Shown here one piece after another: positions 1-64,000 of a stretch of 64,000 nt of DNA; position 1 is the first letter of the stretch, and every line of letters starts with the position of its first letter. This DNA comes from Nesterenkonia halophila. GTDB lineage: Bacteria; Actinomycetota; Actinomycetes; Actinomycetales; Micrococcaceae. The notes below the pieces were generated by a model. That model was not told the DNA's origin. It did not search any database and saw only the letters and a program-made list of their open reading frames with translations. Location: NCBI RefSeq assembly GCF_009467795.1, contig NZ_WIAX01000008.1, positions 1 to 64,000 on the forward strand, read 5' to 3'. Both the position numbers and the translations under genes were made by a program.

Positions 1-72
1 CCGGAGGATCTGCTGGCGGAGTTCTCGAGGCTCAAGGGTGCGGTGCTCGACGACAAGACGATGCTGCAGTGA
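1..72 (+). CDS. C-terminal end of an unidentified protein (5' truncated)
   Basis: The window opens inside a reading frame that gives 23 residues ending DDKTMLQ and stops with TGA. It enters from the left edge in frame 1 and its codons are GC-rich at the third position like the neighbouring genes, so it is most likely the tail of a real gene. It converges with the fatty acid carrier downstream (29 bp between the stops). The tail is too short to assign a family, so no function is proposed. Confidence 0.5.
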   Translation, partial: PEDLLAEFSRLKGAVLDDKTMLQ

Positions 73-101
73 GCAGGCCGTGATTTTCGGGCGGGCGCTC
101 G

Positions 102-1481
102 TCAGGACATGACCAGCAGCACGCCGCCGAAGACCAGGCCCGAGGCGATCAGCACGATGGTCGTGTAGCCGAGAATGTCGCGCATCCTCAGGCCGGCGAT
201 CGCCAGCAGCGGCAGCGCCCAGAAGGGCTGGATCATGTTCGTCCACTGATCGCCGTAGGCCACCGCCATGATCGCCACCGCCGGATCCGTGCCCAGCGAC
301 TCCGCGGCCTCCAGCAGGATCGGTGCCTGCACCGCGATCTGCCCGCCGCCCGAGGGGACGAAGAAGTTCACGATCCCGGCGGAGAGGAACGCGAACAGCG
401 CGAAGGTCTGCTCGGTGGAGATCGCGACGAATGCCTCGGAGAACACCTGCATCAGTCCGGTGCCGGTCATGATGCCGAGGATTCCGGCGTACAGCGGGAA
501 CTGCAGCAGGATGTCGCCGACGTTGCCGGCGGCCGCCCTGGTCAGCGCGAGCAGCTCGAACGGGCTTCGCACCAGCAGCATGATCAGCGTCAGGAAGCTC
601 CAGTTGACGATGTCCAGGGTCAGCCCGCCGCCGCCGGCGAAGTGGATCGTCAGATAGCCGACCAGCATGAGGCCCACCAGCAGGGTCGGGAGCCGGCTGG
701 CGTCGACGCGGTCGGCCGGGGTGACCACCTCGTCGTCGACCGCGGCGTCCTCCTCCCGGGCGTCGACGTCGAGCGCGACCACCTGCTGCGGGTCCCGCGG
801 GGCGATGAGCGTCAGGGTTCCGGCGACGACGATGATCGTCACCGCGGCGGCGACCATGTTCCAGCCGGAGAACACCGTCTCGGTGATCGCCAGCGGTCCG
901 CCCAGCACGTCGGCGACGAAGGAGTCCGGGGTGGCCGCGGTGAGCGGGCCAGAGGCCGAGTAGCCCATGTGCCAGACGACGAATCCGGAGAACCCGGAGG
1001 CCACCAGCATGGGGAAGTGGACCGGCATCTCGCGCCGACGAGCCTGTTCGGCGACCTCGCGGGCCATCAGTCCGCCGACCACCAGTCCGAGTCCCCAGGT
1101 GATCAGCGCTGCGAGCGAGGCCACCACGAAGACGAACACGTAGGACTGCATAGGGCTGCGGGGAATCCGGGCCAGACGGCGCAGCAGCGCCCGCACCGGG
1201 CGGGTGCTGGCCAGGATGTGGCCCAGGAACAGGACCAGGGCGATCTGGGTCATGAACTGCAGGAGCCCCGCCAGTCCGAGGCCCCACTCCTCGATCACCT
1301 GGAGTGGTCCGGCGTCGGTGAACAGCAGGGCGAGGATCGCGACGATGACCGTCAGTCCGATCGCGAAGACCAGCGCCGAGGGGATCAGCTTCTCCACCAC
1401 GGAGTTCAGGGGACGCATGACCGGGCCGAGCAGCGCGCCCCCGCCGACGGAGGGTCGGCGTGGTGCGGGGTTCTCGCTCAT
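102..1481 (-). CDS. atoE: Short-chain fatty acid transporter, AtoE family
   Basis: 459 residues, the usual size for the AtoE/TIGR00366 family of short-chain fatty acid carriers. The chain is a run of hydrophobic segments from about residue 30 to the C-terminus. An acidic cytoplasmic loop (about residues 235-255, with EEDAAVDDE) splits it, which is typical of this family. Conserved stretches seen include WHMGYSASGPL near residue 170 and FVPSGGGQIAVQAP near residue 375. It probably takes up butyrate- or acetoacetate-type acids. It is divergent from the thiolase operon, so uptake and beta-oxidation genes share one 243-bp control region. The ATG follows a GAGGTCC-type ribosome site. Family is sure; exact substrate is inference. 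Confidence 0.9.
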   Translation of the reverse strand: MSENPAPRRPSVGGGALLGPVMRPLNSVVEKLIPSALVFAIGLTVIVAILALLFTDAGPLQVIEEWGLGLAGLLQFMTQIALVLFLGHILASTRPVRALLRRLARIPRSPMQSYVFVFVVASLAALITWGLGLVVGGLMAREVAEQARRREMPVHFPMLVASGFSGFVVWHMGYSASGPLTAATPDSFVADVLGGPLAITETVFSGWNMVAAAVTIIVVAGTLTLIAPRDPQQVVALDVDAREEDAAVDDEVVTPADRVDASRLPTLLVGLMLVGYLTIHFAGGGGLTLDIVNWSFLTLIMLLVRSPFELLALTRAAAGNVGDILLQFPLYAGILGIMTGTGLMQVFSEAFVAISTEQTFALFAFLSAGIVNFFVPSGGGQIAVQAPILLEAAESLGTDPAVAIMAVAYGDQWTNMIQPFWALPLLAIAGLRMRDILGYTTIVLIASGLVFGGVLLVMS

Positions 1482-1620
1482 GGATGGACCTCCTCGTCAT
1501 ATCCGGTGTGCCGGGCGCGCAAGCCAGGCGCGGGTGCGTGGTGCACAGCCTGCCAGAGGGGTGTGTGGTGGATCACCCGTGACGCACCGCCCGGAAGCGG
1601 CGGAGTCCGTGCCGCGGACC

Positions 1621-1659
1621 CTGTGAGGCGCCGACGCATCTCGGTGATTGACCTCACAG
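1621..1659. promoter_or_regulatory. Inverted repeat in the atoE/thiolase divergent region
   Basis: CTGTGAGG (1621-1628) and CCTCACAG (1652-1659) are perfect 8-bp arms separated by 23 bp. The pair lies 140 bp upstream of atoE and 66 bp upstream of the thiolase start. A TTGACC hexamer (1648-1653) overlaps the right arm and could be a -35 element for the thiolase operon. It may be an operator for either gene; this is unproven. Confidence 0.35.
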
Positions 1660-1683
1660 TCCCTCCGTGGAAGAGTGGGGAAA

Positions 1684-1704
1684 AGTGAACGATCGGTCAG
1701 TTAA
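1684..1704 (+). promoter_or_regulatory. PaaR-type TetR operator before the thiolase operon
   Basis: The core GAACGATCGGTC (1687-1698) followed by AGTT matches the dyad GACCGTTCGGTC seen before paaZ in 10 of 12 positions. It ends about 22 bp before the GTG start of the thiolase gene, a place where a bound repressor would block transcription. It is the weakest of the four sites in this window because its left half is degenerate. It places the thiolase-hydratase-dehydrogenase genes in the same regulon as paaZ, paaA and paaI. Confidence 0.6.
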
Positions 1705-1724
1705 TCCGACGAAAGGCCCATGAC

Positions 1725-2930
<1,206 letters not shown>

Positions 2931-2935
2931 GGAGC

Positions 2936-3901
2936 ATGAACGGGCACGACCAGCACGATCAGCACGACCGGCACGACGGCGGCCGCGATGCCGGGCAGCG
3001 CGACGAGCCCGCGGCGCCGCGGCTGGATGCCGCGGCCTTCACCACGCTGCGGATCGCTGAGGGCGAGGACCGGCTGCATGCGCGGCTGGACCGCCCCGAG
3101 GTCCGCAACGCGATCGACGCGACGATGATCGACGAGCTCCACGCGCTCTGCGCGCATCTGGAGCACACGCCGAAGATCCTCATCCTCTCCGGCAGTCCCT
3201 CCACCGGCCTCGGAGCCGACGACGCCGGCCCCGAGGTCCGGCCGCGCCGCGGAGTCTTCGCCTCCGGCGCCGACATCTCCCAGCTGCGCGACCGCCGGCG
3301 CGAGGACGCGCTGCGCGGGGTGAACTCGACCGCCTTCGACCGGCTGGGGAAGCTGCCGATGCCGGTCATCGCCGCCCTGGACGGCCACACCCTCGGCGGC
3401 GGCGCGGAATTGGCCTGGGCCGCCGACTTCCGGCTGGGCACCCCCGCGCTGCGGGTGGGCCAGCCCGAGACCGGGCTGGGCATCATTCCGGCCGCCGGAG
3501 CCCTCTGGCGACTCCGCGACCTCGCCGGCGAGGCCCTGGCCAAGGAGATCCTGCTGGCCGGCCGCATCCTCGACGCCGAGGAGGCGCTGGCCCACGGGCT
3601 GGTCAGCGAGATCCACCCGAGCCAGGAGCTGCTCGACGCCGCCGACGCCCTGGCCGGGCGCATCGCCGCCCAGGACCCGCTGGCGGTGCGGATCAGCAAG
3701 CAGGTCTTCGCCATGCCGCGCGAGGCGCATCCGCAGGTGGACAATCTCGCGCAGGCGATCCTCTTCGAGTCCGAGGCGAAGGTCGACCGCATGCAGGCCT
3801 TCCTGGACAGGCGACAGGCCCGCCGGCAGGACCCGGAGCAGAACCGGGAACCGGACCGAGAACACTACCGAGAGCAGACGACGTCAGGAGAGACGGCATG
3901 A
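2936..3901 (+). CDS. paaF: Enoyl-CoA hydratase/isomerase family protein (PaaF-like)
   Basis: Crotonase-fold protein that probably hydrates 2,3-dehydroadipyl-CoA. Oxyanion-hole motifs are FASGADISQLRD and GGGAELAWAADFRLG. The glutamate in GQPETGLGIIPAAG fits a hydratase rather than an isomerase. It is 321 residues against about 260 for the family. The extra length is a His/Asp-rich head (HDQHDQHDRHDG at residues 4-15) and a Gln/Glu/Arg-rich tail. The start is the ATG 5 bp after the thiolase stop, with GGAG between; longer in-frame starts lie inside the thiolase gene. Its TGA overlaps the next ATG (ATGA), so the genes are co-translated. Confidence 0.85.
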   Translation: MNGHDQHDQHDRHDGGRDAGQRDEPAAPRLDAAAFTTLRIAEGEDRLHARLDRPEVRNAIDATMIDELHALCAHLEHTPKILILSGSPSTGLGADDAGPEVRPRRGVFASGADISQLRDRRREDALRGVNSTAFDRLGKLPMPVIAALDGHTLGGGAELAWAADFRLGTPALRVGQPETGLGIIPAAGALWRLRDLAGEALAKEILLAGRILDAEEALAHGLVSEIHPSQELLDAADALAGRIAAQDPLAVRISKQVFAMPREAHPQVDNLAQAILFESEAKVDRMQAFLDRRQARRQDPEQNREPDREHYREQTTSGETA

Positions 3902-4764
3902 CCAGCAGTGCACTTCCCCCGACGGTCGGCGTGCTCGGCGGCGGCCGCATGGGCGCCGGGATCGCCCATGCGTTCCTGATCTCCGGGGCCGAGGAGGTCC
4001 TCGTCGTCGACGTCACCGCCGAGGCCGCCGAGGCCGCACGCTCCCGGATCGCCGCCGACGTCGCCGCCTCCGTCGAGCGCGGCAAGATCGCCGGCGACTC
4101 CGAGGACTGGACCGCACGACTGACGGTGACCACCGATCGGGCGGTCTTCTCCCGCTGCGGGCTCGTCGTCGAGGCCGTGCCCGAGGACGCGCGGCTGAAG
4201 GCCGAGGCGCTGACCGACGTCGAGCAGCGGCTGACCTCCGACGCCTGGCTGGCGACGAACACCTCCTCGCTGTCGGTGACCGAGCTCTCCGCCACGCTGC
4301 GCCGGCCCGAGCGCTTCTGCGGGCTGCACTTCTTCAATCCGGTGCCGGCCTCGAAGCTGGTCGAAGTCGTCCTCGGCGGGCAGACCGGCGAGGAGCTGGC
4401 CGGCCGCGCCCGAGGGTGGGTCGAGGCGCTGGGCAAGACCGCCGTCGTCGTGCAGGATGCGCCCGGCTTCGCCTCCTCGCGGCTGGGGGTGGCCATCGGC
4501 CTGGAGGCGATCCGCATGGTCGAGGACGGGGTGGCGGCGCCGCAGGCCATCGACGACGCGATGGTGCTGGGCTATAAGTTCCCCATCGGGCCGCTGGCGC
4601 TGACCGACGTCGTCGGGCTGGACGTGCGGCTGGGCATCGCCGAACATCTGGCCTCCGAGCTGGGGGAGCGCTTCGCCCCGCCCCAGCTGATGCGCGACAT
4701 GGTCGCCCGCGGCGAGCTCGGCCGGAAGTCCGGAAAGGGGTTCTACGAGTATCCGGAGGGGTGA
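3898..4764 (+). CDS. paaH: 3-hydroxyacyl-CoA dehydrogenase (PaaH/Hbd-like)
   Basis: 288 residues, the normal size for a single-domain NAD-dependent 3-hydroxyacyl-CoA dehydrogenase. The N-terminal Rossmann motif is GVLGGGRMGAGIAHAF. The catalytic region reads HFFNPVPASKLVEVV, and the C-terminal helical domain ends SGKGFYEYPEG. In phenylacetate catabolism it would oxidise 3-hydroxyadipyl-CoA to 3-oxoadipyl-CoA, feeding the thiolase two genes upstream. It overlaps the hydratase by four bases and closes the operon. A general butyryl-CoA pathway role is also possible and would suit the nearby short-chain fatty acid carrier. Confidence 0.88.
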   Translation: MTSSALPPTVGVLGGGRMGAGIAHAFLISGAEEVLVVDVTAEAAEAARSRIAADVAASVERGKIAGDSEDWTARLTVTTDRAVFSRCGLVVEAVPEDARLKAEALTDVEQRLTSDAWLATNTSSLSVTELSATLRRPERFCGLHFFNPVPASKLVEVVLGGQTGEELAGRARGWVEALGKTAVVVQDAPGFASSRLGVAIGLEAIRMVEDGVAAPQAIDDAMVLGYKFPIGPLALTDVVGLDVRLGIAEHLASELGERFAPPQLMRDMVARGELGRKSGKGFYEYPEG

Positions 4765-4869
4765 GCGCTCTGCTCGGCGACCGGCCGGAGGGCTGGAGCC
4801 GAGCCCGGCGACCTGCAGCCCGTCTCCACGATCCGGGCTGGCGCTGGAGGCGCTCCGTTCGCGCTGCGG

Positions 4870-5379
4870 CGTCGAGAACTGGGACTGTCCGCCTGCCCGA
4901 CGCATGTGCACCACCAGGCTCCGAGCGACTGCGCGGGCCAGCTCCGGTCCGTGATCCTCCTCGACCAGCGCCAGGGCCAGATCGATCCCGGAGGTGACAC
5001 CCGCTGACGTGTAGACCGTCTCGTCCTGGATGAAGATCGCGTCCTCGTCGACGGCGACTCCGGGGTAGGACCGTTGCAGTCGCTCGGCCTGCTGCCAAGG
5101 GGTCGCTGCTCGGCGCCCGTCGAGGGCATCGGCCGGCCGGGAAGGTCATCCCCCGCCGCAGAGGACCGCTGTGCGGATGGGGCCTGCGGTCTCGGGCGGG
5201 GAGTCGACCGTGATGTCCAGGCCGATCGAGGTCTGCACCGGCCGCCCCGTCGGCGAGCTGTACCGGATCCGACAGTCGGCCCCGAGGCGGGCAGCCTCGC
5301 TGAAGACCTCGGCGCAGCCGGCCACGTCGAGCGCCTTCACTTCGGGGAAGACCAGGAACTCCACGTCGTGCGCCACCAT
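4870..5379 (-). pseudogene. Remnant of a GlxA-type (DJ-1/PfpI) transcriptional regulator
   Basis: Two blocks of a DJ-1/PfpI regulator sit in different frames. The N-terminal block starts MVAHDVEFLVFPEVKALDV and reads to AVLCGGG before a stop at about 5146. The rest resumes in another frame with DALDGRRAATPWQQAERL, then VYTSAGVTSGIDLALALVEED and GGQSQFS. In intact relatives about 35-40 residues lie between these blocks, including the SVCTGAF-like nucleophile elbow; here they are deleted and the frame is shifted. The AraC helix-turn-helix that normally follows GGQSQFS is also absent. It is divergent from the HD-domain gene, which it may once have regulated. Confidence 0.8.
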
Positions 5380-5418
5380 GGCTGAAAGTGTGGCATGCCT
5401 GTCTGACAGGACCTTGGC

Positions 5419-5436
5419 GGCCGAGGGCCCTCGGCC
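5419..5436. promoter_or_regulatory. Perfect 18-bp palindrome before the HD-domain gene
   Basis: GGCCGAGGGCCCTCGGCC is fully self-complementary. It lies between the divergent regulator remnant and the HD-domain gene, 13 bp before the chosen ATG. It may be an old operator of the lost regulator or a hairpin near the ribosome site. Confidence 0.35.
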
Positions 5437-5449
5437 GCATGGTGGGAGC

Positions 5450-6124
5450 ATGGAGACGTCAGGACGCGACGAAAGCACCCCTCACGCCAGTACGACGATC
5501 GCGGGCATCGCCGTGCCGGACACTGATCTGGTGCGCCGGGCGACGGATTTCGTCCGCGAGCGTGAGGACGATCTGCTCTTCGACCACTCGCGACGGGTGT
5601 TCTTCTTCGGCGCCCTCCAGGGGCGGCGGCGGGGCATCGACGTCGATCTGGAGCTGCTCTACGTCGGCGCCCTGTTCCACGACCTCGGCCTGACCGAGGA
5701 ATACGGAGACTCTCGCCGGCGATTCGAAGTCGACGGCGCTGAAGCCGCCTGGAACTTCCTGGTGGAGCATGGAGTCTCGGAGGCCGACGCGCGCCGCGTC
5801 TGGCTCGGCATCGCCCTGCACACCACGCCCGGAGTGCCTGAGTTCCTGGAGGGCGAGATCGCGCTGGTCACCGCCGGAGTGGAGACCGATGTGCTGGGCA
5901 TCGGATTCCACGACCTCAGCGTGGAACAGCGTCGAGCTGTCACCTCCGCCCATCCGCGGCCGGACTTCAAGCGACGGATCCTTCACGCCTTCGCCGACGG
6001 GAATCGGCATCGACCGGAGACGACGTTCGGCACCGTCAATGCTGATGTGCTCGACCATTTCCTCCCAGATTTCGAGCGGACGGACTTCGTCGAGGTCATC
6101 CGATCCAACCCCTGGCCTGAATGA
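5450..6124 (+). CDS. HD-domain protein, cyanamide hydratase/Ddi2-like
   Basis: 224 residues. The HD metal-site pattern is visible: a first histidine in LLFDHSRRVFFFGAL, the HD pair in LYVGALFHDLGLTEEY, and a later histidine in LGIALHTTPG. The stretch GLTEEYGDSRRRFEVDGAEAA resembles the Ddi2/cyanamide hydratase group of HD hydrolases, many of which have no known substrate. The ATG at 5450 is chosen because the protein then starts shortly before the conserved helix, but GGGAG is only one base away, so the start is uncertain. No operon partner: its neighbour upstream is a dead regulator and the next gene converges. Confidence 0.75.
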   Translation: METSGRDESTPHASTTIAGIAVPDTDLVRRATDFVREREDDLLFDHSRRVFFFGALQGRRRGIDVDLELLYVGALFHDLGLTEEYGDSRRRFEVDGAEAAWNFLVEHGVSEADARRVWLGIALHTTPGVPEFLEGEIALVTAGVETDVLGIGFHDLSVEQRRAVTSAHPRPDFKRRILHAFADGNRHRPETTFGTVNADVLDHFLPDFERTDFVEVIRSNPWPE

Positions 6125-6185
6125 GCAGGGGCGCATGCGGCGGGCGCCGCTCATCCGTCCCGCCCGGCTGCAAGGGCGACGGGCA

Positions 6186-7652
6186 TCAGAGGTTCGCCAG
6201 CGCCGAGGTCGGGTCCTCCACGCAGGCGGCCACGAAGTTCAGGAACCCGCCGGCCGTGCTGCCGTCGCAGACGCGGTGGTCGAAGGTCAGCGTCAGCGTG
6301 GCGATGCTGCGCACGGCCAGTTCGCCGTCCACCGCCCAGGGGCGCTCCAGGATGCGCCCGATCCCGAGGATCGCGACCTCCGGATGGTTGATGATCGGCG
6401 TCGCCCCGTCCGAGCCGAAGACGCCGTAGTTGTTCACTGTGAAGGTGCCGCCGCTGAGCTCGGCGCCGGAGAGTCGTCCCGCGCGGGCGTCGGCGACCAG
6501 CCGGGAGACCTCCTGGTGCAGTCCGCGCGCAGAGAGCCGCTCGGCGCGCCGGACCACCGGCACCACCAGGCCGGTGTCGGTCTGGGCGGCGAAGCCCAGA
6601 TTCACCCCGTCGAAGTGCACGATCTCCTGCTCGCCGTCCTCGCGGTCGTCGACGCGGGTCGCCAGCTCGGGGTGCCGCGCCAGTCCGGCGAGCACGAAGC
6701 GGCCGATCAGCGCCAGCAGCGACGGCGCCTCCTCCCCGGTGCGGGCGGCCTGCTCCTTCAGCCGCGCGCGCAGCGCCAGCAGCTCGGTGACGTCGACGTC
6801 CTGCCAGGTGGTCGCCTCCGGGATCTCCCGACGCGACGTCGCCAGCCGGGTGGCCACTGCCTTGCGGATGCCGGTGATCGGCTCGCGGTCGCTGACCTCG
6901 AGGCCGGCCGGGGCCGACCGCGGAGCCTGTGCCGCGGCCGGCGACGCCGCGCTCGTCTGCTGCGCCGTCGTCGCCGGTCGGTCTCCGGCCGTCTCCATCG
7001 CGGCGAGCACATCGGACCGGAGGATCAGCCCGTCGGGGCCCGAGCCGGCGAGTCCGCTCAGCGGGATGGCATGGTCGCGGGCCAGCCGGCGCACCAGCGG
7101 CGAGGAGACGCGCGGGGCGCGCTCGCGGGGTGAGGCGGTCGCGGGCGTCGTGGAGGGCGTCGTGGAGGGCGCCGACGGCGGGGCCGCACGACGACGGCGA
7201 CGCCGTCGGCCGCCCGAGGCGCCGGAGGTGCCGTAGCCGATGAGCACGTTCCCCGATCCCTCGCCGGCGGTCTCCGGGGCGGGTGCGGCGTCCGGATCGC
7301 CGGGCACTGCGGCGCCGGCGCGCTCCTCCTCGCGATGGTCCAGCGCACCGGCCGGCTGTGCTGCCGGGGCCTGTGCGGCCGAGGGCTCGGCCGCCGCATC
7401 CGGGCCAGCGGCGGCGTCGCCGGTGTCCACCGAGATCAGCGGACGCTCGACGACCATCGTCTCTCCCTCGGCGCCGTGCAACTGTGTCACGGTTCCCGCG
7501 TATGGCGAGGGGACCTCCAGAGTGGACTTCGCCGTCTCCACCTCGGCGACGGGCTGGTCCACCTCGATCGTGTCACCCTCGTCCACCAGCCAGCTCAGCA
7601 GCGTCGCCTCGGTCAATCCTTCGCCCAGATCGGGCAGGTTGAAGGTGGTCAT
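6186..7652 (-). CDS. bkdC: Branched-chain 2-oxoacid dehydrogenase E2 (lipoyl acyltransferase)
   Basis: 488 residues with the standard E2 order. The N-terminal lipoyl domain carries lysine K42 in VETAKSTLEV. An Ala/Pro/Glu-rich linker follows, then the E3/E1-binding domain (SSPLVRRLARDHAIPLSGLAG) and a second linker. The C-terminal acyltransferase core has the catalytic HxxxDG-type motif in FDHRVCDGSTAG. It moves the acyl group from E1 to CoA. It is the last gene of a three-gene operon, one base after E1beta. The E3 dihydrolipoamide dehydrogenase is not in the window. A pyruvate or acetoin complex is the alternative; the divergent Lrp-type regulator favours branched-chain acids. Confidence 0.88.
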   Translation of the reverse strand: MTTFNLPDLGEGLTEATLLSWLVDEGDTIEVDQPVAEVETAKSTLEVPSPYAGTVTQLHGAEGETMVVERPLISVDTGDAAAGPDAAAEPSAAQAPAAQPAGALDHREEERAGAAVPGDPDAAPAPETAGEGSGNVLIGYGTSGASGGRRRRRRRAAPPSAPSTTPSTTPATASPRERAPRVSSPLVRRLARDHAIPLSGLAGSGPDGLILRSDVLAAMETAGDRPATTAQQTSAASPAAAQAPRSAPAGLEVSDREPITGIRKAVATRLATSRREIPEATTWQDVDVTELLALRARLKEQAARTGEEAPSLLALIGRFVLAGLARHPELATRVDDREDGEQEIVHFDGVNLGFAAQTDTGLVVPVVRRAERLSARGLHQEVSRLVADARAGRLSGAELSGGTFTVNNYGVFGSDGATPIINHPEVAILGIGRILERPWAVDGELAVRSIATLTLTFDHRVCDGSTAGGFLNFVAACVEDPTSALANL

Positions 7653-7653
7653 C

Positions 7654-8757
7654 TCAGTCCTCCCACTGCAGCATGTCGAGCGCGTCGAGCACCCGGTCCA
7701 CGTCGGGCAGGTGGTGCTGTTCGAGCTTCGGCGACGGATACGGGATGTCGAAGCCGGTCACCCGCCGCACGGGAGAGGCCAGCGAGTGGAAGCAGCGTTC
7801 CTGGATCCGGGCGACGATCTCTCCGGCGACGGAGGCGAAGCCCTGGGCCTCGGCGACCACGATCGCCCGGCCGGTCTTCTCCACCGTGGCGGTCAGTGCG
7901 GCGTCGTCGAAGGGGACCAGGCTGCGCAGATCGAGCACCTCGGCCGAGACCCCGTCCTCCGCGGCGGACTCGGCGGCGGCCAGCGCCGTGGCCACCGTGG
8001 GGCCGTAGCTGATCAGCGAGACGTCGGTGCCCGCGCGGGCGACGACGGCGCGGCCGGCGGCGCCGACGCCGTCGGGATCGGCGCCGGCCTCACCGGACCC
8101 GCCCGGCCCGCCGGAGTCGGAGGCGCCGTCCTCGTACTGGCGGCGCAGCGCCTCGAGGTCGACCGGCTCCTTCGACCAGTAGAGCTTCTTCGGCTCGAAG
8201 AAGATCACCGGGTCGGGGGAGTCCACCGCCTCGCGCAGCATCAGATAGGCGTCGGCGACCGTCGCCGGGGTGTAGATCTTCAGGCCGGGGGTGTGGGCGT
8301 AGTAGGCCTCGGAGGAGTCGCAGTGGTGCTCGACGCCGCCGACGCCGCCGCCGTAGGGGATGCGGACCACCAGCGGGATCCGCACGCGGCCCCGGGTGCG
8401 GTTGCCGAACTTGGCGATGTGGCTGAAGATCTGCTCCAGTCCGGGGTAGGCGAAGGCGTCGAACTGCATCTCGACCACCGGGCGCATCCCGTTCATGGCC
8501 ATGCCGGCGGCCATGCCGGCGATGCCGGATTCGGCCAGCGGGGTGTCGAAGCACCGGTCCTCGCCGAAGCGGCGGGCCAGCCCGTCGGTGATGCGGAAGA
8601 CGCCGCCGAGCGTGCCGACGTCCTCGCCGAAGACGCAGACGGACGGCTCGGCGGCCATCGCATCGGAGAGCGCGGTGTTCAGCGCCGCGGCGAAGGTCGT
8701 CGCCCGCAGGGCGGCGCCGGGATCGGCGGCGCGGGGCTCGAGGTCGGGGGCGGCCAT
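7654..8757 (-). CDS. bkdB: 2-oxoacid dehydrogenase E1 beta subunit
   Basis: 367 residues; typical for the E1beta of two-subunit 2-oxoacid dehydrogenases. It begins with the conserved block ATTFAAALNTALSDAMA then VFGEDVGTLGGVFRIT. Further motifs are FDTPLAESGIAGMAAGMA and IPYGGGVGGVEHHCDS, and the C-terminal transketolase-type domain contains DVSLISYGPTVATALAAA. It pairs with E1alpha to decarboxylate the oxoacid on thiamine diphosphate. There is a short insert rich in Gly/Ser/Asp at about residues 205-225. Ribosome site GGAGG lies before the ATG, and the gene is separated from E1alpha by only two bases. Confidence 0.9.
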   Translation of the reverse strand: MAAPDLEPRAADPGAALRATTFAAALNTALSDAMAAEPSVCVFGEDVGTLGGVFRITDGLARRFGEDRCFDTPLAESGIAGMAAGMAMNGMRPVVEMQFDAFAYPGLEQIFSHIAKFGNRTRGRVRIPLVVRIPYGGGVGGVEHHCDSSEAYYAHTPGLKIYTPATVADAYLMLREAVDSPDPVIFFEPKKLYWSKEPVDLEALRRQYEDGASDSGGPGGSGEAGADPDGVGAAGRAVVARAGTDVSLISYGPTVATALAAAESAAEDGVSAEVLDLRSLVPFDDAALTATVEKTGRAIVVAEAQGFASVAGEIVARIQERCFHSLASPVRRVTGFDIPYPSPKLEQHHLPDVDRVLDALDMLQWED

Positions 8758-8759
8758 GG

Positions 8760-10019
8760 TCAGTCCTCCTGTCCACGGGCGAGCTCGTCGGCGAGCTGGG
8801 CGCGCTGCTCGCGCAGCTGGGCGGTGGGCGCCGCGTAGACGTGGTCGAAGATCTCCAGCGGGTCGATCGGCGGATCGGCGGTCATCGCCGTGCGCAGCGA
8901 GGCGGCGACCTCCTCGGCCCGATCGCTGATGCGGGACGCGGCGTCGTCGTCGAGCACTCCCCGGGAGCTCAGGAACGTCTGCACCCGGGTCAGCGGGTCG
9001 TGGCGGCGCCAGAGCTCGACCTCGTGCGCATCGCGGTAGCGGGTGTCGTCGTCGGCGTTGGTGTGGGCCTGCATGCGGTAGGTCGTCGCCTCCAGCAGCA
9101 GCGGCATCGAGCGCTCGCGCGCCAGCGAGACCGCCCGGCGCAGCGTGGCCAGCACCGCGACCATGTCGTTGCCGTCGACCTGCTCGCCGGCCATGCCGTA
9201 GCCGATAGCCTTATGCGCCAGCGAGGGCGCCGCGGACTGGTGGGAGAGCGGCACCGAGATGGCGTAGCCGTTGTTCTGCACGAAGAAGACCACCGGCACC
9301 TCGAAGACGGCGGCGAAGTTCAGCGCCTCGTGGAAGTCGCCCTCGCTGGTCGCGCCGTCGCCGCACATCGCCAGCACCACGGTGTCCTCGCCGCGCAGCT
9401 TCGCCGCGTGGGCGACTCCGACGGCGTGCAGCAGCTGGGTGGTCAGCGGCGTCGACGGCGCCGAGACCCGATGGGCGATCGGGTCGAAGCCGCAGTGCCA
9501 GTCGCCGCGGAAGGAGACCATGACCTCCACCGGGTCCACGCCGCGGGTCATGATCGCCACCGAGTCGCGGTAGGTGGGGAACATCCAGTCGTCGGCGCCC
9601 AGCGCCAGCGCCGCGCCGACCTGACAGGCCTCCTGGCCGTGCGAGGAAGGGTAGACCGCCAGTCGGCCCTGGCGGACCAGGGCATAGTTCTGGTCGTTGA
9701 TGCGGCGGCCGACCACCAGGGCCTCGTAGGCGGCGAGCAGCGCCTCGTCCTCCGGGACCGGGTACTCGTGCCCGGCGCTGGTGCCCTGCTCCTCCTCGGG
9801 GATCAGCGAGCCGTCGGGGGAGAGCATGCGGATCTGCTGGGCGGCGGGGAGCATGTACTGCTCGGGGGTGATGCCGAAGCTGCGGCTCGTCTGCTCGATG
9901 CGGGCGGCCTGCTCGGCCTTCTCGTGGGCGAGCGGCTCGTGCGGCTCGTCCGACTGGCGCGGCTCCTCGGGCACGACGGCGGGCCGGCGTCCGTCGTCGG
10001 CGGTGATCTCCTCGTCCAT
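8760..10019 (-). CDS. bkdA: 2-oxoacid dehydrogenase E1 alpha subunit
   Basis: 419 residues. Thiamine-diphosphate binding is shown by GDGATSEGDFHEALNFAA followed by VVFFVQNN, and the region QGRLAVYPSSHGQEACQVG is typical of the branched-chain/pyruvate E1alpha family. The start is the ATG preceded by GAGGAGG at 8 nt; this drops a 76-residue upstream extension that has no family likeness. The charged first 50 residues are poorly conserved. First gene of the E1alpha-E1beta-E2 operon, reading away from an Lrp/AsnC regulator 218 bp away, the usual layout for leucine/isoleucine/valine oxoacid dehydrogenase operons. Confidence 0.9.
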   Translation of the reverse strand: MDEEITADDGRRPAVVPEEPRQSDEPHEPLAHEKAEQAARIEQTSRSFGITPEQYMLPAAQQIRMLSPDGSLIPEEEQGTSAGHEYPVPEDEALLAAYEALVVGRRINDQNYALVRQGRLAVYPSSHGQEACQVGAALALGADDWMFPTYRDSVAIMTRGVDPVEVMVSFRGDWHCGFDPIAHRVSAPSTPLTTQLLHAVGVAHAAKLRGEDTVVLAMCGDGATSEGDFHEALNFAAVFEVPVVFFVQNNGYAISVPLSHQSAAPSLAHKAIGYGMAGEQVDGNDMVAVLATLRRAVSLARERSMPLLLEATTYRMQAHTNADDDTRYRDAHEVELWRRHDPLTRVQTFLSSRGVLDDDAASRISDRAEEVAASLRTAMTADPPIDPLEIFDHVYAAPTAQLREQRAQLADELARGQED

Positions 10020-10154
10020 GGCCTGCGGCCTCCTCGGGGTCTCTCGGCTCGGGCCGTGCGGCCCGGCGCGCTCGGCGTCGGTGCGGAGCGAGCATCCGGC
10101 CGCGCTTCGAGTGTGACCCACGTCATGCAGGGTCTGCCATGCCTGCCGCGGATC

Positions 10155-10194
10155 GCAGACGATGTCCGATGGAGGAGGGGCTTCGGCAGACGAT
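10155..10194. promoter_or_regulatory. Paired 9-bp direct repeats in the bkd/Lrp divergent region
   Basis: GCAGACGAT occurs at 10155-10163 and again at 10186-10194, 31 bp apart, which is about three helical turns. The pair lies in the 218-bp gap between E1alpha and the Lrp-type regulator. Same-face spacing suits an oligomeric Lrp-type protein, but binding is only inferred. Confidence 0.35.
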
Positions 10195-10237
10195 CTGTTC
10201 GTAATGCCAGGCACTGTCGCTGGTATCGTCCAGAGGT

Positions 10238-10729
10238 ATGGCGACATTGCTGGACGATCACGCGACGAGCGGCCGACCGTTGGATGCCCTGGATCACCGG
10301 ATCCTCGAGAGGCTGAGCCTCGACGCCCGCGCCTCGGTCACGCGCATCGCCGAGGAGCTGCACCTCTCGCGGGCGAACGCCTACGAGCGGATCGCGCGAC
10401 TGCGCCGCTCCGGGGTGCTGCGCGGCTACACCGCGGTCATCGACCCGCGGGCGGCGGGGCTGGCCACTGCCGCCTACGTCTTCCTCACGCTGAAGCAGGA
10501 CGACTGGGGCGTGCTGCGCGAAGCGCTGGCCGACGAGCCGGCAGTGCGGCATCTGGCCCTGGTGGGCGGGCAGTACGACGCCGTGCTGCTGGTGCGCACG
10601 CGCACTGTGGACGAGCTGCGCGCGGTGATCTTCGAGCGAATCCAGTCGCTCTCCTGCGTGCAGTCCTCGCAGACGGCGCTGATCTTCGACGACCACGCCG
10701 AGCATCGGCACGCCGTGCCGGAGGAATGA
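10238..10729 (+). CDS. Lrp/AsnC-family transcriptional regulator (BkdR-like)
   Basis: 163 residues, standard Lrp size. The N-terminal winged helix reads LDALDHRILERLSLDARASVTRIAEELHLSRANAYERIARLRRSGVL with the recognition helix at about residues 40-55. The C-terminal half has the RAM effector-binding fold (AYVFLTLKQDDWGVLREAL, GGQYDAVLLVRTRTVDELR). It is divergent from the 2-oxoacid dehydrogenase operon and probably senses an amino acid or oxoacid to control it. TATCGT (10224-10229) ends 8 nt before the ATG, suggesting a leaderless mRNA. AGAGG is also present but only one base from the ATG. Confidence 0.88.
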   Translation: MATLLDDHATSGRPLDALDHRILERLSLDARASVTRIAEELHLSRANAYERIARLRRSGVLRGYTAVIDPRAAGLATAAYVFLTLKQDDWGVLREALADEPAVRHLALVGGQYDAVLLVRTRTVDELRAVIFERIQSLSCVQSSQTALIFDDHAEHRHAVPEE

Positions 10730-10823
10730 CTGGCGATGAGGGTCCGTGCCGGCTTTCGGCGGGGCCGGTCGTCGGTGTGCGGGCTGTCACAGCAGCGTGA
10801 TCGGCGCTACGATGGATGTGATT

Positions 10824-10841
10824 ACCGACCGTTCGGTCAGT
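10824..10841 (+). promoter_or_regulatory. PaaR-type operator before paaZ
   Basis: ACCGACCGTTCGGTCAGT; the core GACCGTTCGGTC is a 12-bp dyad with only the central TT unpaired. It is the best of the four copies in the window. A TACGAT hexamer (10808-10813) that could be the -10 lies 10 bp upstream, so a bound TetR-type repressor would cover the transcription start. Confidence 0.75.
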
Positions 10842-10863
10842 TGCCCATCGTCGAGAGGACGTC

Positions 10864-12987
10864 ATGACCGCCATCGCCGCCGATCACGAGACGACCATCA
10901 GCCCGACCCGGACGCTGCCCAGCTACCTCGCCGACGCCTGGTGGGCGCCGGAGGATCCGCAGCGGATCAGTACAGTGCGCGACGCGTCCACCGGTGAGCC
11001 GATCTGCCGGGTCTCCGCCGAAGGGCTGGACACTGCGGCCGCCGTCGCGCACGCCCGCGCTGTCGGACAGCGCAGTCTGGGCGAGCTGACCTTCCATGAG
11101 CGGGCGATGCGGCTGAAGCAGATCGCCCAGCACCTGGACGAGCACAAGGAGGAGCTCTACGCGCTCTCCGACCGCACCGGCGCCACGCGGAAAGATCACC
11201 TGATCGACGTCGACGGCGGCATCGGCACGCTGCGGACCTTCTCCTCGAAGGCGCGCAAAGAGCTGCCGAACGCGCAGGTGATCGTCGACGGCGCCGTCGA
11301 GCAGCTCTCCCGCGACGGCTCCTTCCTCGGCGAGCACATCTACACCCGGCTGACCGGCGTCGCCGTGCAGATCAACGCCTTCAACTTCCCGGTCTGGGGC
11401 ATGCTGGAGAAGCTCGCCCCCAGCTTCATCGCCGGAGTGCCGACGATCGTGAAGCCCGCCTCGCAGACCGCCTACGTCACCCAGGCCTGCGTGCGGCTGA
11501 TGATCGACTCCGGGCTGCTGCCCGCCGGGGCGATCCAGCTGATCTCCGGCTCCGCCGGCGACCTGCTCGATCACCTGGACCACCGCGACGTGCTGGCCTT
11601 CACCGGCTCGGCGTCTACGGCGCACCTGCTGCGTTCGCACCCCAGCGTGCAGACCGCGGGACTGCGCTTCACCGCCGAGACCGACTCGCTCAATGCGGCC
11701 ATCCTCGGACCCGACGCCGGCCCCGAGACTCCCGAGTTCGAGGCCTTCATCAAGTCCGTGGTCCTGGAGATGACCGCCAAGGCCGGACAGAAGTGCACTG
11801 CGGTGCGCCGGACCATCGTGCCCGGCGAGCATGTGGACGCCGTCGTCGAGGCGCTGCGCGCGCGGCTGGATTCCCGCGCGGTGCTCGGCGACCCGCGCGA
11901 CGCGGCGACCACTGTCGGCGCGCTCGCCTCGAAGGATCAGCAGACCGAGGTCACCCGGGCGGTCGACGCTCTGGTCGAGGCCGGCGGCACTGTGCGCTGC
12001 GGCGGCGTCGACGGCTACCTGGGCGGCGTCGACGCCGAGGCCGGGGCCTTCTTCCCGCCGACGGTGCTCTCCTTCGCTGACGCCCGGACTCCGCAGGTCC
12101 ACTCGGTGGAGGCCTTCGGCCCGGTGACCTCGGTGCTGGGCTATACCGACGTTGACGATGCGGTGGAGCTCGCCGCCCTGGGCGGCGGCTCGCTGGTCGC
12201 GACCGTCTGCACGCATGACCCGGGGATCGCCGGAGCCTTCGCCCGCGGGATCGGCTCCCACCACGGCCGGGTGCTCTTCCTGGACCGCGACGACGCGAAG
12301 ACCTCCACCGGGCACGGTTCGCCGCTGCCGCATCTGGTCCACGGCGGGCCGGGCCGGGCCGGCGGGGGAGAGGAGCTCGGCGGAGTCCGGGCGGTGAAGC
12401 ACCACATGCAGCGCACTGCGGTGCAGGGGTCGCCGGATCTGCTCACCGGGATCACCGGAGTCTGGCACCGCGGGGCGCGGGCGCAGACCGCGACGCCGGA
12501 GACCGTCGCCGACGGCAGTGCGGTCCACCCCTTCCGCAAATCGCTGGCCGAGCTGCGCCTCGGCGATCAGTTCGCCTCGGAGCTGCGGACGGTGACCCTG
12601 GAGGACATCGACGCCTTCGCCGCCTCCACCGGGGACACCTTCTACGCGCACACCGACGAGGAGGCCGCGACGGCCAACCCGTTCTTCCCGCGGCGGGTGG
12701 CCCACGGCTACCTGCTGGTCTCCTGGGCGGCGGGGCTCTTCGTCGAGCCGGCGCCCGGGCCCGTGCTGGCCAACACCGGGCTGGAGAACCTCTCCTTCGA
12801 GACGCCGGTGACCTACGACGACGCGATCCGGGTGACGCTGACCGCGAAGGAGATCATCCCGCGCGAGGACGAGGACTTCGGCCAGGTCCGCTGGGACACG
12901 GTGCTGCACAACCAGCACGACGAGGTCGTGGCGACCTACGACGTGCTCACCCGCGTGGCCGCGGAGAAGAAGCCCGAGTGGGCGTGA
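10864..12987 (+). CDS. paaZ: PaaZ: oxepin-CoA hydrolase / semialdehyde dehydrogenase
   Basis: 707 residues, a two-domain fusion. The N-terminal aldehyde dehydrogenase domain (to about residue 530) has the general base in FTAETDSLN and the nucleophile C311 in KAGQKCTAVRR. The C-terminal MaoC-like hydratase domain has the catalytic pair D591/H596 in GDTFYAHTDEEAA, then VAHGYLLVSWAAGLF. It opens the oxepin-CoA ring and oxidises the resulting aldehyde to 3-oxo-5,6-dehydrosuberyl-CoA. It stands alone behind a PaaR operator, apart from the convergent epoxidase operon. GAGAGGA precedes the ATG at a normal distance. All catalytic residues expected for both activities are present. Confidence 0.95.
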   Translation: MTAIAADHETTISPTRTLPSYLADAWWAPEDPQRISTVRDASTGEPICRVSAEGLDTAAAVAHARAVGQRSLGELTFHERAMRLKQIAQHLDEHKEELYALSDRTGATRKDHLIDVDGGIGTLRTFSSKARKELPNAQVIVDGAVEQLSRDGSFLGEHIYTRLTGVAVQINAFNFPVWGMLEKLAPSFIAGVPTIVKPASQTAYVTQACVRLMIDSGLLPAGAIQLISGSAGDLLDHLDHRDVLAFTGSASTAHLLRSHPSVQTAGLRFTAETDSLNAAILGPDAGPETPEFEAFIKSVVLEMTAKAGQKCTAVRRTIVPGEHVDAVVEALRARLDSRAVLGDPRDAATTVGALASKDQQTEVTRAVDALVEAGGTVRCGGVDGYLGGVDAEAGAFFPPTVLSFADARTPQVHSVEAFGPVTSVLGYTDVDDAVELAALGGGSLVATVCTHDPGIAGAFARGIGSHHGRVLFLDRDDAKTSTGHGSPLPHLVHGGPGRAGGGEELGGVRAVKHHMQRTAVQGSPDLLTGITGVWHRGARAQTATPETVADGSAVHPFRKSLAELRLGDQFASELRTVTLEDIDAFAASTGDTFYAHTDEEAATANPFFPRRVAHGYLLVSWAAGLFVEPAPGPVLANTGLENLSFETPVTYDDAIRVTLTAKEIIPREDEDFGQVRWDTVLHNQHDEVVATYDVLTRVAAEKKPEWA

Positions 12988-13163
12988 GGCGATGAGCGGC
13001 CGGCTGGTCGATCGCTGAGTCGGTGGGCTGCGCCCCGGTCGATCATCTGGTCGGCCGGGGCGCGGCGTCGGCCGGGGGCGGGCCGCCGGCGGGGACCGCT
13101 TCGCCCCGCCGGTCGGGGTCGGGCCGCTGGCTGAGACCGCTGCGCCCCGTGCTTTTCACCCGT

Positions 13164-13264
13164 CCCCGTCGAGTTGGACGAGGGATCGGAAACATGACGG
13201 GGATGATCGGAATCCCCGTCCAAGTGGACGGGGCGGATCGGCTGCCCCGCCCAACTGGACGGGG
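13164..13264. repeat. Three spaced hairpin repeats between paaZ and paaG
   Basis: Three related 20-bp units lie in the 356-bp gap between the convergent paaZ and paaG genes: CCCCGTCGAGTTGGACGAGG (13164-13183), CCCCGTCCAAGTGGACGGGG (13214-13233) and CCCCGCCCAACTGGACGGGG (13245-13264). Each can fold on itself. The gaps between units are 30 and 11 bp. They may act as bidirectional terminators, or be a small dispersed repeat, since a similar sequence (CCCCGCCCGGTGGACGGG) occurs at 32675-32692. The rest of the gap holds no gene that can be supported. Confidence 0.6.
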
Positions 13265-13343
13265 CGGACCGGATCACGGGCTCGGTGACCGAGCCCGGCT
13301 CGAAGCAGGGAGGGGCTGCGGGCGCTGCCGCGCGGTGGGCCGG

Positions 13344-14114
13344 TCACTCGCCGCGGAAGACCGGCGTGCGCTTCTGTTGGAAGGCGGCGAAGCCCTCGGC
13401 GTAGTCGGCGGTGTCGCAGAGTCGGCCCTGGGCGCGGTTCTCCTGCTGCAGAGACTCCCAGAGCCCGAGGCGCTCGTCGCGGATCCGGGCGACGAGCGCC
13501 TTGGACTCGCGGAAGGCGAGCGTCGGACCCGCCGCCGCACGTGCGGCCCGCGACCGGGTGAACTCCAGCAGCTCCTCGGCCGGCATCGTCCGGGAGAACA
13601 GTCCGCCGGCCACCGCCTCGGCGCCGGACATCAGGTCGCCGGTGTAGATCAGGTCAAGCGTGCGGTGGGCGCCCAGGCGCTCGGTGAACAGCGCATGACC
13701 GCCCGAGTCCAGCGTGGCGCCCAGGGCGGCGAAGGGCGAGCCGATCGTCGCGTCCTCGGCGACATAGACGACGTCGGCCGCGATCGCCAGTCCCAGGCCC
13801 ACGCCCAGGCAGCCGCCGTGGACGGCGGCGAACGTCGGGGCGGGGAAGTCCGCCAGCCGGTGCAGCACCGGGGTGACGTGGTCCTGGAGGAAGGCCAGGG
13901 CGTCGTCGGTGGCCGGGTCGACGGCGGAGATGTCGCGGCCGGCGCTGAAGCCCTTCCCCTCGCCGCGCAGCAGCAGGGCCCGCACCCCGGCCTCCTCGGC
14001 GCGCACCAGGGCGTCGTCGAGCGCGGCCAGCGCCGCGGCATCCAGGGCATTGCGCTTCTTCGGGGCGTCGAGGACGATCTCGCCCAGGTCGTCGTCGAAG
14101 TCGGTGCGGATCAT
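13344..14114 (-). CDS. paaG: Enoyl-CoA hydratase/isomerase, PaaG-like
   Basis: 256 residues, usual crotonase length. The oxyanion-hole blocks are GFSAGRDISAVDP and HGGCLGVGLGLAIAADVV. The acidic residue in ATLDSGGHALF lines up with the aspartate of PaaG (PDAGG) rather than the glutamate of hydratases. This supports ring 1,2-epoxyphenylacetyl-CoA isomerase, the step between the epoxidase and PaaZ. It lies 49 bp after paaE on the same strand and is the last gene of the epoxidase operon. GAGGAG stands before the ATG. PaaF activity cannot be excluded from sequence alone. Confidence 0.82.
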   Translation of the reverse strand: MIRTDFDDDLGEIVLDAPKKRNALDAAALAALDDALVRAEEAGVRALLLRGEGKGFSAGRDISAVDPATDDALAFLQDHVTPVLHRLADFPAPTFAAVHGGCLGVGLGLAIAADVVYVAEDATIGSPFAALGATLDSGGHALFTERLGAHRTLDLIYTGDLMSGAEAVAGGLFSRTMPAEELLEFTRSRAARAAAGPTLAFRESKALVARIRDERLGLWESLQQENRAQGRLCDTADYAEGFAAFQQKRTPVFRGE

Positions 14115-14163
14115 GGAGCTCCTCGGGTCGGCGGTCGGCAGGCGGCAGGCGGCGGTCGGCGTC

Positions 14164-15336
14164 TCAGGTGTCGTAGTCGACGACGAGCTTCTCCCCGGTC
14201 GGTCGGGTCTGGCAGGTGAGCACGTAGCCGGCCTCGAGCTCGTCGGACTCCAGGGCGAAGTTCTCCTCCATGGTGAACTCCCCGGAGACGACTTTGGCGC
14301 GGCATGTCCCGCAGACGCCGCCGGCGCAGGCGAAGGGCACGTCGGAGCGCGAGCGCAGCGCGGCGTTGAGCACCGTCTCTCCGGAGGACTCCGGAGAGGT
14401 GACGCTGCCGGTCAGACCGTCGAGGGTGAACTCGATCGTGCGGCCGTCTCCGTCGTCCTCGGCCGGCTCCACCGTCCGGCCCTGCTGGCCGGCGGGACGA
14501 TCGGGGCGTCCGGTGGTGAACAGCTCGTAGCGGACGGCCCCCTCGGGCACGTCCCGGGCGGCCAGCGCGTCGCGGGTCAGCTGCACGAGCTCGAAGGGTC
14601 CGCAGAGGAACCATTCGTCGGTCTCGGGGACCTGCAGGACCTGGTCCAGCAGGATCTGCAGCTTCTCCTCGTCGAGCCGGCCGGTGAACAGCGGGTTGAT
14701 GCGCTGCTCGCGGCTGAGCACGTGGTGGACGGCGAACCGGGAGGGGAAGCGGTCCTTCAGGTCGCCGAGCTCCTCGGCGAACATCACGTCCGAGGCCGAC
14801 CGGTTGGCATAGACCAGGTCGACGGCGGCCTGCTCCGAGGCGGCCAGCACCGAGCGGACGATCGCCATGATGGGGGTGATCCCGGAGCCGGCGGCGACGG
14901 CGACCAGATGCACGTCGGGCCGCCGGGCGACCGCCTCGGCGGCGAGCTCCTCGGGGTGGTTCATCGAGGTGATCGCGCGGCGCGAGACGAAGGCGCCCGC
15001 CGGATTCATCACGTCCAGCTGATCGCCGGGGGCAAGATGCTCGTTCGCCCAGGTGGAGAAGACGCCGCCGAGGTCCCGCTTGATCGCGATGCGGATCTCG
15101 CCGGGGACCGGCTGCTGGCACAGCGAGTACGACCGGCGGATCTCCTGACCGTCGAGCCGGGTGCGCAGCGCCACGTACTGACCGGGGGCGTAGTCGAAGT
15201 CGTCCTGCAGCTCCTCGGGCACGGCGAAGGCGACCTCCACAGAATCGGCGGTCAGCCGGCGGACCTCGGAGACGGTCAGCGTCGAGAACGTCGCGCGACG
15301 GCGGGCGGCGGTCGGCGCAGCGGGGGTGGTCGGCAT
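14164..15336 (-). CDS. paaE: Phenylacetyl-CoA epoxidase reductase subunit PaaE
   Basis: 390 residues: an FAD-binding ferredoxin-reductase domain (RSYSLCQQPVPGEIRIAIKR), an NAD(P)-binding domain (AVAAGSGITPIMAIVRSVL) and a C-terminal plant-type 2Fe-2S ferredoxin domain with cysteines in CAGGVCGTCRAKVVSG and a later YVLTCQTRPTGEK. It passes electrons from NADPH to the diiron oxygenase PaaA. A Glu/Asp-rich linker (about residues 270-300) joins reductase and ferredoxin parts. The ATG overlaps the paaD stop by one base (TGATG), which fixes the start. A 21-residue upstream extension inside paaD was rejected. Confidence 0.94.
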   Translation of the reverse strand: MPTTPAAPTAARRRATFSTLTVSEVRRLTADSVEVAFAVPEELQDDFDYAPGQYVALRTRLDGQEIRRSYSLCQQPVPGEIRIAIKRDLGGVFSTWANEHLAPGDQLDVMNPAGAFVSRRAITSMNHPEELAAEAVARRPDVHLVAVAAGSGITPIMAIVRSVLAASEQAAVDLVYANRSASDVMFAEELGDLKDRFPSRFAVHHVLSREQRINPLFTGRLDEEKLQILLDQVLQVPETDEWFLCGPFELVQLTRDALAARDVPEGAVRYELFTTGRPDRPAGQQGRTVEPAEDDGDGRTIEFTLDGLTGSVTSPESSGETVLNAALRSRSDVPFACAGGVCGTCRAKVVSGEFTMEENFALESDELEAGYVLTCQTRPTGEKLVVDYDT

Positions 15337-15887
15337 CAGTGCACCTTGAAATGGTCGAAGGGCTCCAGGCAGTCGCGGCACTGGTACAGCGCCTTGCACG
15401 CGGTGGAGCTGAAGCGGGTCGTCTCACGGGTGTTCGTCGAGTCGCAGTGCGGGCACTTCACGCTCAGCCCCACCGTGACCGGGCCGGCGGCGGCCGTCCC
15501 CGTCGGCGGGGCGATGCCGTAGTCGCGCAGGACCTCGCGGCCGCGCTCGGTCATCCAATCGGTGGTCCAGGCGGGGTGCAGCACTGTGTCGACGCGGACC
15601 TGCGTGTGGCCGGCGGCGCGGGCCGCGGCGGCGACGTCGGCGGTGATGGCGTCCATCGCCGGGCAGCCCGAGTAGGTCGGGGTGATGGTCACGACGGCGG
15701 TGCCGTCCTCGGCGACCCGCGCGTCGCGCAGGATGCCCAGATCGGCGATGCTGATCACCGGGATCTCCGGGTCGGTGACCGCCGCGGCCGCGGTCCAGAG
15801 GCCGACGTCGACTCCGGCGGGGGCGTCCTCCGCCGAGGGGAGCCGCGCGGGCACCGAGGTCTCGATCTCTGCAGCGTGGTCGATCAT
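15336..15887 (-). CDS. paaD: PaaD, DUF59-family maturation protein of the epoxidase
   Basis: 183 residues. The N-terminal MIP18/DUF59 domain contains VTDPEIPVISIADLGILRD and TYSGCPAMDAI. The C-terminal zinc-ribbon-like part has KCPHCDST and YQCRDCLEPFDHFK, the PaaD hallmark of two paired cysteine motifs. PaaD is thought to help build or repair the iron centres of the PaaABCE complex. The ATG follows GAGGGGG at a normal distance. It sits 11 bp after paaC and is joined to paaE by a one-base overlap. Confidence 0.93.
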   Translation of the reverse strand: MIDHAAEIETSVPARLPSAEDAPAGVDVGLWTAAAAVTDPEIPVISIADLGILRDARVAEDGTAVVTITPTYSGCPAMDAITADVAAAARAAGHTQVRVDTVLHPAWTTDWMTERGREVLRDYGIAPPTGTAAAGPVTVGLSVKCPHCDSTNTRETTRFSSTACKALYQCRDCLEPFDHFKVH

Positions 15888-15898
15888 GGTCGTCCCCC

Positions 15899-16726
15899 TC
15901 ACCAGGTCGCTCCGGGATGCCGGCGGGCCAGCACCTGCATCTCGGCCAGGATGTGGCCGCGGTGCTCGGAGAACCGGCCGCTGCGGTCGGCGCCGAAGGA
16001 GCCGCCGACTTCGGGGACCCGGAGTCCGGCCTGCTCGATGATCTCGCCGAGGCGGGCCATCGTCGGTTCGCGCAGCGTCGAGGGGGCCACGGCGACGGAG
16101 GCCAGCCGCGGGATCGGGTCGACGTCGATGAAGAGCTCCTCCACCGAGGCCCAGAGCTCGTCCAGCCCGGCCTGCAGGCGGCGGGCTGACTCCTCGGTGC
16201 CCAGTCCCAGGCGCAGGGTCCACTGGATCGCATGATCCTGGTGGTAGGCGACCTCCTTCAGGGCCTTGTCGGCGATCGCGGCCAGCGTCTCATCAGTCGA
16301 GTGGACCAGGCGGCTGTACACCTCGTGCTGGAAGATGCTGACGATCAGCTGCCGGGCGATGGTGCGGCCGAAGTCGCCGTTCTCCTGCTCGACGAGCCGA
16401 CAGGAGCGGAACTCCTCCTCATCCCGGAAGTAGGCCAGGTCGTCCTCGGTCCGGTGCCAGGCGGTGCCGGCATAGGTCAGCAGGAAGCGGGCATGGCCCA
16501 GCAGATCGAGGGCGATGTTGCCCAGGGCGACGTCCTCCTCCAGCTCCGGGGCGCGTGAGATCCAGGCGGAGAGGCGCTGGGCGAGCATCAGGGCGTCGTC
16601 GCCGAGGATCAGCGCATAGCGGGCGGCGTCCTCGTCGGCGACGGCACCGGAGGCCGCCACCTCCTCGGCGGTGATCGCCTCGCCCTGCGACTGTCGGGTC
16701 GCCGAGTCGTGGGATGCGAAGCTCAC
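15899..16726 (-). CDS. paaC: Phenylacetyl-CoA epoxidase structural subunit PaaC
   Basis: 275 residues, ferritin-like helical fold. Recognisable blocks are ALILGDDALMLAQRLSAWI, EDVALGNIALDLLGHARFLL and KEVAYHQDHAIQWTLRLGLG. PaaC is the non-catalytic partner that binds PaaA in the (PaaAC)2 core. It starts four bases inside the end of paaB, so the two are translationally coupled. Confidence 0.94.
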   Translation of the reverse strand: MSFASHDSATRQSQGEAITAEEVAASGAVADEDAARYALILGDDALMLAQRLSAWISRAPELEEDVALGNIALDLLGHARFLLTYAGTAWHRTEDDLAYFRDEEEFRSCRLVEQENGDFGRTIARQLIVSIFQHEVYSRLVHSTDETLAAIADKALKEVAYHQDHAIQWTLRLGLGTEESARRLQAGLDELWASVEELFIDVDPIPRLASVAVAPSTLREPTMARLGEIIEQAGLRVPEVGGSFGADRSGRFSEHRGHILAEMQVLARRHPGATW

Positions 16727-17028
16727 AGGTGCTTCACCCCTTCGGAGGCCGTGTAATACGTCGCGTGGCGGTAGCTCTTGCCCTGCGGGGACTCGAAGAA
16801 GCTGCCCTTGGCGTCGGGGTCGGAGGCGGTGACCGCCTCGGCCGGCACGACCCAGACGGAGGTGCCCTCGTTGCGTCGGGTGTAGAGGTCACGCGCGTTG
16901 CGCACCGCCATGCCGGCGTCAGGGGCGTGCAGCGAGCCGGCGTGCACGTGGGAGAGTCCGCGGGCGGTGCGGATGAACACCTCCCACAGTGGCCAGCCGC
17001 CGGCGTGTGCAGAGTGCTCGGAAGTCAT
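16723..17028 (-). CDS. paaB: Phenylacetyl-CoA epoxidase subunit PaaB
   Basis: 101 residues, the expected size. Diagnostic stretches are WPLWEVFIRTARGLSHVHAGSLHAPD and ALYTRRNEG-like ARDLYTRRNEGTSVWVVPA. PaaB bridges the PaaAC core and the PaaE reductase. It lies 58 bp after paaA and overlaps paaC by four bases. Confidence 0.94.
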   Translation of the reverse strand: MTSEHSAHAGGWPLWEVFIRTARGLSHVHAGSLHAPDAGMAVRNARDLYTRRNEGTSVWVVPAEAVTASDPDAKGSFFESPQGKSYRHATYYTASEGVKHL

Positions 17029-17086
17029 GGGTCTCGCCTTTCGTGGACGGCGGGCCGACGTCGGCCCGGAGGCGGCGGAGGATGGG

Positions 17087-18112
17087 TCAGGCGCCGATCG
17101 GCTCGGCGGCGGCCTGGCGGCGGGCGTAGGCCGCTGCGGCCTCGCGCACCCAGGCGCCCTCGTCGCGGGCGCGTCGATAGTGCTCCAGCCGCTGGCTGCT
17201 CAGCGGGCCCTGGCCCTTGAGCACGGCGAAGAACTCGTCCCAGTCGAGCTCGCCGAAGTCGTAGTGGCCGCGCTCCTCGTTCCATGCCAGTTCCGGGTCC
17301 GGCAGGGTCAGCCCGAGCGCCTCGGCCTGCGGGACGATCATGTCCACGAAGCGCTGGCGCAGCTCGTCGTTGGTGAAGCGCTTGATGTTCCAGGCCATCG
17401 ACTGCTGGGAGTTCGGCGAGTCGGTGTCGGGCGGGCCGAACATCTGCAGCGCCGGGCCGTAGAAGCGGTCGACGGCGTCCTGGGCCATCCGATGCTGCTC
17501 CGCGGTGCCGTGCGAGAGGGTGTGCAGGATCTCCCAGCCCTGGCGCTGGTGGAAGGACTCCTCCTTGCAGACGCGCACCATGGCTCGGCCGTAGGGGCCG
17601 TAGGAGGCGCGGCACAGCGGGACCTGATTGGTGATCGCCGCGCCGTCGACCAGCCAGCCGATCGCGCCGATGTCCGCCCAGGTGCGGGCGGGGTAGTTGA
17701 AGATCGACGAATACTTCGCCCGGCCGGTGTAGAGCTGGTCGTAGAACGTCTCGCGAGCGGTGCCCAGCGTCTCGGCGGCCGAGTACAGGTAGAGGCCGTG
17801 GCCGGCCTCGTCCTGGACCTTCGCCATCAGGATGGCCTTGCGCTTCAGACTGGGGGCCCGGGTGATCCAGTTGCCCTCCGGCTGCATGCCGATGATCTCG
17901 GAGTGGGCGTGCTGGGAGATCTGTCGCGCCAGCGACTTCCGGTAGTCCGCGGGCATCCAGTCGCGCGGCTCGATGCGGGAGTCCTCGGCGATGAGTTCGT
18001 CGAAGCGGGCCTGCCCGGCCTCGGCCTCCTCGGCCGCCGCGTCGGCGTCGGACGCGTCCGCCAGGCGCAGCGGGGCGGCGTGGGAGTCCTGCGCAGTGCT
18101 CGGGTGCGGCAT
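17087..18112 (-). CDS. paaA: Phenylacetyl-CoA epoxidase catalytic subunit PaaA
   Basis: 341 residues. Diiron ligands lie in the ferritin-like repeats [17 protein letters not shown] and [33 protein letters not shown] is also typical. It inserts oxygen into phenylacetyl-CoA to give the 1,2-epoxide. The ATG at 18112 is chosen because CGAGG lies 6 nt upstream; a TTG two codons earlier would leave no spacing. First gene of paaABCDE-paaG, directly downstream of a strong promoter overlapped by a PaaR operator. The C-terminal tail ([17 protein letters not shown]) is Ala-rich. Confidence 0.95.
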
Positions 18113-18140
18113 GGTCAACCTCGATTCCGTCGCATTAATT

Positions 18141-18183
18141 ACCGACCGTTCGTTCAGTATAGCAGGACGCGTGTGATGGTCAA
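18141..18183 (-). promoter_or_regulatory. paaA promoter with overlapping PaaR operator
   Basis: On the minus strand TTGACC (18178-18183) and TATACT (18156-18161) form near-consensus -35 and -10 boxes with a 16-bp spacer. The last three bases of the -10 run into the operator, which on the plus strand reads ACCGACCGTTCGTTCAGT (18141-18158) and has one change in the right half. A repressor here would sit on the -10 and the transcription start. This is the clearest promoter in the window. Confidence 0.8.
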
Positions 18184-18282
18184 CACACGGCGAGGAGGGA
18201 GTGGGCGAGAGGGCTCGCGGCGCCGGGGTCGTGCCCGGAAGGCGCGGGGAGGCCCGGACATGCCCCGGACCGGGGCGGGTGG

Positions 18283-18933
18283 TCAGCTCTGCGGAGCGCG
18301 CAGCCCCGTCAGCAGCAGGCCGGTGACCATCTCGGCCAGCGTCTCGTCGGAGTGGTCGTCCGTGGGGCGGTACCAGTCGACGATGGAGTTCACCATGCCC
18401 ATCGCCAGCCGTGAGGCGGTGCGGGCGTCGATGTCGTCCCGCAGGTCGCCGTCGTCCTGGGCCTGCCGGATCAGCTCGGCGATGCGCAGGGTGATCTCGC
18501 GGCGCCGCTGCAGCGCGCGGATCTCCAACTCGGAGTTGCCGCGCAGACGCAGCAGCAGGGTGACGTGCGGCAGCGAGGCCGTCAGGACTGCCACCGAGCC
18601 GCGGATGATCTCCTCGAGCTCCGCGACGGCGGGGGCTCCGCGGGACTCGGCCTCGGAGACGACGCGTTCGAGCTCGGCGAGCGATCGGCTCAGCGCGATG
18701 TCCAGGATCTCCTCCTTGGAGGAGACGTGGTGGTAGATCGCCGACTTCGAGATGCCGAGCTCCCGGGCGAGGACGCCCATCGACGTCGCCTCGTAGCCGT
18801 GGCGGTTGAAGGCCTCGACGCAGACACGGATCAGGCCTTCGCGGTCGTAGCCGGGGCGGCCGCGGCGTCCGGCACGGGCGGCTTCGGCGCTGCGGTCGGA
18901 GTGCTCGGCGGCGGTGGTCGCGATCTCGGGCAT
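18283..18933 (-). CDS. paaR: TetR-family regulator, probable PaaR repressor
   Basis: 216 residues. The N-terminal TetR helix-turn-helix is at about residues 28-75 ([20 protein letters not shown], then [20 protein letters not shown]). The C-terminal helical domain should bind phenylacetyl-CoA. It lies 17 bp after paaK between the two paa operons. Four TetR-type dyads stand before the thiolase operon, paaZ, paaA and paaI. TAGGCT (revcomp at 18941-18946) ends 7 nt before the ATG, so it may also be made from its own leaderless transcript. It has no operator of its own there, so autoregulation would run through the paaI promoter. Confidence 0.85.
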
Positions 18934-18950
18934 GATTCCCAGCCTAGCCG

Positions 18951-20342
18951 TCAGTCCGAGCGCGGGCGCTCGTCGTGGATCCGGCGCAGCTTGCCCGAGG
19001 AGCGGGCCAGCGTGCCCGGCTCCTCCACGGAGACCTCGCAGCTGGAGCCGACGGAGACCTTGATGCGGCGGGCCAGCTCGACGCCGGCCGCCGCGGCCGC
19101 CTCGGCGGCGGTCTCGGGGCGTCGTTCGATGCGCACCGTCATCCGGTCCATCGTCTCCGGCCGGCTGAGTCGCAGCTGGAAGTGCGGGGAGAGCTCCTCG
19201 AGCTCCAGGGCGATCTCCTCGATCTGCGAGGGGAAGAGGTTCACTCCGCGCAGGATGATCATGTCGTCGGAGCGGCCGGTGATGCGCCCCATGCGCCGGT
19301 GGCCGGGCCGGTCCGTGCCGGGCTGCAGGCGGGTCAGGTCATGAGTGCGGTAGCGGATGATCGGCAGCGCCTGCTTGGTCAGCGTGGTGAAGACCAGCTC
19401 GCCGTCCTCGCCGGTGGGCAGCGGGTGCTCGTCGAGCGGGTCGATGATCTCCGGCAGGAAGTGGTCCTCCCAGATCGTCGAGCCGTCCTGCCGTGCGGCC
19501 GACTCTCCGGCGACGCCGGGCCCCATCACCTCGGAGAGTCCGTAGATGTCGCAGGCGCGCAGCGCGAAGGTCCGCTCGATCTCCTCGCGCATCTGTTCGG
19601 TCCACGGCTCGGCGCCGAGCACGGCGACCTCCAGGGAGGTCTCGGCCGGGTCGATTCCGGCGTCGCGGAAGGCGTCGGCCAGGGTGAGCAGGTAGGTCGG
19701 CGTGCAGAGGATGACCCGCGGGCGGAAGTCGCGGATGAGCTGGACCTGCTTCTCGGACTGGCCGCCGGACATCGGGACCACGGTGGTCTGCAGCTTCTCG
19801 GCGCCGTAGTGGGCGCCGAGGCCGCCGGTGAACAGTCCGTAGCCGTAGGCGTTGTGCACCAGGTCGCCGGGGCGGACGCCGGAGTGCCGCAGGCAGCGGG
19901 CGAGCAGCGTGGCCCAGGTGTCGAGGTCCTCGTCGGTGTAGCCGACGACGGTCGGCAGGCCGGTGGTGCCGGAGGAGGCGTGGAGGCGGCGGATCTGCTC
20001 CCGCGGGACGGCGAAGGCCTCGAACGGGTAGGCCGCGCGCAGGAACTCCTTGTCGGTGAAGGGGAACTTCGCCAGATCCTCCAGCGACTGCAGGTCGTCA
20101 GGGCCGACGCCGTGGGCGTCGTAGAGCGCGCGATAGGCCGGGACGTTCTCATAGGCGTGCCGGACGGTCTGCTGCAGCCGGACCAGCTGCAGCTGCTCGA
20201 TCTCGGCGCGGCTGTACAGCTCCTCCGGGTCGGGGGAGGCCGGGTCGCGGCGCGTCGACTCGGGGTCGACCTCCGTCGAGCGGGAGGGGTCCTCGGGGGT
20301 GGTCGTGGGGGAGGGCTCGGCGGCACGGGAGGGGGAGGCCAT
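18951..20342 (-). CDS. paaK: Phenylacetate-CoA ligase PaaK
   Basis: 463 residues. AMP-forming ligase motifs: the P-loop-like LHASSGTTGLPTVVGYTDED, then CDIYGLSEVMGPGVA and YRTHDLTRL. The C-terminal domain with GRSDDMIILRGVNLFPSQIEE is typical of PaaK. It activates phenylacetate to phenylacetyl-CoA, the entry step. The first 45 residues are a Ser/Thr/Pro/Glu-rich head not found in most relatives, and the true start could be further in. The chosen ATG lies 5 bases after the paaI stop, with GGAGAG upstream. Confidence 0.94.
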   Translation of the reverse strand: MASPSRAAEPSPTTTPEDPSRSTEVDPESTRRDPASPDPEELYSRAEIEQLQLVRLQQTVRHAYENVPAYRALYDAHGVGPDDLQSLEDLAKFPFTDKEFLRAAYPFEAFAVPREQIRRLHASSGTTGLPTVVGYTDEDLDTWATLLARCLRHSGVRPGDLVHNAYGYGLFTGGLGAHYGAEKLQTTVVPMSGGQSEKQVQLIRDFRPRVILCTPTYLLTLADAFRDAGIDPAETSLEVAVLGAEPWTEQMREEIERTFALRACDIYGLSEVMGPGVAGESAARQDGSTIWEDHFLPEIIDPLDEHPLPTGEDGELVFTTLTKQALPIIRYRTHDLTRLQPGTDRPGHRRMGRITGRSDDMIILRGVNLFPSQIEEIALELEELSPHFQLRLSRPETMDRMTVRIERRPETAAEAAAAAGVELARRIKVSVGSSCEVSVEEPGTLARSSGKLRRIHDERPRSD

Positions 20343-20347
20343 GGGGA

Positions 20348-20932
20348 TCACTTCTCTCCGGGGGTCTGGGCGGTGCGGTCGCCGCCGGCAGGGTCGGCAG
20401 GGTCGGCGGGCGCGGCGGAGGCCGCCGGCACAGTGCGCGAGCGGCCGCGGAAGACGGCGACGGGCTCGTCGTCGCAGGTGACCGTCACGTCGACGACGCC
20501 GCTGCGTCCGGTGCGGGCGACCTCCACGGCCTCGGCGACCAGCTCGTCGCCGGGGCGCGTCGCACGCAGGAAGGTGATGTCGGCGCCGGAGGCGACGGTG
20601 ACGGTGCCGTCGTCGCGATCCGGGTCGTTGCATGCCATCGCGAAGCACGTGTCGGCCAGGGCGAAGATCATCCCGCCGTGGGCGATCGCGAAGCCGTTGG
20701 TCATCTCCGGCCGCAGCGTCATGGTCAGGCGGGCGCGGCCGGGCTCGGCGAGGAGCACTTCGGCGCCCAGCCACCCCGCGCATCGATCCGTCTCCAGCAT
20801 GCGGTGGCGCGGCCCCTCGTCGGGCATCGGCACGCCTCGCGGGGAGGCGCTCTGCGCGGAGGGCGCTGCGGCGTCCGGCGGCTCGACCGTGGCCGTCGGC
20901 GACGGCTGGTCAGGGTGGGCAGGCTCGGACAT
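20348..20932 (-). CDS. paaI: Phenylacetyl-CoA thioesterase PaaI (hotdog fold)
   Basis: 194 residues; the hotdog domain spans about residues 45-170. Motifs are MTNGFAIAHGGMIFALADTCFAMACN (catalytic region with HGG and D) and GADITFLRATRPGDELVAEA. It hydrolyses stalled CoA esters of the pathway and frees CoA. About 45 disordered residues precede the fold and a tail rich in Ala/Pro/Asp follows. ATG at 20932 is preferred to a GTG one codon earlier because GAGGAG is then 6 nt away. First gene of paaI-paaK-paaR, behind a PaaR operator. Confidence 0.9.
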   Translation of the reverse strand: MSEPAHPDQPSPTATVEPPDAAAPSAQSASPRGVPMPDEGPRHRMLETDRCAGWLGAEVLLAEPGRARLTMTLRPEMTNGFAIAHGGMIFALADTCFAMACNDPDRDDGTVTVASGADITFLRATRPGDELVAEAVEVARTGRSGVVDVTVTCDDEPVAVFRGRSRTVPAASAAPADPADPAGGDRTAQTPGEK

Positions 20933-20951
20933 CACGGGCTCCTCACGATTT

Positions 20952-20969
20952 ATAGACCGATTGGTCGGT
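20952..20969 (-). promoter_or_regulatory. PaaR-type operator before paaI-paaK-paaR
   Basis: Read on the minus strand it is ACCGACCAATCGGTCTAT, matching the paaZ copy in the GACC and CGGTC arms. It lies about 20 bp upstream of the paaI start. A TTGACA hexamer is present further upstream on the minus strand, but no equally good -10 is seen. Confidence 0.7.
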
Positions 20970-21159
20970 AAATAAACTCAAGCACCGGAGGGCATGTGAT
21001 GTCAAGCACAGTCGTGGAGGTGGGCGGGGCGGATCGTCGGGCGCCGGGCGGGGCTCTCCGGCGTCGAGCGCGCGGTCCGCCGGCGGGATGGTCCACATCC
21101 TGAGATTCTGCGACGGTCTCCCGGCGGGGACTTGCCCTTTCGGTCTCGCGCGGGCAGAC

Positions 21160-21275
21160 TGATGACCAGGTCAAGAGTGCCAGCGTGAAACCCCGGTTTG
21201 CTGGCCGGCAACCCTCCAGTTCGCGGTGGGGTGCCCCGGGTGACGACCAGGCTTCGTCGGGATTCCGGCGGGGCA
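21160..21275 (+). promoter_or_regulatory. SAM-IV riboswitch upstream of metY
   Basis: The leader contains the SAM-IV core: GTCAAGAGTGCCAGCGTGAA, then TTGCTGGCCGGCAACCCTCC, and GGTGGGGTGCCCCGGGTGAC followed by GACCAGGC, which pairs back to GACCAGG (21164-21170) to close the outer helix. SAM-IV is a SAM-binding RNA almost confined to actinobacteria and is found before methionine genes. It ends about 140 nt before the metY ATG and should shut off metY when SAM is plentiful. Outer limits are approximate. Confidence 0.88.
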
Positions 21276-21300
21276 AGCGCGGGCCATCACACGACACAGT

Positions 21301-21332
21301 GCGGCCCACCTCATGTCCTTCGACAGGGCCGC
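21301..21332 (+). promoter_or_regulatory. Hairpin in the metY leader
   Basis: GCGGCCC (21301-21307) and GGGCCGC (21326-21332) form a perfect 7-bp stem with an 18-nt loop between the SAM-IV aptamer and metY. No T-run follows. It may be part of the expression platform, but this is only a guess. Confidence 0.35.
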
Positions 21333-21415
21333 ATGGCAGGTCTCTCGCTCGCAGTGCGGGCAGCGCCTCCGTTCCGGTCCCTGTCGCCACGACCGCATTG
21401 AACGGAGAGCTCACC

Positions 21416-22795
21416 ATGAGCAGCACTGAGAACACCGCTCCCACCTGGAGCTTCGAGACCCAGCAGATCCACTCCGGCGTCGAGCCGGACCCCGTCACCG
21501 GCGCGCGGGCGCTGCCGATCCAGCAGACCACGTCCTTCGTCTTCCCGAGCGCCGAGACCGCCGGGAAGCGCTTCGGCCTGGAGGAGCTCGGCCCGATCTA
21601 CTCCCGGCTGACCAACCCCACCGTCGAGGCGGTGGAGAACAAGATCGCCGCGCTCGAGGGCGGCGTCGGCGCGCTCGCGGTCGGCTCCGGCCAGGCCGCG
21701 GCGTCGATCGCGCTGCTGAACGTCGTCGAGACCGGCGGCCACGTCGTCGCCTCGCCGTCGCTGTACGGCGGGACGCAGAACCTCTTCAAGCACACCCTCC
21801 CCAAGCTCGGCATCGAGGTCACCTTCGTCGAGGACCCCGACGACGTCGAGTCCTGGCGGGCGGCCACGCGGGAGAACACCGGCGCCTTCTTCGGCGAGGT
21901 GGTCGCGAACCCGCGCGGCGACGTGCTCGACCTGGAGGCCGTCGCGGCGATCGCCCACGAGCACGGGGCCCCGCTGATCGTGGACAACACGCTGACCAGC
22001 CCGTACCTGATCCGGCCGATCGAGCACGGCGTCGACGTCGTCATCCACTCGGCGACCAAGTTCCTGGGCGGCCACGGCACGGCGATCGCCGGGGTGATCA
22101 TCGACTCCGGGAACTTCGACTACACGAAGAACCCGCAGCGCTTCCCGGGCTTCAACGAGCCGGACGAGAGCTACCACGGCATCGTCTTCGGCCGGGACCT
22201 GGGCGTCGACGGGATCTTCGGGGTCAACCTCTCCTACATCCTCAAGGCGCGCGTGCAGCTGCTGCGCGACCTGGGCCCGTCGCTCTCGCCGCACAACGCC
22301 TTCGAGATCAACCTCGGTCTGGAGACGCTGAGCCTGCGCGTCGAGCGCCACGTCTCCAACGCCGAGACGGTGGCGGAGTACCTGGAGAACCACCCGTCGG
22401 TGAAGCGCGTGAGCTACCCGGGTCTGGAGTCCAGCCCCTGGCACGAGCGGGCGCGGAAGTACCTGCCGAAGGGCGTCGGCTCGGTGCTGGCCTTCGAGGT
22501 GGAGGGCGGCGCGGAGGTCGGCCAGGCGGTCGTCGACGGGCTGCAGCTGCACTCGCTGGTGGCCAACGTCGGCGACGTCCGCTCGCTGGCGATCCACCCG
22601 GCCTCGACCACGCACCGTCAGCTGACCGAGGACGAGCAGGCCGCCGCCGGCGTCGTCCCCGGTCTGGTGCGCCTCTCGGTGGGCCTCGAGCACATCGACG
22701 ACATCCTCGCCGACCTCGACCAGGCCCTCGCCGCGGCCGCCTCCGGCGGCGCCGGGGCCCCGGCCGAGTCGACGGAGCCGGCCCCGGTCGGCTGA
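21416..22795 (+). CDS. metY: O-acetylhomoserine sulfhydrylase (MetY)
   Basis: 459 residues, PLP-dependent Cys/Met metabolism family. The PLP lysine lies in VDVVIHSATKFLGGHGTA; further blocks are LPIQQTTSFVFPSAETA, IYSRLTNPTVEAVENKIA and YNPGF-like RFPGFNEPDESYHG. It adds sulfide to O-acetylhomoserine to make homocysteine. The long insert around residue 240 (ESYHGIVFGRDLG) is typical of MetY rather than MetB. ATG with GGAGAG 7 nt upstream; in-frame codons further upstream lie in the riboswitch. Followed by metX, which makes its substrate. The C-terminal 20 residues are Ala/Gly/Pro-rich. Confidence 0.94.
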   Translation: MSSTENTAPTWSFETQQIHSGVEPDPVTGARALPIQQTTSFVFPSAETAGKRFGLEELGPIYSRLTNPTVEAVENKIAALEGGVGALAVGSGQAAASIALLNVVETGGHVVASPSLYGGTQNLFKHTLPKLGIEVTFVEDPDDVESWRAATRENTGAFFGEVVANPRGDVLDLEAVAAIAHEHGAPLIVDNTLTSPYLIRPIEHGVDVVIHSATKFLGGHGTAIAGVIIDSGNFDYTKNPQRFPGFNEPDESYHGIVFGRDLGVDGIFGVNLSYILKARVQLLRDLGPSLSPHNAFEINLGLETLSLRVERHVSNAETVAEYLENHPSVKRVSYPGLESSPWHERARKYLPKGVGSVLAFEVEGGAEVGQAVVDGLQLHSLVANVGDVRSLAIHPASTTHRQLTEDEQAAAGVVPGLVRLSVGLEHIDDILADLDQALAAAASGGAGAPAESTEPAPVG

Positions 22796-22895
22796 CCCCG
22801 GCGCGGCGCGTCGACGACGACGGCCCGGTCCGCCGGCATCCTCACGGTGCGGCGGGCCGGGCCCTCGGCGTCGGGACCCGGCCGACGAGCACACC

Positions 22896-24107
22896 ATGTC
22901 CGACCGCGACGACCGTGACCGCGACGGCAGCGACGGCAGCGACGACTGCACGGATCCGCGGGATCCCCGACCCTCAGGAGCCCCCGAGCCGATGACCGCC
23001 CAGGTGCCGACCACGACCGTGCGACCCGACGGCGCCCTCGCCGTCGTCGACGTCGGCGCCCACACCTTCGAGACCGGCGGGCGTCTGCCGCAGGTCTCGA
23101 TCGCCTACGAGACCTGGGGAGAGCTCGCGCCCGACGGCTCCAACGCAGTGCTGGTGCTGCATGCGCTCACCGGCGACACCCACGTCGCCGCCAGCGAGGC
23201 CGACCCGGAGGCCGGCTGGTGGGAGGGGCTGGTCGGCCCCGGCCGGGCCGTCGACACCGACCGCTGGTTCGTCGTCTCGCCGGCGATGGTCGGCGGCTGC
23301 TACGGATCCACCGGACCGGCGTCGGCCGATCCGCAGGGTCGCCCGTGGGGCTCGCGCTTCCCGTTCACCACGATCCGGGACTCCGTGCAGCTCGAGGCCC
23401 GACTGGCCGACCAGCTCGGCATCGAGCGCTTCCACGCGGTCCTCGGCGGTTCGATGGGCGGTGCCCGCGCGCTGGAATGGGCGGCGACCTTCCCGGACCG
23501 CGTCGCCGGCGTGGGGGTCTTCTCCTGCGGCGCCGAGTCGACGGCCGAGCAGATCGCCTTCGCCCAGGCCCAGATCGCCGCGATCGAGAACGACCCGCAC
23601 TATCACGGCGGCGACTACTACACCGGCCCCTGGCCGGAGGCCGGACTCGGGCTGGCCCGGCGGATCGCGCACATCACCTACCGCACCGAGACCGAGTTCT
23701 CCGCCCGCTTCGGGCGCGAGCACCAGGGCGACGAGGACCCCTTCGGGTCCTCGCGGCGGCCGCGCGGGCGCTTCCAGGTGGAGTCCTATCTGGACCATCA
23801 GGCGCGCAAGCTGGTCTCGCGCTTCGACCCGAACGCCTACATCCTGCTCACCGAGGCGCTGGCCGGCCACGACGTCGGCCGCGGCCGCGGGGGCGCCGCC
23901 GGCGCGCTGCGGGACGTGACCGCGACCCCGTTCGTCGCGGCAGTGGACTCCGATCGGCTGTACCACCCCGAGCAGTCGCATCGGCTCGCCGAGCTGCTGC
24001 CCGGCGCCGGGGGAGTGCACATGATCTCCTCGCCGATAGGCCACGACGGGTTCCTCACCAGCCCCGAGCAGATCGCCGAGCCGCTGTGCGAGACGCTGCG
24101 GCTGTAG
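22896..24107 (+). CDS. metX: Homoserine O-acetyltransferase (MetX)
   Basis: 403 residues, alpha/beta-hydrolase fold. The nucleophile is the serine in GGSMGGARALEWA, the acid is the aspartate in AAVDSDRLYHPEQ, and the histidine is in IGHDGFLTSP. It acetylates homoserine for MetY. The first 32 residues are Asp/Arg-rich and not conserved. An ATG at 22992 with AGGAG 11 nt upstream is a credible alternative start. It lies 100 bp after metY, so it may be read through from the riboswitch-controlled promoter. Confidence 0.93.
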   Translation: MSDRDDRDRDGSDGSDDCTDPRDPRPSGAPEPMTAQVPTTTVRPDGALAVVDVGAHTFETGGRLPQVSIAYETWGELAPDGSNAVLVLHALTGDTHVAASEADPEAGWWEGLVGPGRAVDTDRWFVVSPAMVGGCYGSTGPASADPQGRPWGSRFPFTTIRDSVQLEARLADQLGIERFHAVLGGSMGGARALEWAATFPDRVAGVGVFSCGAESTAEQIAFAQAQIAAIENDPHYHGGDYYTGPWPEAGLGLARRIAHITYRTETEFSARFGREHQGDEDPFGSSRRPRGRFQVESYLDHQARKLVSRFDPNAYILLTEALAGHDVGRGRGGAAGALRDVTATPFVAAVDSDRLYHPEQSHRLAELLPGAGGVHMISSPIGHDGFLTSPEQIAEPLCETLRL

Positions 24108-24131
24108 GACCGGCCGGCGTCCGCCGGGCGT

Positions 24132-25049
24132 TCAGCCGCCCTGGGCCGCCGACCCGCCCGGCGGCATCGCCCCGCCGAAGAGCGGCTCATAGGTGGGGCG
24201 CTTCGCGGTGACCCCGTCGCCGGAGGATCGGCCGCGCAGCCGCCGCAGCACCCAGGGGAAGAGATGGTGCCGGGCCCAGACGGCGTCGTCGGCGCGCGCC
24301 TCGCGCCAGCTGCGCTCGGGCGTCGGCCGTGGTTCGAGCGGCTCGAGGTCGTGTTCGACGTTCAGCGCGTCCAGCGCCATCGCCGCGATGGTGTGGTGCC
24401 CCAGCGGGGAGAAGTGCAGCCGGTCCGGGTCCCACATCTCCGGACGGGTCAGGCTGCGCAGCGCCCACATGTCGGCGACGACGGCGTCGTGCCGCGCGGC
24501 GACGGTGCGGATGTTCTCGTTGTAGATCGCGATTTTGCCGCGCACGGAGCCGACCACCGGAGTCTCGCGCACATCCGGTCCGGTGAACAGCAGCAGCGTC
24601 GCGCCGGAGGTCGCCAGGAGCTGCACCATGGTGTCCAACGTGCGCGCGGTCTCGTCGGGGTCGCCGCCGGGGCGGATGACGTCGTTGCCGCCGGCGCAGA
24701 GGGTGATCAGATCCGGTGCGAGGTCCAGCGCCGGGGCGATCTGGTCGTCGCGGATCTGGGCGATCAGCTTGCCGCGCACCGCCAGGTTCGCATAGGCGAA
24801 GTCGGCCGTTCCGGCCGCGAGCTCCTCGGCCATCCGGTCGGCCCACCCGTGGTGGTATCCGGGGCGGGACTCGTCGGGGTCGCCGATGCCCTCGGTGAAG
24901 GAGTCGCCCAGCGCGACGTAGCGGCTCCAGGGGTGCCGATGGTCCGCCGCGGAGTGCGCGGCGTCGGGCGCGGAGTCATGATCTGCGGGGTGGTGGAGTT
25001 CTGACGAGTGCACGTCTTCATTCTGCCGGAGCCGCCTCTGGAGTTCCAT
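24132..25049 (-). CDS. SGNH/GDSL-family hydrolase
   Basis: 305 residues. SGNH blocks are visible: block I YVALGDSFTEGIGD with the serine nucleophile, the block II glycine region ANLAVRGK, block III LCAGGNDVIRPGG, and block V DRLHFSPLGHHTIAAMA with the Asp/His pair. No signal peptide is seen, so it probably acts in the cytoplasm on an ester of unknown type. The first 35 residues are His/Asp-rich, and the start is uncertain (a GTG at codon 13 is the alternative). It converges with metX. Confidence 0.85.
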   Translation of the reverse strand: MELQRRLRQNEDVHSSELHHPADHDSAPDAAHSAADHRHPWSRYVALGDSFTEGIGDPDESRPGYHHGWADRMAEELAAGTADFAYANLAVRGKLIAQIRDDQIAPALDLAPDLITLCAGGNDVIRPGGDPDETARTLDTMVQLLATSGATLLLFTGPDVRETPVVGSVRGKIAIYNENIRTVAARHDAVVADMWALRSLTRPEMWDPDRLHFSPLGHHTIAAMALDALNVEHDLEPLEPRPTPERSWREARADDAVWARHHLFPWVLRRLRGRSSGDGVTAKRPTYEPLFGGAMPPGGSAAQGG

Positions 25050-25182
25050 GACCGACGGCGGCGCCGTCCCGCACCATCAGCCGAGTCATCGCCGGGGATG
25101 AGATCATGGACCGCCGGATGCGTCGACGGCGCGTCCGATCCGTCCTGGTCCCGACCGAGCCCGACCCGAGGAGCCCCCGCCG

Positions 25183-25854
25183 ATGAACCCCGAGCCCGTA
25201 GTCGTCTGGTCCCGCGAGCCCGACGAACGCCGCGACACCCACCTGGTCGTGCTGCTGCACGGCTACGGATCCCACGAGCACGACCTCCTCGGCCTGGTGC
25301 CGAACCTGCCCGAGGAGTTCACCTACGCCTCGCTGCGGGGACCGCTGACGGCCGGACCCGGGTACAGCTGGTTCTCCCTGGATCCCCAGGACCTGAGCTA
25401 CGACTCCGCCGAGGTGCTGCAGGCCGCCGAGGACGTGTGGTCCTGGATCGAGTCGGTGCAGGACCAGCACCTCTCGGTGACGCTGCTGGGCTTCTCCCAG
25501 GGCATGGCTGTGGCGACGACGCTGCTGCGCACCCGTCCGCACCAGCTCGCCGCCGTCGTCGGCCTCTCCGGATTCGTCCTCGACCCGGGCGAGGACGAGC
25601 AGGTCGCCGCCGCCGTCGACGACGAGGCGCTCGCGGCCGCGAAGATCCCCTTCTTCTGGGGGCGCGACCAGGAGGACCCGATCATCCCGGCCGCCGCCGT
25701 CGACCACACCCACCGGTGGGCCACCGAGCACGCGAATCTGACCAAGGTCCTCTACGCCGGCGCCGGCCACGGCGTGGTGCCGCAGGAGATCTCCCACGTC
25801 GGCGAGTTCCTCACCCACATGGTGCTCAAGCCGGCGCGCACCGCCCGCCGCTGA
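25183..25854 (+). CDS. Alpha/beta hydrolase, phospholipase/carboxylesterase family
   Basis: 223 residues, the size of the bacterial carboxylesterase/YpfH group. The nucleophile S105 is in LLGFSQGMAVATTLL, the histidine in YAGAGHGVVPQEI, and the aspartate in GRDQEDPIIPAA. VVLLHGYGSHEHDLLGL is the oxyanion region. Substrate unknown. It is divergent from the SGNH hydrolase. A perfect palindrome GCCGCCCGGGCGGC (25865-25878) follows its stop before the convergent S4 gene and may help termination. Confidence 0.85.
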   Translation: MNPEPVVVWSREPDERRDTHLVVLLHGYGSHEHDLLGLVPNLPEEFTYASLRGPLTAGPGYSWFSLDPQDLSYDSAEVLQAAEDVWSWIESVQDQHLSVTLLGFSQGMAVATTLLRTRPHQLAAVVGLSGFVLDPGEDEQVAAAVDDEALAAAKIPFFWGRDQEDPIIPAAAVDHTHRWATEHANLTKVLYAGAGHGVVPQEISHVGEFLTHMVLKPARTARR

Positions 25855-25893
25855 CGACGTCGACGCCGCCCGGGCGGCTCGGCGCCGCGCCGC

Positions 25894-26256
25894 TCAGTCC
25901 TCGAGCTCCTCGGACTCCTCCTCGAGCTCCTCCGGGACCGGCGTGAGGGCCGCCTCGGGAAGGCCGAGCGCCTCGCCGTCGAGCTGGACGATCTCGCCGG
26001 GGCGGATCTGCCGGCCGCGGCGGGTCTCGACCTCCTCGTCGACGGTCACCGCCCCGGCGTCGAGCACCTCGCGGGCCATGCCGCCGTGCTCGACGACGTT
26101 GGCCAGCTTCAGCAGCTGCCCCAGTCGGATGGACGCGTCCCGGATCGGGATCTGGTCGACCTCGATGAACTCGCCCTCGTCGTGGTCCTCGTCGAGCTCG
26201 TGCTCGACGTCGTCCTGGTGCGGCCGCGCGTCCTGGTCCTGGTGCTCCTCGTTCAT
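25894..26256 (-). CDS. S4-domain RNA-binding protein
   Basis: 120 residues. The C-terminal two-thirds is an S4 fold: PIRDASIRLGQLLKLANVVEHG, then AREVLDAGAVTVDEEVETRRG and RQIRPGEIVQLDG. This resembles the small YaaA/RlbA-type S4 proteins. The N-terminus is an acidic, His-rich stretch and the tail is Glu-rich. CAGACT (revcomp at 26263-26268) ends 6 nt before the ATG, with GGAGG between, so the mRNA may be nearly leaderless. Its RNA target is unknown. Confidence 0.82.
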   Translation of the reverse strand: MNEEHQDQDARPHQDDVEHELDEDHDEGEFIEVDQIPIRDASIRLGQLLKLANVVEHGGMAREVLDAGAVTVDEEVETRRGRQIRPGEIVQLDGEALGLPEAALTPVPEELEEESEELED

Positions 26257-26342
26257 GCCTCCAGTCTGGCGCATCCGACGGCGCGCCACAGGACGTCATC
26301 ATCCGGCCGGTCGAATCCTCAGGGACGTTCTACGCTGGGTCC

Positions 26343-27356
26343 ATGTCCACCTCGACCATCACGCAGACCCCCGTCCGCGACGCCGGACAGTCCCGGACCG
26401 CCTGGATCCTGTTCCTGGTGATGTCGCTGGTCGCCGGAGCGGCCATCCCCTCGCAGGGACGGATCAACTCCGCGCTGGCCGCCGAGACGGCCGATCCCTT
26501 CCTCGCCGCGCTCATCTCCTTCGCCGTCGGCCTGGTGCTGATGCTCGTCATCGTCGCGGCCACGCCTCGCGGGCGGGCCACGATGCGCCGCGTGCGCCCG
26601 GCGCTGGCCGCCGGCGAGGTGCGCTGGTGGTACCTGCTGGCCGGCTGCCTGGGCGGCTATCTGGTGCTCACCCAGTCGTTGACCATCGGGATGATCGGCG
26701 TGGCCGTCTTCACCGTCGCAGTGGTCACCGGCCAGACGCTGGGTGGGATGCTCTGGGACCGCGTCGGGCTGGGGCCGGGCGGGCGCAAGCGGCTATCCCC
26801 GCTGCGCATGATCGGCGCGATCCTCACCGTGCTGGCGGTGCTCTGGACGGTCTCGCCGCAGCTGGGCGCCGACCACGGCGGGCCGGAGTGGCTGCTGCTG
26901 GTGATCCTGCCGCTGCTCGCCGGCGTCGGCTCCAGCGCCCAGCAGGCGCTCAACGGACGGCAGTCGGCCGCCTACGGCGGTCCGATCCCCGGAACGCTGA
27001 TCAACTTCATCGCCGGCACCGCGGTGCTGCTGGTCGCCTACCTGATCAAGCTGGGGGTCGGCGGCGTCGGCGAGGCGCTGCCCACAGCCGGCTGGTACTA
27101 CCTGGGCGGGCCGATGGGCTGCGTGTTCATCGGCCTTGGCGCCGTGCTGGTGACCCGGGTCGGGGTGCTGCTGGCGGCGATGGGCATGATCGCCGGTCAG
27201 CTCATCGGCTCGCTGCTGCTGGATCTGATCATCCCGGCTCCGGGCTCGGTGGTCACCACGGCCACCGTGCTCGGCACGCTGCTGACGCTGGTCGCCGTCG
27301 TCGTCGCCTCGCTGCCGGACGGCCGGGCCTCCCGCCGGCGCGGCGCGGGGCACTAG
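26343..27356 (+). CDS. YdcZ/DUF606-type membrane transporter
   Basis: 337 residues, with about ten hydrophobic helices in two similar halves, each starting with the family pattern (AGAAIPSQGRINSALAAE near residue 30; AGVGSSAQQALNGRQSAAYG near residue 195). The DUF606 family is part of the drug/metabolite transporter superfamily; its substrate is unknown. The hydrophilic tail is short. TACGCT (26331-26336) ends 6 nt before the ATG, consistent with a leaderless message. The stop TAG is part of TAGACT (27354-27359), a likely -10 for the following VOC gene. Confidence 0.88.
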   Translation: MSTSTITQTPVRDAGQSRTAWILFLVMSLVAGAAIPSQGRINSALAAETADPFLAALISFAVGLVLMLVIVAATPRGRATMRRVRPALAAGEVRWWYLLAGCLGGYLVLTQSLTIGMIGVAVFTVAVVTGQTLGGMLWDRVGLGPGGRKRLSPLRMIGAILTVLAVLWTVSPQLGADHGGPEWLLLVILPLLAGVGSSAQQALNGRQSAAYGGPIPGTLINFIAGTAVLLVAYLIKLGVGGVGEALPTAGWYYLGGPMGCVFIGLGAVLVTRVGVLLAAMGMIAGQLIGSLLLDLIIPAPGSVVTTATVLGTLLTLVAVVVASLPDGRASRRRGAGH

Positions 27357-27414
27357 ACTCGGACTCCGCCAGCTCCGCAGGGGAGCGGGACCCGTCGGAA
27401 CGGAGGCGAGCACG

Positions 27415-27861
27415 ATGGACCAGGACGTCCATGTCATCACCGTCGCCGTGGACGACCTCGACGCCGCCCGCCGCTTCTACGTGTCCGGGCTCGGCTGGCG
27501 TCCGCTCTTCGAGGAGCCGGGGGAGATCCAGTTCTACCAGTCGGCGCCCGGCCAGGTGCTGGGCCTCTTCGACGCCCAGGCGCTGGATGTCGACATCGGC
27601 GACGGCGGCGTCCATTCCCGGCCCGGCGGCTTCACGCTGGCGCAGAATCTCCACGACGCCGACCTCGTCCACCGGACCGTCGACAGGATGGAGCGCGCCG
27701 GCGCGACCATCCTCAAGCAGCCTCAGCCCGCGGCGGTGCCCGGCATGATGCACGCCTACGTCCGCGACCCGGTGGGCATCGTCTGGGAGATCGCCCACAA
27801 TCCCGGCTGGCGGATCGACGACGACGGCGCGGTGGTCTTCGACGCGCCCGACGCCGGTTGA
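27415..27861 (+). CDS. VOC-superfamily (glyoxalase-like) protein
   Basis: 148 residues with the paired beta-alpha-beta-beta-beta modules of the vicinal oxygen chelate fold. First module: VITVAVDDLDAARRFYVSGLGW. Second module: LVHRTVDRMERAGATILKQPQ ending VRDPVGIVWEIAHNPGW, where the glutamate is a usual metal ligand. The specific reaction cannot be named. GGAGG precedes the ATG at 9-10 nt. Confidence 0.85.
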   Translation: MDQDVHVITVAVDDLDAARRFYVSGLGWRPLFEEPGEIQFYQSAPGQVLGLFDAQALDVDIGDGGVHSRPGGFTLAQNLHDADLVHRTVDRMERAGATILKQPQPAAVPGMMHAYVRDPVGIVWEIAHNPGWRIDDDGAVVFDAPDAG

Positions 27862-27872
27862 CGCGGGGCGTC

Positions 27873-27896
27873 GCCGCCCGACGGCCGACGGGCGGC
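27873..27896 (+). terminator. Hairpin after the VOC gene
   Basis: GCCGCCCG and CGGGCGGC form a perfect 8-bp stem with an 8-nt loop, 11 bp after the stop. No T-run follows, as is common for actinobacterial terminators. A TAGGCT box (27958-27963) downstream could be the glyS -10. Confidence 0.5.
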
Positions 27897-28049
27897 CGGA
27901 GGCGGCGGCGTCGTCGAAGGACGCGGGCGCGAATCGGCGCACCGGGGCCCGCCGCGGTAGGCTTTCCCCGTCCGTCCGCACGTCGCGGCCCGCAGCCCGA
28001 CGGCATCCTGCACAGCACACTGCACCCCGACCAGAGGTGAAGCTCTTCC

Positions 28050-29429
28050 ATGGCCACAGAGACCGCACTCGACAAAGTGATCGCCCTGGCGAAGCGCCGC
28101 GGCTTCGTGTTCCAGTCCGGTGAGATCTACGGAGGGTCGCGGTCGGCCTGGGACTATGGTCCGCTGGGCACGGAGCTGAAGGAGAACATCAAGGCCGAGT
28201 GGTGGCAGACCTTCGTCCGCGGACGCGGCGACATGGTCGGCCTGGACTCGGCGATCATCCTGCCGCAGCCCGTCTGGCACGCCTCCGGCCACGTGAAGAC
28301 CTTCTCCGACCCGCTGGTCGAGTGCATCCAGTGCCACCGCCGGCACCGCCAGGACCACCTCGAGGAGGCCTTCCAGGACAAGAAGGGCCGGGCGGCCGAG
28401 TCCATGGAGGAGATCGTCTGCCCCGACTGCGGCACCCGCGGGCAGTGGACCGAGCCGCAGCAGTTCTCCGGACTGATGAAGACCTATCTGGGTCCGGTCG
28501 ACAACGAGGAGGGGCTGCACTATATGCGGCCCGAGACCGCCCAGGGCATCTTCGTGAACTTCAACAACGTGGTGACCTCCGCGCGGCAGAAGCCGCCGTT
28601 CGGCATCGGCCAGATCGGCAAGGCATTCCGCAACGAGATCACCCCGGGCAACTTCATCTTCCGCACCCGCGAGTTCGAGCAGATGGAGATCGAGTACTTC
28701 ACCCGCCCGGACGAGGCGCCGCAGTGGTTCGACCACTGGGTCGAGGCCTGCTACGCCTGGTTCGTCCAGCTCGGCCTGGACCCGGAGAACCTGCGGAAGT
28801 TCGACGTGCCGGAGGAGGAGCGGGCCCACTACTCGGCCGCGACCATCGACCTGGAGTACCGCTTCTCCTTCCCGGGCTCCGAGTGGGGCGAGCTGATGGG
28901 CGTCGCCAACCGCACCGACTATGACCTCGGCTCGCACACCGAGGCCTCGGGCGCGAAGCTGCAGTACTTCGACCAGGGCACCGGCGAGCGGTACACCCCG
29001 TATGTCATCGAGCCCTCCTTCGGCCTGACGCGGGCGATGATGGCCTTCCTCGTCGACGCCTACACCGAGGACGAGGCGCCGAGCGTCAAGGGCGGCGTCG
29101 ACACCCGCATCGTGATGAAGCTGCACCCGAAGATCGCCCCGATCAAGGCCGCGGTGCTGCCGCTGTCGAAGAAGCCGGAGCTGGCCGGCCCGGCGCAGGA
29201 GCTGGCCGACCGGCTGCGCCGCCACTGGAACGTCGAGTACGACGAGTCCGGCGCCATCGGCCGCCGCTACCGTCGTCAGGACGAGATCGGCACCCCGTTC
29301 TGCCTGACCTTCGACTTCGACTCGCTCGAGGACCAGGCGGTCACCGTCCGCGACCGCGACGAGATGACCCAGGAGCGGGTGAGCCTGGACCAGATCGAGG
29401 GCTACCTCGCCGCGCGGCTGCTGGGCTGA
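28050..29429 (+). CDS. glyS: Glycine--tRNA ligase (dimeric type)
   Basis: 459 residues, class II synthetase of the single-chain type. Motif 2 is in [23 protein letters not shown], and ARG-containing motif 3 is near [15 protein letters not shown] zinc-type insertion has [10 protein letters not shown] and [10 protein letters not shown]. The C-terminal anticodon-binding domain includes [20 protein letters not shown]. It charges tRNA-Gly. The ATG follows AGAGGTGAAG. The last 51 bases are repeated 3.2 kb downstream, so whatever integrated here left the gene intact. Confidence 0.96.
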
Positions 29430-29430
29430 G
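29380..29430 (+). repeat. Left copy of the 51-bp glyS-tail repeat (attachment-site-like)
   Basis: The last 50 bases of glyS including its stop codon, plus one base, recur at 32566-32616 with one mismatch (A at 29394 against C at 32580). The copies are in direct orientation and bracket 3,135 bp. A 3'-end gene duplication of this length is the usual mark of site-specific integration by a tyrosine recombinase. Confidence 0.75.
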
Positions 29431-29486
29431 CGGCCGCGTCCTCACATCCGGACAGGGGCATGTGCTGTGTCATGACATAGCGCCCA

Positions 29487-30459
29487 CTCCAGGAACAGCA
29501 CTTAGTGGACACTTCTGCGGCATGGGACGAATACCCGATCATGTCCGCCAACAAGTAAGTCATCGATCGTCCGGCAGATGACGGCCGGGCGCGGTGCGGG
29601 CCTTCTGCGCTGAGCACGGGGTGTCGCGCTCGTGGTTCCACTCGATCCGCCGACTGGCCGCCGAACACGGGCAGACGGCGATGCTGATGGAATCCACCCG
29701 GCAGGCCAGGACGTCGGGGACGGTTGAGTCAGTTCGCCCGCCAGGCGGTGCTGGCCGAACGCCGTCGGCTGCAGGCCGAGGGCAAGGACCACGGGGCAGA
29801 GAGCGTGCTGTTCAGCCTGCGCCGCAAGCATCGCTGCGACTTCGAGCAACTGCCCTCGCGGTCGGCAGCAGAACGGACCTTCGACCAGGCCCAGGTCGTG
29901 GCGCGCAATCGCCACAAACGCCCCAAACGGGCCTATCGCCGCTTCGCCGCGCGATTGCCGAATCAGCGACGGCAGGCGGAAGCGTTCGAACACTGGCTGA
30001 GCACCGGCGAGTCGGTGCTGATCTTCGAGAGCCTCGACGATGCCACCCGCTACAGCCCGGCGGCCTCGGTCGTTGCCAGGGGAGACCTCCCCAGCAGTGG
30101 TGCAGGCCTTCCGCCAAGCGATCCAGGCCTAGTGCCGACCGGTGCTGGCCGACTGCCGGAGCTGGTGCAACCACGTTCGGGCGCACCAGGGTCCGGGGCG
30201 CTGACACCGGTGGAGACCGATGCCCCAGCGGGCACGAGCCGACGAGTCGGTTCCGGGCCAGAGGACTGCTCCACTGCCGCGATCGCTCGATCCGGTGCGG
30301 CAGCCGCTGCAGCGGCCACCTGCTGCACCGGATCGAGCACAGCGATCGCCTGGAGAACTTCGATGCCCAGGGGACTTTCCTCGCCGAGATCGCCTCGCCC
30401 CGCAGGCAGAATCCGGGCATCTCATCCCAGCTGCCATGAGTGTCCACTATGTCCTGGAG
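29487..30459 (+). mobile_element. Decayed IS481-type insertion sequence
   Basis: The ends are inverted: CTCCAGGA...TTAGTGGACACT at 29487-29513, against the complement of AGTGTCCACTATGTCCTGGAG at 30439-30459; the left end has a few extra bases. Inside, transposase pieces are spread over frames. An N-terminal helix-turn-helix (VRAFCAEHGVSRSWFHSIRR) is in one frame. Then AERRRLQAEGKDHGAESVLF and RHKRPKRAYRRFAARLPNQR, like the linker of IS481 transposases, are in the next frame. NHVRAHQGPG, like the NTVRPHR motif, comes after in-frame stops. At 973 bp it is near the 1.0-1.1 kb of IS481 elements but cannot make an active enzyme. No clean target duplication was found. Confidence 0.72.
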
Positions 30460-30554
30460 CTGCATACGGACATGCAGCACCGTGACATCGCGAAAACGGC
30501 GGGACCATGGAGCGTCGCTCGGTGGCGCCCCCGGCGGCCCGAGATCAGACGGCC

Positions 30555-31706
30555 TCACACTGCCACGCGCATGAGCTCCTTGGCCCGGATGACCTGGCCG
30601 GAGTAGTGCCGCTGAGCCTTGGAGATCCAGCGCCCGTCGGAGACCGTGCCCTCGGCCCCGGGTGCCAGGTGGCTGAGCACCAGGGTCCCGACGCCGGCCT
30701 CTTCGGCGACCCGGCCGACGTCCTCGGTGGTGGTGTGGGACTTCTCCAAGTGGCTCAGCACCGCGTCGGGCAGGCCGGCCTGGCGGTAATGCTCCAGGTC
30801 GATCGCCTCGTGCACCAACAGGTCCGCGCTTTCGGAGAGCCGCACCACGTTGTCGCTGCGGGCGGTGTCGCCGGAGAACACCACGGAGCGCTCTTCGGTG
30901 TCGAAGCGGAAGGCGAAGGACGGGAACATCGGCCCGTGCGGCACGAGCACCGCGCTGACACGGACGCGGTCGTCCTCGGAGACTACGAAGGGCTCCATGG
31001 CCGGGGCGGTCTCGCCCAGCGGAGTCGCGCCCACATCGGGCAGTGCGATTTCCTGGACGTCGATCAGCTCGCGGACGTCAGGGATTCCTGAGTCGCGGAG
31101 GAACACATTGGTCGAATAGGCATGGGCGGCGATGCTCAGCCGGGTCAGCTCCGCGAGCCCCGGCGTGGGATTCTCCGGTGCGACCGTCGGCGCCTCGCCT
31201 CCGCCGAAGGCCGGCGGCAGCGCACCGGCCGGGCCGGGGCCGTGCACCGGGACCGTCTCCGTGATGCCGGCGTCGAGCTCGCCGTCGCCCGGGCCCCATC
31301 CGCCGAGCAGGAAGAAATTGTAGAAGTCGGCCATATGGTCGGCGTGGAGGTGGGTGATGTGGATGGCCGCCAGATCCGAGAGCAGCAGTCCGGCCCGGCT
31401 GTACTGGGTCAGCGCGCTGCGGCCGCAGTCGATCAGGTAGTTCCGCCCGTGCACGCGCAGCACCGAGGCGATGCCGGTGTGTCCGGTCTCCAGCGGCGGT
31501 CCGGCCGCCGTGCCGAGCGCCACGAACTCGACGCCGGAGTCGCGGCCGCCCGCAGACCGTGCAGAGGCTGCCGCCGTCGGGGTCGCGGCGCCCCAGAGGG
31601 CAGCGCCGGCGGCACCCACGGAGCCGGCCTGCAGCAGGTTCCTCCGGGAAAGTCCGTGGGGCGCGGAGCCCGGCGGGACGGTGTGGTGCTGATGATCTTC
31701 GGACAT
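30555..31706 (-). CDS. Tat-exported metallo-beta-lactamase-fold hydrolase
   Basis: 383 residues. A twin-arginine signal is present at SRRNLLQAG (residues 20-28) followed by an Ala/Gly-rich hydrophobic stretch to about residue 50. The zinc motif HLHADH has H119, H121, D123 and H124. Later ligands are in VVFSGDTARSDN and LVLSHLAPG. The overall pattern is like arylsulfatase/ribonuclease-Z-type MBL proteins, so it probably hydrolyses a small ester outside the cytoplasm. GGGAGG precedes the ATG. It is the only intact gene within the glyS-bracketed segment and could be its cargo; its codon use is high-GC like the host. Confidence 0.85.
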   Translation of the reverse strand: MSEDHQHHTVPPGSAPHGLSRRNLLQAGSVGAAGAALWGAATPTAAASARSAGGRDSGVEFVALGTAAGPPLETGHTGIASVLRVHGRNYLIDCGRSALTQYSRAGLLLSDLAAIHITHLHADHMADFYNFFLLGGWGPGDGELDAGITETVPVHGPGPAGALPPAFGGGEAPTVAPENPTPGLAELTRLSIAAHAYSTNVFLRDSGIPDVRELIDVQEIALPDVGATPLGETAPAMEPFVVSEDDRVRVSAVLVPHGPMFPSFAFRFDTEERSVVFSGDTARSDNVVRLSESADLLVHEAIDLEHYRQAGLPDAVLSHLEKSHTTTEDVGRVAEEAGVGTLVLSHLAPGAEGTVSDGRWISKAQRHYSGQVIRAKELMRVAV

Positions 31707-32565
31707 GTCGTTGCCTCCCTCATCCGTGGACAGTGGAGTATGAGACTAGGGTCGCGACGTGCGGTGCGCCTTGCCCCTGCGTGCAGGGGATTCGTCCGTG
31801 CACGCTGAGTGGTGTGGGTCACGAAGGTCGTGGCGAGCTCTTCGACGCCGGACGTGACGGATGAGGCCGATACGAAGGCTCGCTCTCTGCTGTTCGTGGC
31901 GCCGTGGGCAACGGTGGCCGGTCGGCGCGCGCGAGGCTCGGGGAACGCAGCCACGGAGCAGCGGAGGCGCTGGATCGCCCTCATCGTCGCACCCTGCGGA
32001 ACGGCTCGGGTTCCCTGCCGTCGATGGGCGCCCCGAACATTCACCCAGACGGCGCCGGAATGCGCGCTGGAGCATGGTCCCTGTCATGCCCGGCGTGGTG
32101 GAATGTGGTCAGTCCCATCGCGTCGTCGCTCTGCCCGGTGCTGTGGGATGTTCCGTTGCGGCGACGTGCACGACGGTGTCAGGGCCCGCTGGGCAGGGCC
32201 CATGAAGGCGATCGCTCGCCCATCCTGTGTGTTGGCGCTGTCGAGAGCGACCGCCGTCGGCGCTGCGCGGCCGGCCTCGGCCACGCGCTCGGCGTCGATG
32301 CCATCGACGTCGACTGAGCGGCCCCTGCCGGCGGGGATCGCAACGTGGTTCTGGCCGAGGGGTGGCAGGGAACCCTGGTCACGGCCGGGGGCACGATCGG
32401 TGGCGGCATCACCGGGGCGGCCGCCGGCTGTCTCGAATGGGGGCGAGCGAAGGAACCCGCCAGGGAGGTGCCGATCCGGACCCCGCCGCCACATGGTCGT
32501 TCGTCGGTCTCGTTCTCATAAGGGTGGTCGAGTTCGGCGCCGGAGTCGTCCCGCATCTCGCGTGC
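31707..32565. other. Region without a supportable gene inside the glyS-bracketed island
   Basis: About 860 bp with only overlapping, compositionally driven frames. Several fragments look protein-like for short runs, for example LVTAGGTIGGGITGAAAG around 32385-32435, but stops and frame changes interrupt them. One long frame runs on into the duplicated glyS tail and so ends in a glyS-like peptide by accident. The segment is best read as decayed DNA of the former insert. Confidence 0.5.
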
Positions 32566-32616
32566 TGAGCCTGGACCAGCTCGAGGGCTACCTCGCCGCG
32601 CGGCTGCTGGGCTGAG
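32566..32616 (+). repeat. Right copy of the 51-bp glyS-tail repeat (attachment-site-like)
   Basis: 50 of 51 bases match the glyS 3' end, in the same reading frame and ending in the same TGA, but with no glyS body before it. It is followed directly by normal chromosome leading to the GNAT gene, so it marks the right edge of the insert. Confidence 0.75.
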
Positions 32617-32743
32617 TCCGACGTCGACGCTCCGGCGGCGGGGCACGGGGCGTCGGCGGCACCGCCCCGCATTGCCCCGCCCGGTGGACGGGACTAGAAT
32701 CGCGTGGCTGACCCGAAGCCGCCTCCCCGATGAAGGACACGCG

Positions 32744-33721
32744 ATGAGCACCATGCCCGAGGACTCCGTCCCGTCGGAGCACGACGACGGCGCGGACCGC
32801 CTCACCCTGAAGTCGGGCCTGACCGTCCGGCCGTGGGCCGAGGGCGACGACCTCGCCCTGCTGGAGGTCTGGGGCGACCCGGAGAACGCCCTGCAGCACC
32901 AGGACCGGGCGCTGCTGCGGCCCTCCTCCGACGACCCCTGGGCCCGCTGCATCGTCGCCGAGGACCACGGCGTCCCGGTGGCCGCGGCGACGATCCTGCG
33001 CTCCTCGCTGCACCCGGACCGGCTCTCCTTCTACGCCGAGGTCGCCGAGGACCACCGGCGCCGCGGCATCGCCGCGGAGATGCTCGAGCTGCTCGCCGCC
33101 GAGGCGGGCAACTGCTCGACGCAGAGCCTCAAGGCCCGCTGCGGCAAGCGCACCGCCGCGCAGTGCTTCCTCAAGGACAACGGCTTCACCAAGATCCAGC
33201 GGTCCCGCCAGGTCGTGGTCAGCGCCGGCGCGCTGGCCCTGCCGGACCTGGAGGGCACCGGTCTGGACCTGGAGGACCTGGCGACCGGGTCGGTCGCGCT
33301 GACCAGCGCCGTCGTCGACTTCTACAACGCCGTCCACGACTGGGACCGTGCGGAGATGACCGTCGGCAAGGCGCAGAAGCTGCTGCTCGGCGACGGCACC
33401 GGCGCCTCGGGAGCCGTGGCGCTGCGCGACCGGCGTCCCGGCGCCGACGGCGGCATCCTCGCCTTCGCCATCAGCTACACGCCCGAGCGCACCGAGGATC
33501 CGGCCGACGTGCTGCTGGGCTGGAACCCGCAGCTCGCCGACGACGACGCAGAGACCGCCTGCCAGTCGCTGCTGGCGCTGCTCGCGGCCCGCTATCCGGT
33601 CAGCGTCGAGGTCGACGACTCGATGGAGCCGCTGACCCGCGTCACCGACGAGCTGCTCTCCGCCGGCCGCGCCGAGTCGGACTTCGAGGCGCTGATCTAC
33701 GCCCGCGACGCCGCGAGCTGA
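32744..33721 (+). CDS. GNAT-family N-acetyltransferase
   Basis: 325 residues. The acetyl-CoA binding motif is in VAEDHRRRGIAAEMLELLAAE (about residues 105-125). The first 30 residues are acidic and unconserved. The C-terminal half (about residues 160-325) is not clearly a second GNAT domain; MSTMPEDS marks the chosen start, with GAAGGAC upstream and TAGAAT (32695-32700) as a likely -10. Substrate unknown. It is the first normal chromosomal gene after the island. Confidence 0.75.
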   Translation: MSTMPEDSVPSEHDDGADRLTLKSGLTVRPWAEGDDLALLEVWGDPENALQHQDRALLRPSSDDPWARCIVAEDHGVPVAAATILRSSLHPDRLSFYAEVAEDHRRRGIAAEMLELLAAEAGNCSTQSLKARCGKRTAAQCFLKDNGFTKIQRSRQVVVSAGALALPDLEGTGLDLEDLATGSVALTSAVVDFYNAVHDWDRAEMTVGKAQKLLLGDGTGASGAVALRDRRPGADGGILAFAISYTPERTEDPADVLLGWNPQLADDDAETACQSLLALLAARYPVSVEVDDSMEPLTRVTDELLSAGRAESDFEALIYARDAAS

Positions 33722-33795
33722 TGCGCCCGCGCCGGAGATGCTCCGGAGCCGTGCCGGAGAACCGCCCTGGAGACCACGACTGAGGGGACCCGCTG

Positions 33796-34950
33796 ATGAA
33801 CCCCGTCCTGCCGCCGCTGCAGATCGGGCCCATCACCGTCGACACGCCGGTGGTGCTGGCCCCGATGGCCGGCATCACCAACACCGCCTTCCGCCGCCTG
33901 TGCCGCGAGCACGGCGGGGGGCTCTACGTCAACGAGATGGTCACCGCCCGCGCGCTGGTGGAGCGGCGCCCGGAGTCGCTGCGGATCATCAAGCATGAGC
34001 CGGACGAGGTGCCGCGTTCGGTCCAGCTCTACTCGGTCGACCCGGTGACCACGGGGCAGGCGGTGCGGATGATGGTCGAGGAGGACCGCGCCGACCACAT
34101 CGACCTGAACTTCGGCTGCCCGGTGCCGAAGGTCACCCGCAAGGGCGGCGGTTCGGCGCTGCCCTGGAAGATCCGGCTCTTCGAGTCCATCGTCGCCACG
34201 GCGGTCCGCGAGGCCTCGAGGGGCGGGGTTCCGGTGACTGTGAAGATGCGCAAGGGCATCGACGAGGACCACCTGACCTTCACCGAGGCCGGGAAGGTCG
34301 CCCGCGACGCCGGCGTCGCCGCCGTCGCGCTGCACGGTCGCACCGCCCGCCAGCACTATTCGGGCACCGCCGACTGGGACGCCATCGCCGAGCTGCGCGA
34401 GGCGCTGCCGGATCTGCCGGTGCTGGGCAACGGCGACATCTGGTCGGCCGAGGACGCGCTGGAGATGGTGCGGCGCACCGGTGTCGACGGCGTCGTCGTC
34501 GGCCGCGGCTGCCAGGGCCGGCCCTGGCTCTTCGGGGACCTGCAGGCCGCCTTCGAGGGGCGCGACGAGCGGCATCGCCCGGATCTGGCGATGGTCGTCG
34601 AGACCCTTCTGCGCCATGCCCAGATGCTCATCCCGTACTTCGACGGCGACGAGCGCAAGGCCATGCAGGACATCCGCAAGCATGTCTCCTGGTACTTCAA
34701 GGGCTACCCGGTCGGCTCGCAGCTGCGCACCCAGCTGGTCACCGTGGAGACGCTGGCCCAGCTGCAGGAGCTGCTCGGCCGGCTGGACCATTCGATCGAC
34801 TACCCGGGCGCCGACGCCGAGGGACCGCGCGGCCGGGCGGGCTCGCCGAAGAAGGTCCACCTGCCGGAGGACTGGCTGGTCTCCCGGGAGCTCAACGAGG
34901 ACCAGCGCGAGATGATCGCCGCCGCCGAAGTGGACACCTCCGGCGGCTGA
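33796..34950 (+). CDS. dusB: tRNA-dihydrouridine synthase (Dus)
   Basis: 384 residues, FMN TIM-barrel. Seen motifs are VLAPMAGITNTAFRRLCREHG, the catalytic cysteine region DLNFGCPVPKVTRKGGGSAL, VKMRKGID, VALHGRTARQHYSG and GNGDIWSAEDALEM. It reduces uridine to dihydrouridine in the tRNA D-loop. It is longer than DusB of E. coli by a C-terminal extension (AEGPRGRAGSPKKVHLPEDW), common in actinobacteria. It lies 102 bp before dgt on the same strand, a pairing also seen in related genomes. Confidence 0.92.
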   Translation: MNPVLPPLQIGPITVDTPVVLAPMAGITNTAFRRLCREHGGGLYVNEMVTARALVERRPESLRIIKHEPDEVPRSVQLYSVDPVTTGQAVRMMVEEDRADHIDLNFGCPVPKVTRKGGGSALPWKIRLFESIVATAVREASRGGVPVTVKMRKGIDEDHLTFTEAGKVARDAGVAAVALHGRTARQHYSGTADWDAIAELREALPDLPVLGNGDIWSAEDALEMVRRTGVDGVVVGRGCQGRPWLFGDLQAAFEGRDERHRPDLAMVVETLLRHAQMLIPYFDGDERKAMQDIRKHVSWYFKGYPVGSQLRTQLVTVETLAQLQELLGRLDHSIDYPGADAEGPRGRAGSPKKVHLPEDWLVSRELNEDQREMIAAAEVDTSGG

Positions 34951-35052
34951 GCCGTGCCCGGCGGCGGCCCGCGGCGTGCGTCGGTCCGCAGAGGGCGGGG
35001 GCGCCCCTCGCCGCCGCGCGGGGTCGGGCCGCGGGCCGCTAGGCTGGAGTCC

Positions 35053-36375
35053 ATGGATGTCCAGCCCCACGAGCGTGCCGAAGCCGGCTATGCCGCCCTG
35101 CGCCCCGGCTACACCGTCGAGGATGAGGAGCGGTGGCTCCCCGAGCACGGCAAGTCGGTGTATCGCTCCTCCTTCGAACGTGATCGGGCCCGGCTGCTGC
35201 ACTCCTCGGCGCTGCGCCGCCTGGGAGCGAAGACCCAGGTGGTCTCGCCCGACGCCGACGACTTCGCCCGCACCCGGCTGACCCATTCGTTGGAGGTCGC
35301 CCAGGTCGGCCGCGAGCTGGGGCGGATGCTCGGCTGCGATCCCGACGTCGTCGACGCCGCCTGCCTGGCCCACGACCTGGGGCATCCGCCCTTCGGCCAC
35401 AACGGCGAGAAGGTCCTCGACGAGCTGATGGGCGCGTCCGGCGGATTCGAGGGCAATGCGCAGACGCTGCGGCTGCTCACCCGGCTGGAGACCAAGCGAT
35501 TCCACGACGACGGCCGCTCGGCGGGGCTGAACCTCACCCGGGCCTCGCTGGACGCGGCGATCAAGTACCCCTGGCGCCAGCACGAGGCGCCGCTGCTCGC
35601 CGACGGGACGCGCGGCGCGAAGTTCGGCGCCTACGAGGACGACCTGGACGTCTTCGCCTGGATCCGCCGCGGCGTCGACGGGCGGCGGCAGTCCATGGAG
35701 GCCCAGGTGATGGACGCCGCCGACGACATCGCCTACTCCGTCCACGACGTCGAGGACGGGATCTTCTCCGGACAGTTCCAGCTGCGCTTCCTCGAAGTGC
35801 CGCTGCAGCGCAAGCGGGTCATCCGGGTGACCCGCGAGTGGTACCTGCCGGACACGGAGGAGGATCGCATCGAGGAGGCCTTCGACCGGCTGGCCTCCAT
35901 CGACCGCTGGGTGCGCGAGTCCGACGGCTCGCGGCGTTCGCTCGCGGCGCTGAAGAACATGACCTCGGAGCTGATCGGACGTTTCTGCGGGGCCATCTAC
36001 GAGGCCACCCGCGAAGCCTATGGAGACAGGCCCCTGGTGCGCCACGAGGCTGATCTGGTGATCCCGCGGGAGACGCACGAGGAGATCGCGGCCATGAAGG
36101 GACTCTCGGCCTCCTACATCATGACCTCCGAGCAGCAGCGCCCGGTCTATCAGCGCCAGCGCGAGGTGATCGAGTCGCTGATCGAGCTGCTGCGCGACTC
36201 CGGCGACCGGTACCTGGAGCCGATGTTCCGCGAGGACTTCCAGCTGGCCGAGGGCGACGCCGCGCGGTCCCGGGCGATCGCCGACCAGGTCGCCTCGCTC
36301 ACCGACGGCGCGGCCCTGGAGTGGTACTACGCGCTGGTCAGGGGAGAGCCCTTCGCCAATCGCCTGTTCGGCTGA
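35053..36375 (+). CDS. dgt: Deoxyguanosinetriphosphate triphosphohydrolase-like protein (Dgt)
   Basis: 440 residues, HD-domain dNTPase. The motifs are RTRLTHSLEVAQVGRELGRML and CLAHDLGHPPFGHNGEKVLDE (the HD pair), then DAADDIAYSVHDVEDGI and ASYIMTSEQQRPVYQRQ. It cleaves dNTPs to nucleoside and triphosphate. TAGGCT (35040-35045) ends 7 nt before the ATG, indicating a leaderless transcript, which supports this start over frames extending into the GC-rich gap. Its TGA (36373-36375) abuts the stop of the convergent gene with no base between. Confidence 0.92.
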   Translation: MDVQPHERAEAGYAALRPGYTVEDEERWLPEHGKSVYRSSFERDRARLLHSSALRRLGAKTQVVSPDADDFARTRLTHSLEVAQVGRELGRMLGCDPDVVDAACLAHDLGHPPFGHNGEKVLDELMGASGGFEGNAQTLRLLTRLETKRFHDDGRSAGLNLTRASLDAAIKYPWRQHEAPLLADGTRGAKFGAYEDDLDVFAWIRRGVDGRRQSMEAQVMDAADDIAYSVHDVEDGIFSGQFQLRFLEVPLQRKRVIRVTREWYLPDTEEDRIEEAFDRLASIDRWVRESDGSRRSLAALKNMTSELIGRFCGAIYEATREAYGDRPLVRHEADLVIPRETHEEIAAMKGLSASYIMTSEQQRPVYQRQREVIESLIELLRDSGDRYLEPMFREDFQLAEGDAARSRAIADQVASLTDGAALEWYYALVRGEPFANRLFG

Positions 36376-36960
36376 TCAGTCCGGCGGTGCCGGCTTGGTG
36401 ATGTCGGCGGTGACGACGTCGAACGCGGCGAAGAGCTCGTGCGCCTCGACGAAGAGGCTCAGGTCCCGCGCCCCGGATCCCATGCCGATGCGGCCGGCGA
36501 TGGATGCGTCGGCGTAGACCGGCCAGCGGGTGCCGGCGACGCTCTCCGCGGCGAAGGGCGTGATCGTGCCGGGGCGGTGGCCGGTGGCCTCCACCGCCTC
36601 CTCGGGCGCGGTCATCGCCATCTTCTTCATCCCGGCCAGCCGCCGGAGCTTCGCCCAGTCGACCTGCCGGTCACCCGGGATCAGGGCGATGACGTAGGTG
36701 TGCTCGTCGGCGGTCTGGGTGAGCTTGGCCCGGGCCACCAGCGTCTTGACGATCTCCCGGGGCGCGATCCCCAGCGCGGCGGCGGCCTCCTCCAGGGAGC
36801 CCGACGGTCCGCGGGAGACGAGCTCGATCGCGACGCCGCGGGCGGCGGCGTCGGCGCGGATGCGCTCGACCGAGGCGCGGTCCTCGGCGGAGAGCTCGAC
36901 GTCGGCGGGGATCGGCGCGGGGGTCGGCATGGCTGAGACGGGGGTGGACTGCTGCTCCAT
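36376..36960 (-). CDS. YbaK/EbsC-type aminoacyl-tRNA deacylase
   Basis: 194 residues. The YbaK fold is at about residues 40-185, with IVKTLVARAKLTQ (catalytic lysine region), DRQVDWAKLRRLAGMKKMAM and EAVEATGHRPGTITPFA. Members remove mischarged amino acids, typically Cys from tRNA-Pro. The first 25 residues are a Pro-rich head. It is divergent from dnaG and converges directly with dgt. Confidence 0.88.
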   Translation of the reverse strand: MEQQSTPVSAMPTPAPIPADVELSAEDRASVERIRADAAARGVAIELVSRGPSGSLEEAAAALGIAPREIVKTLVARAKLTQTADEHTYVIALIPGDRQVDWAKLRRLAGMKKMAMTAPEEAVEATGHRPGTITPFAAESVAGTRWPVYADASIAGRIGMGSGARDLSLFVEAHELFAAFDVVTADITKPAPPD

Positions 36961-36991
36961 GCCCGGGACAACCGAGACCGCCGCCGGCGGA

Positions 36992-37027
36992 TTCCCCGAG
37001 TCGTTCCCCGGGCTGTTCCCCGGGGTG
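36992..37027. repeat. Three 12-bp tandem repeats in the ybaK/dnaG gap
   Basis: TTCCCCGAGTCG, TTCCCCGGGCTG and TTCCCCGGGGTG follow each other without a break. The 12-bp period sits in the 125-bp divergent region, about 47 bp upstream of the dnaG -10. It may be a binding array for a regulator or a slippage product. Confidence 0.5.
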
Positions 37028-37085
37028 ATCCGTGGGACTCCTGCACAGGCGCCTGCGGGGTGGCGCTCATCGGTAGACTCGAGGC

Positions 37086-39065
37086 GTGGCCGGACTCATC
37101 AAGCGCGAAGACATCGACGCCGTGCGCGAACGTGTGGACCTGCGGGAGGTCGTCGAGGAGTATGTGACGCTCAAGAGCGCGGGCATCGGCTCCTGGAAGG
37201 GGCTCTGTCCGTTCCACGACGAGCGCACTCCCAGCTTCCACATCCGCCCGCAGGTGGGCACCTATCACTGCTTCGGCTGCGGGGAGTCGGGTGACGTCAT
37301 CGCCTTCGTGATGAACATGGACCACACCTCGTTCCAGGAGACTGTGGAGCGGCTGGCCGCGAAGGCCGGGATCGAGCTGCGCTACGAGGACGGCGGCACC
37401 GGGCCGGACAAGGAGGAGGTCGGCCGTCGTCGGCGGCTGCTCGACGCGCACAAGATCGCCGACGAGCACTTCCGCGAGCAGCTGCACTCCCCGGAGGCGC
37501 AGATCGCCCGGGAGTTCCTGGCCGGCCGCGGCTTCACCCGCGACCATGCCGAGCAGTTCGCCGTCGGCTATGCCCCGCAGAGCTGGGACCACCTGCTCAA
37601 GCACCTGCGCTCCCGCGGCTTCACCGACGAGGAGCTCTCCGCCAGCGGATTGTTCTCCGAAGGCTCCCGCGGCCTGTACGACCGCTTCCGCGGGCGGCTG
37701 ATCTGGCCGATCCGCGACATGACCTCCAACACCGTCGGCTTCGGCGGCCGGCGCCTGCACGAGGATGACAAAGGGCCGAAATACCTCAACTCGCCGGAGA
37801 CGACGATCTATAAGAAGTCGCAGGTGCTCTACGGCATCGAGCACGCCAAGCGGAACATCGCCAAGAAGCGCGAGCTGATCGTCGTCGAGGGATACACCGA
37901 CGTGATGGCCTGCCACGTCGCCGGCGTGGACACCGCAGTGGCGACCTGCGGCACCGCCTTCGGCGAGGGCCACATCAAGATCGCCCGCCGGCTGCTCTCC
38001 GACGACGGCGGCGGGGGAGAGGTGATCTTCACCTTCGACGGCGACGAGGCCGGCCAGACCGCGGCGCTGAAGGCATTCAAGGAGGACCACCAGTTCCTGG
38101 CCAAGACCTTCATCGCCGTCGGGCCCGAGGGCATGGACCCCTGCGACGTCCGCCAGCACCGTGGCGACGAGGCCGTCTCCGAGCTGATCCGCGCCCGGCG
38201 CCCGCTGTTCGAGTTCGCCATCCGCGCCGGGATGAAGGACTACGACCTCTCCACCGTCGAGGGCCGCGTCGGCGCGCTGCGCTACGCCGCCCCGGTGGTC
38301 GCCGGGATCAAGGACCCGGCGCTGAAGCCGGCCTACACTCGTGAACTGGCCGGCTGGCTGGGCATGGACATGGACGACGTCAACCGGGCGGTGCAGGCCG
38401 CCGCCCGCCGCGGAGTCGCCCCGCAGCGGCAGGTCGACCCGGCCGTGCAGGCGCACCGGCGCGGGTTCGGCCCGGCCCCCGACGCGGACCCGGCCGACGG
38501 CGGCGAGCCGATCCAGCATCAGCCCGGCCCGCAGGACCACGGCGGACCGGCCGGCGAGCCGACGGCGTCGTCGGCCGCGCCGACGCACTATCCCCGGCCC
38601 GACACGCGGGACCCGGCGGTGATGATGGAGCGCCAGGCGCTCGAGGTGATCCTGCAGCATCCCACGCGGCTGACCGCCGAACAGTGGGAGGAGATCTTCA
38701 CCGTGCGCTTCACCGCCCCGGCGCATGCGGCCGTCCATGCGGGACTGCGTTCGGCGGCGGCCTCGGCCACCGACCCGCGCAACTGGGTGCGGGCGGTATC
38801 CGACGAGGTCCCCGAGCCGCTGAGGCCGCTGGTCGCCGAGCTGGCCGTCGCCCAGCTGCCGGCGCGCACCGAGGAGGGGGTCGAGACCTACTGCCAGTCG
38901 ATCCTCAATCGGCTGGTGGAGCTGAAGATCACCCACCAGAAGGCCGATCTGCTCGGGCGGCTGCAGCGCATGGGGCCCGACGAGTCCCCCGAGGAGCACC
39001 AGCGGCTCAACCGCGAGCTGATGGACCTCGAGCATCGGCGACGGGCGCTGCGCGGCGACCAGTGA
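37086..39065 (+). CDS. dnaG: DNA primase DnaG
   Basis: 659 residues. The N-terminal CHC2 zinc finger is CPFHDERTPSF with YHCFGCGESGD. The catalytic core (DRFRGRLIWPIRD) and Toprim domain (IVVEGYTDVMACH and FTFDGDEAGQTAALK) carry the metal-binding acidic residues. The C-terminal helicase-binding part (from about residue 500) is preceded by an Asp/Pro/Gly-rich linker. It makes RNA primers for replication. The start is GTG: TAGACT (37074-37079) ends 6 nt upstream, with GAGG in between, so the message is probably leaderless. Confidence 0.96.
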   Translation: MAGLIKREDIDAVRERVDLREVVEEYVTLKSAGIGSWKGLCPFHDERTPSFHIRPQVGTYHCFGCGESGDVIAFVMNMDHTSFQETVERLAAKAGIELRYEDGGTGPDKEEVGRRRRLLDAHKIADEHFREQLHSPEAQIAREFLAGRGFTRDHAEQFAVGYAPQSWDHLLKHLRSRGFTDEELSASGLFSEGSRGLYDRFRGRLIWPIRDMTSNTVGFGGRRLHEDDKGPKYLNSPETTIYKKSQVLYGIEHAKRNIAKKRELIVVEGYTDVMACHVAGVDTAVATCGTAFGEGHIKIARRLLSDDGGGGEVIFTFDGDEAGQTAALKAFKEDHQFLAKTFIAVGPEGMDPCDVRQHRGDEAVSELIRARRPLFEFAIRAGMKDYDLSTVEGRVGALRYAAPVVAGIKDPALKPAYTRELAGWLGMDMDDVNRAVQAAARRGVAPQRQVDPAVQAHRRGFGPAPDADPADGGEPIQHQPGPQDHGGPAGEPTASSAAPTHYPRPDTRDPAVMMERQALEVILQHPTRLTAEQWEEIFTVRFTAPAHAAVHAGLRSAAASATDPRNWVRAVSDEVPEPLRPLVAELAVAQLPARTEEGVETYCQSILNRLVELKITHQKADLLGRLQRMGPDESPEEHQRLNRELMDLEHRRRALRGDQ

Positions 39066-39117
39066 GCCCTCCGCACCGGGACCGCTGAACACTGCGCACG
39101 GGGGTCGGTGCGGACGC

Positions 39118-39152
39118 TCCGCGTCCGTCCGTGTCCTGTCCGCGTCCGTCCG
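39118..39152. repeat. 14-bp direct repeat pair between dnaG and ppc
   Basis: TCCGCGTCCGTCCG occurs at 39118-39131 and 39139-39152, two helical turns apart, in the 212-bp gap. A TACCGT box (39204-39209) downstream is a possible -10 for ppc. Function unknown. Confidence 0.4.
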
Positions 39153-39277
39153 CGGCCGAGGCCCGCGACGACGCCTGTGCGACGCCGCACACCGGGTCCT
39201 TGGTACCGTGAAGTGCACGTCCGCGCGTGACGATGGGGTCGCGCTACGCCTCCGCACCCTTGATCGAGGAGACACGC

Positions 39278-41977
39278 ATGCCCCAGCACGACGGCCCCAC
39301 CGCGCCCGCACGACACGCCGCCGACGACACCCGCACCGCCGCCTCGCATGAGATCCCCGACGCGATGCGCCAGGACGTCGGCCTGCTCGGCGGCCTGCTG
39401 GGCCAGGTGCTGCAGGAGTATGGCAGCGAGGGCCTGCTGGGCGACGTCGAGGCCTTGCGCGAGCTGACCATCTCCGCGCTTGACGACGACTCCGGAGACG
39501 TCCTCGCCCGCGCCGAGGAGCTGGTGGGCTCCTTCTCCGCCGAGCGGGCCAAGGAAGTCGCCCGGGCCTTCACCTGCTACTTCCTGCTGGCGAACCTGGC
39601 CGAGGAGCAGCACCGCATCCGCACGCTGCGCTCCCGCGACGGGCAGGTCCCGCTGGAGGAGCAGCGGCCCAGCGAGTCGGTGGCCGCGGCCTTCACCCAC
39701 CTGCAGGAGGAGGTGGGACAGGAGGAGGCCGAGCGCCGGCTGGCCGAATTGCGCTTCCACCCGGTGCTCACCGCCCACCCGACGGAAGCTCGCCGCAACG
39801 CGATCGCCTCCTCGGTCCGCCGCGTCGGGGAGCTGCTCGACGAGCGCGACGACCCGCGGATGGGCACCGCCTCGCTGGCGAAGAACCGCCGCGAGCTGCT
39901 GGAGGAGATCGACAACATGTGGCGCACCGCCCAGCTGCGCGTCTCCGCGCCGTCGCCGCTGGACGAGGTGCGCACGGCCCTCTCGGTCTTCGACTCCTCG
40001 TTCTCCCAGGTCTTCACCGAGGCTTACCGCCGCATGGACGACTGGCTGCAGGGCGACGAGGCCGGCACCCGTCCGCCGAAGGCGCCGGCCTTCATCCGGC
40101 TGGGCTCGTGGATCGGCGGCGACCGCGACGGAAACCCCAACGTCACCGCCTCGATCACCCGGCAGGCCGTCGGTCAGGCCGCCGACCGCGTGCTGGCCGA
40201 TCTGGAGGAGCGGGCCCGCGCCGTCGGCCTCTCGATGACCCTCGACGACCGTTACACCAGCCCCAGTACGGAGCTCGACGACCTCTGGGGCCGGCAGAAG
40301 CAGCTCTCCGAGGAGCTGACCGCCCGCGCGGTCGAGCACTCGCCGCGCGAGCCGCATCGCCAGGTGCTGCTGGCGATCGCCGGACGGCTGGCCGCCACCC
40401 GGGAGCGCGACGCCGACCTGGCCTACACGGTGCCGCAGGAGCTGCTCGACGACCTGCGCGTGGTGCAGCGCTCGCTGGAGGCCGGCGGGGCGAAGCGCGC
40501 GGCCTTCGGCGACCTGCAGGAGCTCATCTGGCAGGTGGAGACCTTCGGCTTCCACCTGGCCGAGCTGGAGGTCCGACAGCACTCGAAGGTGCACTCCCAG
40601 ACTCTGGCCTGGCTGGAGGCCCCGGAGTCGGTGGAGTCCATGGCGGTGCCCGGTGAGGAGGTCATCGAGACCTTCCGCGCGATCGCCTCGGTGCAGCAGC
40701 GCTTCGGCGTAGACGCCTGCCGTCGCTACATCGTCTCCTTCACGCAGAGCGCGCAGAACCTCGCCGACGTCTACACCTTGGCGGAGAAGGCCCTCGGCGG
40801 CCCGGAGCAGGCCCCGGTCATCGACGTCATCCCGCTGTTCGAGACCTACGAGGACCTGCAGAACGCCCCGCGCATCCTCGACGAGATGCTGGAGAACCCC
40901 GCGGTGCAGCGCCGCCTGGAGCAGACCGGCCGTCGCGTGGAGGTGATGCTCGGCTACTCCGACTCCGCCAAGGACGTCGGTCCGGTGGCCGCCACGCTCG
41001 CGCTCTACGAGGCCCAGGAGCGCATCGCCGACTGGGCGAAGCGCCACGACATCGCGCTGACCCAGTTCCACGGCCGCGGCGGCGCGCTCGGCCGCGGCGG
41101 CGGGCCGGCGAACCGGGCCATCCTCGCCCAGCCGCCGCACTCGGTGGACATGCGGTTCAAGGTGACCGAGCAGGGCGAGGTCATCTCTGCCCGCTACGGC
41201 AATCCGGAGATCGCCCTGCGCCATATCGAGCAGGTCGCCGCGGCGACGCTGATGGCCTCGGCGCCGTCCACCGAGGAGCGCAACGCCCGCGCCGCCGAGC
41301 AGTTCTCCGAGATGGCCGCGACCATGGACGCCGTCTCCCGCGAGCGGTTCGACGGGCTGGTCGGCGCCGACGGCTTCGCCCCCTGGTTCGCCCAGGTCAC
41401 CCCGCAGGACGAGGTCGGCCTGCTGGCCATCGGCTCGCGTCCGGCCAAGCGCGGACTGTCGGTGGAGTCGCTGGAGGATCTGCGCGCGATCCCGTGGAAC
41501 TTCGCCTGGGCCCAGGCGCGGATCAACCTGACCGGCTGGTACGGGCTGGGCAGCGCGCTGGCCGCCGTCGGCGACGTCGAGCAGCTGCGCGGCGCCTATG
41601 CGGAGTGGCCGCTGTTCCGCGCGCTGATCGACAACATCGAGATGTCGCTGGCCAAGACCGACCGTCGGATCGCCGAGCGGTACCTCGCCCTCGGCGACCG
41701 CGAGGACCTCGCGTCGCTGGTGCTCGAGGAGCTGGACCTGACCACCGAGTGGGTCCTGAAGATCACCGACCAGTCCCGGCTGCTGGAGTCCCATCAGGTC
41801 CTCGGCCGGGCGGTCGAGCTGCGCAACCCCTACGTGGATGCGCTCTCGCTGCTGCAGCTGCGCGCGCTGCGGGCGCTGCGCTCCGGCGAGCTGGACGACG
41901 AGCAGCTCGACGATCCGCGGAACCTGCTGCTGATCAGCCTCAAGGGCGTGGCCGCCGGCCTGCAGAACACCGGCTGA
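39278..41977 (+). CDS. ppc: Phosphoenolpyruvate carboxylase
   Basis: 899 residues. The catalytic histidine motif is VLTAHPTEARRN (near residue 168). Other signatures are WIGGDRDGNPNVTA, MLGYSDSAKDVGPVAAT, the loop FHGRGGALGRGGGP and the allosteric C-terminus QNTG. It makes oxaloacetate from PEP and bicarbonate, refilling the citric acid cycle. ATG at 39278 has GAGGAG at a good distance; in-frame codons further upstream lack one. It stands as a single gene. Confidence 0.96.
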   Translation: MPQHDGPTAPARHAADDTRTAASHEIPDAMRQDVGLLGGLLGQVLQEYGSEGLLGDVEALRELTISALDDDSGDVLARAEELVGSFSAERAKEVARAFTCYFLLANLAEEQHRIRTLRSRDGQVPLEEQRPSESVAAAFTHLQEEVGQEEAERRLAELRFHPVLTAHPTEARRNAIASSVRRVGELLDERDDPRMGTASLAKNRRELLEEIDNMWRTAQLRVSAPSPLDEVRTALSVFDSSFSQVFTEAYRRMDDWLQGDEAGTRPPKAPAFIRLGSWIGGDRDGNPNVTASITRQAVGQAADRVLADLEERARAVGLSMTLDDRYTSPSTELDDLWGRQKQLSEELTARAVEHSPREPHRQVLLAIAGRLAATRERDADLAYTVPQELLDDLRVVQRSLEAGGAKRAAFGDLQELIWQVETFGFHLAELEVRQHSKVHSQTLAWLEAPESVESMAVPGEEVIETFRAIASVQQRFGVDACRRYIVSFTQSAQNLADVYTLAEKALGGPEQAPVIDVIPLFETYEDLQNAPRILDEMLENPAVQRRLEQTGRRVEVMLGYSDSAKDVGPVAATLALYEAQERIADWAKRHDIALTQFHGRGGALGRGGGPANRAILAQPPHSVDMRFKVTEQGEVISARYGNPEIALRHIEQVAAATLMASAPSTEERNARAAEQFSEMAATMDAVSRERFDGLVGADGFAPWFAQVTPQDEVGLLAIGSRPAKRGLSVESLEDLRAIPWNFAWAQARINLTGWYGLGSALAAVGDVEQLRGAYAEWPLFRALIDNIEMSLAKTDRRIAERYLALGDREDLASLVLEELDLTTEWVLKITDQSRLLESHQVLGRAVELRNPYVDALSLLQLRALRALRSGELDDEQLDDPRNLLLISLKGVAAGLQNTG

Positions 41978-42009
41978 GCCGCGCACGGCCCGAGACATAC
42001 GATGGGCTC

Positions 42010-44193
42010 ATGAGTTCCTCGCAGACCCGCCTGATCGATCCGGAGCACGACCCCCACCGCTGGCTTGAGGAGGTCGAGTCCGCCGAGGCGCTGGACTGGG
42101 TGCACCGGCGCAATGCCGCCGCCGAGGCGGAGCTGGCCGATGCGGCGTTCGAGCCGCTGCGCGAGGACCTGCGCGATATCCTCGACGCCTCGGACCGCAT
42201 CCCCGGCGTCGTCCGGCGCGGCGAGCACCTGTACAACTTCTGGACCGACGCCGAGCATCCGCAGGGGATCTGGCGGCGCACCACGCCGGCCTCCTACCGC
42301 ACCGAGGACCCCGACTGGGAGATCCTGCTGGACCTCGACGCGCTCTCCGCGGCCGAGGGCGTCACCTGGGTCTGGCACGGCGCGGACGTGCTGCGCCCGG
42401 CCGCCGACGAGCCGTGGCGGCATGCGCTGGTCTCGCTCTCGCCGGGCGGCTCCGACGCCGACGTCACCCGCGAGTTCGACCTGCTCGAGCGACGCTTCGT
42501 CGGCGAGGCCGACGGCGGCTTCGTCCGTGCGCAGGGCAAAGGCTCGGTGAGCTGGATCGACGGCGACACGGTCTATGCGACCGTCGATCGGATGCCGGCC
42601 GCACCGGAGGAGACGGCGAGGGTCGACGACGCTACCGCCGCCGACGTCGCTGACGCCCCGGATCCGGCGATGGTCACCTCCTCCGGCTACCCGCGCACGG
42701 TGCGCCGCTGGCGCCGCGGCACGCCGCTGTCCGCGGCCGAGGAGGTCATCTCGGTCGAGGCCGATCATCTGACCGCCAGCGCCGGACATCTCGACACCCC
42801 CGGCTTCGAGCGCGACGTCGCCGTCCGGGCTCTGGGCTTCCACGACCACGAGACCCATCTGCTCACCGCGGACGGGCCGCGGCGCATCGAGGTTCCCACC
42901 GACGTCCGCGTCGGGGTCCATCGGGATCTGCTGCTGTTCATGCCGCGCACCAGCTTCACCGCCGGCGGGGTGACGGTGCCCGGCGGCGGGTTCGCCGTCG
43001 CCGACGTCGACGGCTTCCTGGCCGGGGAGACTGCGCCGACGGTCCTCTTCGCCCCGGACGCCTCGACCTCGCTGCAGGCGGTGACCACCACGCGGTCGAT
43101 GCTGGTGCTCACGCTGATGGAGGACGTCGTCCACCGTGTCGAGGCCTTCTGGCGCGAGGAGGCCGGTGCCTGGACCTCCGTCCCGGTCTTCGCCGAGGTC
43201 TCGGGGTCGCTGAGCCTGAGCGCCGTCGACGAGGCCGACTCAGACGAGGTCTGGCTGACCGCCGCCGACCACCTGCGACCGACGACGCTGCACCTCGGCG
43301 ACCTCTCCGCGCTGCCTGACGGCGGGAGCGAGACGCTGGAGGTGCTGAAGCAGGCGCCGGAGCGGTTCGACGCGACCGGGCTGACCAGCCTCCGGCGCTT
43401 CGCGACAAGCGACGACGGCACGCGCGTGCCGTATTTCCTCATCGGTCCGGCTGAGGTGCTGAACCCGGCCGACGGCACGACGCCGGAGCCGGCGCCCACG
43501 CTGCTCTCCGGCTACGGCGGCTTCCAGGTCTCCCGGACGCCGAGCTACCTGCCGCTGACGGGGAAGGGCTGGCTGGAGCGCGGAGGAGTCTTCGCCGTCG
43601 CCTGCATCCGGGGCGGCGGGGAGTACGGCCCCGACTGGCACCGGGCGGCGCTGCGCGAGAACCGGCACCGAGCCTATGAGGACTTCGCCGCCGTCGCCCG
43701 CGAGCTGGTCGACGCCGGAGTGACCACAGTGCCGCAGCTGGCCTGCCGCGGCGGCTCCAACGGCGGCCTGCTGACCGGGATGATGCTGGCCACCCGCCCG
43801 GAGCTCTTCGGGGCGGTGGTCATCCAGGTGCCGCTGCTGGACATGAAGCGCTATTCGCATCTGCTGGCCGGGGCCTCCTGGCGCGCCGAGTACGGCGACC
43901 CGGACACCGAGGACTGGGAGTTCATCCGCACCTTCTCGCCGTACCACCTGCTGGGAGAGGGGGTCGAGCTGCCGCCGGTGCTGCTGACCACCTCCACCCG
44001 GGACGACCGCGTCCACCCCGGCCACGCGCGCAAGATGGCCGCGGCGCTGGAGTCGATCGGCGCGGACGTGCGCTACTGGGAGAACACCGAGGGCGGCCAC
44101 GGCGGCGCGGCCTCGCCGGCCCAGCAGGCCACGCTCGAGGGGCTGATCCATCGTTTCCTGGACCAGCAGCTGCGCGGCGGCGCCGCGCAGTGA
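42010..44193 (+). CDS. S9-family peptidase, prolyl oligopeptidase type
   Basis: 727 residues. An N-terminal beta-propeller (about residues 1-430) covers a C-terminal alpha/beta-hydrolase domain. The catalytic serine is in CRGGSNGGLLTGMML, the aspartate in TSTRDDRVHPGHARKM and the histidine in TEGGHGGAA. CIRGGGEYGPDWHRAAL is also diagnostic. It cleaves after proline in short peptides, most likely in the cytoplasm as no signal is seen. TACGAT (41998-42003) ends 6 nt before the ATG. This suggests a leaderless message and rules out a far longer frame that begins inside ppc. Confidence 0.92.
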   Translation: MSSSQTRLIDPEHDPHRWLEEVESAEALDWVHRRNAAAEAELADAAFEPLREDLRDILDASDRIPGVVRRGEHLYNFWTDAEHPQGIWRRTTPASYRTEDPDWEILLDLDALSAAEGVTWVWHGADVLRPAADEPWRHALVSLSPGGSDADVTREFDLLERRFVGEADGGFVRAQGKGSVSWIDGDTVYATVDRMPAAPEETARVDDATAADVADAPDPAMVTSSGYPRTVRRWRRGTPLSAAEEVISVEADHLTASAGHLDTPGFERDVAVRALGFHDHETHLLTADGPRRIEVPTDVRVGVHRDLLLFMPRTSFTAGGVTVPGGGFAVADVDGFLAGETAPTVLFAPDASTSLQAVTTTRSMLVLTLMEDVVHRVEAFWREEAGAWTSVPVFAEVSGSLSLSAVDEADSDEVWLTAADHLRPTTLHLGDLSALPDGGSETLEVLKQAPERFDATGLTSLRRFATSDDGTRVPYFLIGPAEVLNPADGTTPEPAPTLLSGYGGFQVSRTPSYLPLTGKGWLERGGVFAVACIRGGGEYGPDWHRAALRENRHRAYEDFAAVARELVDAGVTTVPQLACRGGSNGGLLTGMMLATRPELFGAVVIQVPLLDMKRYSHLLAGASWRAEYGDPDTEDWEFIRTFSPYHLLGEGVELPPVLLTTSTRDDRVHPGHARKMAAALESIGADVRYWENTEGGHGGAASPAQQATLEGLIHRFLDQQLRGGAAQ

Positions 44194-44243
44194 TTCTGCG
44201 AGGTGACGGTCCCGGGCCGTGACCCTGCGGTCGCCCTCGCGGC

Positions 44244-44271
44244 GGCCGGAGTCCCGGGGCCGCCTCCGGCC
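44244..44271 (+). terminator. Hairpin after the prolyl oligopeptidase gene
   Basis: GGCCGGAG (44244-44251) and CTCCGGCC (44264-44271) make a perfect 8-bp stem with a 12-nt loop, 51 bp after the stop. There is no T-run. The rest of the 229-bp gap to the next gene shows no coding sequence. Confidence 0.5.
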
Positions 44272-44422
44272 GTCGACCCGGGACGGCGGCGCTGGTCGAC
44301 GGTTACTCTCAGCGCAGACAAGCTCACCGCCGTCGACGGGGCGAGGACCGTTCCAGAGTGAATCCGGCGGCCTTCCGCGCCGGGCGTCCTCGCGGTGCGG
44401 GCGCAGGAGGAGGGAAGCAGGC

Positions 44423-45058
44423 ATGGGACGGACCATTCTGGGAGCGGCCGCCGTCTCGCTGGACGGTTTCATCGCCCACGAGGACGACTCGGTGGACCCG
44501 CTGTTCGACTGGCTGGTCGGCGGAGACGTGGAATGGAGCCTCTCGGAGCACGGTCACTACCCGCTCCGCACCACCGTCGCCTCCCGAGACTTCATGCAGG
44601 CCGTCTACGCGCACATCGGCGTGATGATGATCGGACGGCGGCTCTTCGACCACACCGACGGGTGGGGAGGCACGCCTCCGGCCGGTCAGCACGTGGTCGT
44701 GGTGACCCATGCACCGCCTCGCGACTGGGCCCCGGCGGCGACCGCGCCGTTCACCTTCGTCGCCGAGGGAGTCGACGCCGCGATCGCCACGGCGCAGGAA
44801 CTCGCCGGAGACCGCGACGTCGACGTCGCCGCCGGACAGGTCGGCGGCCAGGCGCTGCGGCGAGGGCTCATCGACCAGGTGGTGATGAACGTGGTGCCCG
44901 TGGTCTTCGGGACCGGGCGCTCCTTCTTCGGCGTCCCCGAGGGCGGGGCGCCGGTGCGGCTGGGTGATCCGACGCGCCTCGTCGCCGGTGACCGGGTGAC
45001 GCATCTGCTCTACGACGTGCCGCCCGAGAGTCGGCGCGGGGCGCCGCAGGTCGCCTGA
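44423..45058 (+). CDS. RibD C-terminal / dihydrofolate-reductase-like protein
   Basis: 211 residues of the RibD_C family: starts TILGAAAVSLDGFIAHEDDSV, with MMIGRRLFDHTDGWGG and DVAAGQVGGQALRRGLIDQV later. Many actinobacteria have several such NADPH-dependent reductase-like proteins; substrate unknown. The start is ATG with AGGAGG upstream; longer in-frame versions begin in non-coding DNA. Single gene. Confidence 0.85.
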   Translation: MGRTILGAAAVSLDGFIAHEDDSVDPLFDWLVGGDVEWSLSEHGHYPLRTTVASRDFMQAVYAHIGVMMIGRRLFDHTDGWGGTPPAGQHVVVVTHAPPRDWAPAATAPFTFVAEGVDAAIATAQELAGDRDVDVAAGQVGGQALRRGLIDQVVMNVVPVVFGTGRSFFGVPEGGAPVRLGDPTRLVAGDRVTHLLYDVPPESRRGAPQVA

Positions 45059-45086
45059 CCCCGGATCGGAGAGCCGGCGTCGCGCC

Positions 45087-45111
45087 GATGCGGACAGGAT
45101 CTGTCCGCATC
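45087..45111. promoter_or_regulatory. 11-bp inverted repeat before the ABC efflux operon
   Basis: GATGCGGACAG (45087-45097) and CTGTCCGCATC (45101-45111) are perfect arms with a 3-bp spacer. It lies 29 bp after the reductase stop and 164 bp before the ABC gene. The tight symmetry fits an operator better than a terminator (no T-run), but either is possible. Confidence 0.45.
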
Positions 45112-45274
45112 CGGCCCTATCGTCGGACCCGGGGCCTGTCCCGACAGTACGCCGTGGCGATATCCTCGTCGCAGCGTCTCGGAACCCCGTGTGTCGAGGG
45201 ATGCGGCATGAGCCGCGGCAGGCTCCGGCGCTCGCACCTCACGACGCTCCGGCCCGCCGGAGGAAGGACACTCG

Positions 45275-46333
45275 ATGACTCTGAGATCAGACGACCTCGC
45301 CGTGGAGACGCGCGGTCTGGTCAAGCGCTTCGGCGAGACGACCGCCGTCGACGGCGTCGACCTGTCCATCCGCCGCGGCGGCATCTACGGCGTGCTCGGC
45401 CCCAACGGTGCGGGCAAGACCACAGTGATCCGCATGCTGGCCACGCTGTTGCGCCTCGACGGCGGGCAGGCCCACGTGCTGGGCCACGACGTGCGGTCCG
45501 AACCCGCGGCCGTGCGCGGCAAGATCGCGCTGACCGGCCAGTTCGCCTCGCTCGACGAGGACCTGACCGGACTCGAGAACCTCGTGCTGCTGGGGCGGCT
45601 GCAGGGCTTCGCCGCGCGCGCCGCCCGGAGCCGGGGACAGGAGCTGCTCGAGGCGTTCGGCCTCGGCGACGCGGCCGGACGGCAGGTGAAGAAGTACTCG
45701 GGCGGCATGCGGCGCCGGCTGGACATCGCCGGGTCCCTGCTGGTCACCCCGGAGCTGATCTTCCTCGACGAGCCGACCACCGGCATCGACCCGCGCAGCC
45801 GCAATCAGGTCTGGGACATCATCCGCACGCTCGTCGACGCCGGCACCACAGTGGTGCTGACGACCCAGTATCTCGAGGAGGCCGACCAGCTGGCCGACCG
45901 GCTGGCGGTCATCGACCACGGGCGGGTCATCGCCGAGGGCACGCCGGGACAGCTGAAGGCCCAGGTCGGCGCCGGCGCGCTGAACGTGCGGGTGGTCGAG
46001 GCCGAAGACCGCGAGCGGGCCGCCGAGATCCTGGCGGCCGCGCTGTCCGCCGACGTCGTCCGCGAAGCCGACCCGACGGCGCTCACCGCGCGGCTCGACG
46101 CCGGGGCGCGGGCCTCGACGGCGTTGACCGCGCTGGAGGAGGCCGGCGTGGAGGTGGAGACCTTCTCCGTGGGGCAGCCGAGCCTGGACGAAGTCTTCAT
46201 GGCGCTGACCGGCAGGAAACCCGAGCCCGACGGCGACGTCGCGGGCGATGAGCAGGAGGCCGCCGCCGACGGCGGCGATCACGGCACTGCCGGCCGCGCG
46301 GTCGACGACGAGGCGGAGGCGAGGACCCGATGA
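45275..46333 (+). CDS. ABC transporter ATP-binding protein, drug-efflux (DrrA) type
   Basis: 352 residues. Walker A is GPNGAGKTT, the signature is [14 protein letters not shown], Walker B is [13 protein letters not shown], and the H-loop is [11 protein letters not shown]. The C-terminal domain ([16 protein letters not shown]) is typical of the DrrA/DUF4162 group that exports antibiotics or lipids. An acidic tail of about 40 residues follows. GGAGGAAGG precedes the ATG. The stop overlaps the permease ATG by four bases. Cargo not predictable. Confidence 0.93.
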
Positions 46334-47208
46334 GCACCACGACGAACGGCACGTCCACGGTCCCGGCGGAGGCCGAGCGGATCCGCCATATCCTGGTCAG
46401 CCGTCAGGATACCCCGCAGCGGCCCGGAGCCGTCAGCGCCTCGCTGACTTACGGCTGGCGGGCGCTGCTGAAGATCAAGCATGTGCCCGAGCAGCTCTTC
46501 GACGTCACCATCTTCCCGATCATGATGACGGTGATGATGACCTACGTCTTCGGCGGCTCCATCGGCGCGGCGGTCTCGGGCCAGGAGGCCGGCGGCGACG
46601 CCGTCGGCGCCTACGTGCAGTGGCTGATCCCCGGCATATTCGCCCAGACGCTGGTGATGATCACGATGTACACCGGACTGACACTGAACCGGGACATCTC
46701 CAAAGGTGTCTTCGACCGCTTCCGCTCGCTGCCGGTCTGGCGTCCGGCCCAGCTGGTCGGCGCGCTGCTGGGCGACCAGGTCCGCTACACGCTGGCCGGC
46801 GTCATCATCCTGGTGGTCGGCTTCATCATGGGATTCCGGCCGGCCGGCGGACTCCCGGGAGTGCTCGCGGCCTTCCTCATGCTGCTGGTGTTCAGCTTCT
46901 GCCTGTCCTGGGTGTGGACCACAGTGGCGCTGCTGATGCGCACTGAGCAGGCGGCGATGGGCGTGTCGATGTTCATCATGATGCCGCTGACCTTCGTGTC
47001 GAACATCTTCGCCCCCACTGAGTCGATGCCCGGCCCGGTGCGGGCCTTCGCCGAGGCCAACCCGGTCTCCACACTGGTCGGCTGCATCCGCGAGTTCATG
47101 GACGGGGTCTACGACATCGGCTCGATCACCGCGGTGCTGATCTACTGCGCGGTGCTCGTGGTGATCTTCGGGCCGATCTCGATGTTCGTCTACAACCGCA
47201 AGTCCTGA
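46330..47208 (+). CDS. ABC-2 type permease (DrrB-like)
   Basis: 292 residues with about six membrane helices (for example [48 protein letters not shown]). The motif [21 protein letters not shown] is characteristic of DrrB-type permeases. It forms the membrane half of the exporter with the overlapping ATPase. Confidence 0.92.
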
Positions 47209-47252
47209 GCCGGGCCGCCGGTCCCACCATCCCACAGTGCGATGCCGGGACC

Positions 47253-47287
47253 GACGTCGGCCGGGCGGGACCGGCCCGGCCGACGTC
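47253..47287. terminator. Bidirectional terminator-like hairpin
   Basis: A 14-bp perfect stem (47253-47266 with 47274-47287, arm GACGTCGGCCGGGC) and a 7-nt loop stands between the convergent permease and DUF4870 genes, 18 bp before the latter's stop. Very stable and GC-only, without a T-run. Confidence 0.6.
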
Positions 47288-47304
47288 CCGGATCGACCGA
47301 GTGG

Positions 47305-47871
47305 TCAGGAGACGAACCGGATGGAGACCGGGTACCGATACGCCTGGCGCTTATTCGCCGCGACGGAGGCCAGGATGGCGAAGACGATCGAGCAGACCCA
47401 GGCGGCGAGACTGATCAGCGGGCCGATCAGAATGATGGTCAGCACCCAGCCGGCCACATAGGCGATCGCCACTGTGATCTGGAAGTTCAGCGCCTCCTTG
47501 GCATGGTCGGCGACCATGCGGCTGCGCTCGCGGAAGACCAGCCAGATCACCAGTGCAGGGATGAAGCTGGCGATGATGCCGCCCAGATGGGCGCCGATGC
47601 TCCAGCCCTGCTCCTCGCCGGCGGTCAGCGGAGGCACCATCGGCGCGGGTCCGGCCGGCGCCGGGCCGCCGCCGGGAGGGGCCTGCGGCGGACCCTGCGG
47701 AGGGGGACCCTGCGCGGGAGGTCCGTGCGGAGGGGAACCCTGCGGCGGCGTCTGCTCGTCCGGACGGTTCTGCGGTGCTCCGCCGGGGGCCTCGCCCGGG
47801 GGCTCGCTCGAGGCGTCGTCAGGACCCGTCGGGCGGTCGGGGCCGGGACCGTGGGGTGGCTGCTGAGTCAT
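47305..47871 (-). CDS. DUF4870 membrane protein
   Basis: 188 residues. The first 90 are a Pro/Gln/Gly-rich disordered region with repeats of the PPQGPP type. The C-terminal half has three to four helices of the DUF4870 (Tic20-like) family: WSIGAHLGGIIASFIPALVIW, KEALNFQITVAIAYVAGW and GPLISLAAWVCSIVFAILA. Function unknown. AGGAGGAA precedes the ATG. Confidence 0.87.
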   Translation of the reverse strand: MTQQPPHGPGPDRPTGPDDASSEPPGEAPGGAPQNRPDEQTPPQGSPPHGPPAQGPPPQGPPQAPPGGGPAPAGPAPMVPPLTAGEEQGWSIGAHLGGIIASFIPALVIWLVFRERSRMVADHAKEALNFQITVAIAYVAGWVLTIILIGPLISLAAWVCSIVFAILASVAANKRQAYRYPVSIRFVS

Positions 47872-48040
47872 CGTTCCTCCTCGTGGACGCGCGGCCGCTG
47901 GCGGCCTGACTCGGCGGACCGAGTCCTTCCCTCACCCTAGGCGTCCCAAGCCGCGGCGGGGAACGGACGACGGCCTGGTCAGCCGGACGCGCGGGCCGCG
48001 ACGCTTCAGCTCGGGGACGCCGACTCGCTACGGTGAAGGC

Positions 48041-48853
48041 ATGCGAGAGCTCTCCGTCAGCGAAGAGGTGCCCGACGAGGTCGTCGCGCTGGTCCGCGAG
48101 GCCCGTCGCGTCGTGGTGCTCACCGGCGCCGGGATCTCCGCGGAGTCCGGCGTGCCGACCTTCCGGGAGGTCCAGACCGGGCTCTGGGAGCGGTTCTCCG
48201 CCGAGGAGCTGGCGACTGTCGAGGCCTACGAGAACGACCCCGCCCTGGTCTGGACCTGGTACCGCTGGCGCCAGGCGCTGATCGCCGCAGTGGAGCCGAA
48301 CGCCGGGCACCGGGCCCTGGCGCTCTGGCAGCAGCGCCTGGCCGACGTCGACGGCGGATGGCTGGTGGTCTCCACGCAGAACGTCGACGATCTGCATGAG
48401 CGCGCCGGCGCCCACGTGCTCGGACATCTGCATGGGCGCATCGCCGCCCACCGGTGCGCCGACTGCGGCGAGCCCGACGAGCTGCCGCCGTCGGAGTTCG
48501 ACGGTTTCACCGCCCCGCCGGAGCCCGTGGATCCGCCCTTCTGCACCCACTGCGAGGAGGGGCTGATGCGTCCGGACATCGTCTGGTTCGGCGAGATGCT
48601 GCCCGCATCGGACTTCGACGCCTCCTCGGCGGCGATCCGCGCCGCCGACCTGGTGCTGGCCGTGGGAACCTCCGGCATGGTCCAGCCCGCGGCCTCGCTG
48701 CCACTGCTGGGCCTGGAACGTGGGGTGCCGATCATCGAGGTCAATCCGCAGGAGACCGAGCTGACCGACCTCGTCGACTTCGCGATCCGCGGCCCCTCGG
48801 GCGAGGTGCTGCCGCAGCTGCTCCAGGCCGCCGGCATCGCCGGCCGTCGCTGA
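48041..48853 (+). CDS. Sirtuin (NAD-dependent protein deacylase)
   Basis: 270 residues. Motifs are TGAGISAESGVPTFRE, TQNVDDLHERAG, the catalytic histidine in LGHLHGRIAAHRC, and a zinc site CADCGEPDE with FCTHCEEG. A Y-x-x-R pair in TWYRWR matches class III sirtuins, which prefer succinyl or malonyl groups. VWFGEML also fits. TACGGT (48029-48034) ends 6 nt before the ATG (leaderless layout). Desuccinylase preference is inference. Confidence 0.92.
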   Translation: MRELSVSEEVPDEVVALVREARRVVVLTGAGISAESGVPTFREVQTGLWERFSAEELATVEAYENDPALVWTWYRWRQALIAAVEPNAGHRALALWQQRLADVDGGWLVVSTQNVDDLHERAGAHVLGHLHGRIAAHRCADCGEPDELPPSEFDGFTAPPEPVDPPFCTHCEEGLMRPDIVWFGEMLPASDFDASSAAIRAADLVLAVGTSGMVQPAASLPLLGLERGVPIIEVNPQETELTDLVDFAIRGPSGEVLPQLLQAAGIAGRR

Positions 48854-48954
48854 GCCGGTCCTGCTGAGTCGGTCCTGCCGAGTCGCCTCCGCGGAGCTCG
48901 CTCCTCGTCGTCGCGGTGGTCCTGAGCACCCGAGGCGGGTATAGGGTGGAACAC

Positions 48955-49236
48955 ATGGTCTGGCTGTATCTGCTGGCGCTCATCGTGCTCGGCGGCATCG
49001 TGCTGCTCCTGATGGGCCGCTGGAGCGGTCCGGAGCCGGTCGAGGAGGACCCGCCGGCCGGAGGGGCGAGCGACGTCGACGAGCTCATCGAGCGTGCCCG
49101 TGCAGACGGCCTGACCGCCGAGGACCTCGACGAGGTCCGATTCGACTCCGCAGTGCGCGGCTATCGGATGGACCAGGTCGACGCCCTGCTCGACACGCTG
49201 GCCGACCGGCTCCGTGACGAGGGGACTCGACGCTGA
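48955..49236 (+). CDS. DivIVA-repeat membrane protein
   Basis: 93 residues: one N-terminal membrane helix (VWLYLLALIVLGGIVLLLMG) and a cytoplasmic part with one DivIVA-type repeat, LTAEDLDEVRFDSAVRGYRM then QVDALLDTLADRL. Such small proteins are common beside DUF3117 in actinobacteria and may link to polar growth or division. The ATG at 48955 is chosen because TAGGGT (48942-48947) ends 7 nt upstream; a GTG 39 bp earlier would overlap that promoter. Confidence 0.88.
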   Translation: MVWLYLLALIVLGGIVLLLMGRWSGPEPVEEDPPAGGASDVDELIERARADGLTAEDLDEVRFDSAVRGYRMDQVDALLDTLADRLRDEGTRR

Positions 49237-49368
49237 TCCCGGTGAGGATCCTCCGCCATGGGGGATACTAGGAGACAGGATGCCGCGCGCATCCGACCTG
49301 ATCGGGCGACCGCCGTGCGCGGCGGACGGCCCGATCCGCAGTGAGGAACACCAGAAGGGAAGCACTCG

Positions 49369-49539
49369 ATGGCTGCAATGAAACCGCGTACTGGTGACGG
49401 TCCGATGGAGGTGGCCCAAGAGGGCCGCAGCCTGATCATGCGAGTGCCGATCGACGGCGGAGGCCGTCTGGTCCTGGAGATCAACGACGAGGAAGCCCAG
49501 GCGCTCAAGGAGTGCCTGATCGACGCCGTCGGGGAGTGA
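49369..49539 (+). CDS. DUF3117 small actinobacterial protein
   Basis: 56 residues, beginning MAAMKPRTGDGPMEVAQEG and ending EEAQALKECLIDAVGE, which matches the DUF3117 family almost throughout. Its function is unknown but it is nearly universal in actinobacteria at this length. AGAAGGGA precedes the ATG by 8 nt. It follows the DivIVA-repeat gene and converges with the methyltransferase. Confidence 0.93.
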   Translation: MAAMKPRTGDGPMEVAQEGRSLIMRVPIDGGGRLVLEINDEEAQALKECLIDAVGE

Positions 49540-49578
49540 GAGCCCCCCCCGGGCGGCGGACGACGCTCGCCCCCGGGA

Positions 49579-49660
49579 CGGCCGGCGAACGGGCCCTCCT
49601 CCTTCGCTCCAGCGCAAGCGCTGTCGCCACAAGGAATCCTCCGGGGCCGTTCGCCGGCCG
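49579..49660. terminator. Large stem-loop between DUF3117 and the methyltransferase
   Basis: CGGCCGGCGAACGG (49579-49592) pairs perfectly with CCGTTCGCCGGCCG (49647-49660). A nested small hairpin AGCGCAAGCGCT lies inside the 54-nt loop. Placed between convergent stops, it can serve both directions. Confidence 0.6.
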
Positions 49661-49688
49661 CCGTCGCGTCGAGCCCCTGCGCCCCGAC

Positions 49689-50339
49689 TCACCGCACGAC
49701 GGCGACCAGCAGTCCGGTGCCGGTTCCCAGCATCGTGGTCACCAGGCGCTCGTCGTCGCGCAGCATCCGCTCGACCTCGCGCATCATCCGGGTGCTCTCC
49801 TCGCGCACGGCCGGCCGCGGCACGCGGTCGTGGTCGAGGGCGTCGTTGATGATCAGCATGCCGCCGGAGTGCAGCATGCGCAGCGCCTCGGAGACGTAGA
49901 CGGGCACGTCGGGGGTGCCGGCGTCGAGCAGCACCAGGTCATAGCCCGAAGTGGTCAGACGCCGCAGCACGACGGCCGCATCGCCGGTGATGAGTCGCGT
50001 CCTCGAGGCCGGGACGCCGTCGTCGGCGAAGGCCTGCCGGGCCGCCTGCAGGTGCTCGGGATCGGGATCGATGCTGGTCAGCACCGCTTGTGCGGTGGCG
50101 CCGCGGAGCAGCGAGACTCCGGAGACCCCGACACCGGTGCCCACCTCCACCAGCGCCCGGGCGTTCGAGGAGGCGGCGAGCACCGTCAGCGTCGCCGCCG
50201 CGCCCTCGGAGACCGGACGGACGCCGAGATCCTCGCCGCGCGCCCGTGCCGCCTCCAGCACCGGATCCTCACCGCGATGCTGCTCGGCGTACAACCAGCC
50301 GGCGTGCTTGGCGGTGTGCGGGGAGTTCAAGGCTTTCAT
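49689..50339 (-). CDS. O-methyltransferase (class I, SAM-dependent)
   Basis: 216 residues. SAM-binding motif I is VEVGTGVGVSGVSLLRG, followed by LTSIDPDPEHLQAARQAF and YDLVLLDAGTPDVPVYV. It belongs to the O-methyltransferase family 3 (caffeoyl-CoA/catechol type), of which actinobacteria have a copy near sigE and the tat genes. ATG at 50339 with AGAAAGG upstream; a 65-residue longer version is Arg/Pro-rich and non-homologous. Confidence 0.88.
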   Translation of the reverse strand: MKALNSPHTAKHAGWLYAEQHRGEDPVLEAARARGEDLGVRPVSEGAAATLTVLAASSNARALVEVGTGVGVSGVSLLRGATAQAVLTSIDPDPEHLQAARQAFADDGVPASRTRLITGDAAVVLRRLTTSGYDLVLLDAGTPDVPVYVSEALRMLHSGGMLIINDALDHDRVPRPAVREESTRMMREVERMLRDDERLVTTMLGTGTGLLVAVVR

Positions 50340-50589
50340 GGCACCTTTCTGCGGCGAGGACGGGGAGAGACGGCGACGGCGCGGCGGACAGTGCAGCCGC
50401 GGACTGTGGAGCCGAGGGAACCGGTGGCGTCCGACGCCGCTCCGGCTCATCATATAGACCTCGCGAGGTTCCCACATCTTCGAGGCGACCGACGTATGCG
50501 TCTCATCCTGAGCATGCGGAGAGCCCCCTGTCACGGGGTTCGTCTAGAGTCGCAACGGGTCACACTCGCACCGTCGTCTCGGAGGAATC

Positions 50590-52005
50590 ATGTCCAACAC
50601 CTCGCCTGTTGCCCTGCAGTCTAGACCGCCCCTTGCAGAGAGCACGCCTCTGTTCGTCACCGTCGTCGTTCTCCTGGTCCTGGCGATGGTGCCGGTCGCA
50701 GGTCTCGTGCTGGCGCCGGCGGCGCTCGTGTACGTTCTGGTCCTCCGCAGTCAGGCTCGAAGGGACGCGCGTCGTGCCGCCTACGCGGAGCATCGAGCTG
50801 CATGGTTCCAGGATGCCGCACAGCGCGTCGGAGGAATGGAGATCGTCCAACGCGAGCATCGCGCGGGGGAACTCCAAGCTGCGATCGAGGACCTCGATCA
50901 GCAAGCAGCCCGCGAAGAGGCCCGCGTCGCAGAGCTCAGGAACAGCGTGGTCGACCTTCGGGACCAGGTGGATCTCTCGGACTACGGTCTCTACGACTTC
51001 GAGAACCCTGCTGAGGACTCGGTTCGGTACAAGGACGCGCTGAAGGACACGCAAGCCCGGATCAAGGGCAAGGTCCGAGAGCGGACGGCAGCGACCGGGT
51101 CGACGAGCATGCAGTACAACAACAGCCTCGCACAGGGCCGGAAGATGGTCGCAGACATGGTGAAGCTGCTCCTGCGCGCCTTCAACGCGGAAGCTGAGAA
51201 CGCTGTGAATTCGGTCAAGGCGGGCCATCTGGCGGCGGCGAAGAAGCGTCTCGAGAAGTCGGCGTCCCAGGTGGAGCGGCTGGGCAGATCGATGGACATC
51301 AGCATCTCGCAGGAGTATCTGTCTCTGCGGGAGCGTGAGCTCGAGCTGACCCATGCGCATCTCGAGGCGGTGAAAGCCGCCAAGGAGGATGAGCGGGAAG
51401 CTCGACAGCGGGCCCGTGAAGAGCAACAGGCCCAGAAGGAACTCGCTGCGGCGAAGGCCCAGCAGGAGAAGGAAGTCGAGCATCGGCGGAACGTCCTCGC
51501 CCGACTCGAGACCCAAGGGGACGGCGATGAGATCGCCAGAGCCCGTGCTGCGCTGGACGAGGCGGAGGGAGAGCTGTCCGACGTGGAGTCCACGATGGCG
51601 AATACGAGGGCCGGCTATGTCTATGTCATCTCGAACCGGGGAGCATTCGGCCCCGGGATCGTGAAGATCGGGATGACACGACGACTCAATCCGGACGACC
51701 GGGTGAAGGAGCTCTCGGACGCATCGGTGCCGTTCAATTTCGACAAGCACACGATGATCTTCAGCGAGGACGCGGTCAGTCTGGAGAAGACGCTGCATCG
51801 TCAGTTCGCCGACCGACGCGTGAACCTGGTCAACATGCGGCGCGAGTACTTCTATACGACCCCAGGTGCAGTGAAGGACGTGCTGCTCGCCCACGAGGTC
51901 CAACTGATCGAGTACCACGATGAGGCGGACGCGCTGGAATACGCCGCCAGCGAAGGACTGCGCGCGGAGCAGTTTCCCGAGACCGTCGGTGCAGCTGAAC
52001 ACTGA
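50590..52005 (+). CDS. Membrane-anchored DUF4041 and GIY-YIG (T5orf172-type) protein
   Basis: 471 residues. A hydrophobic hairpin at about residues 20-52 anchors the protein. A coiled-coil region with the DUF4041 pattern follows (YGLYDFENPAEDSVRYKDAL, LLLRAFNAEAENAVNSVK, EYLSLRERELELTHAHLEAV), with a charged helix at 260-300. The C-terminal domain (about 340-440) is GIY-YIG-like: GYVYVISN, GIVKIGMTRR, DRVKELSDASVPF, LEKTLHRQF and REYFYTT. Such fusions occur in phages and accessory loci; role unknown. Less GC-rich codons than its neighbours suggest recent transfer. Strong GGAGGAATC site; TAGAGT (50545-50550) as -10. Confidence 0.85.
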   Translation: MSNTSPVALQSRPPLAESTPLFVTVVVLLVLAMVPVAGLVLAPAALVYVLVLRSQARRDARRAAYAEHRAAWFQDAAQRVGGMEIVQREHRAGELQAAIEDLDQQAAREEARVAELRNSVVDLRDQVDLSDYGLYDFENPAEDSVRYKDALKDTQARIKGKVRERTAATGSTSMQYNNSLAQGRKMVADMVKLLLRAFNAEAENAVNSVKAGHLAAAKKRLEKSASQVERLGRSMDISISQEYLSLRERELELTHAHLEAVKAAKEDEREARQRAREEQQAQKELAAAKAQQEKEVEHRRNVLARLETQGDGDEIARARAALDEAEGELSDVESTMANTRAGYVYVISNRGAFGPGIVKIGMTRRLNPDDRVKELSDASVPFNFDKHTMIFSEDAVSLEKTLHRQFADRRVNLVNMRREYFYTTPGAVKDVLLAHEVQLIEYHDEADALEYAASEGLRAEQFPETVGAAEH

Positions 52006-52102
52006 CGGGCGCTGAGGTTCGGCAACTCGCAGGGCCGCCAGTGTTTCGAGACCCGCCGGCTCATATCCAGCCTACGCTCAGCTGCCCCTCGCATCATGGG
52101 CA

Positions 52103-53188
52103 GTGATGCCACAGGCCCCCGCCCCCGCCCAGCACCGCCGGCCCCGACCGAGTCGTCCGCGTCTCGGCTGGCCCGGGGTGATGTGCCTGGTGGCCCTCAC
52201 CGCCTGTGCCGCAGTGGTCGCCGCGGCCTGGTACCTCGGCGGGCGGGGGACCGGGCAGGTCTCCAGCGTGGAGGCGCTGACCACCTCTCGCCAGGACGGC
52301 GGCAGCTCCGCGGAGACGGGCGATGGCTCCGCCGCGGCGACGGCGCCGGGGGCCGCCGAGGGCGCGTCGTCCTCGCCGGATCCGAGCTCCGTCGACATCA
52401 CCCGATCCGCGCCGCCGCAGGCCTCCGGCGACGCCGCGAGCTCCGGCCCCGCGCCCGCCTCCTCGACCGCGTCAGACGCCCGGAGGCCGCAGGCCTCCGA
52501 CGGCGCCGGACTGTCGGGATCCGCGCCGTCCTCCGCGCCGACCGCCTCGCCGGGGGCGGGCGCCGCCGCGGCGTCGACGCCCGCGGCCAGCCTGCCGGTC
52601 GGTCTGGAGGAGTCTCGGCGACCGCAGGGCCGCGTCGCGAGCCTCCCCGGCGCCGTCGAGCGGATGCCGGTGCGCAGCGTGCCGCTGGACCAGCTCGACA
52701 GGCTGCACCGGCTCGGTTGGAACGTCGCCGAGCTGCACGGGCTCGGGCAGGCGATGCAGGCCGACGACGCTGTCACCGCCCAGGCCGCGGGCGTGCGCAC
52801 CGTCCAGGTGCACCACACCGACGGCGAGCACGCGATCACCGTCGCCGAGACCCGCCCGGCCGACGAGTCGACCGAGCTGCGGCCGCTGGCCGAGAAGCTC
52901 GACGAGATGCTGGACCTCGACGCGCTGGACCGGGAATCGCTCACGCTGCCCACCGGAGAGGACTGCACCGTCTACCGGTCGGCCGCCGAGGGCCGCTGGA
53001 CGGCGGCCGTCGACGCCGGCCCCGTGCAGTACGTCATCACCTCCGATCTCGACGCCTCCGCCGTGGCCGCGGTGGCCGACTGGGTGATGACCACCGATCG
53101 CTCGCGCGTGCAGCAGATGCCCTCCTCGCCGGATGCCGGCGAGCGGCTCGAGCGCGGCTTCCGCTCGCTGCTCGGCTGGATGGACTGA
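52103..53188 (+). CDS. Unrecognised membrane-anchored protein upstream of tatB
   Basis: 361 residues. One membrane helix at about residues 25-48 (WPGVMCLVALTACAAVVAAAW) is followed by about 130 residues of Ser/Ala/Pro-rich linker. A folded C-terminal domain lies at about 175-355, with PVRSVPLDQLDRLHRLGWNV, VRTVQVHHTDGEHAITVAET and VQYVITSDLDASAVAAVADW. The domain should lie outside the cell. The place (before tatB and after an O-methyltransferase) is where actinobacteria often keep the sigE anti-sigma and protease genes, so a sensor role is conceivable but unproven. GTG at 52103 or ATG at 52106 may be the start. Confidence 0.7.
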   Translation: MMPQAPAPAQHRRPRPSRPRLGWPGVMCLVALTACAAVVAAAWYLGGRGTGQVSSVEALTTSRQDGGSSAETGDGSAAATAPGAAEGASSSPDPSSVDITRSAPPQASGDAASSGPAPASSTASDARRPQASDGAGLSGSAPSSAPTASPGAGAAAASTPAASLPVGLEESRRPQGRVASLPGAVERMPVRSVPLDQLDRLHRLGWNVAELHGLGQAMQADDAVTAQAAGVRTVQVHHTDGEHAITVAETRPADESTELRPLAEKLDEMLDLDALDRESLTLPTGEDCTVYRSAAEGRWTAAVDAGPVQYVITSDLDASAVAAVADWVMTTDRSRVQQMPSSPDAGERLERGFRSLLGWMD

Positions 53189-53231
53189 GCCGGCGCCGCA
53201 GCGGGCGCCGACAGCAGGTAGATTTGAGCAC

Positions 53232-53879
53232 ATGCCTGGTCTCAATGGGTACGAGTTCATCATCCTGGGTGTGCTCGCCGTCGTGCTCCTCGGTCCCGAA
53301 CGCCTGCCCGCCTATGCGCAGACGCTGGCACGGTGGGTGCGTCAGGCGCGCAGCAAGGCCGAGGACGCCAAGGAGTATTTCCGGGAGGAGACCGGCACCG
53401 ACTTCGACGAGGTCGACTGGAAGCGCTATGACCCGCGCCAGTACGACCCGCGGCGCATCATCCGTGAGGCGCTGGCCGAGGACTACGAGGAGACGCGCCG
53501 GGCCGTGACCGAGGTCCGCGACTCGGCCCGCCTGTCCAGCGAGCGGCGCGGGACGGCGGCCGGATCTGCGCGCGGCGCGGCCGGTTCGGGCAGGTCGCGG
53601 AGCACCTCCGGCGGCGCGGCCGCGTCAGGAGCGGCGACGGGCTCCGGCGCGGACGACCCCCGGTCGGTCTTCGGCGGCGCCTCCGCCGCGACGGGCGCGG
53701 CCATGGCGGCCGGTGCCGCCGGGGCGGCCGCGGGCACGACGTCGGAGGGACCCGCCGGCGGCTCGGCGTTGGCCGCCGGGATGGCGGGAGCCGGAGTGCA
53801 GCCGGGCTCGACGAGCGACGACGGCGCCCCCGAGGTCCCGGGACTGCACCCTGCGCCCTTCGACGTCGACGCCACCTGA
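53232..53879 (+). CDS. tatB: TatB-like Sec-independent translocase component
   Basis: 215 residues. The N-terminal helix with GYEFIILGVLAVVLLGPERLPAYAQ and the following amphipathic helix (LARWVRQARSKAEDAKEYF) are typical of TatA/TatB; length and the EETGTDFDEVDWKRYDPRQY block favour TatB. The last 110 residues are Gly/Ala/Ser-rich. It works with TatC, not in this window, to export folded proteins such as the Tat hydrolase at 30.6 kb. TAGATT (53219-53224) ends 7 nt before the ATG. Confidence 0.87.
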   Translation: MPGLNGYEFIILGVLAVVLLGPERLPAYAQTLARWVRQARSKAEDAKEYFREETGTDFDEVDWKRYDPRQYDPRRIIREALAEDYEETRRAVTEVRDSARLSSERRGTAAGSARGAAGSGRSRSTSGGAAASGAATGSGADDPRSVFGGASAATGAAMAAGAAGAAAGTTSEGPAGGSALAAGMAGAGVQPGSTSDDGAPEVPGLHPAPFDVDAT

Positions 53880-53929
53880 GTCGCCGCCGCGGCGTCGCCG
53901 CCGCGAGCCGGACGCCGAGTCGTCGGGGG

Positions 53930-55066
53930 TCAGGCGGGGCCGAAGGGCAGCGAGCGGTCGGCGATGCCGCGCGGACGGTGCGCCAGCGCCGAAGCGATAT
54001 CCCGCAGCGCCGAGCCGGCCGGCGACTCGGGGGCGGAGAGCACCACCGGATCGCCGGCGTCGCCGGCGGAGCGCAGGTCCATGTCCAGCGGCACCGAGCC
54101 CAGCAGCGGGACCTCGGCCCCCAGATCCTCGGTGAGCCTGTCGGCGACGACCTGGCCGCCGCCGGATCCGAAGAGGTCCAGCGAACTGCCGTCGGGCAGG
54201 ACCATCGGAGCCATGTTCTCGATGACCCCGGCGACCTTCTGCTCGGTCTGCGTGCTCAGCCCGCCGGCGCGCTCGGCGATGCCCGAGGCCGCCGCCTGCG
54301 GCGTGGTGACCACCAGCAGCTCCGAGCCGGGCAGCAGCTGGGCCACGGAGATGGCGATGTCGCCGGTCCCCGGCGGCAGGTCCAGCAGCAGCACGTCGAG
54401 ATCGCCGAAGTGGACGTCGGTGAGGAACTGCTCCACCGCCCGGTGCAGCATGGGCCCGCGCCAGGCCACCGCCTGGTTGCCCTCGACGAACATGCCGATG
54501 GAGATGGTCTTCACCCCGTGGGCGACCGGCGGCAGGATCATCTCGTCCAGCCGGGTGGGGGTGTCGGTGATGCCCATCAGCCCGGGCACCGAGAAGCCGT
54601 GGACGTCGGCGTCGACGATGCCGACCTTCAGCCCGTCGGCGGCCATCGCGCAGGCGAGGTTCACCGTCACCGAGGACTTGCCGACTCCACCCTTGCCGGA
54701 GGCCACCGCGTAGACGCGGGTCAGGCTGTCGGGCTGGGCGAAGTGGTTGATCTTGCCGCCCTCGCCGCGCAGGTCCTCCTTCAGTCGGGCGCGCTCCTCG
54801 GGGGTCATCACGTCCAGATGGACCCGGGCGGTGGAGACCCCCTCGGCGCGCACCGCCGCGGCGGTGACGTCGTCGGTGATCGTCTGCTGCTTCGGGCAGG
54901 CGGCGATGGTCAGCTTGACGGTCACATCGGCGACGCCCTCGCCGTCCACGGCGACGTCGCCGACCATTCCCAGCTGGGTGATCGGCAGGCGCAGCTCGGG
55001 GTCCATGACCTGGGCGAGGTGGCGGCGGATGCTGCCGGTGATGTCAGTGGCGGTCGGATCAGGCAC
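53930..55066 (-). CDS. mrp: Mrp/NBP35-family P-loop ATPase (Fe-S carrier)
   Basis: 378 residues. The N-terminal DUF59 domain (VMDPELRLPITQLGMVGDV) is joined to a MinD-like ATPase with the deviant Walker A GKGGVGKSSVTVNLAC, then DADVHGFSVPGLMGI and LLDLPPGTGDIAISVAQLLP. It carries iron-sulfur clusters to target proteins. The CxxC seen in many Mrp proteins is missing in the C-terminal part. It starts with GTG; TAGACT (revcomp at 55073-55078) ends 6 nt before it, a leaderless layout. It converges with tatB. Confidence 0.93.
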   Translation of the reverse strand: MPDPTATDITGSIRRHLAQVMDPELRLPITQLGMVGDVAVDGEGVADVTVKLTIAACPKQQTITDDVTAAAVRAEGVSTARVHLDVMTPEERARLKEDLRGEGGKINHFAQPDSLTRVYAVASGKGGVGKSSVTVNLACAMAADGLKVGIVDADVHGFSVPGLMGITDTPTRLDEMILPPVAHGVKTISIGMFVEGNQAVAWRGPMLHRAVEQFLTDVHFGDLDVLLLDLPPGTGDIAISVAQLLPGSELLVVTTPQAAASGIAERAGGLSTQTEQKVAGVIENMAPMVLPDGSSLDLFGSGGGQVVADRLTEDLGAEVPLLGSVPLDMDLRSAGDAGDPVVLSAPESPAGSALRDIASALAHRPRGIADRSLPFGPA

Positions 55067-55075
55067 CGTCCCAGT

Positions 55076-55885
55076 CTAGGCGTCCGAGCCGCCGTCGGTG
55101 GAGGGGACTCCGGGGCGGGTCCACTGTGCGGTCGGACGCCCCGGACGTTCCCCATGGTCGCCGACGCCGACGGCGCGACCGGAGACGTCGGTGCGCAGGA
55201 AGCTGTGCGTCGGATCCTGCGGCCAGCCGGCCGGGGAATCCTCCCAGACCTCCTGGCGGCCGTAGGGGGTGAGATCGAGGAGGTCCAGTGTCGAGAGCTT
55301 CTCCACCCCGCGGCCCGTCGTCGAGTAGGTCAGGAACACCCGGTTCCTCCGCCGCAGATAGCAGGTGATGTGCCCGCCGCCGCCCACGGCCGGATCCTCG
55401 ACCTGCTGGTTGGAGTACCAGGGGTGGGTGTAGTCCATGAAGGTGCGGAACCGGGCCAGTTCCTCATAGGGCCCGTCGCCGAAGACGGCGAAGCTCACTC
55501 CGCGGGCGTTCAGATAGGGCCAGGCATCGCGGATGTTCCAGAGATTGTGCGTGCAGCCCTCGCACTGTCGGTCGAAGGGCTCGCCGTCGTAGAACATGTG
55601 TCGATAGACGATCAGCTGCTCGCGCCCGTCGAAGACGTCGACCAGCGGGGTCGGGCCCTCGGGGCCGACGAGCTCCACCGGGGCGACCTCGGTCATCGGC
55701 AGTCGCCGGCGCTCCGCGGCGATCGCGTCGCCCTCTCGCGTGTGGGCCTTCTCGCGCAGCAGCAGGGCCTCCCGGCGACGGCGCCAGGTCTCGCGGTCGA
55801 CGACCGGGGGAACCGCCTCGCCGTCCTCACCATGCCCGTCGGCGCCCGGGTGCTCAGGTGTGCCCGCGTCTCGTCCGCCGCTCAT
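55076..55885 (-). CDS. DUF899 thioredoxin-like protein
   Basis: 269 residues. DUF899 features: WRRRREALLLREKAHTREGD, LPMTEVAPVEL, LIVYRHMFYDGEPFDRQCEG (with Cys) then CTHNLWNI, and VFLTYSTTGRGVEKLSTLDL. The family has a thioredoxin-like fold; its reaction is unknown. GGAGG precedes the ATG at 5 nt. It lies just upstream of the mrp start on the same strand but mrp has its own -10. Confidence 0.87.
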   Translation of the reverse strand: MSGGRDAGTPEHPGADGHGEDGEAVPPVVDRETWRRRREALLLREKAHTREGDAIAAERRRLPMTEVAPVELVGPEGPTPLVDVFDGREQLIVYRHMFYDGEPFDRQCEGCTHNLWNIRDAWPYLNARGVSFAVFGDGPYEELARFRTFMDYTHPWYSNQQVEDPAVGGGGHITCYLRRRNRVFLTYSTTGRGVEKLSTLDLLDLTPYGRQEVWEDSPAGWPQDPTHSFLRTDVSGRAVGVGDHGERPGRPTAQWTRPGVPSTDGGSDA

Positions 55886-56028
55886 CGTGACCTCCCGCCG
55901 TGGGCCCGCACCGGTGACGAGCCCGATCGAGGCCTTCAGTCTCGCGCGGCGACCCGTGGGGAGTCACCCCTGGGGCCGCCGCGCGGACCGCCGGACGCCG
56001 CCTCGCAGCACCCGCGATGTTCAGTCGC

Positions 56029-56961
56029 TCACGGGATCGTGTAGCCGGCGGCCCGGGTGAGCTCGTACCACTCTGCGCGGGTAAGCGGGATCTCGGAGCC
56101 CTGGGCGGCTCCGGCGACGCGCTCCGGCGACGTCGTGCCCAGCACCACCTGCATGTCCGCCGGGTGGCGGGTGATCCAGGCGGTCGCGATCGCGATGGGC
56201 GGCACGTCGTAGGCGGCCGCCAGCCGATCGACGACGGCGTTCAGCTCCGGGTAGCGGTCCGAGCCGAGGAAAGGGCCGTCGAAGAAGCCCGCCTGGAACG
56301 GCGACCAGGCCTGCACGGTGATGTCGTGCAGCCGGCAGTAGTCCAGCAGGCCGTCGTCGCGGCTGACCGACTGATCGAGGTTCTGCATGTTCGCCGCCAC
56401 GCCCTGGGCGATCAGCGGCGCGTGGGTGATCGACAGCTGCACCTGGTTGGCGATGATCGGCTCGTCGACGTACTTCCGGAGCAGATCGATCTGCCGCGGG
56501 GTGTGATTGGAGACGCCGAAGGCGCGCACCTTGCCGGAGGACTTCAGCTCATCGAAGGCCGCGGCGACCTCCTCGGGCTCGACCAGCGCATCGGGGCGGT
56601 GCAGCAGCAGGATGTCGATGTAGTCGGTGTCCAGGGCCTCCAGCGAGCCCTCGACGGAGGAGACCAGGTGCTCGCGGCTGAAGTCGAAGTACGGCCCTTC
56701 GCGGACGATGCCGGCCTTGGTCTGGAGGGTCCACTCCTCGCGCTCCGAGGGGGTCAGCTGGGTCGCCTCGGCGAAGCGGCGCTCGCAGCCGTGCAGCTCG
56801 GCGCCGTAGACGTCGGCGTGGTCGAGGAAGGTGATGCCGGACTCGCGGGCGGTGCGCACCAGCTCGCGGACCTCGTCGTCGGTCTTCTCCTGGATGCGCA
56901 TCAGGCCCTGGACGATGTTCGGGGCGGGCAGGCGGACGTCGGGCATGTCGATGGTCTTCAT
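56029..56961 (-). CDS. Aldo/keto reductase (YdhF-like)
   Basis: 310 residues, TIM-barrel. Catalytic tetrad: the aspartate and tyrosine in FLDHADVYGAELHGCERRF, the lysine in LQTKAGIVREG and the histidine in DILLLHRPDALVEPEEVA. NADPH is bound near VLGTTSPERVAGAAQG. It reduces carbonyl compounds; substrate unknown. Closest in style to the YdhF subgroup. GAGGAGACCTG precedes the ATG. It lies 87 bp after the second reductase and may share its transcript. Confidence 0.9.
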   Translation of the reverse strand: MKTIDMPDVRLPAPNIVQGLMRIQEKTDDEVRELVRTARESGITFLDHADVYGAELHGCERRFAEATQLTPSEREEWTLQTKAGIVREGPYFDFSREHLVSSVEGSLEALDTDYIDILLLHRPDALVEPEEVAAAFDELKSSGKVRAFGVSNHTPRQIDLLRKYVDEPIIANQVQLSITHAPLIAQGVAANMQNLDQSVSRDDGLLDYCRLHDITVQAWSPFQAGFFDGPFLGSDRYPELNAVVDRLAAAYDVPPIAIATAWITRHPADMQVVLGTTSPERVAGAAQGSEIPLTRAEWYELTRAAGYTIP

Positions 56962-57048
56962 CAGGTCTCCTCGGGGATCTCGCGGTGGTCGTGCGGGACA
57001 GGTCAGGGTGCAGGTCAGAGGGTCGGACGGGGCCGGAGGGCCCGGCGG

Positions 57049-57909
57049 TCAGGAGGCGGAGAGCCGGGCGAGCTGCTCGGCGCTCAGCGTCAGCTCCGCC
57101 GCGACGGCCGAGCTGCGCACGCTCTCCGGCCGCGAGGCGCCCGGGATGGGCACGACGACGTCGGCCAGCGAGAGCTCCCAGGCCAGCGTCACCTGCTGCG
57201 GCGAGGCGCCGGTCTCCTCGGCGACGGCGGCGAGCTCCGCGTGGTTCGCCGCCAGGTCGGCGGCGTTGGCGATGCCGCCCAGCGGACTCCACGGCAGGAA
57301 GGCCACGTCCTTCTCGGCGCAGCGCCGCAGCTCCTCCTCGGAGGAGCGGAAGCGCGGGGAGAACTGATTCTGCACCGACGCGAGCCGGCCGCCGAGGACC
57401 TCGTCGGCCTCGTCGATCTGCGACAGGTTCGCGTTCGAGATCCCCGCCATGCGGATCACCCCCTCGTCGAGCAGCTCGACCAGCGCGCCGATCGACTCGG
57501 CGTAGGGGACCTCCGGGTCGGGGCGGTGGAACTGGTGCAGGCCGATGGCCTCGACGCCGAGGCGGCGCGCGGACTCCTTCGCCGCGGCCTTGAGATGCTC
57601 GGGGCGGCCGTCCTGGGTCCAGGTGCCGTCTCCCGGGCGCAGGTGTCCGGCCTTCGTGGCGACCAGCACCTCGTCGGCGTCGGAGCCGCGGCTGCTGAGC
57701 GCTGCGGCGATGAGCTCCTCGTTGTGACCGGCCTCACCGGCGTCGCGGTGGTAGGCGTCGGCGGTGTCGATGAACGTGACGCCGGCGTCGAGCGCGGCGT
57801 GGACGGTGCGGATCGCCTGATCGCGGTCCGGGCGGCCCTCGATGGACAGCGGCATGCCGCCGAGTCCGATGGCCGAGACGGACCGGTCGCCGATTCTGCG
57901 GGTCTGCAT
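57049..57909 (-). CDS. Aldo/keto reductase
   Basis: 286 residues. Tetrad: FIDTADAYHR (Asp, Tyr), LVATKAGHLRPG (Lys) and LHQFHRPDPEVPYAESI (His). NADP-binding end: VVVPIPGASRPESVRSS. The start is ATG with GGAGGAGAAGAG upstream; the very long frame beyond it is antisense to the LysR gene. It is divergent from LysR across a 169-bp gap with a clear LysR-type box. Confidence 0.9.
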   Translation of the reverse strand: MQTRRIGDRSVSAIGLGGMPLSIEGRPDRDQAIRTVHAALDAGVTFIDTADAYHRDAGEAGHNEELIAAALSSRGSDADEVLVATKAGHLRPGDGTWTQDGRPEHLKAAAKESARRLGVEAIGLHQFHRPDPEVPYAESIGALVELLDEGVIRMAGISNANLSQIDEADEVLGGRLASVQNQFSPRFRSSEEELRRCAEKDVAFLPWSPLGGIANAADLAANHAELAAVAEETGASPQQVTLAWELSLADVVVPIPGASRPESVRSSAVAAELTLSAEQLARLSAS

Positions 57910-58023
57910 GGGGCTCTTCTCCTCCGGGGTCGGGGCGCGCGCCGGCCGGCGACGTCGCGTCGAGGCTGAGGATGCGGCCGCGAGTGGAGTCCTCGGCGTG
58001 CCGTGTGTCACTCTATGGAGGCT

Positions 58024-58046
58024 CGATTGAGAAAGTCCAACAATCG
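58024..58046. promoter_or_regulatory. LysR-type box (T-N11-A) between reductase and lysR
   Basis: CGATTG (58024-58029) and CAATCG (58041-58046) are perfect 6-bp arms with an 11-bp spacer, the classical LysR-family site. It is 33 bp from the lysR ATG and 115 bp from the reductase ATG. It fits autorepression of lysR and activation of the reductases. Confidence 0.65.
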
Positions 58047-58078
58047 CCGGCACTGGACGGCAGAAGCAGGAGCGATCA

Positions 58079-58981
58079 ATGGATCTGCGGCAGATGGAGT
58101 ATCTGCTGGCGCTGGCCGAGGAGCGGCACTTCACCCGGGCCGCCGAGCTGGTGGGCATCTCGCAGTCGGGCTTCTCCGCGGCGATCCGCGGGCTGGAGGA
58201 AGAGCTGGGCACCGCACTCTTCGACCGGACCACCCGACGGGTGGTGCCCACTGAGGCCGGCGCGGCGCTGCTGCCCCATGCCCGCCGCCTGCTCGCCGAG
58301 GCCGCCGACGCCCGCGACACGGTGGTCACCGCCAGTCGCGCGGTGACCGGCCGACTGCGCCTCGGCTCCGAGCAGTGTCTCGGGGTGGTCGACGTCGTCG
58401 CGCTGCTCGAACGCTTCCACCGGCGCCACCCGAATGTGGAGATCGAGTTCACCCAGACCGGCTCGCAGGACCTGCTGGCCATGCTGCGCGCCGAGGCGCT
58501 CGACGTCGCCTTCGTGGCCGGCGACCGGCATCTGGATCCGCTGCCGCACCGTCGACTGGGGGAGGAGCAGCTGGTGCTGCTCGCCGCTCCGGAGCATCCG
58601 CTGGTCGCCGGCCGCGGTCCGCTGGCACGTCGCGAGCTCGCCGACGCAGAGTTCGTCGACTTCAACGACTCCTGGGCGATCCGCGCGCTCAACGAATCGG
58701 CCTTCGGCGATCAGGGCATCACCCGCCGGGTGCGCTGCGCGGTCAACGACGTGCACACGCTGCTGGACCTGGTGCGCCGCGGGCTCGGCGTCGCGGTGGT
58801 GCCGCGGCACGTCGCCGCCAAGCCGCAGGCGGCCCCGCTGGCGGCGCGGCCGCTGGCGACCGACGCGCCGACGTGGACGGTCTCGGCGGTGTCCACCTCC
58901 TGGGATCGCGTCGAGGCGCCGGCGACGCATCTGCTCGAGCTGCTCGACGACGCCCCGGCGTGCGGGACGGAGGCCGCCTGA
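58079..58981 (+). CDS. LysR-family transcriptional regulator
   Basis: 300 residues. The N-terminal winged helix reads MDLRQMEYLLALAEERHFTR then AAELVGISQSGFSAAIRGLE. The C-terminal two-lobed effector domain has RLRLGSEQCLGVVDVVALLE and FNDSWAIRALNESAFG. It is divergent from the two aldo/keto reductases and probably controls them; the effector is unknown. AGGAG precedes the ATG at a normal distance. Confidence 0.92.
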   Translation: MDLRQMEYLLALAEERHFTRAAELVGISQSGFSAAIRGLEEELGTALFDRTTRRVVPTEAGAALLPHARRLLAEAADARDTVVTASRAVTGRLRLGSEQCLGVVDVVALLERFHRRHPNVEIEFTQTGSQDLLAMLRAEALDVAFVAGDRHLDPLPHRRLGEEQLVLLAAPEHPLVAGRGPLARRELADAEFVDFNDSWAIRALNESAFGDQGITRRVRCAVNDVHTLLDLVRRGLGVAVVPRHVAAKPQAAPLAARPLATDAPTWTVSAVSTSWDRVEAPATHLLELLDDAPACGTEAA

Positions 58982-59098
58982 GCACGGATCGGCACGACGG
59001 CGCGGCGGCGTGACGGGACGACGGCACGCCGGTGCGCCCTGTGCGAACGTCCGGGGCCGCGGCGCGCGTCGGGTGCCGCGACCCGGCACAATGGGGCC

Positions 59099-60043
59099 AT
59101 GGCGATGAACGCATCCATGACTCCCCAGCAGGCCGGCGGCCTGCCGCGCGGCGAGCTGCTGGGCCGCTACCGCACGTACGAGGAGGCCCAGCAGGTGGTG
59201 GACCACCTGGCCGCGTCCGAGGGCTTCGACGTCAAGATGCTGACCATCGTGGGCAATGACCTGCGGTCGGTCGAGCACATCCGCAGCCGACTGTCCTACC
59301 CGCGGGTCGCCGGCGCCGGCGCGGCGCAGGGGGCGATGTTCGGCGCCTTCATCGGCTTCCTGATGTACCTCTTCGGCCCGCAGGCGAATCCGCTGGACAT
59401 CCTCTTCGCCGTGCTGCTCGGCAGCGCGGTGTGGATGATCGTCGGGGTGATCGGCTACGCGGTGCGCCGCGGGCGGCGGGACTTCGCCTCCTCCTCGCAG
59501 CTGGTGGCGACCTCCTTCGACGTCGTCTGCTCCTTCGACGCCGCCGGCCACGCCCGGCGGCTCATGCAGGGCGTCGGGGTCTCCAGCATGCAGCCGGCGC
59601 CGGGCCCGCAGGCGCCGGTGCAGCAGCCGGCTCCCGGCCCGCAGCAGCCCGTGCCCGGCCAGCCGGGCGCCCAGTCCGGTCCGGACCGCGGACAGCCCGA
59701 GGGCGCTCCGGCGGCGCAGGCCGCGGAGCCGCGGGCCGGCTACGGCGATCTGCCCGACGGCCGGCCGCGCTACGGGGTGCGGACCACCAGCGCCTCGAGC
59801 GCGAGCAGCGCGACGAGCGCCGCGCCCGCCGCCGAGCAGCAGGAACCGGGGACGCAGACGTCGGAGCAGCAGACATCGGAGCAGACGCCGTCCGAGTCCG
59901 CCGAGCCGTCCGCCCCGCAGGACGTGGAACAGCCCGTCACGCGGGACGCCTCGTCGCAGCAGGATGTGCCGACGCAGCAGCCTGCCTCGTCGCAGCAGGC
60001 ATCTCCGCAGGACGGGGAGTCCTCCGAGGAGACCACCCGCTGA
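59099..60043 (+). CDS. General stress protein (GSP17M/YflT-like) with disordered tail
   Basis: 314 residues. The first 160 match the actinobacterial general-stress membrane protein: YRTYEEAQQVVDHLAASEGFD, a glycine-rich helix (AAQGAMFGAFIGFLMYLFG), a second helix, and SFDVVCSFDAAGHARRLMQG. The last 150 residues are Gln/Pro/Ser-rich and low in complexity (many SSQQ, PGPQ and EQT units). Function unknown. CACAAT ends 6 nt before the ATG, close to the leaderless pattern seen elsewhere here. Confidence 0.83.
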   Translation: MAMNASMTPQQAGGLPRGELLGRYRTYEEAQQVVDHLAASEGFDVKMLTIVGNDLRSVEHIRSRLSYPRVAGAGAAQGAMFGAFIGFLMYLFGPQANPLDILFAVLLGSAVWMIVGVIGYAVRRGRRDFASSSQLVATSFDVVCSFDAAGHARRLMQGVGVSSMQPAPGPQAPVQQPAPGPQQPVPGQPGAQSGPDRGQPEGAPAAQAAEPRAGYGDLPDGRPRYGVRTTSASSASSATSAAPAAEQQEPGTQTSEQQTSEQTPSESAEPSAPQDVEQPVTRDASSQQDVPTQQPASSQQASPQDGESSEETTR

Positions 60044-60199
60044 GTGGTCGATTCTGACGACATCTCGGTCCGACACGCCGCGTCGAGCCCGCCGGATGCC
60101 GCCATTCGTGACCACTCGACCTCGCCACACCATGAGCTCGTGACCACGTCATTTCGGGATCACGTCAGATCGCGACCCCGCGACGTCGCGGCGGGGGCG

Positions 60200-60472
60200 T
60201 CACGCTTCGGAGCGCCCGCGCCCGGTCAGGGCCTGCCAGAGGAAGGCGACGATCACGCCGCCGGCGATCGCGAAGATCCAGGTGCCCAGGTCGAAGAACG
60301 ACTCGCCGATGCCGACGCCGAAGAGCGCCGAGGCGAGGAATCCGCCGAGCATCGCGCCCAGCACGCCGGTGATCAGTGCGGCGATCCAGCCGCCGGGCTG
60401 CTTCCCCGGCAGGATGGCGCGGGCGATCGCTCCGGCGATCAGTCCCAGGATGAGCCAGCCGATGATGCCCAC
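60200..60472 (-). CDS. GlsB/YeaQ/YmgE-family membrane protein
   Basis: 90 residues with three helices: VGIIGWLILGLIAGAIARAIL, GGWIAALITGVLGAMLGGFL and LGTWIFAIAGGVIVAFLWQA. The small Tag/GlsB stress-response membrane family has this size and the motif PGKQPGGWIAALITGVLGA. The start is GTG with GGGAGG 5 nt upstream; upstream in-frame sequence is not homologous. The 156-bp gap between this gene and the stress-protein gene holds no clear site. Confidence 0.87.
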   Translation of the reverse strand: MGIIGWLILGLIAGAIARAILPGKQPGGWIAALITGVLGAMLGGFLASALFGVGIGESFFDLGTWIFAIAGGVIVAFLWQALTGRGRSEA

Positions 60473-60651
60473 AGGAGCCTCCCTCCGCTCGATGCGACCC
60501 CGGAGAGATGGTCGAGGGTCGCCGATGGGGTCAGCATACGGCCCCGCCCCGGCGCACCGGGAAGGCCTGCGGGCCGGTGACGTGCGCGGACGCGGCCGTC
60601 GTGCGACTCCTGCGCAGTCAGCGGCCGCGTCCGTCGAGACCCGGCGCCGGG

Positions 60652-62343
60652 TCAGCCGCGGGCGCCGGCCTGGACCTCGCGCATCCAGGCCTCGACGTCG
60701 TCGGGCTTCCGCGGAAGCTCCGCGGAGAGGTTCTCCGCGCCGTCGGCGGTGACCAGCACATCGTCCTCGATGCGCACACCGATGCCGCGGAACTCCTCCG
60801 GCACGGCGAGGTCCTCGGCCTTGAAGTACAGCCCCGGCTCGATGGTGAAGACCATGCCCGGCTCCAGCACGCCGTCCAGGTACAGGTCCCGCTTGGCTTG
60901 GGCGCAGTCGTGGACGTCCAGGCCCAGGTGGTGGCTGGTGCCGTGCGGCATCCACCGGCGGTGGTGCTGGCCGGAGTCGGCCAGGACCACCTCCAGCGGC
61001 TCCGGCAGCAGGCCCCACGAGTCCAGGTGCCCGGCGAGCACGGTCACTGCGGTGCGGTGGACATCGCGGAAGCGGATCCCCGGGCGCACGACGGCGAAGG
61101 CGGCGTCGGCGGCGGCCAGCACGGCCTCGTAGACCTTCCGCTGGACGGGGGCGTAGGTGCCGTTCACCGGCAGGGTGCGGGTGATGTCGGCGGTGTAGAG
61201 CGAGTCGGCCTCCACCCCGGCGTCCAGCAGCAGCATCTCGCCGTCGCGGACGGCGCCGGTGTTGCGGATCCAGTGCAGCACGGTGGCATTGTTGCCGCTG
61301 GCGGCGATCGTGTCGTAGCCGAGGTCGTTGCCCTCCAGCCGCGCCCGGGAGAAGAAGGCGCCCTCGACCACGCGCTCGCCGCGGGAGTGGCCGACGGCGC
61401 GCGGCAGCGCCGAGACGACGTCCTCGAAGCCGGCGATCGTCGAGCGCACCGACTCGCGCAGCTGTGCGATCTCCCAGTCGTCCTTGACCAGCCGCAGCTC
61501 GGAGAGCTCCTCGGCCAGCTCGGCGTCGGTGGCGTCGGAGGCCTCCAGATCCATGCCCGTGTTGATCCGCGAGGTGTCGACCAGGGCGTCGACGTCGAAG
61601 TCCACCTCGCGCAGCAGCCGGATGCGGGTGCCGCCGAGCTCGGCGGGGCCGGCATCCTTGGTCACCGCGACCTCCAGCTGGGAGACGTCGGCAGTGCGCA
61701 TCCCCAGCCGCTGACGGAACTCCTCCAGGTCCGGGCGCGAGCCGATCCAGAACTCGCCGGAGCGGGCGTCGGCGTAGAACTCTTCGGTGTCGCGGCCGGC
61801 CATCGGCTTGAAGTACAGCGTGGACTCATGGTCGGAGCCGTCGTCGCCGGCGCCCTCCTCGACCGGTTCGAGGACGAGCGCGGCATGCGGCTCGTGGTCC
61901 AGGCCCAGTCCGGTGAGGTGGGCGAAGGCCGAGTGCGGGCGGAAGCGGTAGTCGGTGTCGTTCGAGCGGACCTTCAGCGGGCCGGCCGGGATCACCAGGC
62001 GCTCGCCGGTGTGGTTCCGGGAGACGCGGGCGCGGCGGCGCGCGGCATGGTCGGCCACCGCGTCGCGGGCATGCTCGACCTGCTCGGCCGGCGCCCAGTG
62101 GGAGGCCATGAACTCCTTGAAGGCCTGCGAGGTCGGCTTCTGCGACCGGTTCGACCCGCGCTCCTCGAGGGGCTGACCCTCGGCGTCGGCGGCCTCGTCG
62201 GAGGCAGTCTCCTGGTCCGGGCCCGCGGGGGTGAGCGTGGTCCGCTCGACGGAGGAGACGACGTCGAACTCCTCCGCGGGGCCGGCCGATCCGGCGGACT
62301 CGGAGGACTCGTGGGAAGACGGATGATTCTGCGAACTGACCAT
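60652..62343 (-). CDS. pepP: Xaa-Pro aminopeptidase (M24B, PepP type)
   Basis: 563 residues. Metal ligands: two aspartates in LLDAGVEADSLYTADITRTL, the histidine in HGTSHHLGLDVHD, and the glutamates in MVFTIEPGLYF and GIGVRIEDDVLVT. It removes the first residue from peptides with proline in position two. About 70 acidic residues precede the fold, longer than in E. coli PepP. CAGACT (revcomp at 62351-62356) ends 7 nt before the ATG, a near match to the leaderless -10. Confidence 0.92.
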   Translation of the reverse strand: MVSSQNHPSSHESSESAGSAGPAEEFDVVSSVERTTLTPAGPDQETASDEAADAEGQPLEERGSNRSQKPTSQAFKEFMASHWAPAEQVEHARDAVADHAARRRARVSRNHTGERLVIPAGPLKVRSNDTDYRFRPHSAFAHLTGLGLDHEPHAALVLEPVEEGAGDDGSDHESTLYFKPMAGRDTEEFYADARSGEFWIGSRPDLEEFRQRLGMRTADVSQLEVAVTKDAGPAELGGTRIRLLREVDFDVDALVDTSRINTGMDLEASDATDAELAEELSELRLVKDDWEIAQLRESVRSTIAGFEDVVSALPRAVGHSRGERVVEGAFFSRARLEGNDLGYDTIAASGNNATVLHWIRNTGAVRDGEMLLLDAGVEADSLYTADITRTLPVNGTYAPVQRKVYEAVLAAADAAFAVVRPGIRFRDVHRTAVTVLAGHLDSWGLLPEPLEVVLADSGQHHRRWMPHGTSHHLGLDVHDCAQAKRDLYLDGVLEPGMVFTIEPGLYFKAEDLAVPEEFRGIGVRIEDDVLVTADGAENLSAELPRKPDDVEAWMREVQAGARG

Positions 62344-62422
62344 GCTCCATAGTCTGTCACTTCGGTGCGCGCGGTCCCACCGGGGCAGTCCCGCCGGCGC
62401 GGGGTCGGCCTGGCTCGTCGTG

Positions 62423-62496
62423 CCGGATGTCACGTCCGCACCGGGTCGTCACGCCCGGGCCCGGACGTGACGACCCGGTGCGGACGTGACATCCGG
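62423..62496. repeat. Perfect 31-bp inverted repeat between pepP and the PHP gene
   Basis: The arms 62423-62453 (starts CCGGATGTCACGTCC) and 62466-62496 are exact reverse complements with a 12-nt loop. The word GTCACGTCC or its complement occurs three times. It lies between two divergently transcribed genes, so it cannot be their terminator. Tandem GGCTGGGCAGGGG words follow at once. It may be a REP- or MITE-like unit or a large operator. Confidence 0.7.
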
Positions 62497-62594
62497 GCTG
62501 GGCAGGGGGCTGGGCAGGGGTCGGACCGGGGTCAGCCGGCGAGGCGCGACGTCGTCGGTCTGCGCGGCGCTTCCGCGGGGATACAGTGAGGGGC

Positions 62595-63452
62595 ATGGGC
62601 GTCGACCTGCATGCGCACTCCTGGTACTCCGACGGCACCGAGCCCCCGGCGGCCGTGGTGGCCGCCGCCGCCCGCGCGGGGCTGGACGGCATCGCGCTGA
62701 CCGACCACGACACCACCGCCGGCTGGGCGGAGGCGATGCGTGCCGCGGGGGAGCACGGGGTGCTGCTGGTCCCGGGGACGGAGATCACCACGCTCTCTGC
62801 GGACGGCATCAGCGTGCACGTGCTCAGCTTCCTCCACGACCCGCACGAGCCCCAGCTCGCGGAGGCGATCCGCGGGGCCCGCGGAGGTCGCTGGGAGCGG
62901 GCGCGGCGGATGACCGAGCTGCTCGCCCAGGACTTCCCGCTGACCTGGGAGGACGTCCTGGCGCACGTGGCCGACGGCGCCACGCTGGGCCGACCGCACC
63001 TGGCCGACGCACTGGTCGCCGTCGGGGTCGTCGCCGATCGGCAGCAGGCCTTCGACCGTCTGCTGCACCGCAGCTCGCCCTACTACGTCCCGCAGCTGAA
63101 CATGCGTCCGGACGAGGCGATCCGGCTGATCCGCCGGGCCGGGGGAGTGCCGGTGCTCGCCCACGGGATGGCCTCCGCTCGCGGCCGGACGCTCGCGGCC
63201 GAACACCTGGAGGACCTCGTCGAGGCCGGGCTCGGCGGCGTCGAAGTCCGTCATCGGGACAATCCGCCGCAGGGGCGGCAGGTGCTGCTCGAGCTGGCCG
63301 CGCGCCACGATCTGCTGGTCACCGGGTCCTCGGACTACCACGGTGCCGGCAAACCGAACCTGATCGGGGAGAACACCACGGATCTGGACACTGTCGCCGA
63401 GCTACTCGATCTCGCCACCGGCGTCCCGGCGTACGGACATCTGCCGCGCTGA
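62595..63452 (+). CDS. PHP-domain phosphoesterase (TrpH/YciV-like)
   Basis: 285 residues. PHP metal motifs are MGVDLHAHSWYSDGTEPP, IALTDHDTTAGWAEAM, VLLVPGTEITT, VLAHGMAS and VTGSSDYHGAG. Homologues dephosphorylate 3',5'-bisnucleotides or act on RNA 5' ends. ATG at 62595 is chosen since TACAGT (62582-62587) ends 7 nt upstream; a GTG three codons earlier is too close to it. Confidence 0.9.
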   Translation: MGVDLHAHSWYSDGTEPPAAVVAAAARAGLDGIALTDHDTTAGWAEAMRAAGEHGVLLVPGTEITTLSADGISVHVLSFLHDPHEPQLAEAIRGARGGRWERARRMTELLAQDFPLTWEDVLAHVADGATLGRPHLADALVAVGVVADRQQAFDRLLHRSSPYYVPQLNMRPDEAIRLIRRAGGVPVLAHGMASARGRTLAAEHLEDLVEAGLGGVEVRHRDNPPQGRQVLLELAARHDLLVTGSSDYHGAGKPNLIGENTTDLDTVAELLDLATGVPAYGHLPR

Positions 63453-63535
63453 GGCGCGGGCGAGGTGGGGCCGGAGCGGCTGCTCCGACCCCACGGGCGG
63501 ACAGCCGCGGGCGAGGTCCCGTAGACTGGGAGGCC

Positions 63536-64000
63536 ATGACCGACGACGTGCTCCCCGCCCCCGCCCCGCAGCGGGCCCGGCGGCTGCCGCGCGCCCAGCG
63601 TCGGCGCCAGCTGCTCGACAGCGCGCTGCAGGTCTTCGTCGCCAAGGGGTACCACAGCACCTCGATGGACGACATCGCCGAAGTCGCCGAAGTCTCCAAG
63701 CCGGTGCTCTATCAGCATTTCCCGGGCAAGCATGAACTCTTCCTGGATCTGCTGGAGACGCATCTGGGCCAGCTCGAGGAGATGCTGGTCGCCGCGCTGA
63801 GCTCCACAGAGGACAACAAGGAGCGCGTCACGGCGACGATGACCGCCTTCTACGAGTTCATCTCCCGCGAGGACGAGGCCTACCGGCTGCTGCTCGCCTC
63901 CGGGATGGACAACGACGAGGCTGTCGAGTCCCGGCTGGACCGCTTCTTCGACCGGATCGCCGTCCGGATCGCCGAAGTCATCGTCGACGACACCGGCCAG
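63536..64000 (+). CDS. TetR-family regulator (3' end outside the window)
   Basis: The first 155 residues are present and the frame runs off the right edge. The helix-turn-helix is at about residues 22-70: RQLLDSALQVFVAKGYHSTS, EVAEVSKPVLYQHFPGKHEL. The rest is helical (AYRLLLASGMDNDEAVESRL). TAGACT (63522-63527) ends 8 nt before the ATG, with GGGAGG between. Target unknown; no matching operator is seen in its own short upstream gap. Confidence 0.88.
   Translation, partial: MTDDVLPAPAPQRARRLPRAQRRRQLLDSALQVFVAKGYHSTSMDDIAEVAEVSKPVLYQHFPGKHELFLDLLETHLGQLEEMLVAALSSTEDNKERVTATMTAFYEFISREDEAYRLLLASGMDNDEAVESRLDRFFDRIAVRIAEVIVDDTGQ

Follow-up and report, generated by a model that had tools for sequence, protein, structure and literature searches.

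A 3.1-kb insert between direct repeats of the glyS 3' end in Nesterenkonia halophila

The window analyzed here is a stretch of 64,000 nucleotides from the draft genome of Nesterenkonia halophila (G000; 2.19 Mb, 29 contigs, 65.5% complete), and the features around its glyS gene are listed in Table 1. The original prediction held that the last bases of glyS recur downstream as a nearly perfect direct repeat, and both alignment and a pattern search of the genome bear this out. The two copies agree at 50 of 51 positions, lie in direct orientation 3186 nt apart, and the repeat ends one base beyond the glyS stop codon. The duplicated part thus amounts to 51 of the 1380 bp of the gene, at its very 3' end; copy 1 completes an intact glyS. 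Apart from a 36-bp exact part of this repeat, the 64-kb window has no exact direct repeat reaching 22 bp, and when up to 3 mismatches were allowed the 51-bp pattern was found in the whole draft genome at the two window sites only. No tRNA or tmRNA gene was found in the window.

Table 1. Coordinates of the features at the glyS locus, numbered from the first base of the window
Feature	Position	Strand	Remarks
glyS, glycyl-tRNA synthetase gene	28050..29429	+	Intact open reading frame, 459 aa; 97% amino acid identity to G024
Repeat copy 1, attL-like: 3' end of glyS plus one base	29380..29430	+	
Insert, 3135 bp	29431..32565	.	Missing here in the 29 other genus genomes compared
IS481-type relic	29496..30456	+	Broken transposase frames; inverted repeats of ~35 nt, 71% complementary
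MBL-fold hydrolase gene, RNase Z-like	30555..31706	-	Intact, 383 aa; weak TAT match
DNA with no recognizable gene or integrase trace, 859 bp	31707..32565	.	
Repeat copy 2, attR-like	32566..32616	+	No glyS body; joined to the ancestral flank
Ancestral glyS-GNAT spacer	32617..32743	+	-10-like motif TAGAAT, common to G024 and similar in several genus members
GNAT acetyltransferase gene	32744..33721	+	Intact

A gapped search of the same genome returned a third, partial match to the glyS end (G000, contig C24:149556-149590; 34/38, E 2e-7, 24 exact bases), which falls on the 3' end of an alpha/beta-hydrolase gene. This gene end is native in the relative G024, with 2 mismatches within the 24 bases, and since the ortholog there also ends in AARLLG with partly different codons, we read the match as shared codon use rather than as another copy of the repeat. 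Directly after the alpha/beta-hydrolase gene lie 7.9 kb (L044 1682-9557, G000:C24) that are missing at that place in G024 (L253, G024:C9) and whose frames, by our reading, code among others for a regulator of LacI type and for a solute-binding protein. The end of the alpha/beta-hydrolase gene was considered as an att site; this is possible, but we rejected it, as no second copy of the 24 bases at up to 5 mismatches was found on the same strand in the 18 kb around the site, and there were no integrase seed matches at the 7.9-kb stretch.

To establish the empty site, the locus was compared with the rest of the genus. The closest of the genomes compared, G024, has a single glyS end followed by TCCGACGTCGACG..., the same sequence that follows copy 2 in the window. 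When positions 29300-29430 are joined to 32617-32760 they align with G024, the only break being a hairpin insert on the G024 side, and GNAT adjoins glyS at a short distance in all 29 other genus genomes compared. Since G024 has one glyS end and then the flank found here after copy 2, the 3.1 kb represent an insertion, as the original prediction had anticipated of relatives in which glyS would lead directly to GNAT, and the second copy does pass into normal chromosome. Most simply, 3135 bp would have been added in the lineage of G000. Outside the last 51 bp, alignment of the glyS body with that of G024 over 1331 positions shows 46 differences and 2 gap positions. Within the 51 bp, copy 1 differs from G024 at 6 sites and copy 2 at 7, whereas the two copies differ from each other at 1; thus the duplication would postdate the split from G024, or the copies have been homogenized. 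The near-identity of the repeats suggests a recent insertion. GNAT, for its part, may retain its own presumed promoter, since the -10-like TAGAAT in the spacer is conserved with G024.

This comparison also bears on whether the arrangement is an artefact of assembly or binning, in which a draft contig, probably metagenome-derived, fused two sources at a glyS end common to both. The incompleteness and fragmentation of the draft are in keeping with such an error, and no second assembly of the species was found. However, both flanks match G024 as a single locus, the repeats differ by one base so that their longest exact overlap is 36 bp, and the G+C content across the insert is level with its surroundings. 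We consider an artefact to be highly unlikely.

Several other features of the spacer and its neighbors were recorded in the course of the comparison. The glyS of G024 (L040) reads in two frames, and in G016 (L039) glyS is in three pieces, with dus and dgt broken too; the split glyS frames are perhaps sequencing errors. A spacer repeat, GAGAGGCG...GATCGCCGAACG, stands directly after glyS in two tandem copies in G019 (L042) and in one copy in G002 (L041), and a similar sequence was seen by eye between the two glyS ends of G029. The window also contains, at 62423-62497, a hairpin of about 75 nt with nearly perfect pairing (DNA fold -52.7 kcal/mol, z -9.3). It belongs to a palindromic repeat family with 5 matches in G000, 8 in G024 (one of these between glyS and GNAT) and none in the other 28 genus genomes.

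The insert had been described as a dead IS481-type element, a Tat-exported MBL hydrolase and decayed DNA. Two pieces of the first weakly match the IS481 transposase of NCBIfam, NF033577 (E 4.7e-5 and 0.0048), and its frames are broken, but the scores of 23 and 16 bits fall far under the curated cut-off of 224. Three plasmid records resemble it at 32-35% identity; the annotation given for two of these is integrase core domain protein. For the hydrolase, Pfam upheld the MBL fold (PF12706, 1.6e-12; PF00753, 9e-10), but the match to a TAT signal, at 17.3 bits, was under the cut-off of 22.7. Relatives of this protein in the 30 genus genomes (E <= 1e-30) are only 42-43% identical and come from its own genome, G003 and G008, while its plasmid matches are to Streptomyces, Rhodococcus and other plasmids, the best being 59% identical over 84% (Streptomyces). 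Pfam, NCBIfam and PHROGs yielded no convincing family for the remainder of the insert, in agreement with decayed DNA. Of 197 family genomes, with the two best candidates per genome scored, 58, the own genome among them, matched the insert outside the window, in each case by the hydrolase gene only; the rest of the insert DNA had no match in these genomes or in the plasmid collection. The 3.1-kb insert is horizontally acquired and mostly decayed, with a cargo foreign to most of the genus.

The position of the IS relic is relevant to a further alternative, an origin unrelated to islands, by tandem duplication or by an unusual transposition that duplicated 51 bp of its target. Formally, the locus can be described as a 3186-bp unit plus one truncated extra copy. 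The relic, however, is internal to the insert and has no contact with the 51-bp repeats, and GNAT, not insert DNA, follows glyS in the 29 other genus genomes. A target duplication of 51 bp is also far longer than in known transposons, and we hold an origin of either kind to be most improbable.

Integrase-mediated insertion doubles the end of a gene up to the stop codon and leaves the gene whole, and the insert was searched for an integrase or its traces. The open frames of the insert were searched with Pfam and PHROGs, and four pieces of it with NCBIfam, and no integrase, excisionase or phage structural family was found. The sole PHROGs match was the hydrolase, and a permissive Pfam scan (E up to 10) produced weak matches only, with no consistent meaning. 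The original prediction had also suggested looking in relatives for larger islands, with an integrase, at the same glyS end, and none was found among the loci sampled. The 162 glyS loci comprised the window, those of the 29 other genus members, 49 from further relatives, 80 from named genomes and 3 from viral contigs; three loci of the group of 49 lie on the same contigs as ones from named genomes and are counted twice. Each locus was searched downstream for a repeat of its own glyS end, except for 4 whose downstream DNA was too short, which left 158. A convincing repeat was present in one, the window (51 nt, E 1.7e-22), and in none of the other 157, where the next-best repeats were of 18-23 nt (best E 2.9e-4), as noise predicts over so many tests. 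Integrase matches downstream of glyS occurred at 2 of the 162 loci, about 6 and 18 kb away, and when positions were compared by eye none of the integrase matches listed for the genus was near glyS. The 22 integrase seeds were chosen by eye and all came from this genus, and very different integrases may therefore escape them.

The test for own-end repeats was added because a profile of the GlyS C-terminus, used on 395 genomes of the family and 327 of the order, two sets that overlap, would miss short att copies. With this profile, a second end adjoining glyS was found only in G000 and G029. Genomes with extra matches were followed up (all 45 others in the family; 10 of 11 in the order, the eleventh, G097, being in the family set), and the other second matches lay at a great distance from glyS or on another contig; the majority were weak and fell within long reading frames, and a few were further glyS-like genes. 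The profile had no match in 3 family and 11 order genomes and no more than a weak match in G118 and in G362. Nor was a convincing attP-like sequence found in phages or viral contigs. The best 20 of 33 phage records returned by a DNA search with the glyS end were all weak (best E 0.02), and at the protein level 5 faecal phage records without annotation matched, 3 with a whole or nearly whole glyS and 2 in which the end of the record cuts the match. Among plasmids, 16 records matched the glyS end, 11 of them annotated as glycine-tRNA ligase, and the 3 viral loci that matched it are whole glyS genes. Patterns of the glyS end had no hits on viral contigs; in controls the first pattern recovered both window copies, while the third matched just 78 of 229 glyS loci, so that the patterns miss many codon spellings. 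One viral contig of 88 kb (IMG/VR; L052 8765-10144) carries a full-length glyS, 65% identical, along with frames that we read as terminase-like and portal-like, and this is possibly a phage-encoded glycyl-tRNA synthetase.

We tentatively prefer, at close to even confidence, the explanation that the insert is the reduced relic of a mobile element that entered by a site-specific crossover in the last 51 bp of glyS. The near-perfect direct repeat ending one base after the stop codon and the intact state of both flanking genes are consistent with this, and a duplicated glyS end fits an island since such elements choose sites at the very 3' end of genes. According to one report, many attB sites lie within protein-coding genes, and islands often reconstitute the gene that they enter (PMC12884075). 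In the proposed sequence of events, a mobile element whose attP bore a copy of the glyS 3' end would have crossed over once, site-specifically, within the final 51 bp of the gene, as in tyrosine-recombinase islands. The element's copy would then rebuild the end of glyS (copy 1), and the original end would be shifted downstream (copy 2). The integrase would have acted in trans or been deleted later, because the repeat appears so fresh that an integrase gene would not have had time to decay beyond recognition, and internal reduction would have left the cargo hydrolase and the IS relic. Against an integrase relic stand the lack of an integrase in the insert, of any other island at a glyS end among the sampled loci and of a convincing attP-like sequence in phages or viral contigs. 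The tyrosine-recombinase reading that had been put forward is thus plausible but unproven: the insertion, the duplicated 3' end and the whole glyS agree with it, but no integrase and no recurrent use of the site were found. Since we looked for both and found neither, we do not class the insert as a tyrosine-recombinase island, although it may still work like one.

The second glyS end of the congener G029 points to a different route. This genome has a diverged, native-like glyS 3' remnant of 30 codons (L033 15168-15257; G029:C33:151167-151256), which lies 42 nt after the glyS stop codon and is followed by GNAT, with no insert. The original prediction had named relatives with both copies and no insert as evidence against an island, and G029 goes part of the way, having a second remnant and no island, but its two copies are diverged. 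Compared with G014, the glyS of G029 is 95% identical over its first 150 nt and 92% over the next 150 nt, 71% at 600-750, 79-87% beyond that and 64% in the last 60 nt. This pattern suggests a mosaic, and it is suggestive rather than proof since the last glyS codons vary throughout the genus. We read it as foreign DNA having displaced the 3' part of glyS and left the old end behind. G029 thus suggests that recombination alone can duplicate a glyS end in this genus, or else it bears the scar of a lost element.

The insert of the window may likewise have arrived as incoming DNA with a glyS 3' segment beside foreign DNA, added by ordinary recombination and with no integrase involved. A circular molecule could do this by a RecA-type single crossover. 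Homology-facilitated illegitimate recombination could do so too, anchored by homology in glyS and joined illegitimately 51 bp short of the gene end. Such an origin would account for the missing integrase and for a cargo that is already decayed, and it has G029 as a possible parallel. Precedents are found in two papers: in E. coli, single crossovers of a circular molecule gave partial target duplications of 109-950 bp in 14 sequenced clones (PMC3240628), and in Vibrio such a mechanism was put forward for modules after which the old immunity genes persist downstream (PMC5361080). The same texts describe the illegitimate form as rare, at 3e-10 per recipient cell in E. coli (PMC3240628) and orders of magnitude below normal recombination in frequency (PMC5361080). 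Moreover, no mosaic break was seen in the glyS body relative to G024; identity is even along the gene but lower in the last 60 nt, at 0.89 against 0.98 in the preceding 60. A donor with the insert beside a glyS that is 50/51 identical at its end would be needed, and none was found with two candidates per genome scored, plasmids matching the hydrolase gene only. A remnant of 51 of 1380 bp would also be a narrow outcome for a random junction. We therefore regard acquisition by recombination as possible but somewhat doubtful. It is mainly because of G029 that we do not rate the integrase-based explanation higher. A broader form of the latter, in which an integrase family yet to be seen uses the glyS 3' end in this genus for attachment and the insert and the second end of G029 are both relics of its elements, appears unlikely.

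If an integrase did use the glyS end, an aminoacyl-tRNA synthetase gene would join the protein-coding attachment sites, giving actinobacterial genetics a landing site that is both conserved and essential. The present locus amounts to a single reduced insert in a single draft genome, a small curiosity, and a duplicated gene end does not by itself prove an integrase.

CIME-like (cis-mobilizable) relics and cryptic genomic islands derived from tyrosine-recombinase elements occur at the 3' ends of genes. The insert differs from these in that no integrase-bearing relative was found at the glyS site and in that its recombination is deduced from the repeats, and it differs from known island targets in that no report of glyS as an integration site was found in the open-licence literature searched. 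With single-crossover or illegitimate integration, it shares a partial duplicate or displaced remnant and a makeup free of integrase, as such events are described in PMC3240628 and PMC5361080, and the congener G029 resembles an event of this kind. Unlike those cases, no mosaic was seen in the glyS of the window relative to G024, no donor was found, and the duplicate lies at the very end of the gene. In common with CIME-like relics and cryptic islands, the insert has direct end repeats, one of which completes a gene, a cargo with no integrase, and an empty site in a relative (G024); the general behavior of att sites is described in PMC12884075.
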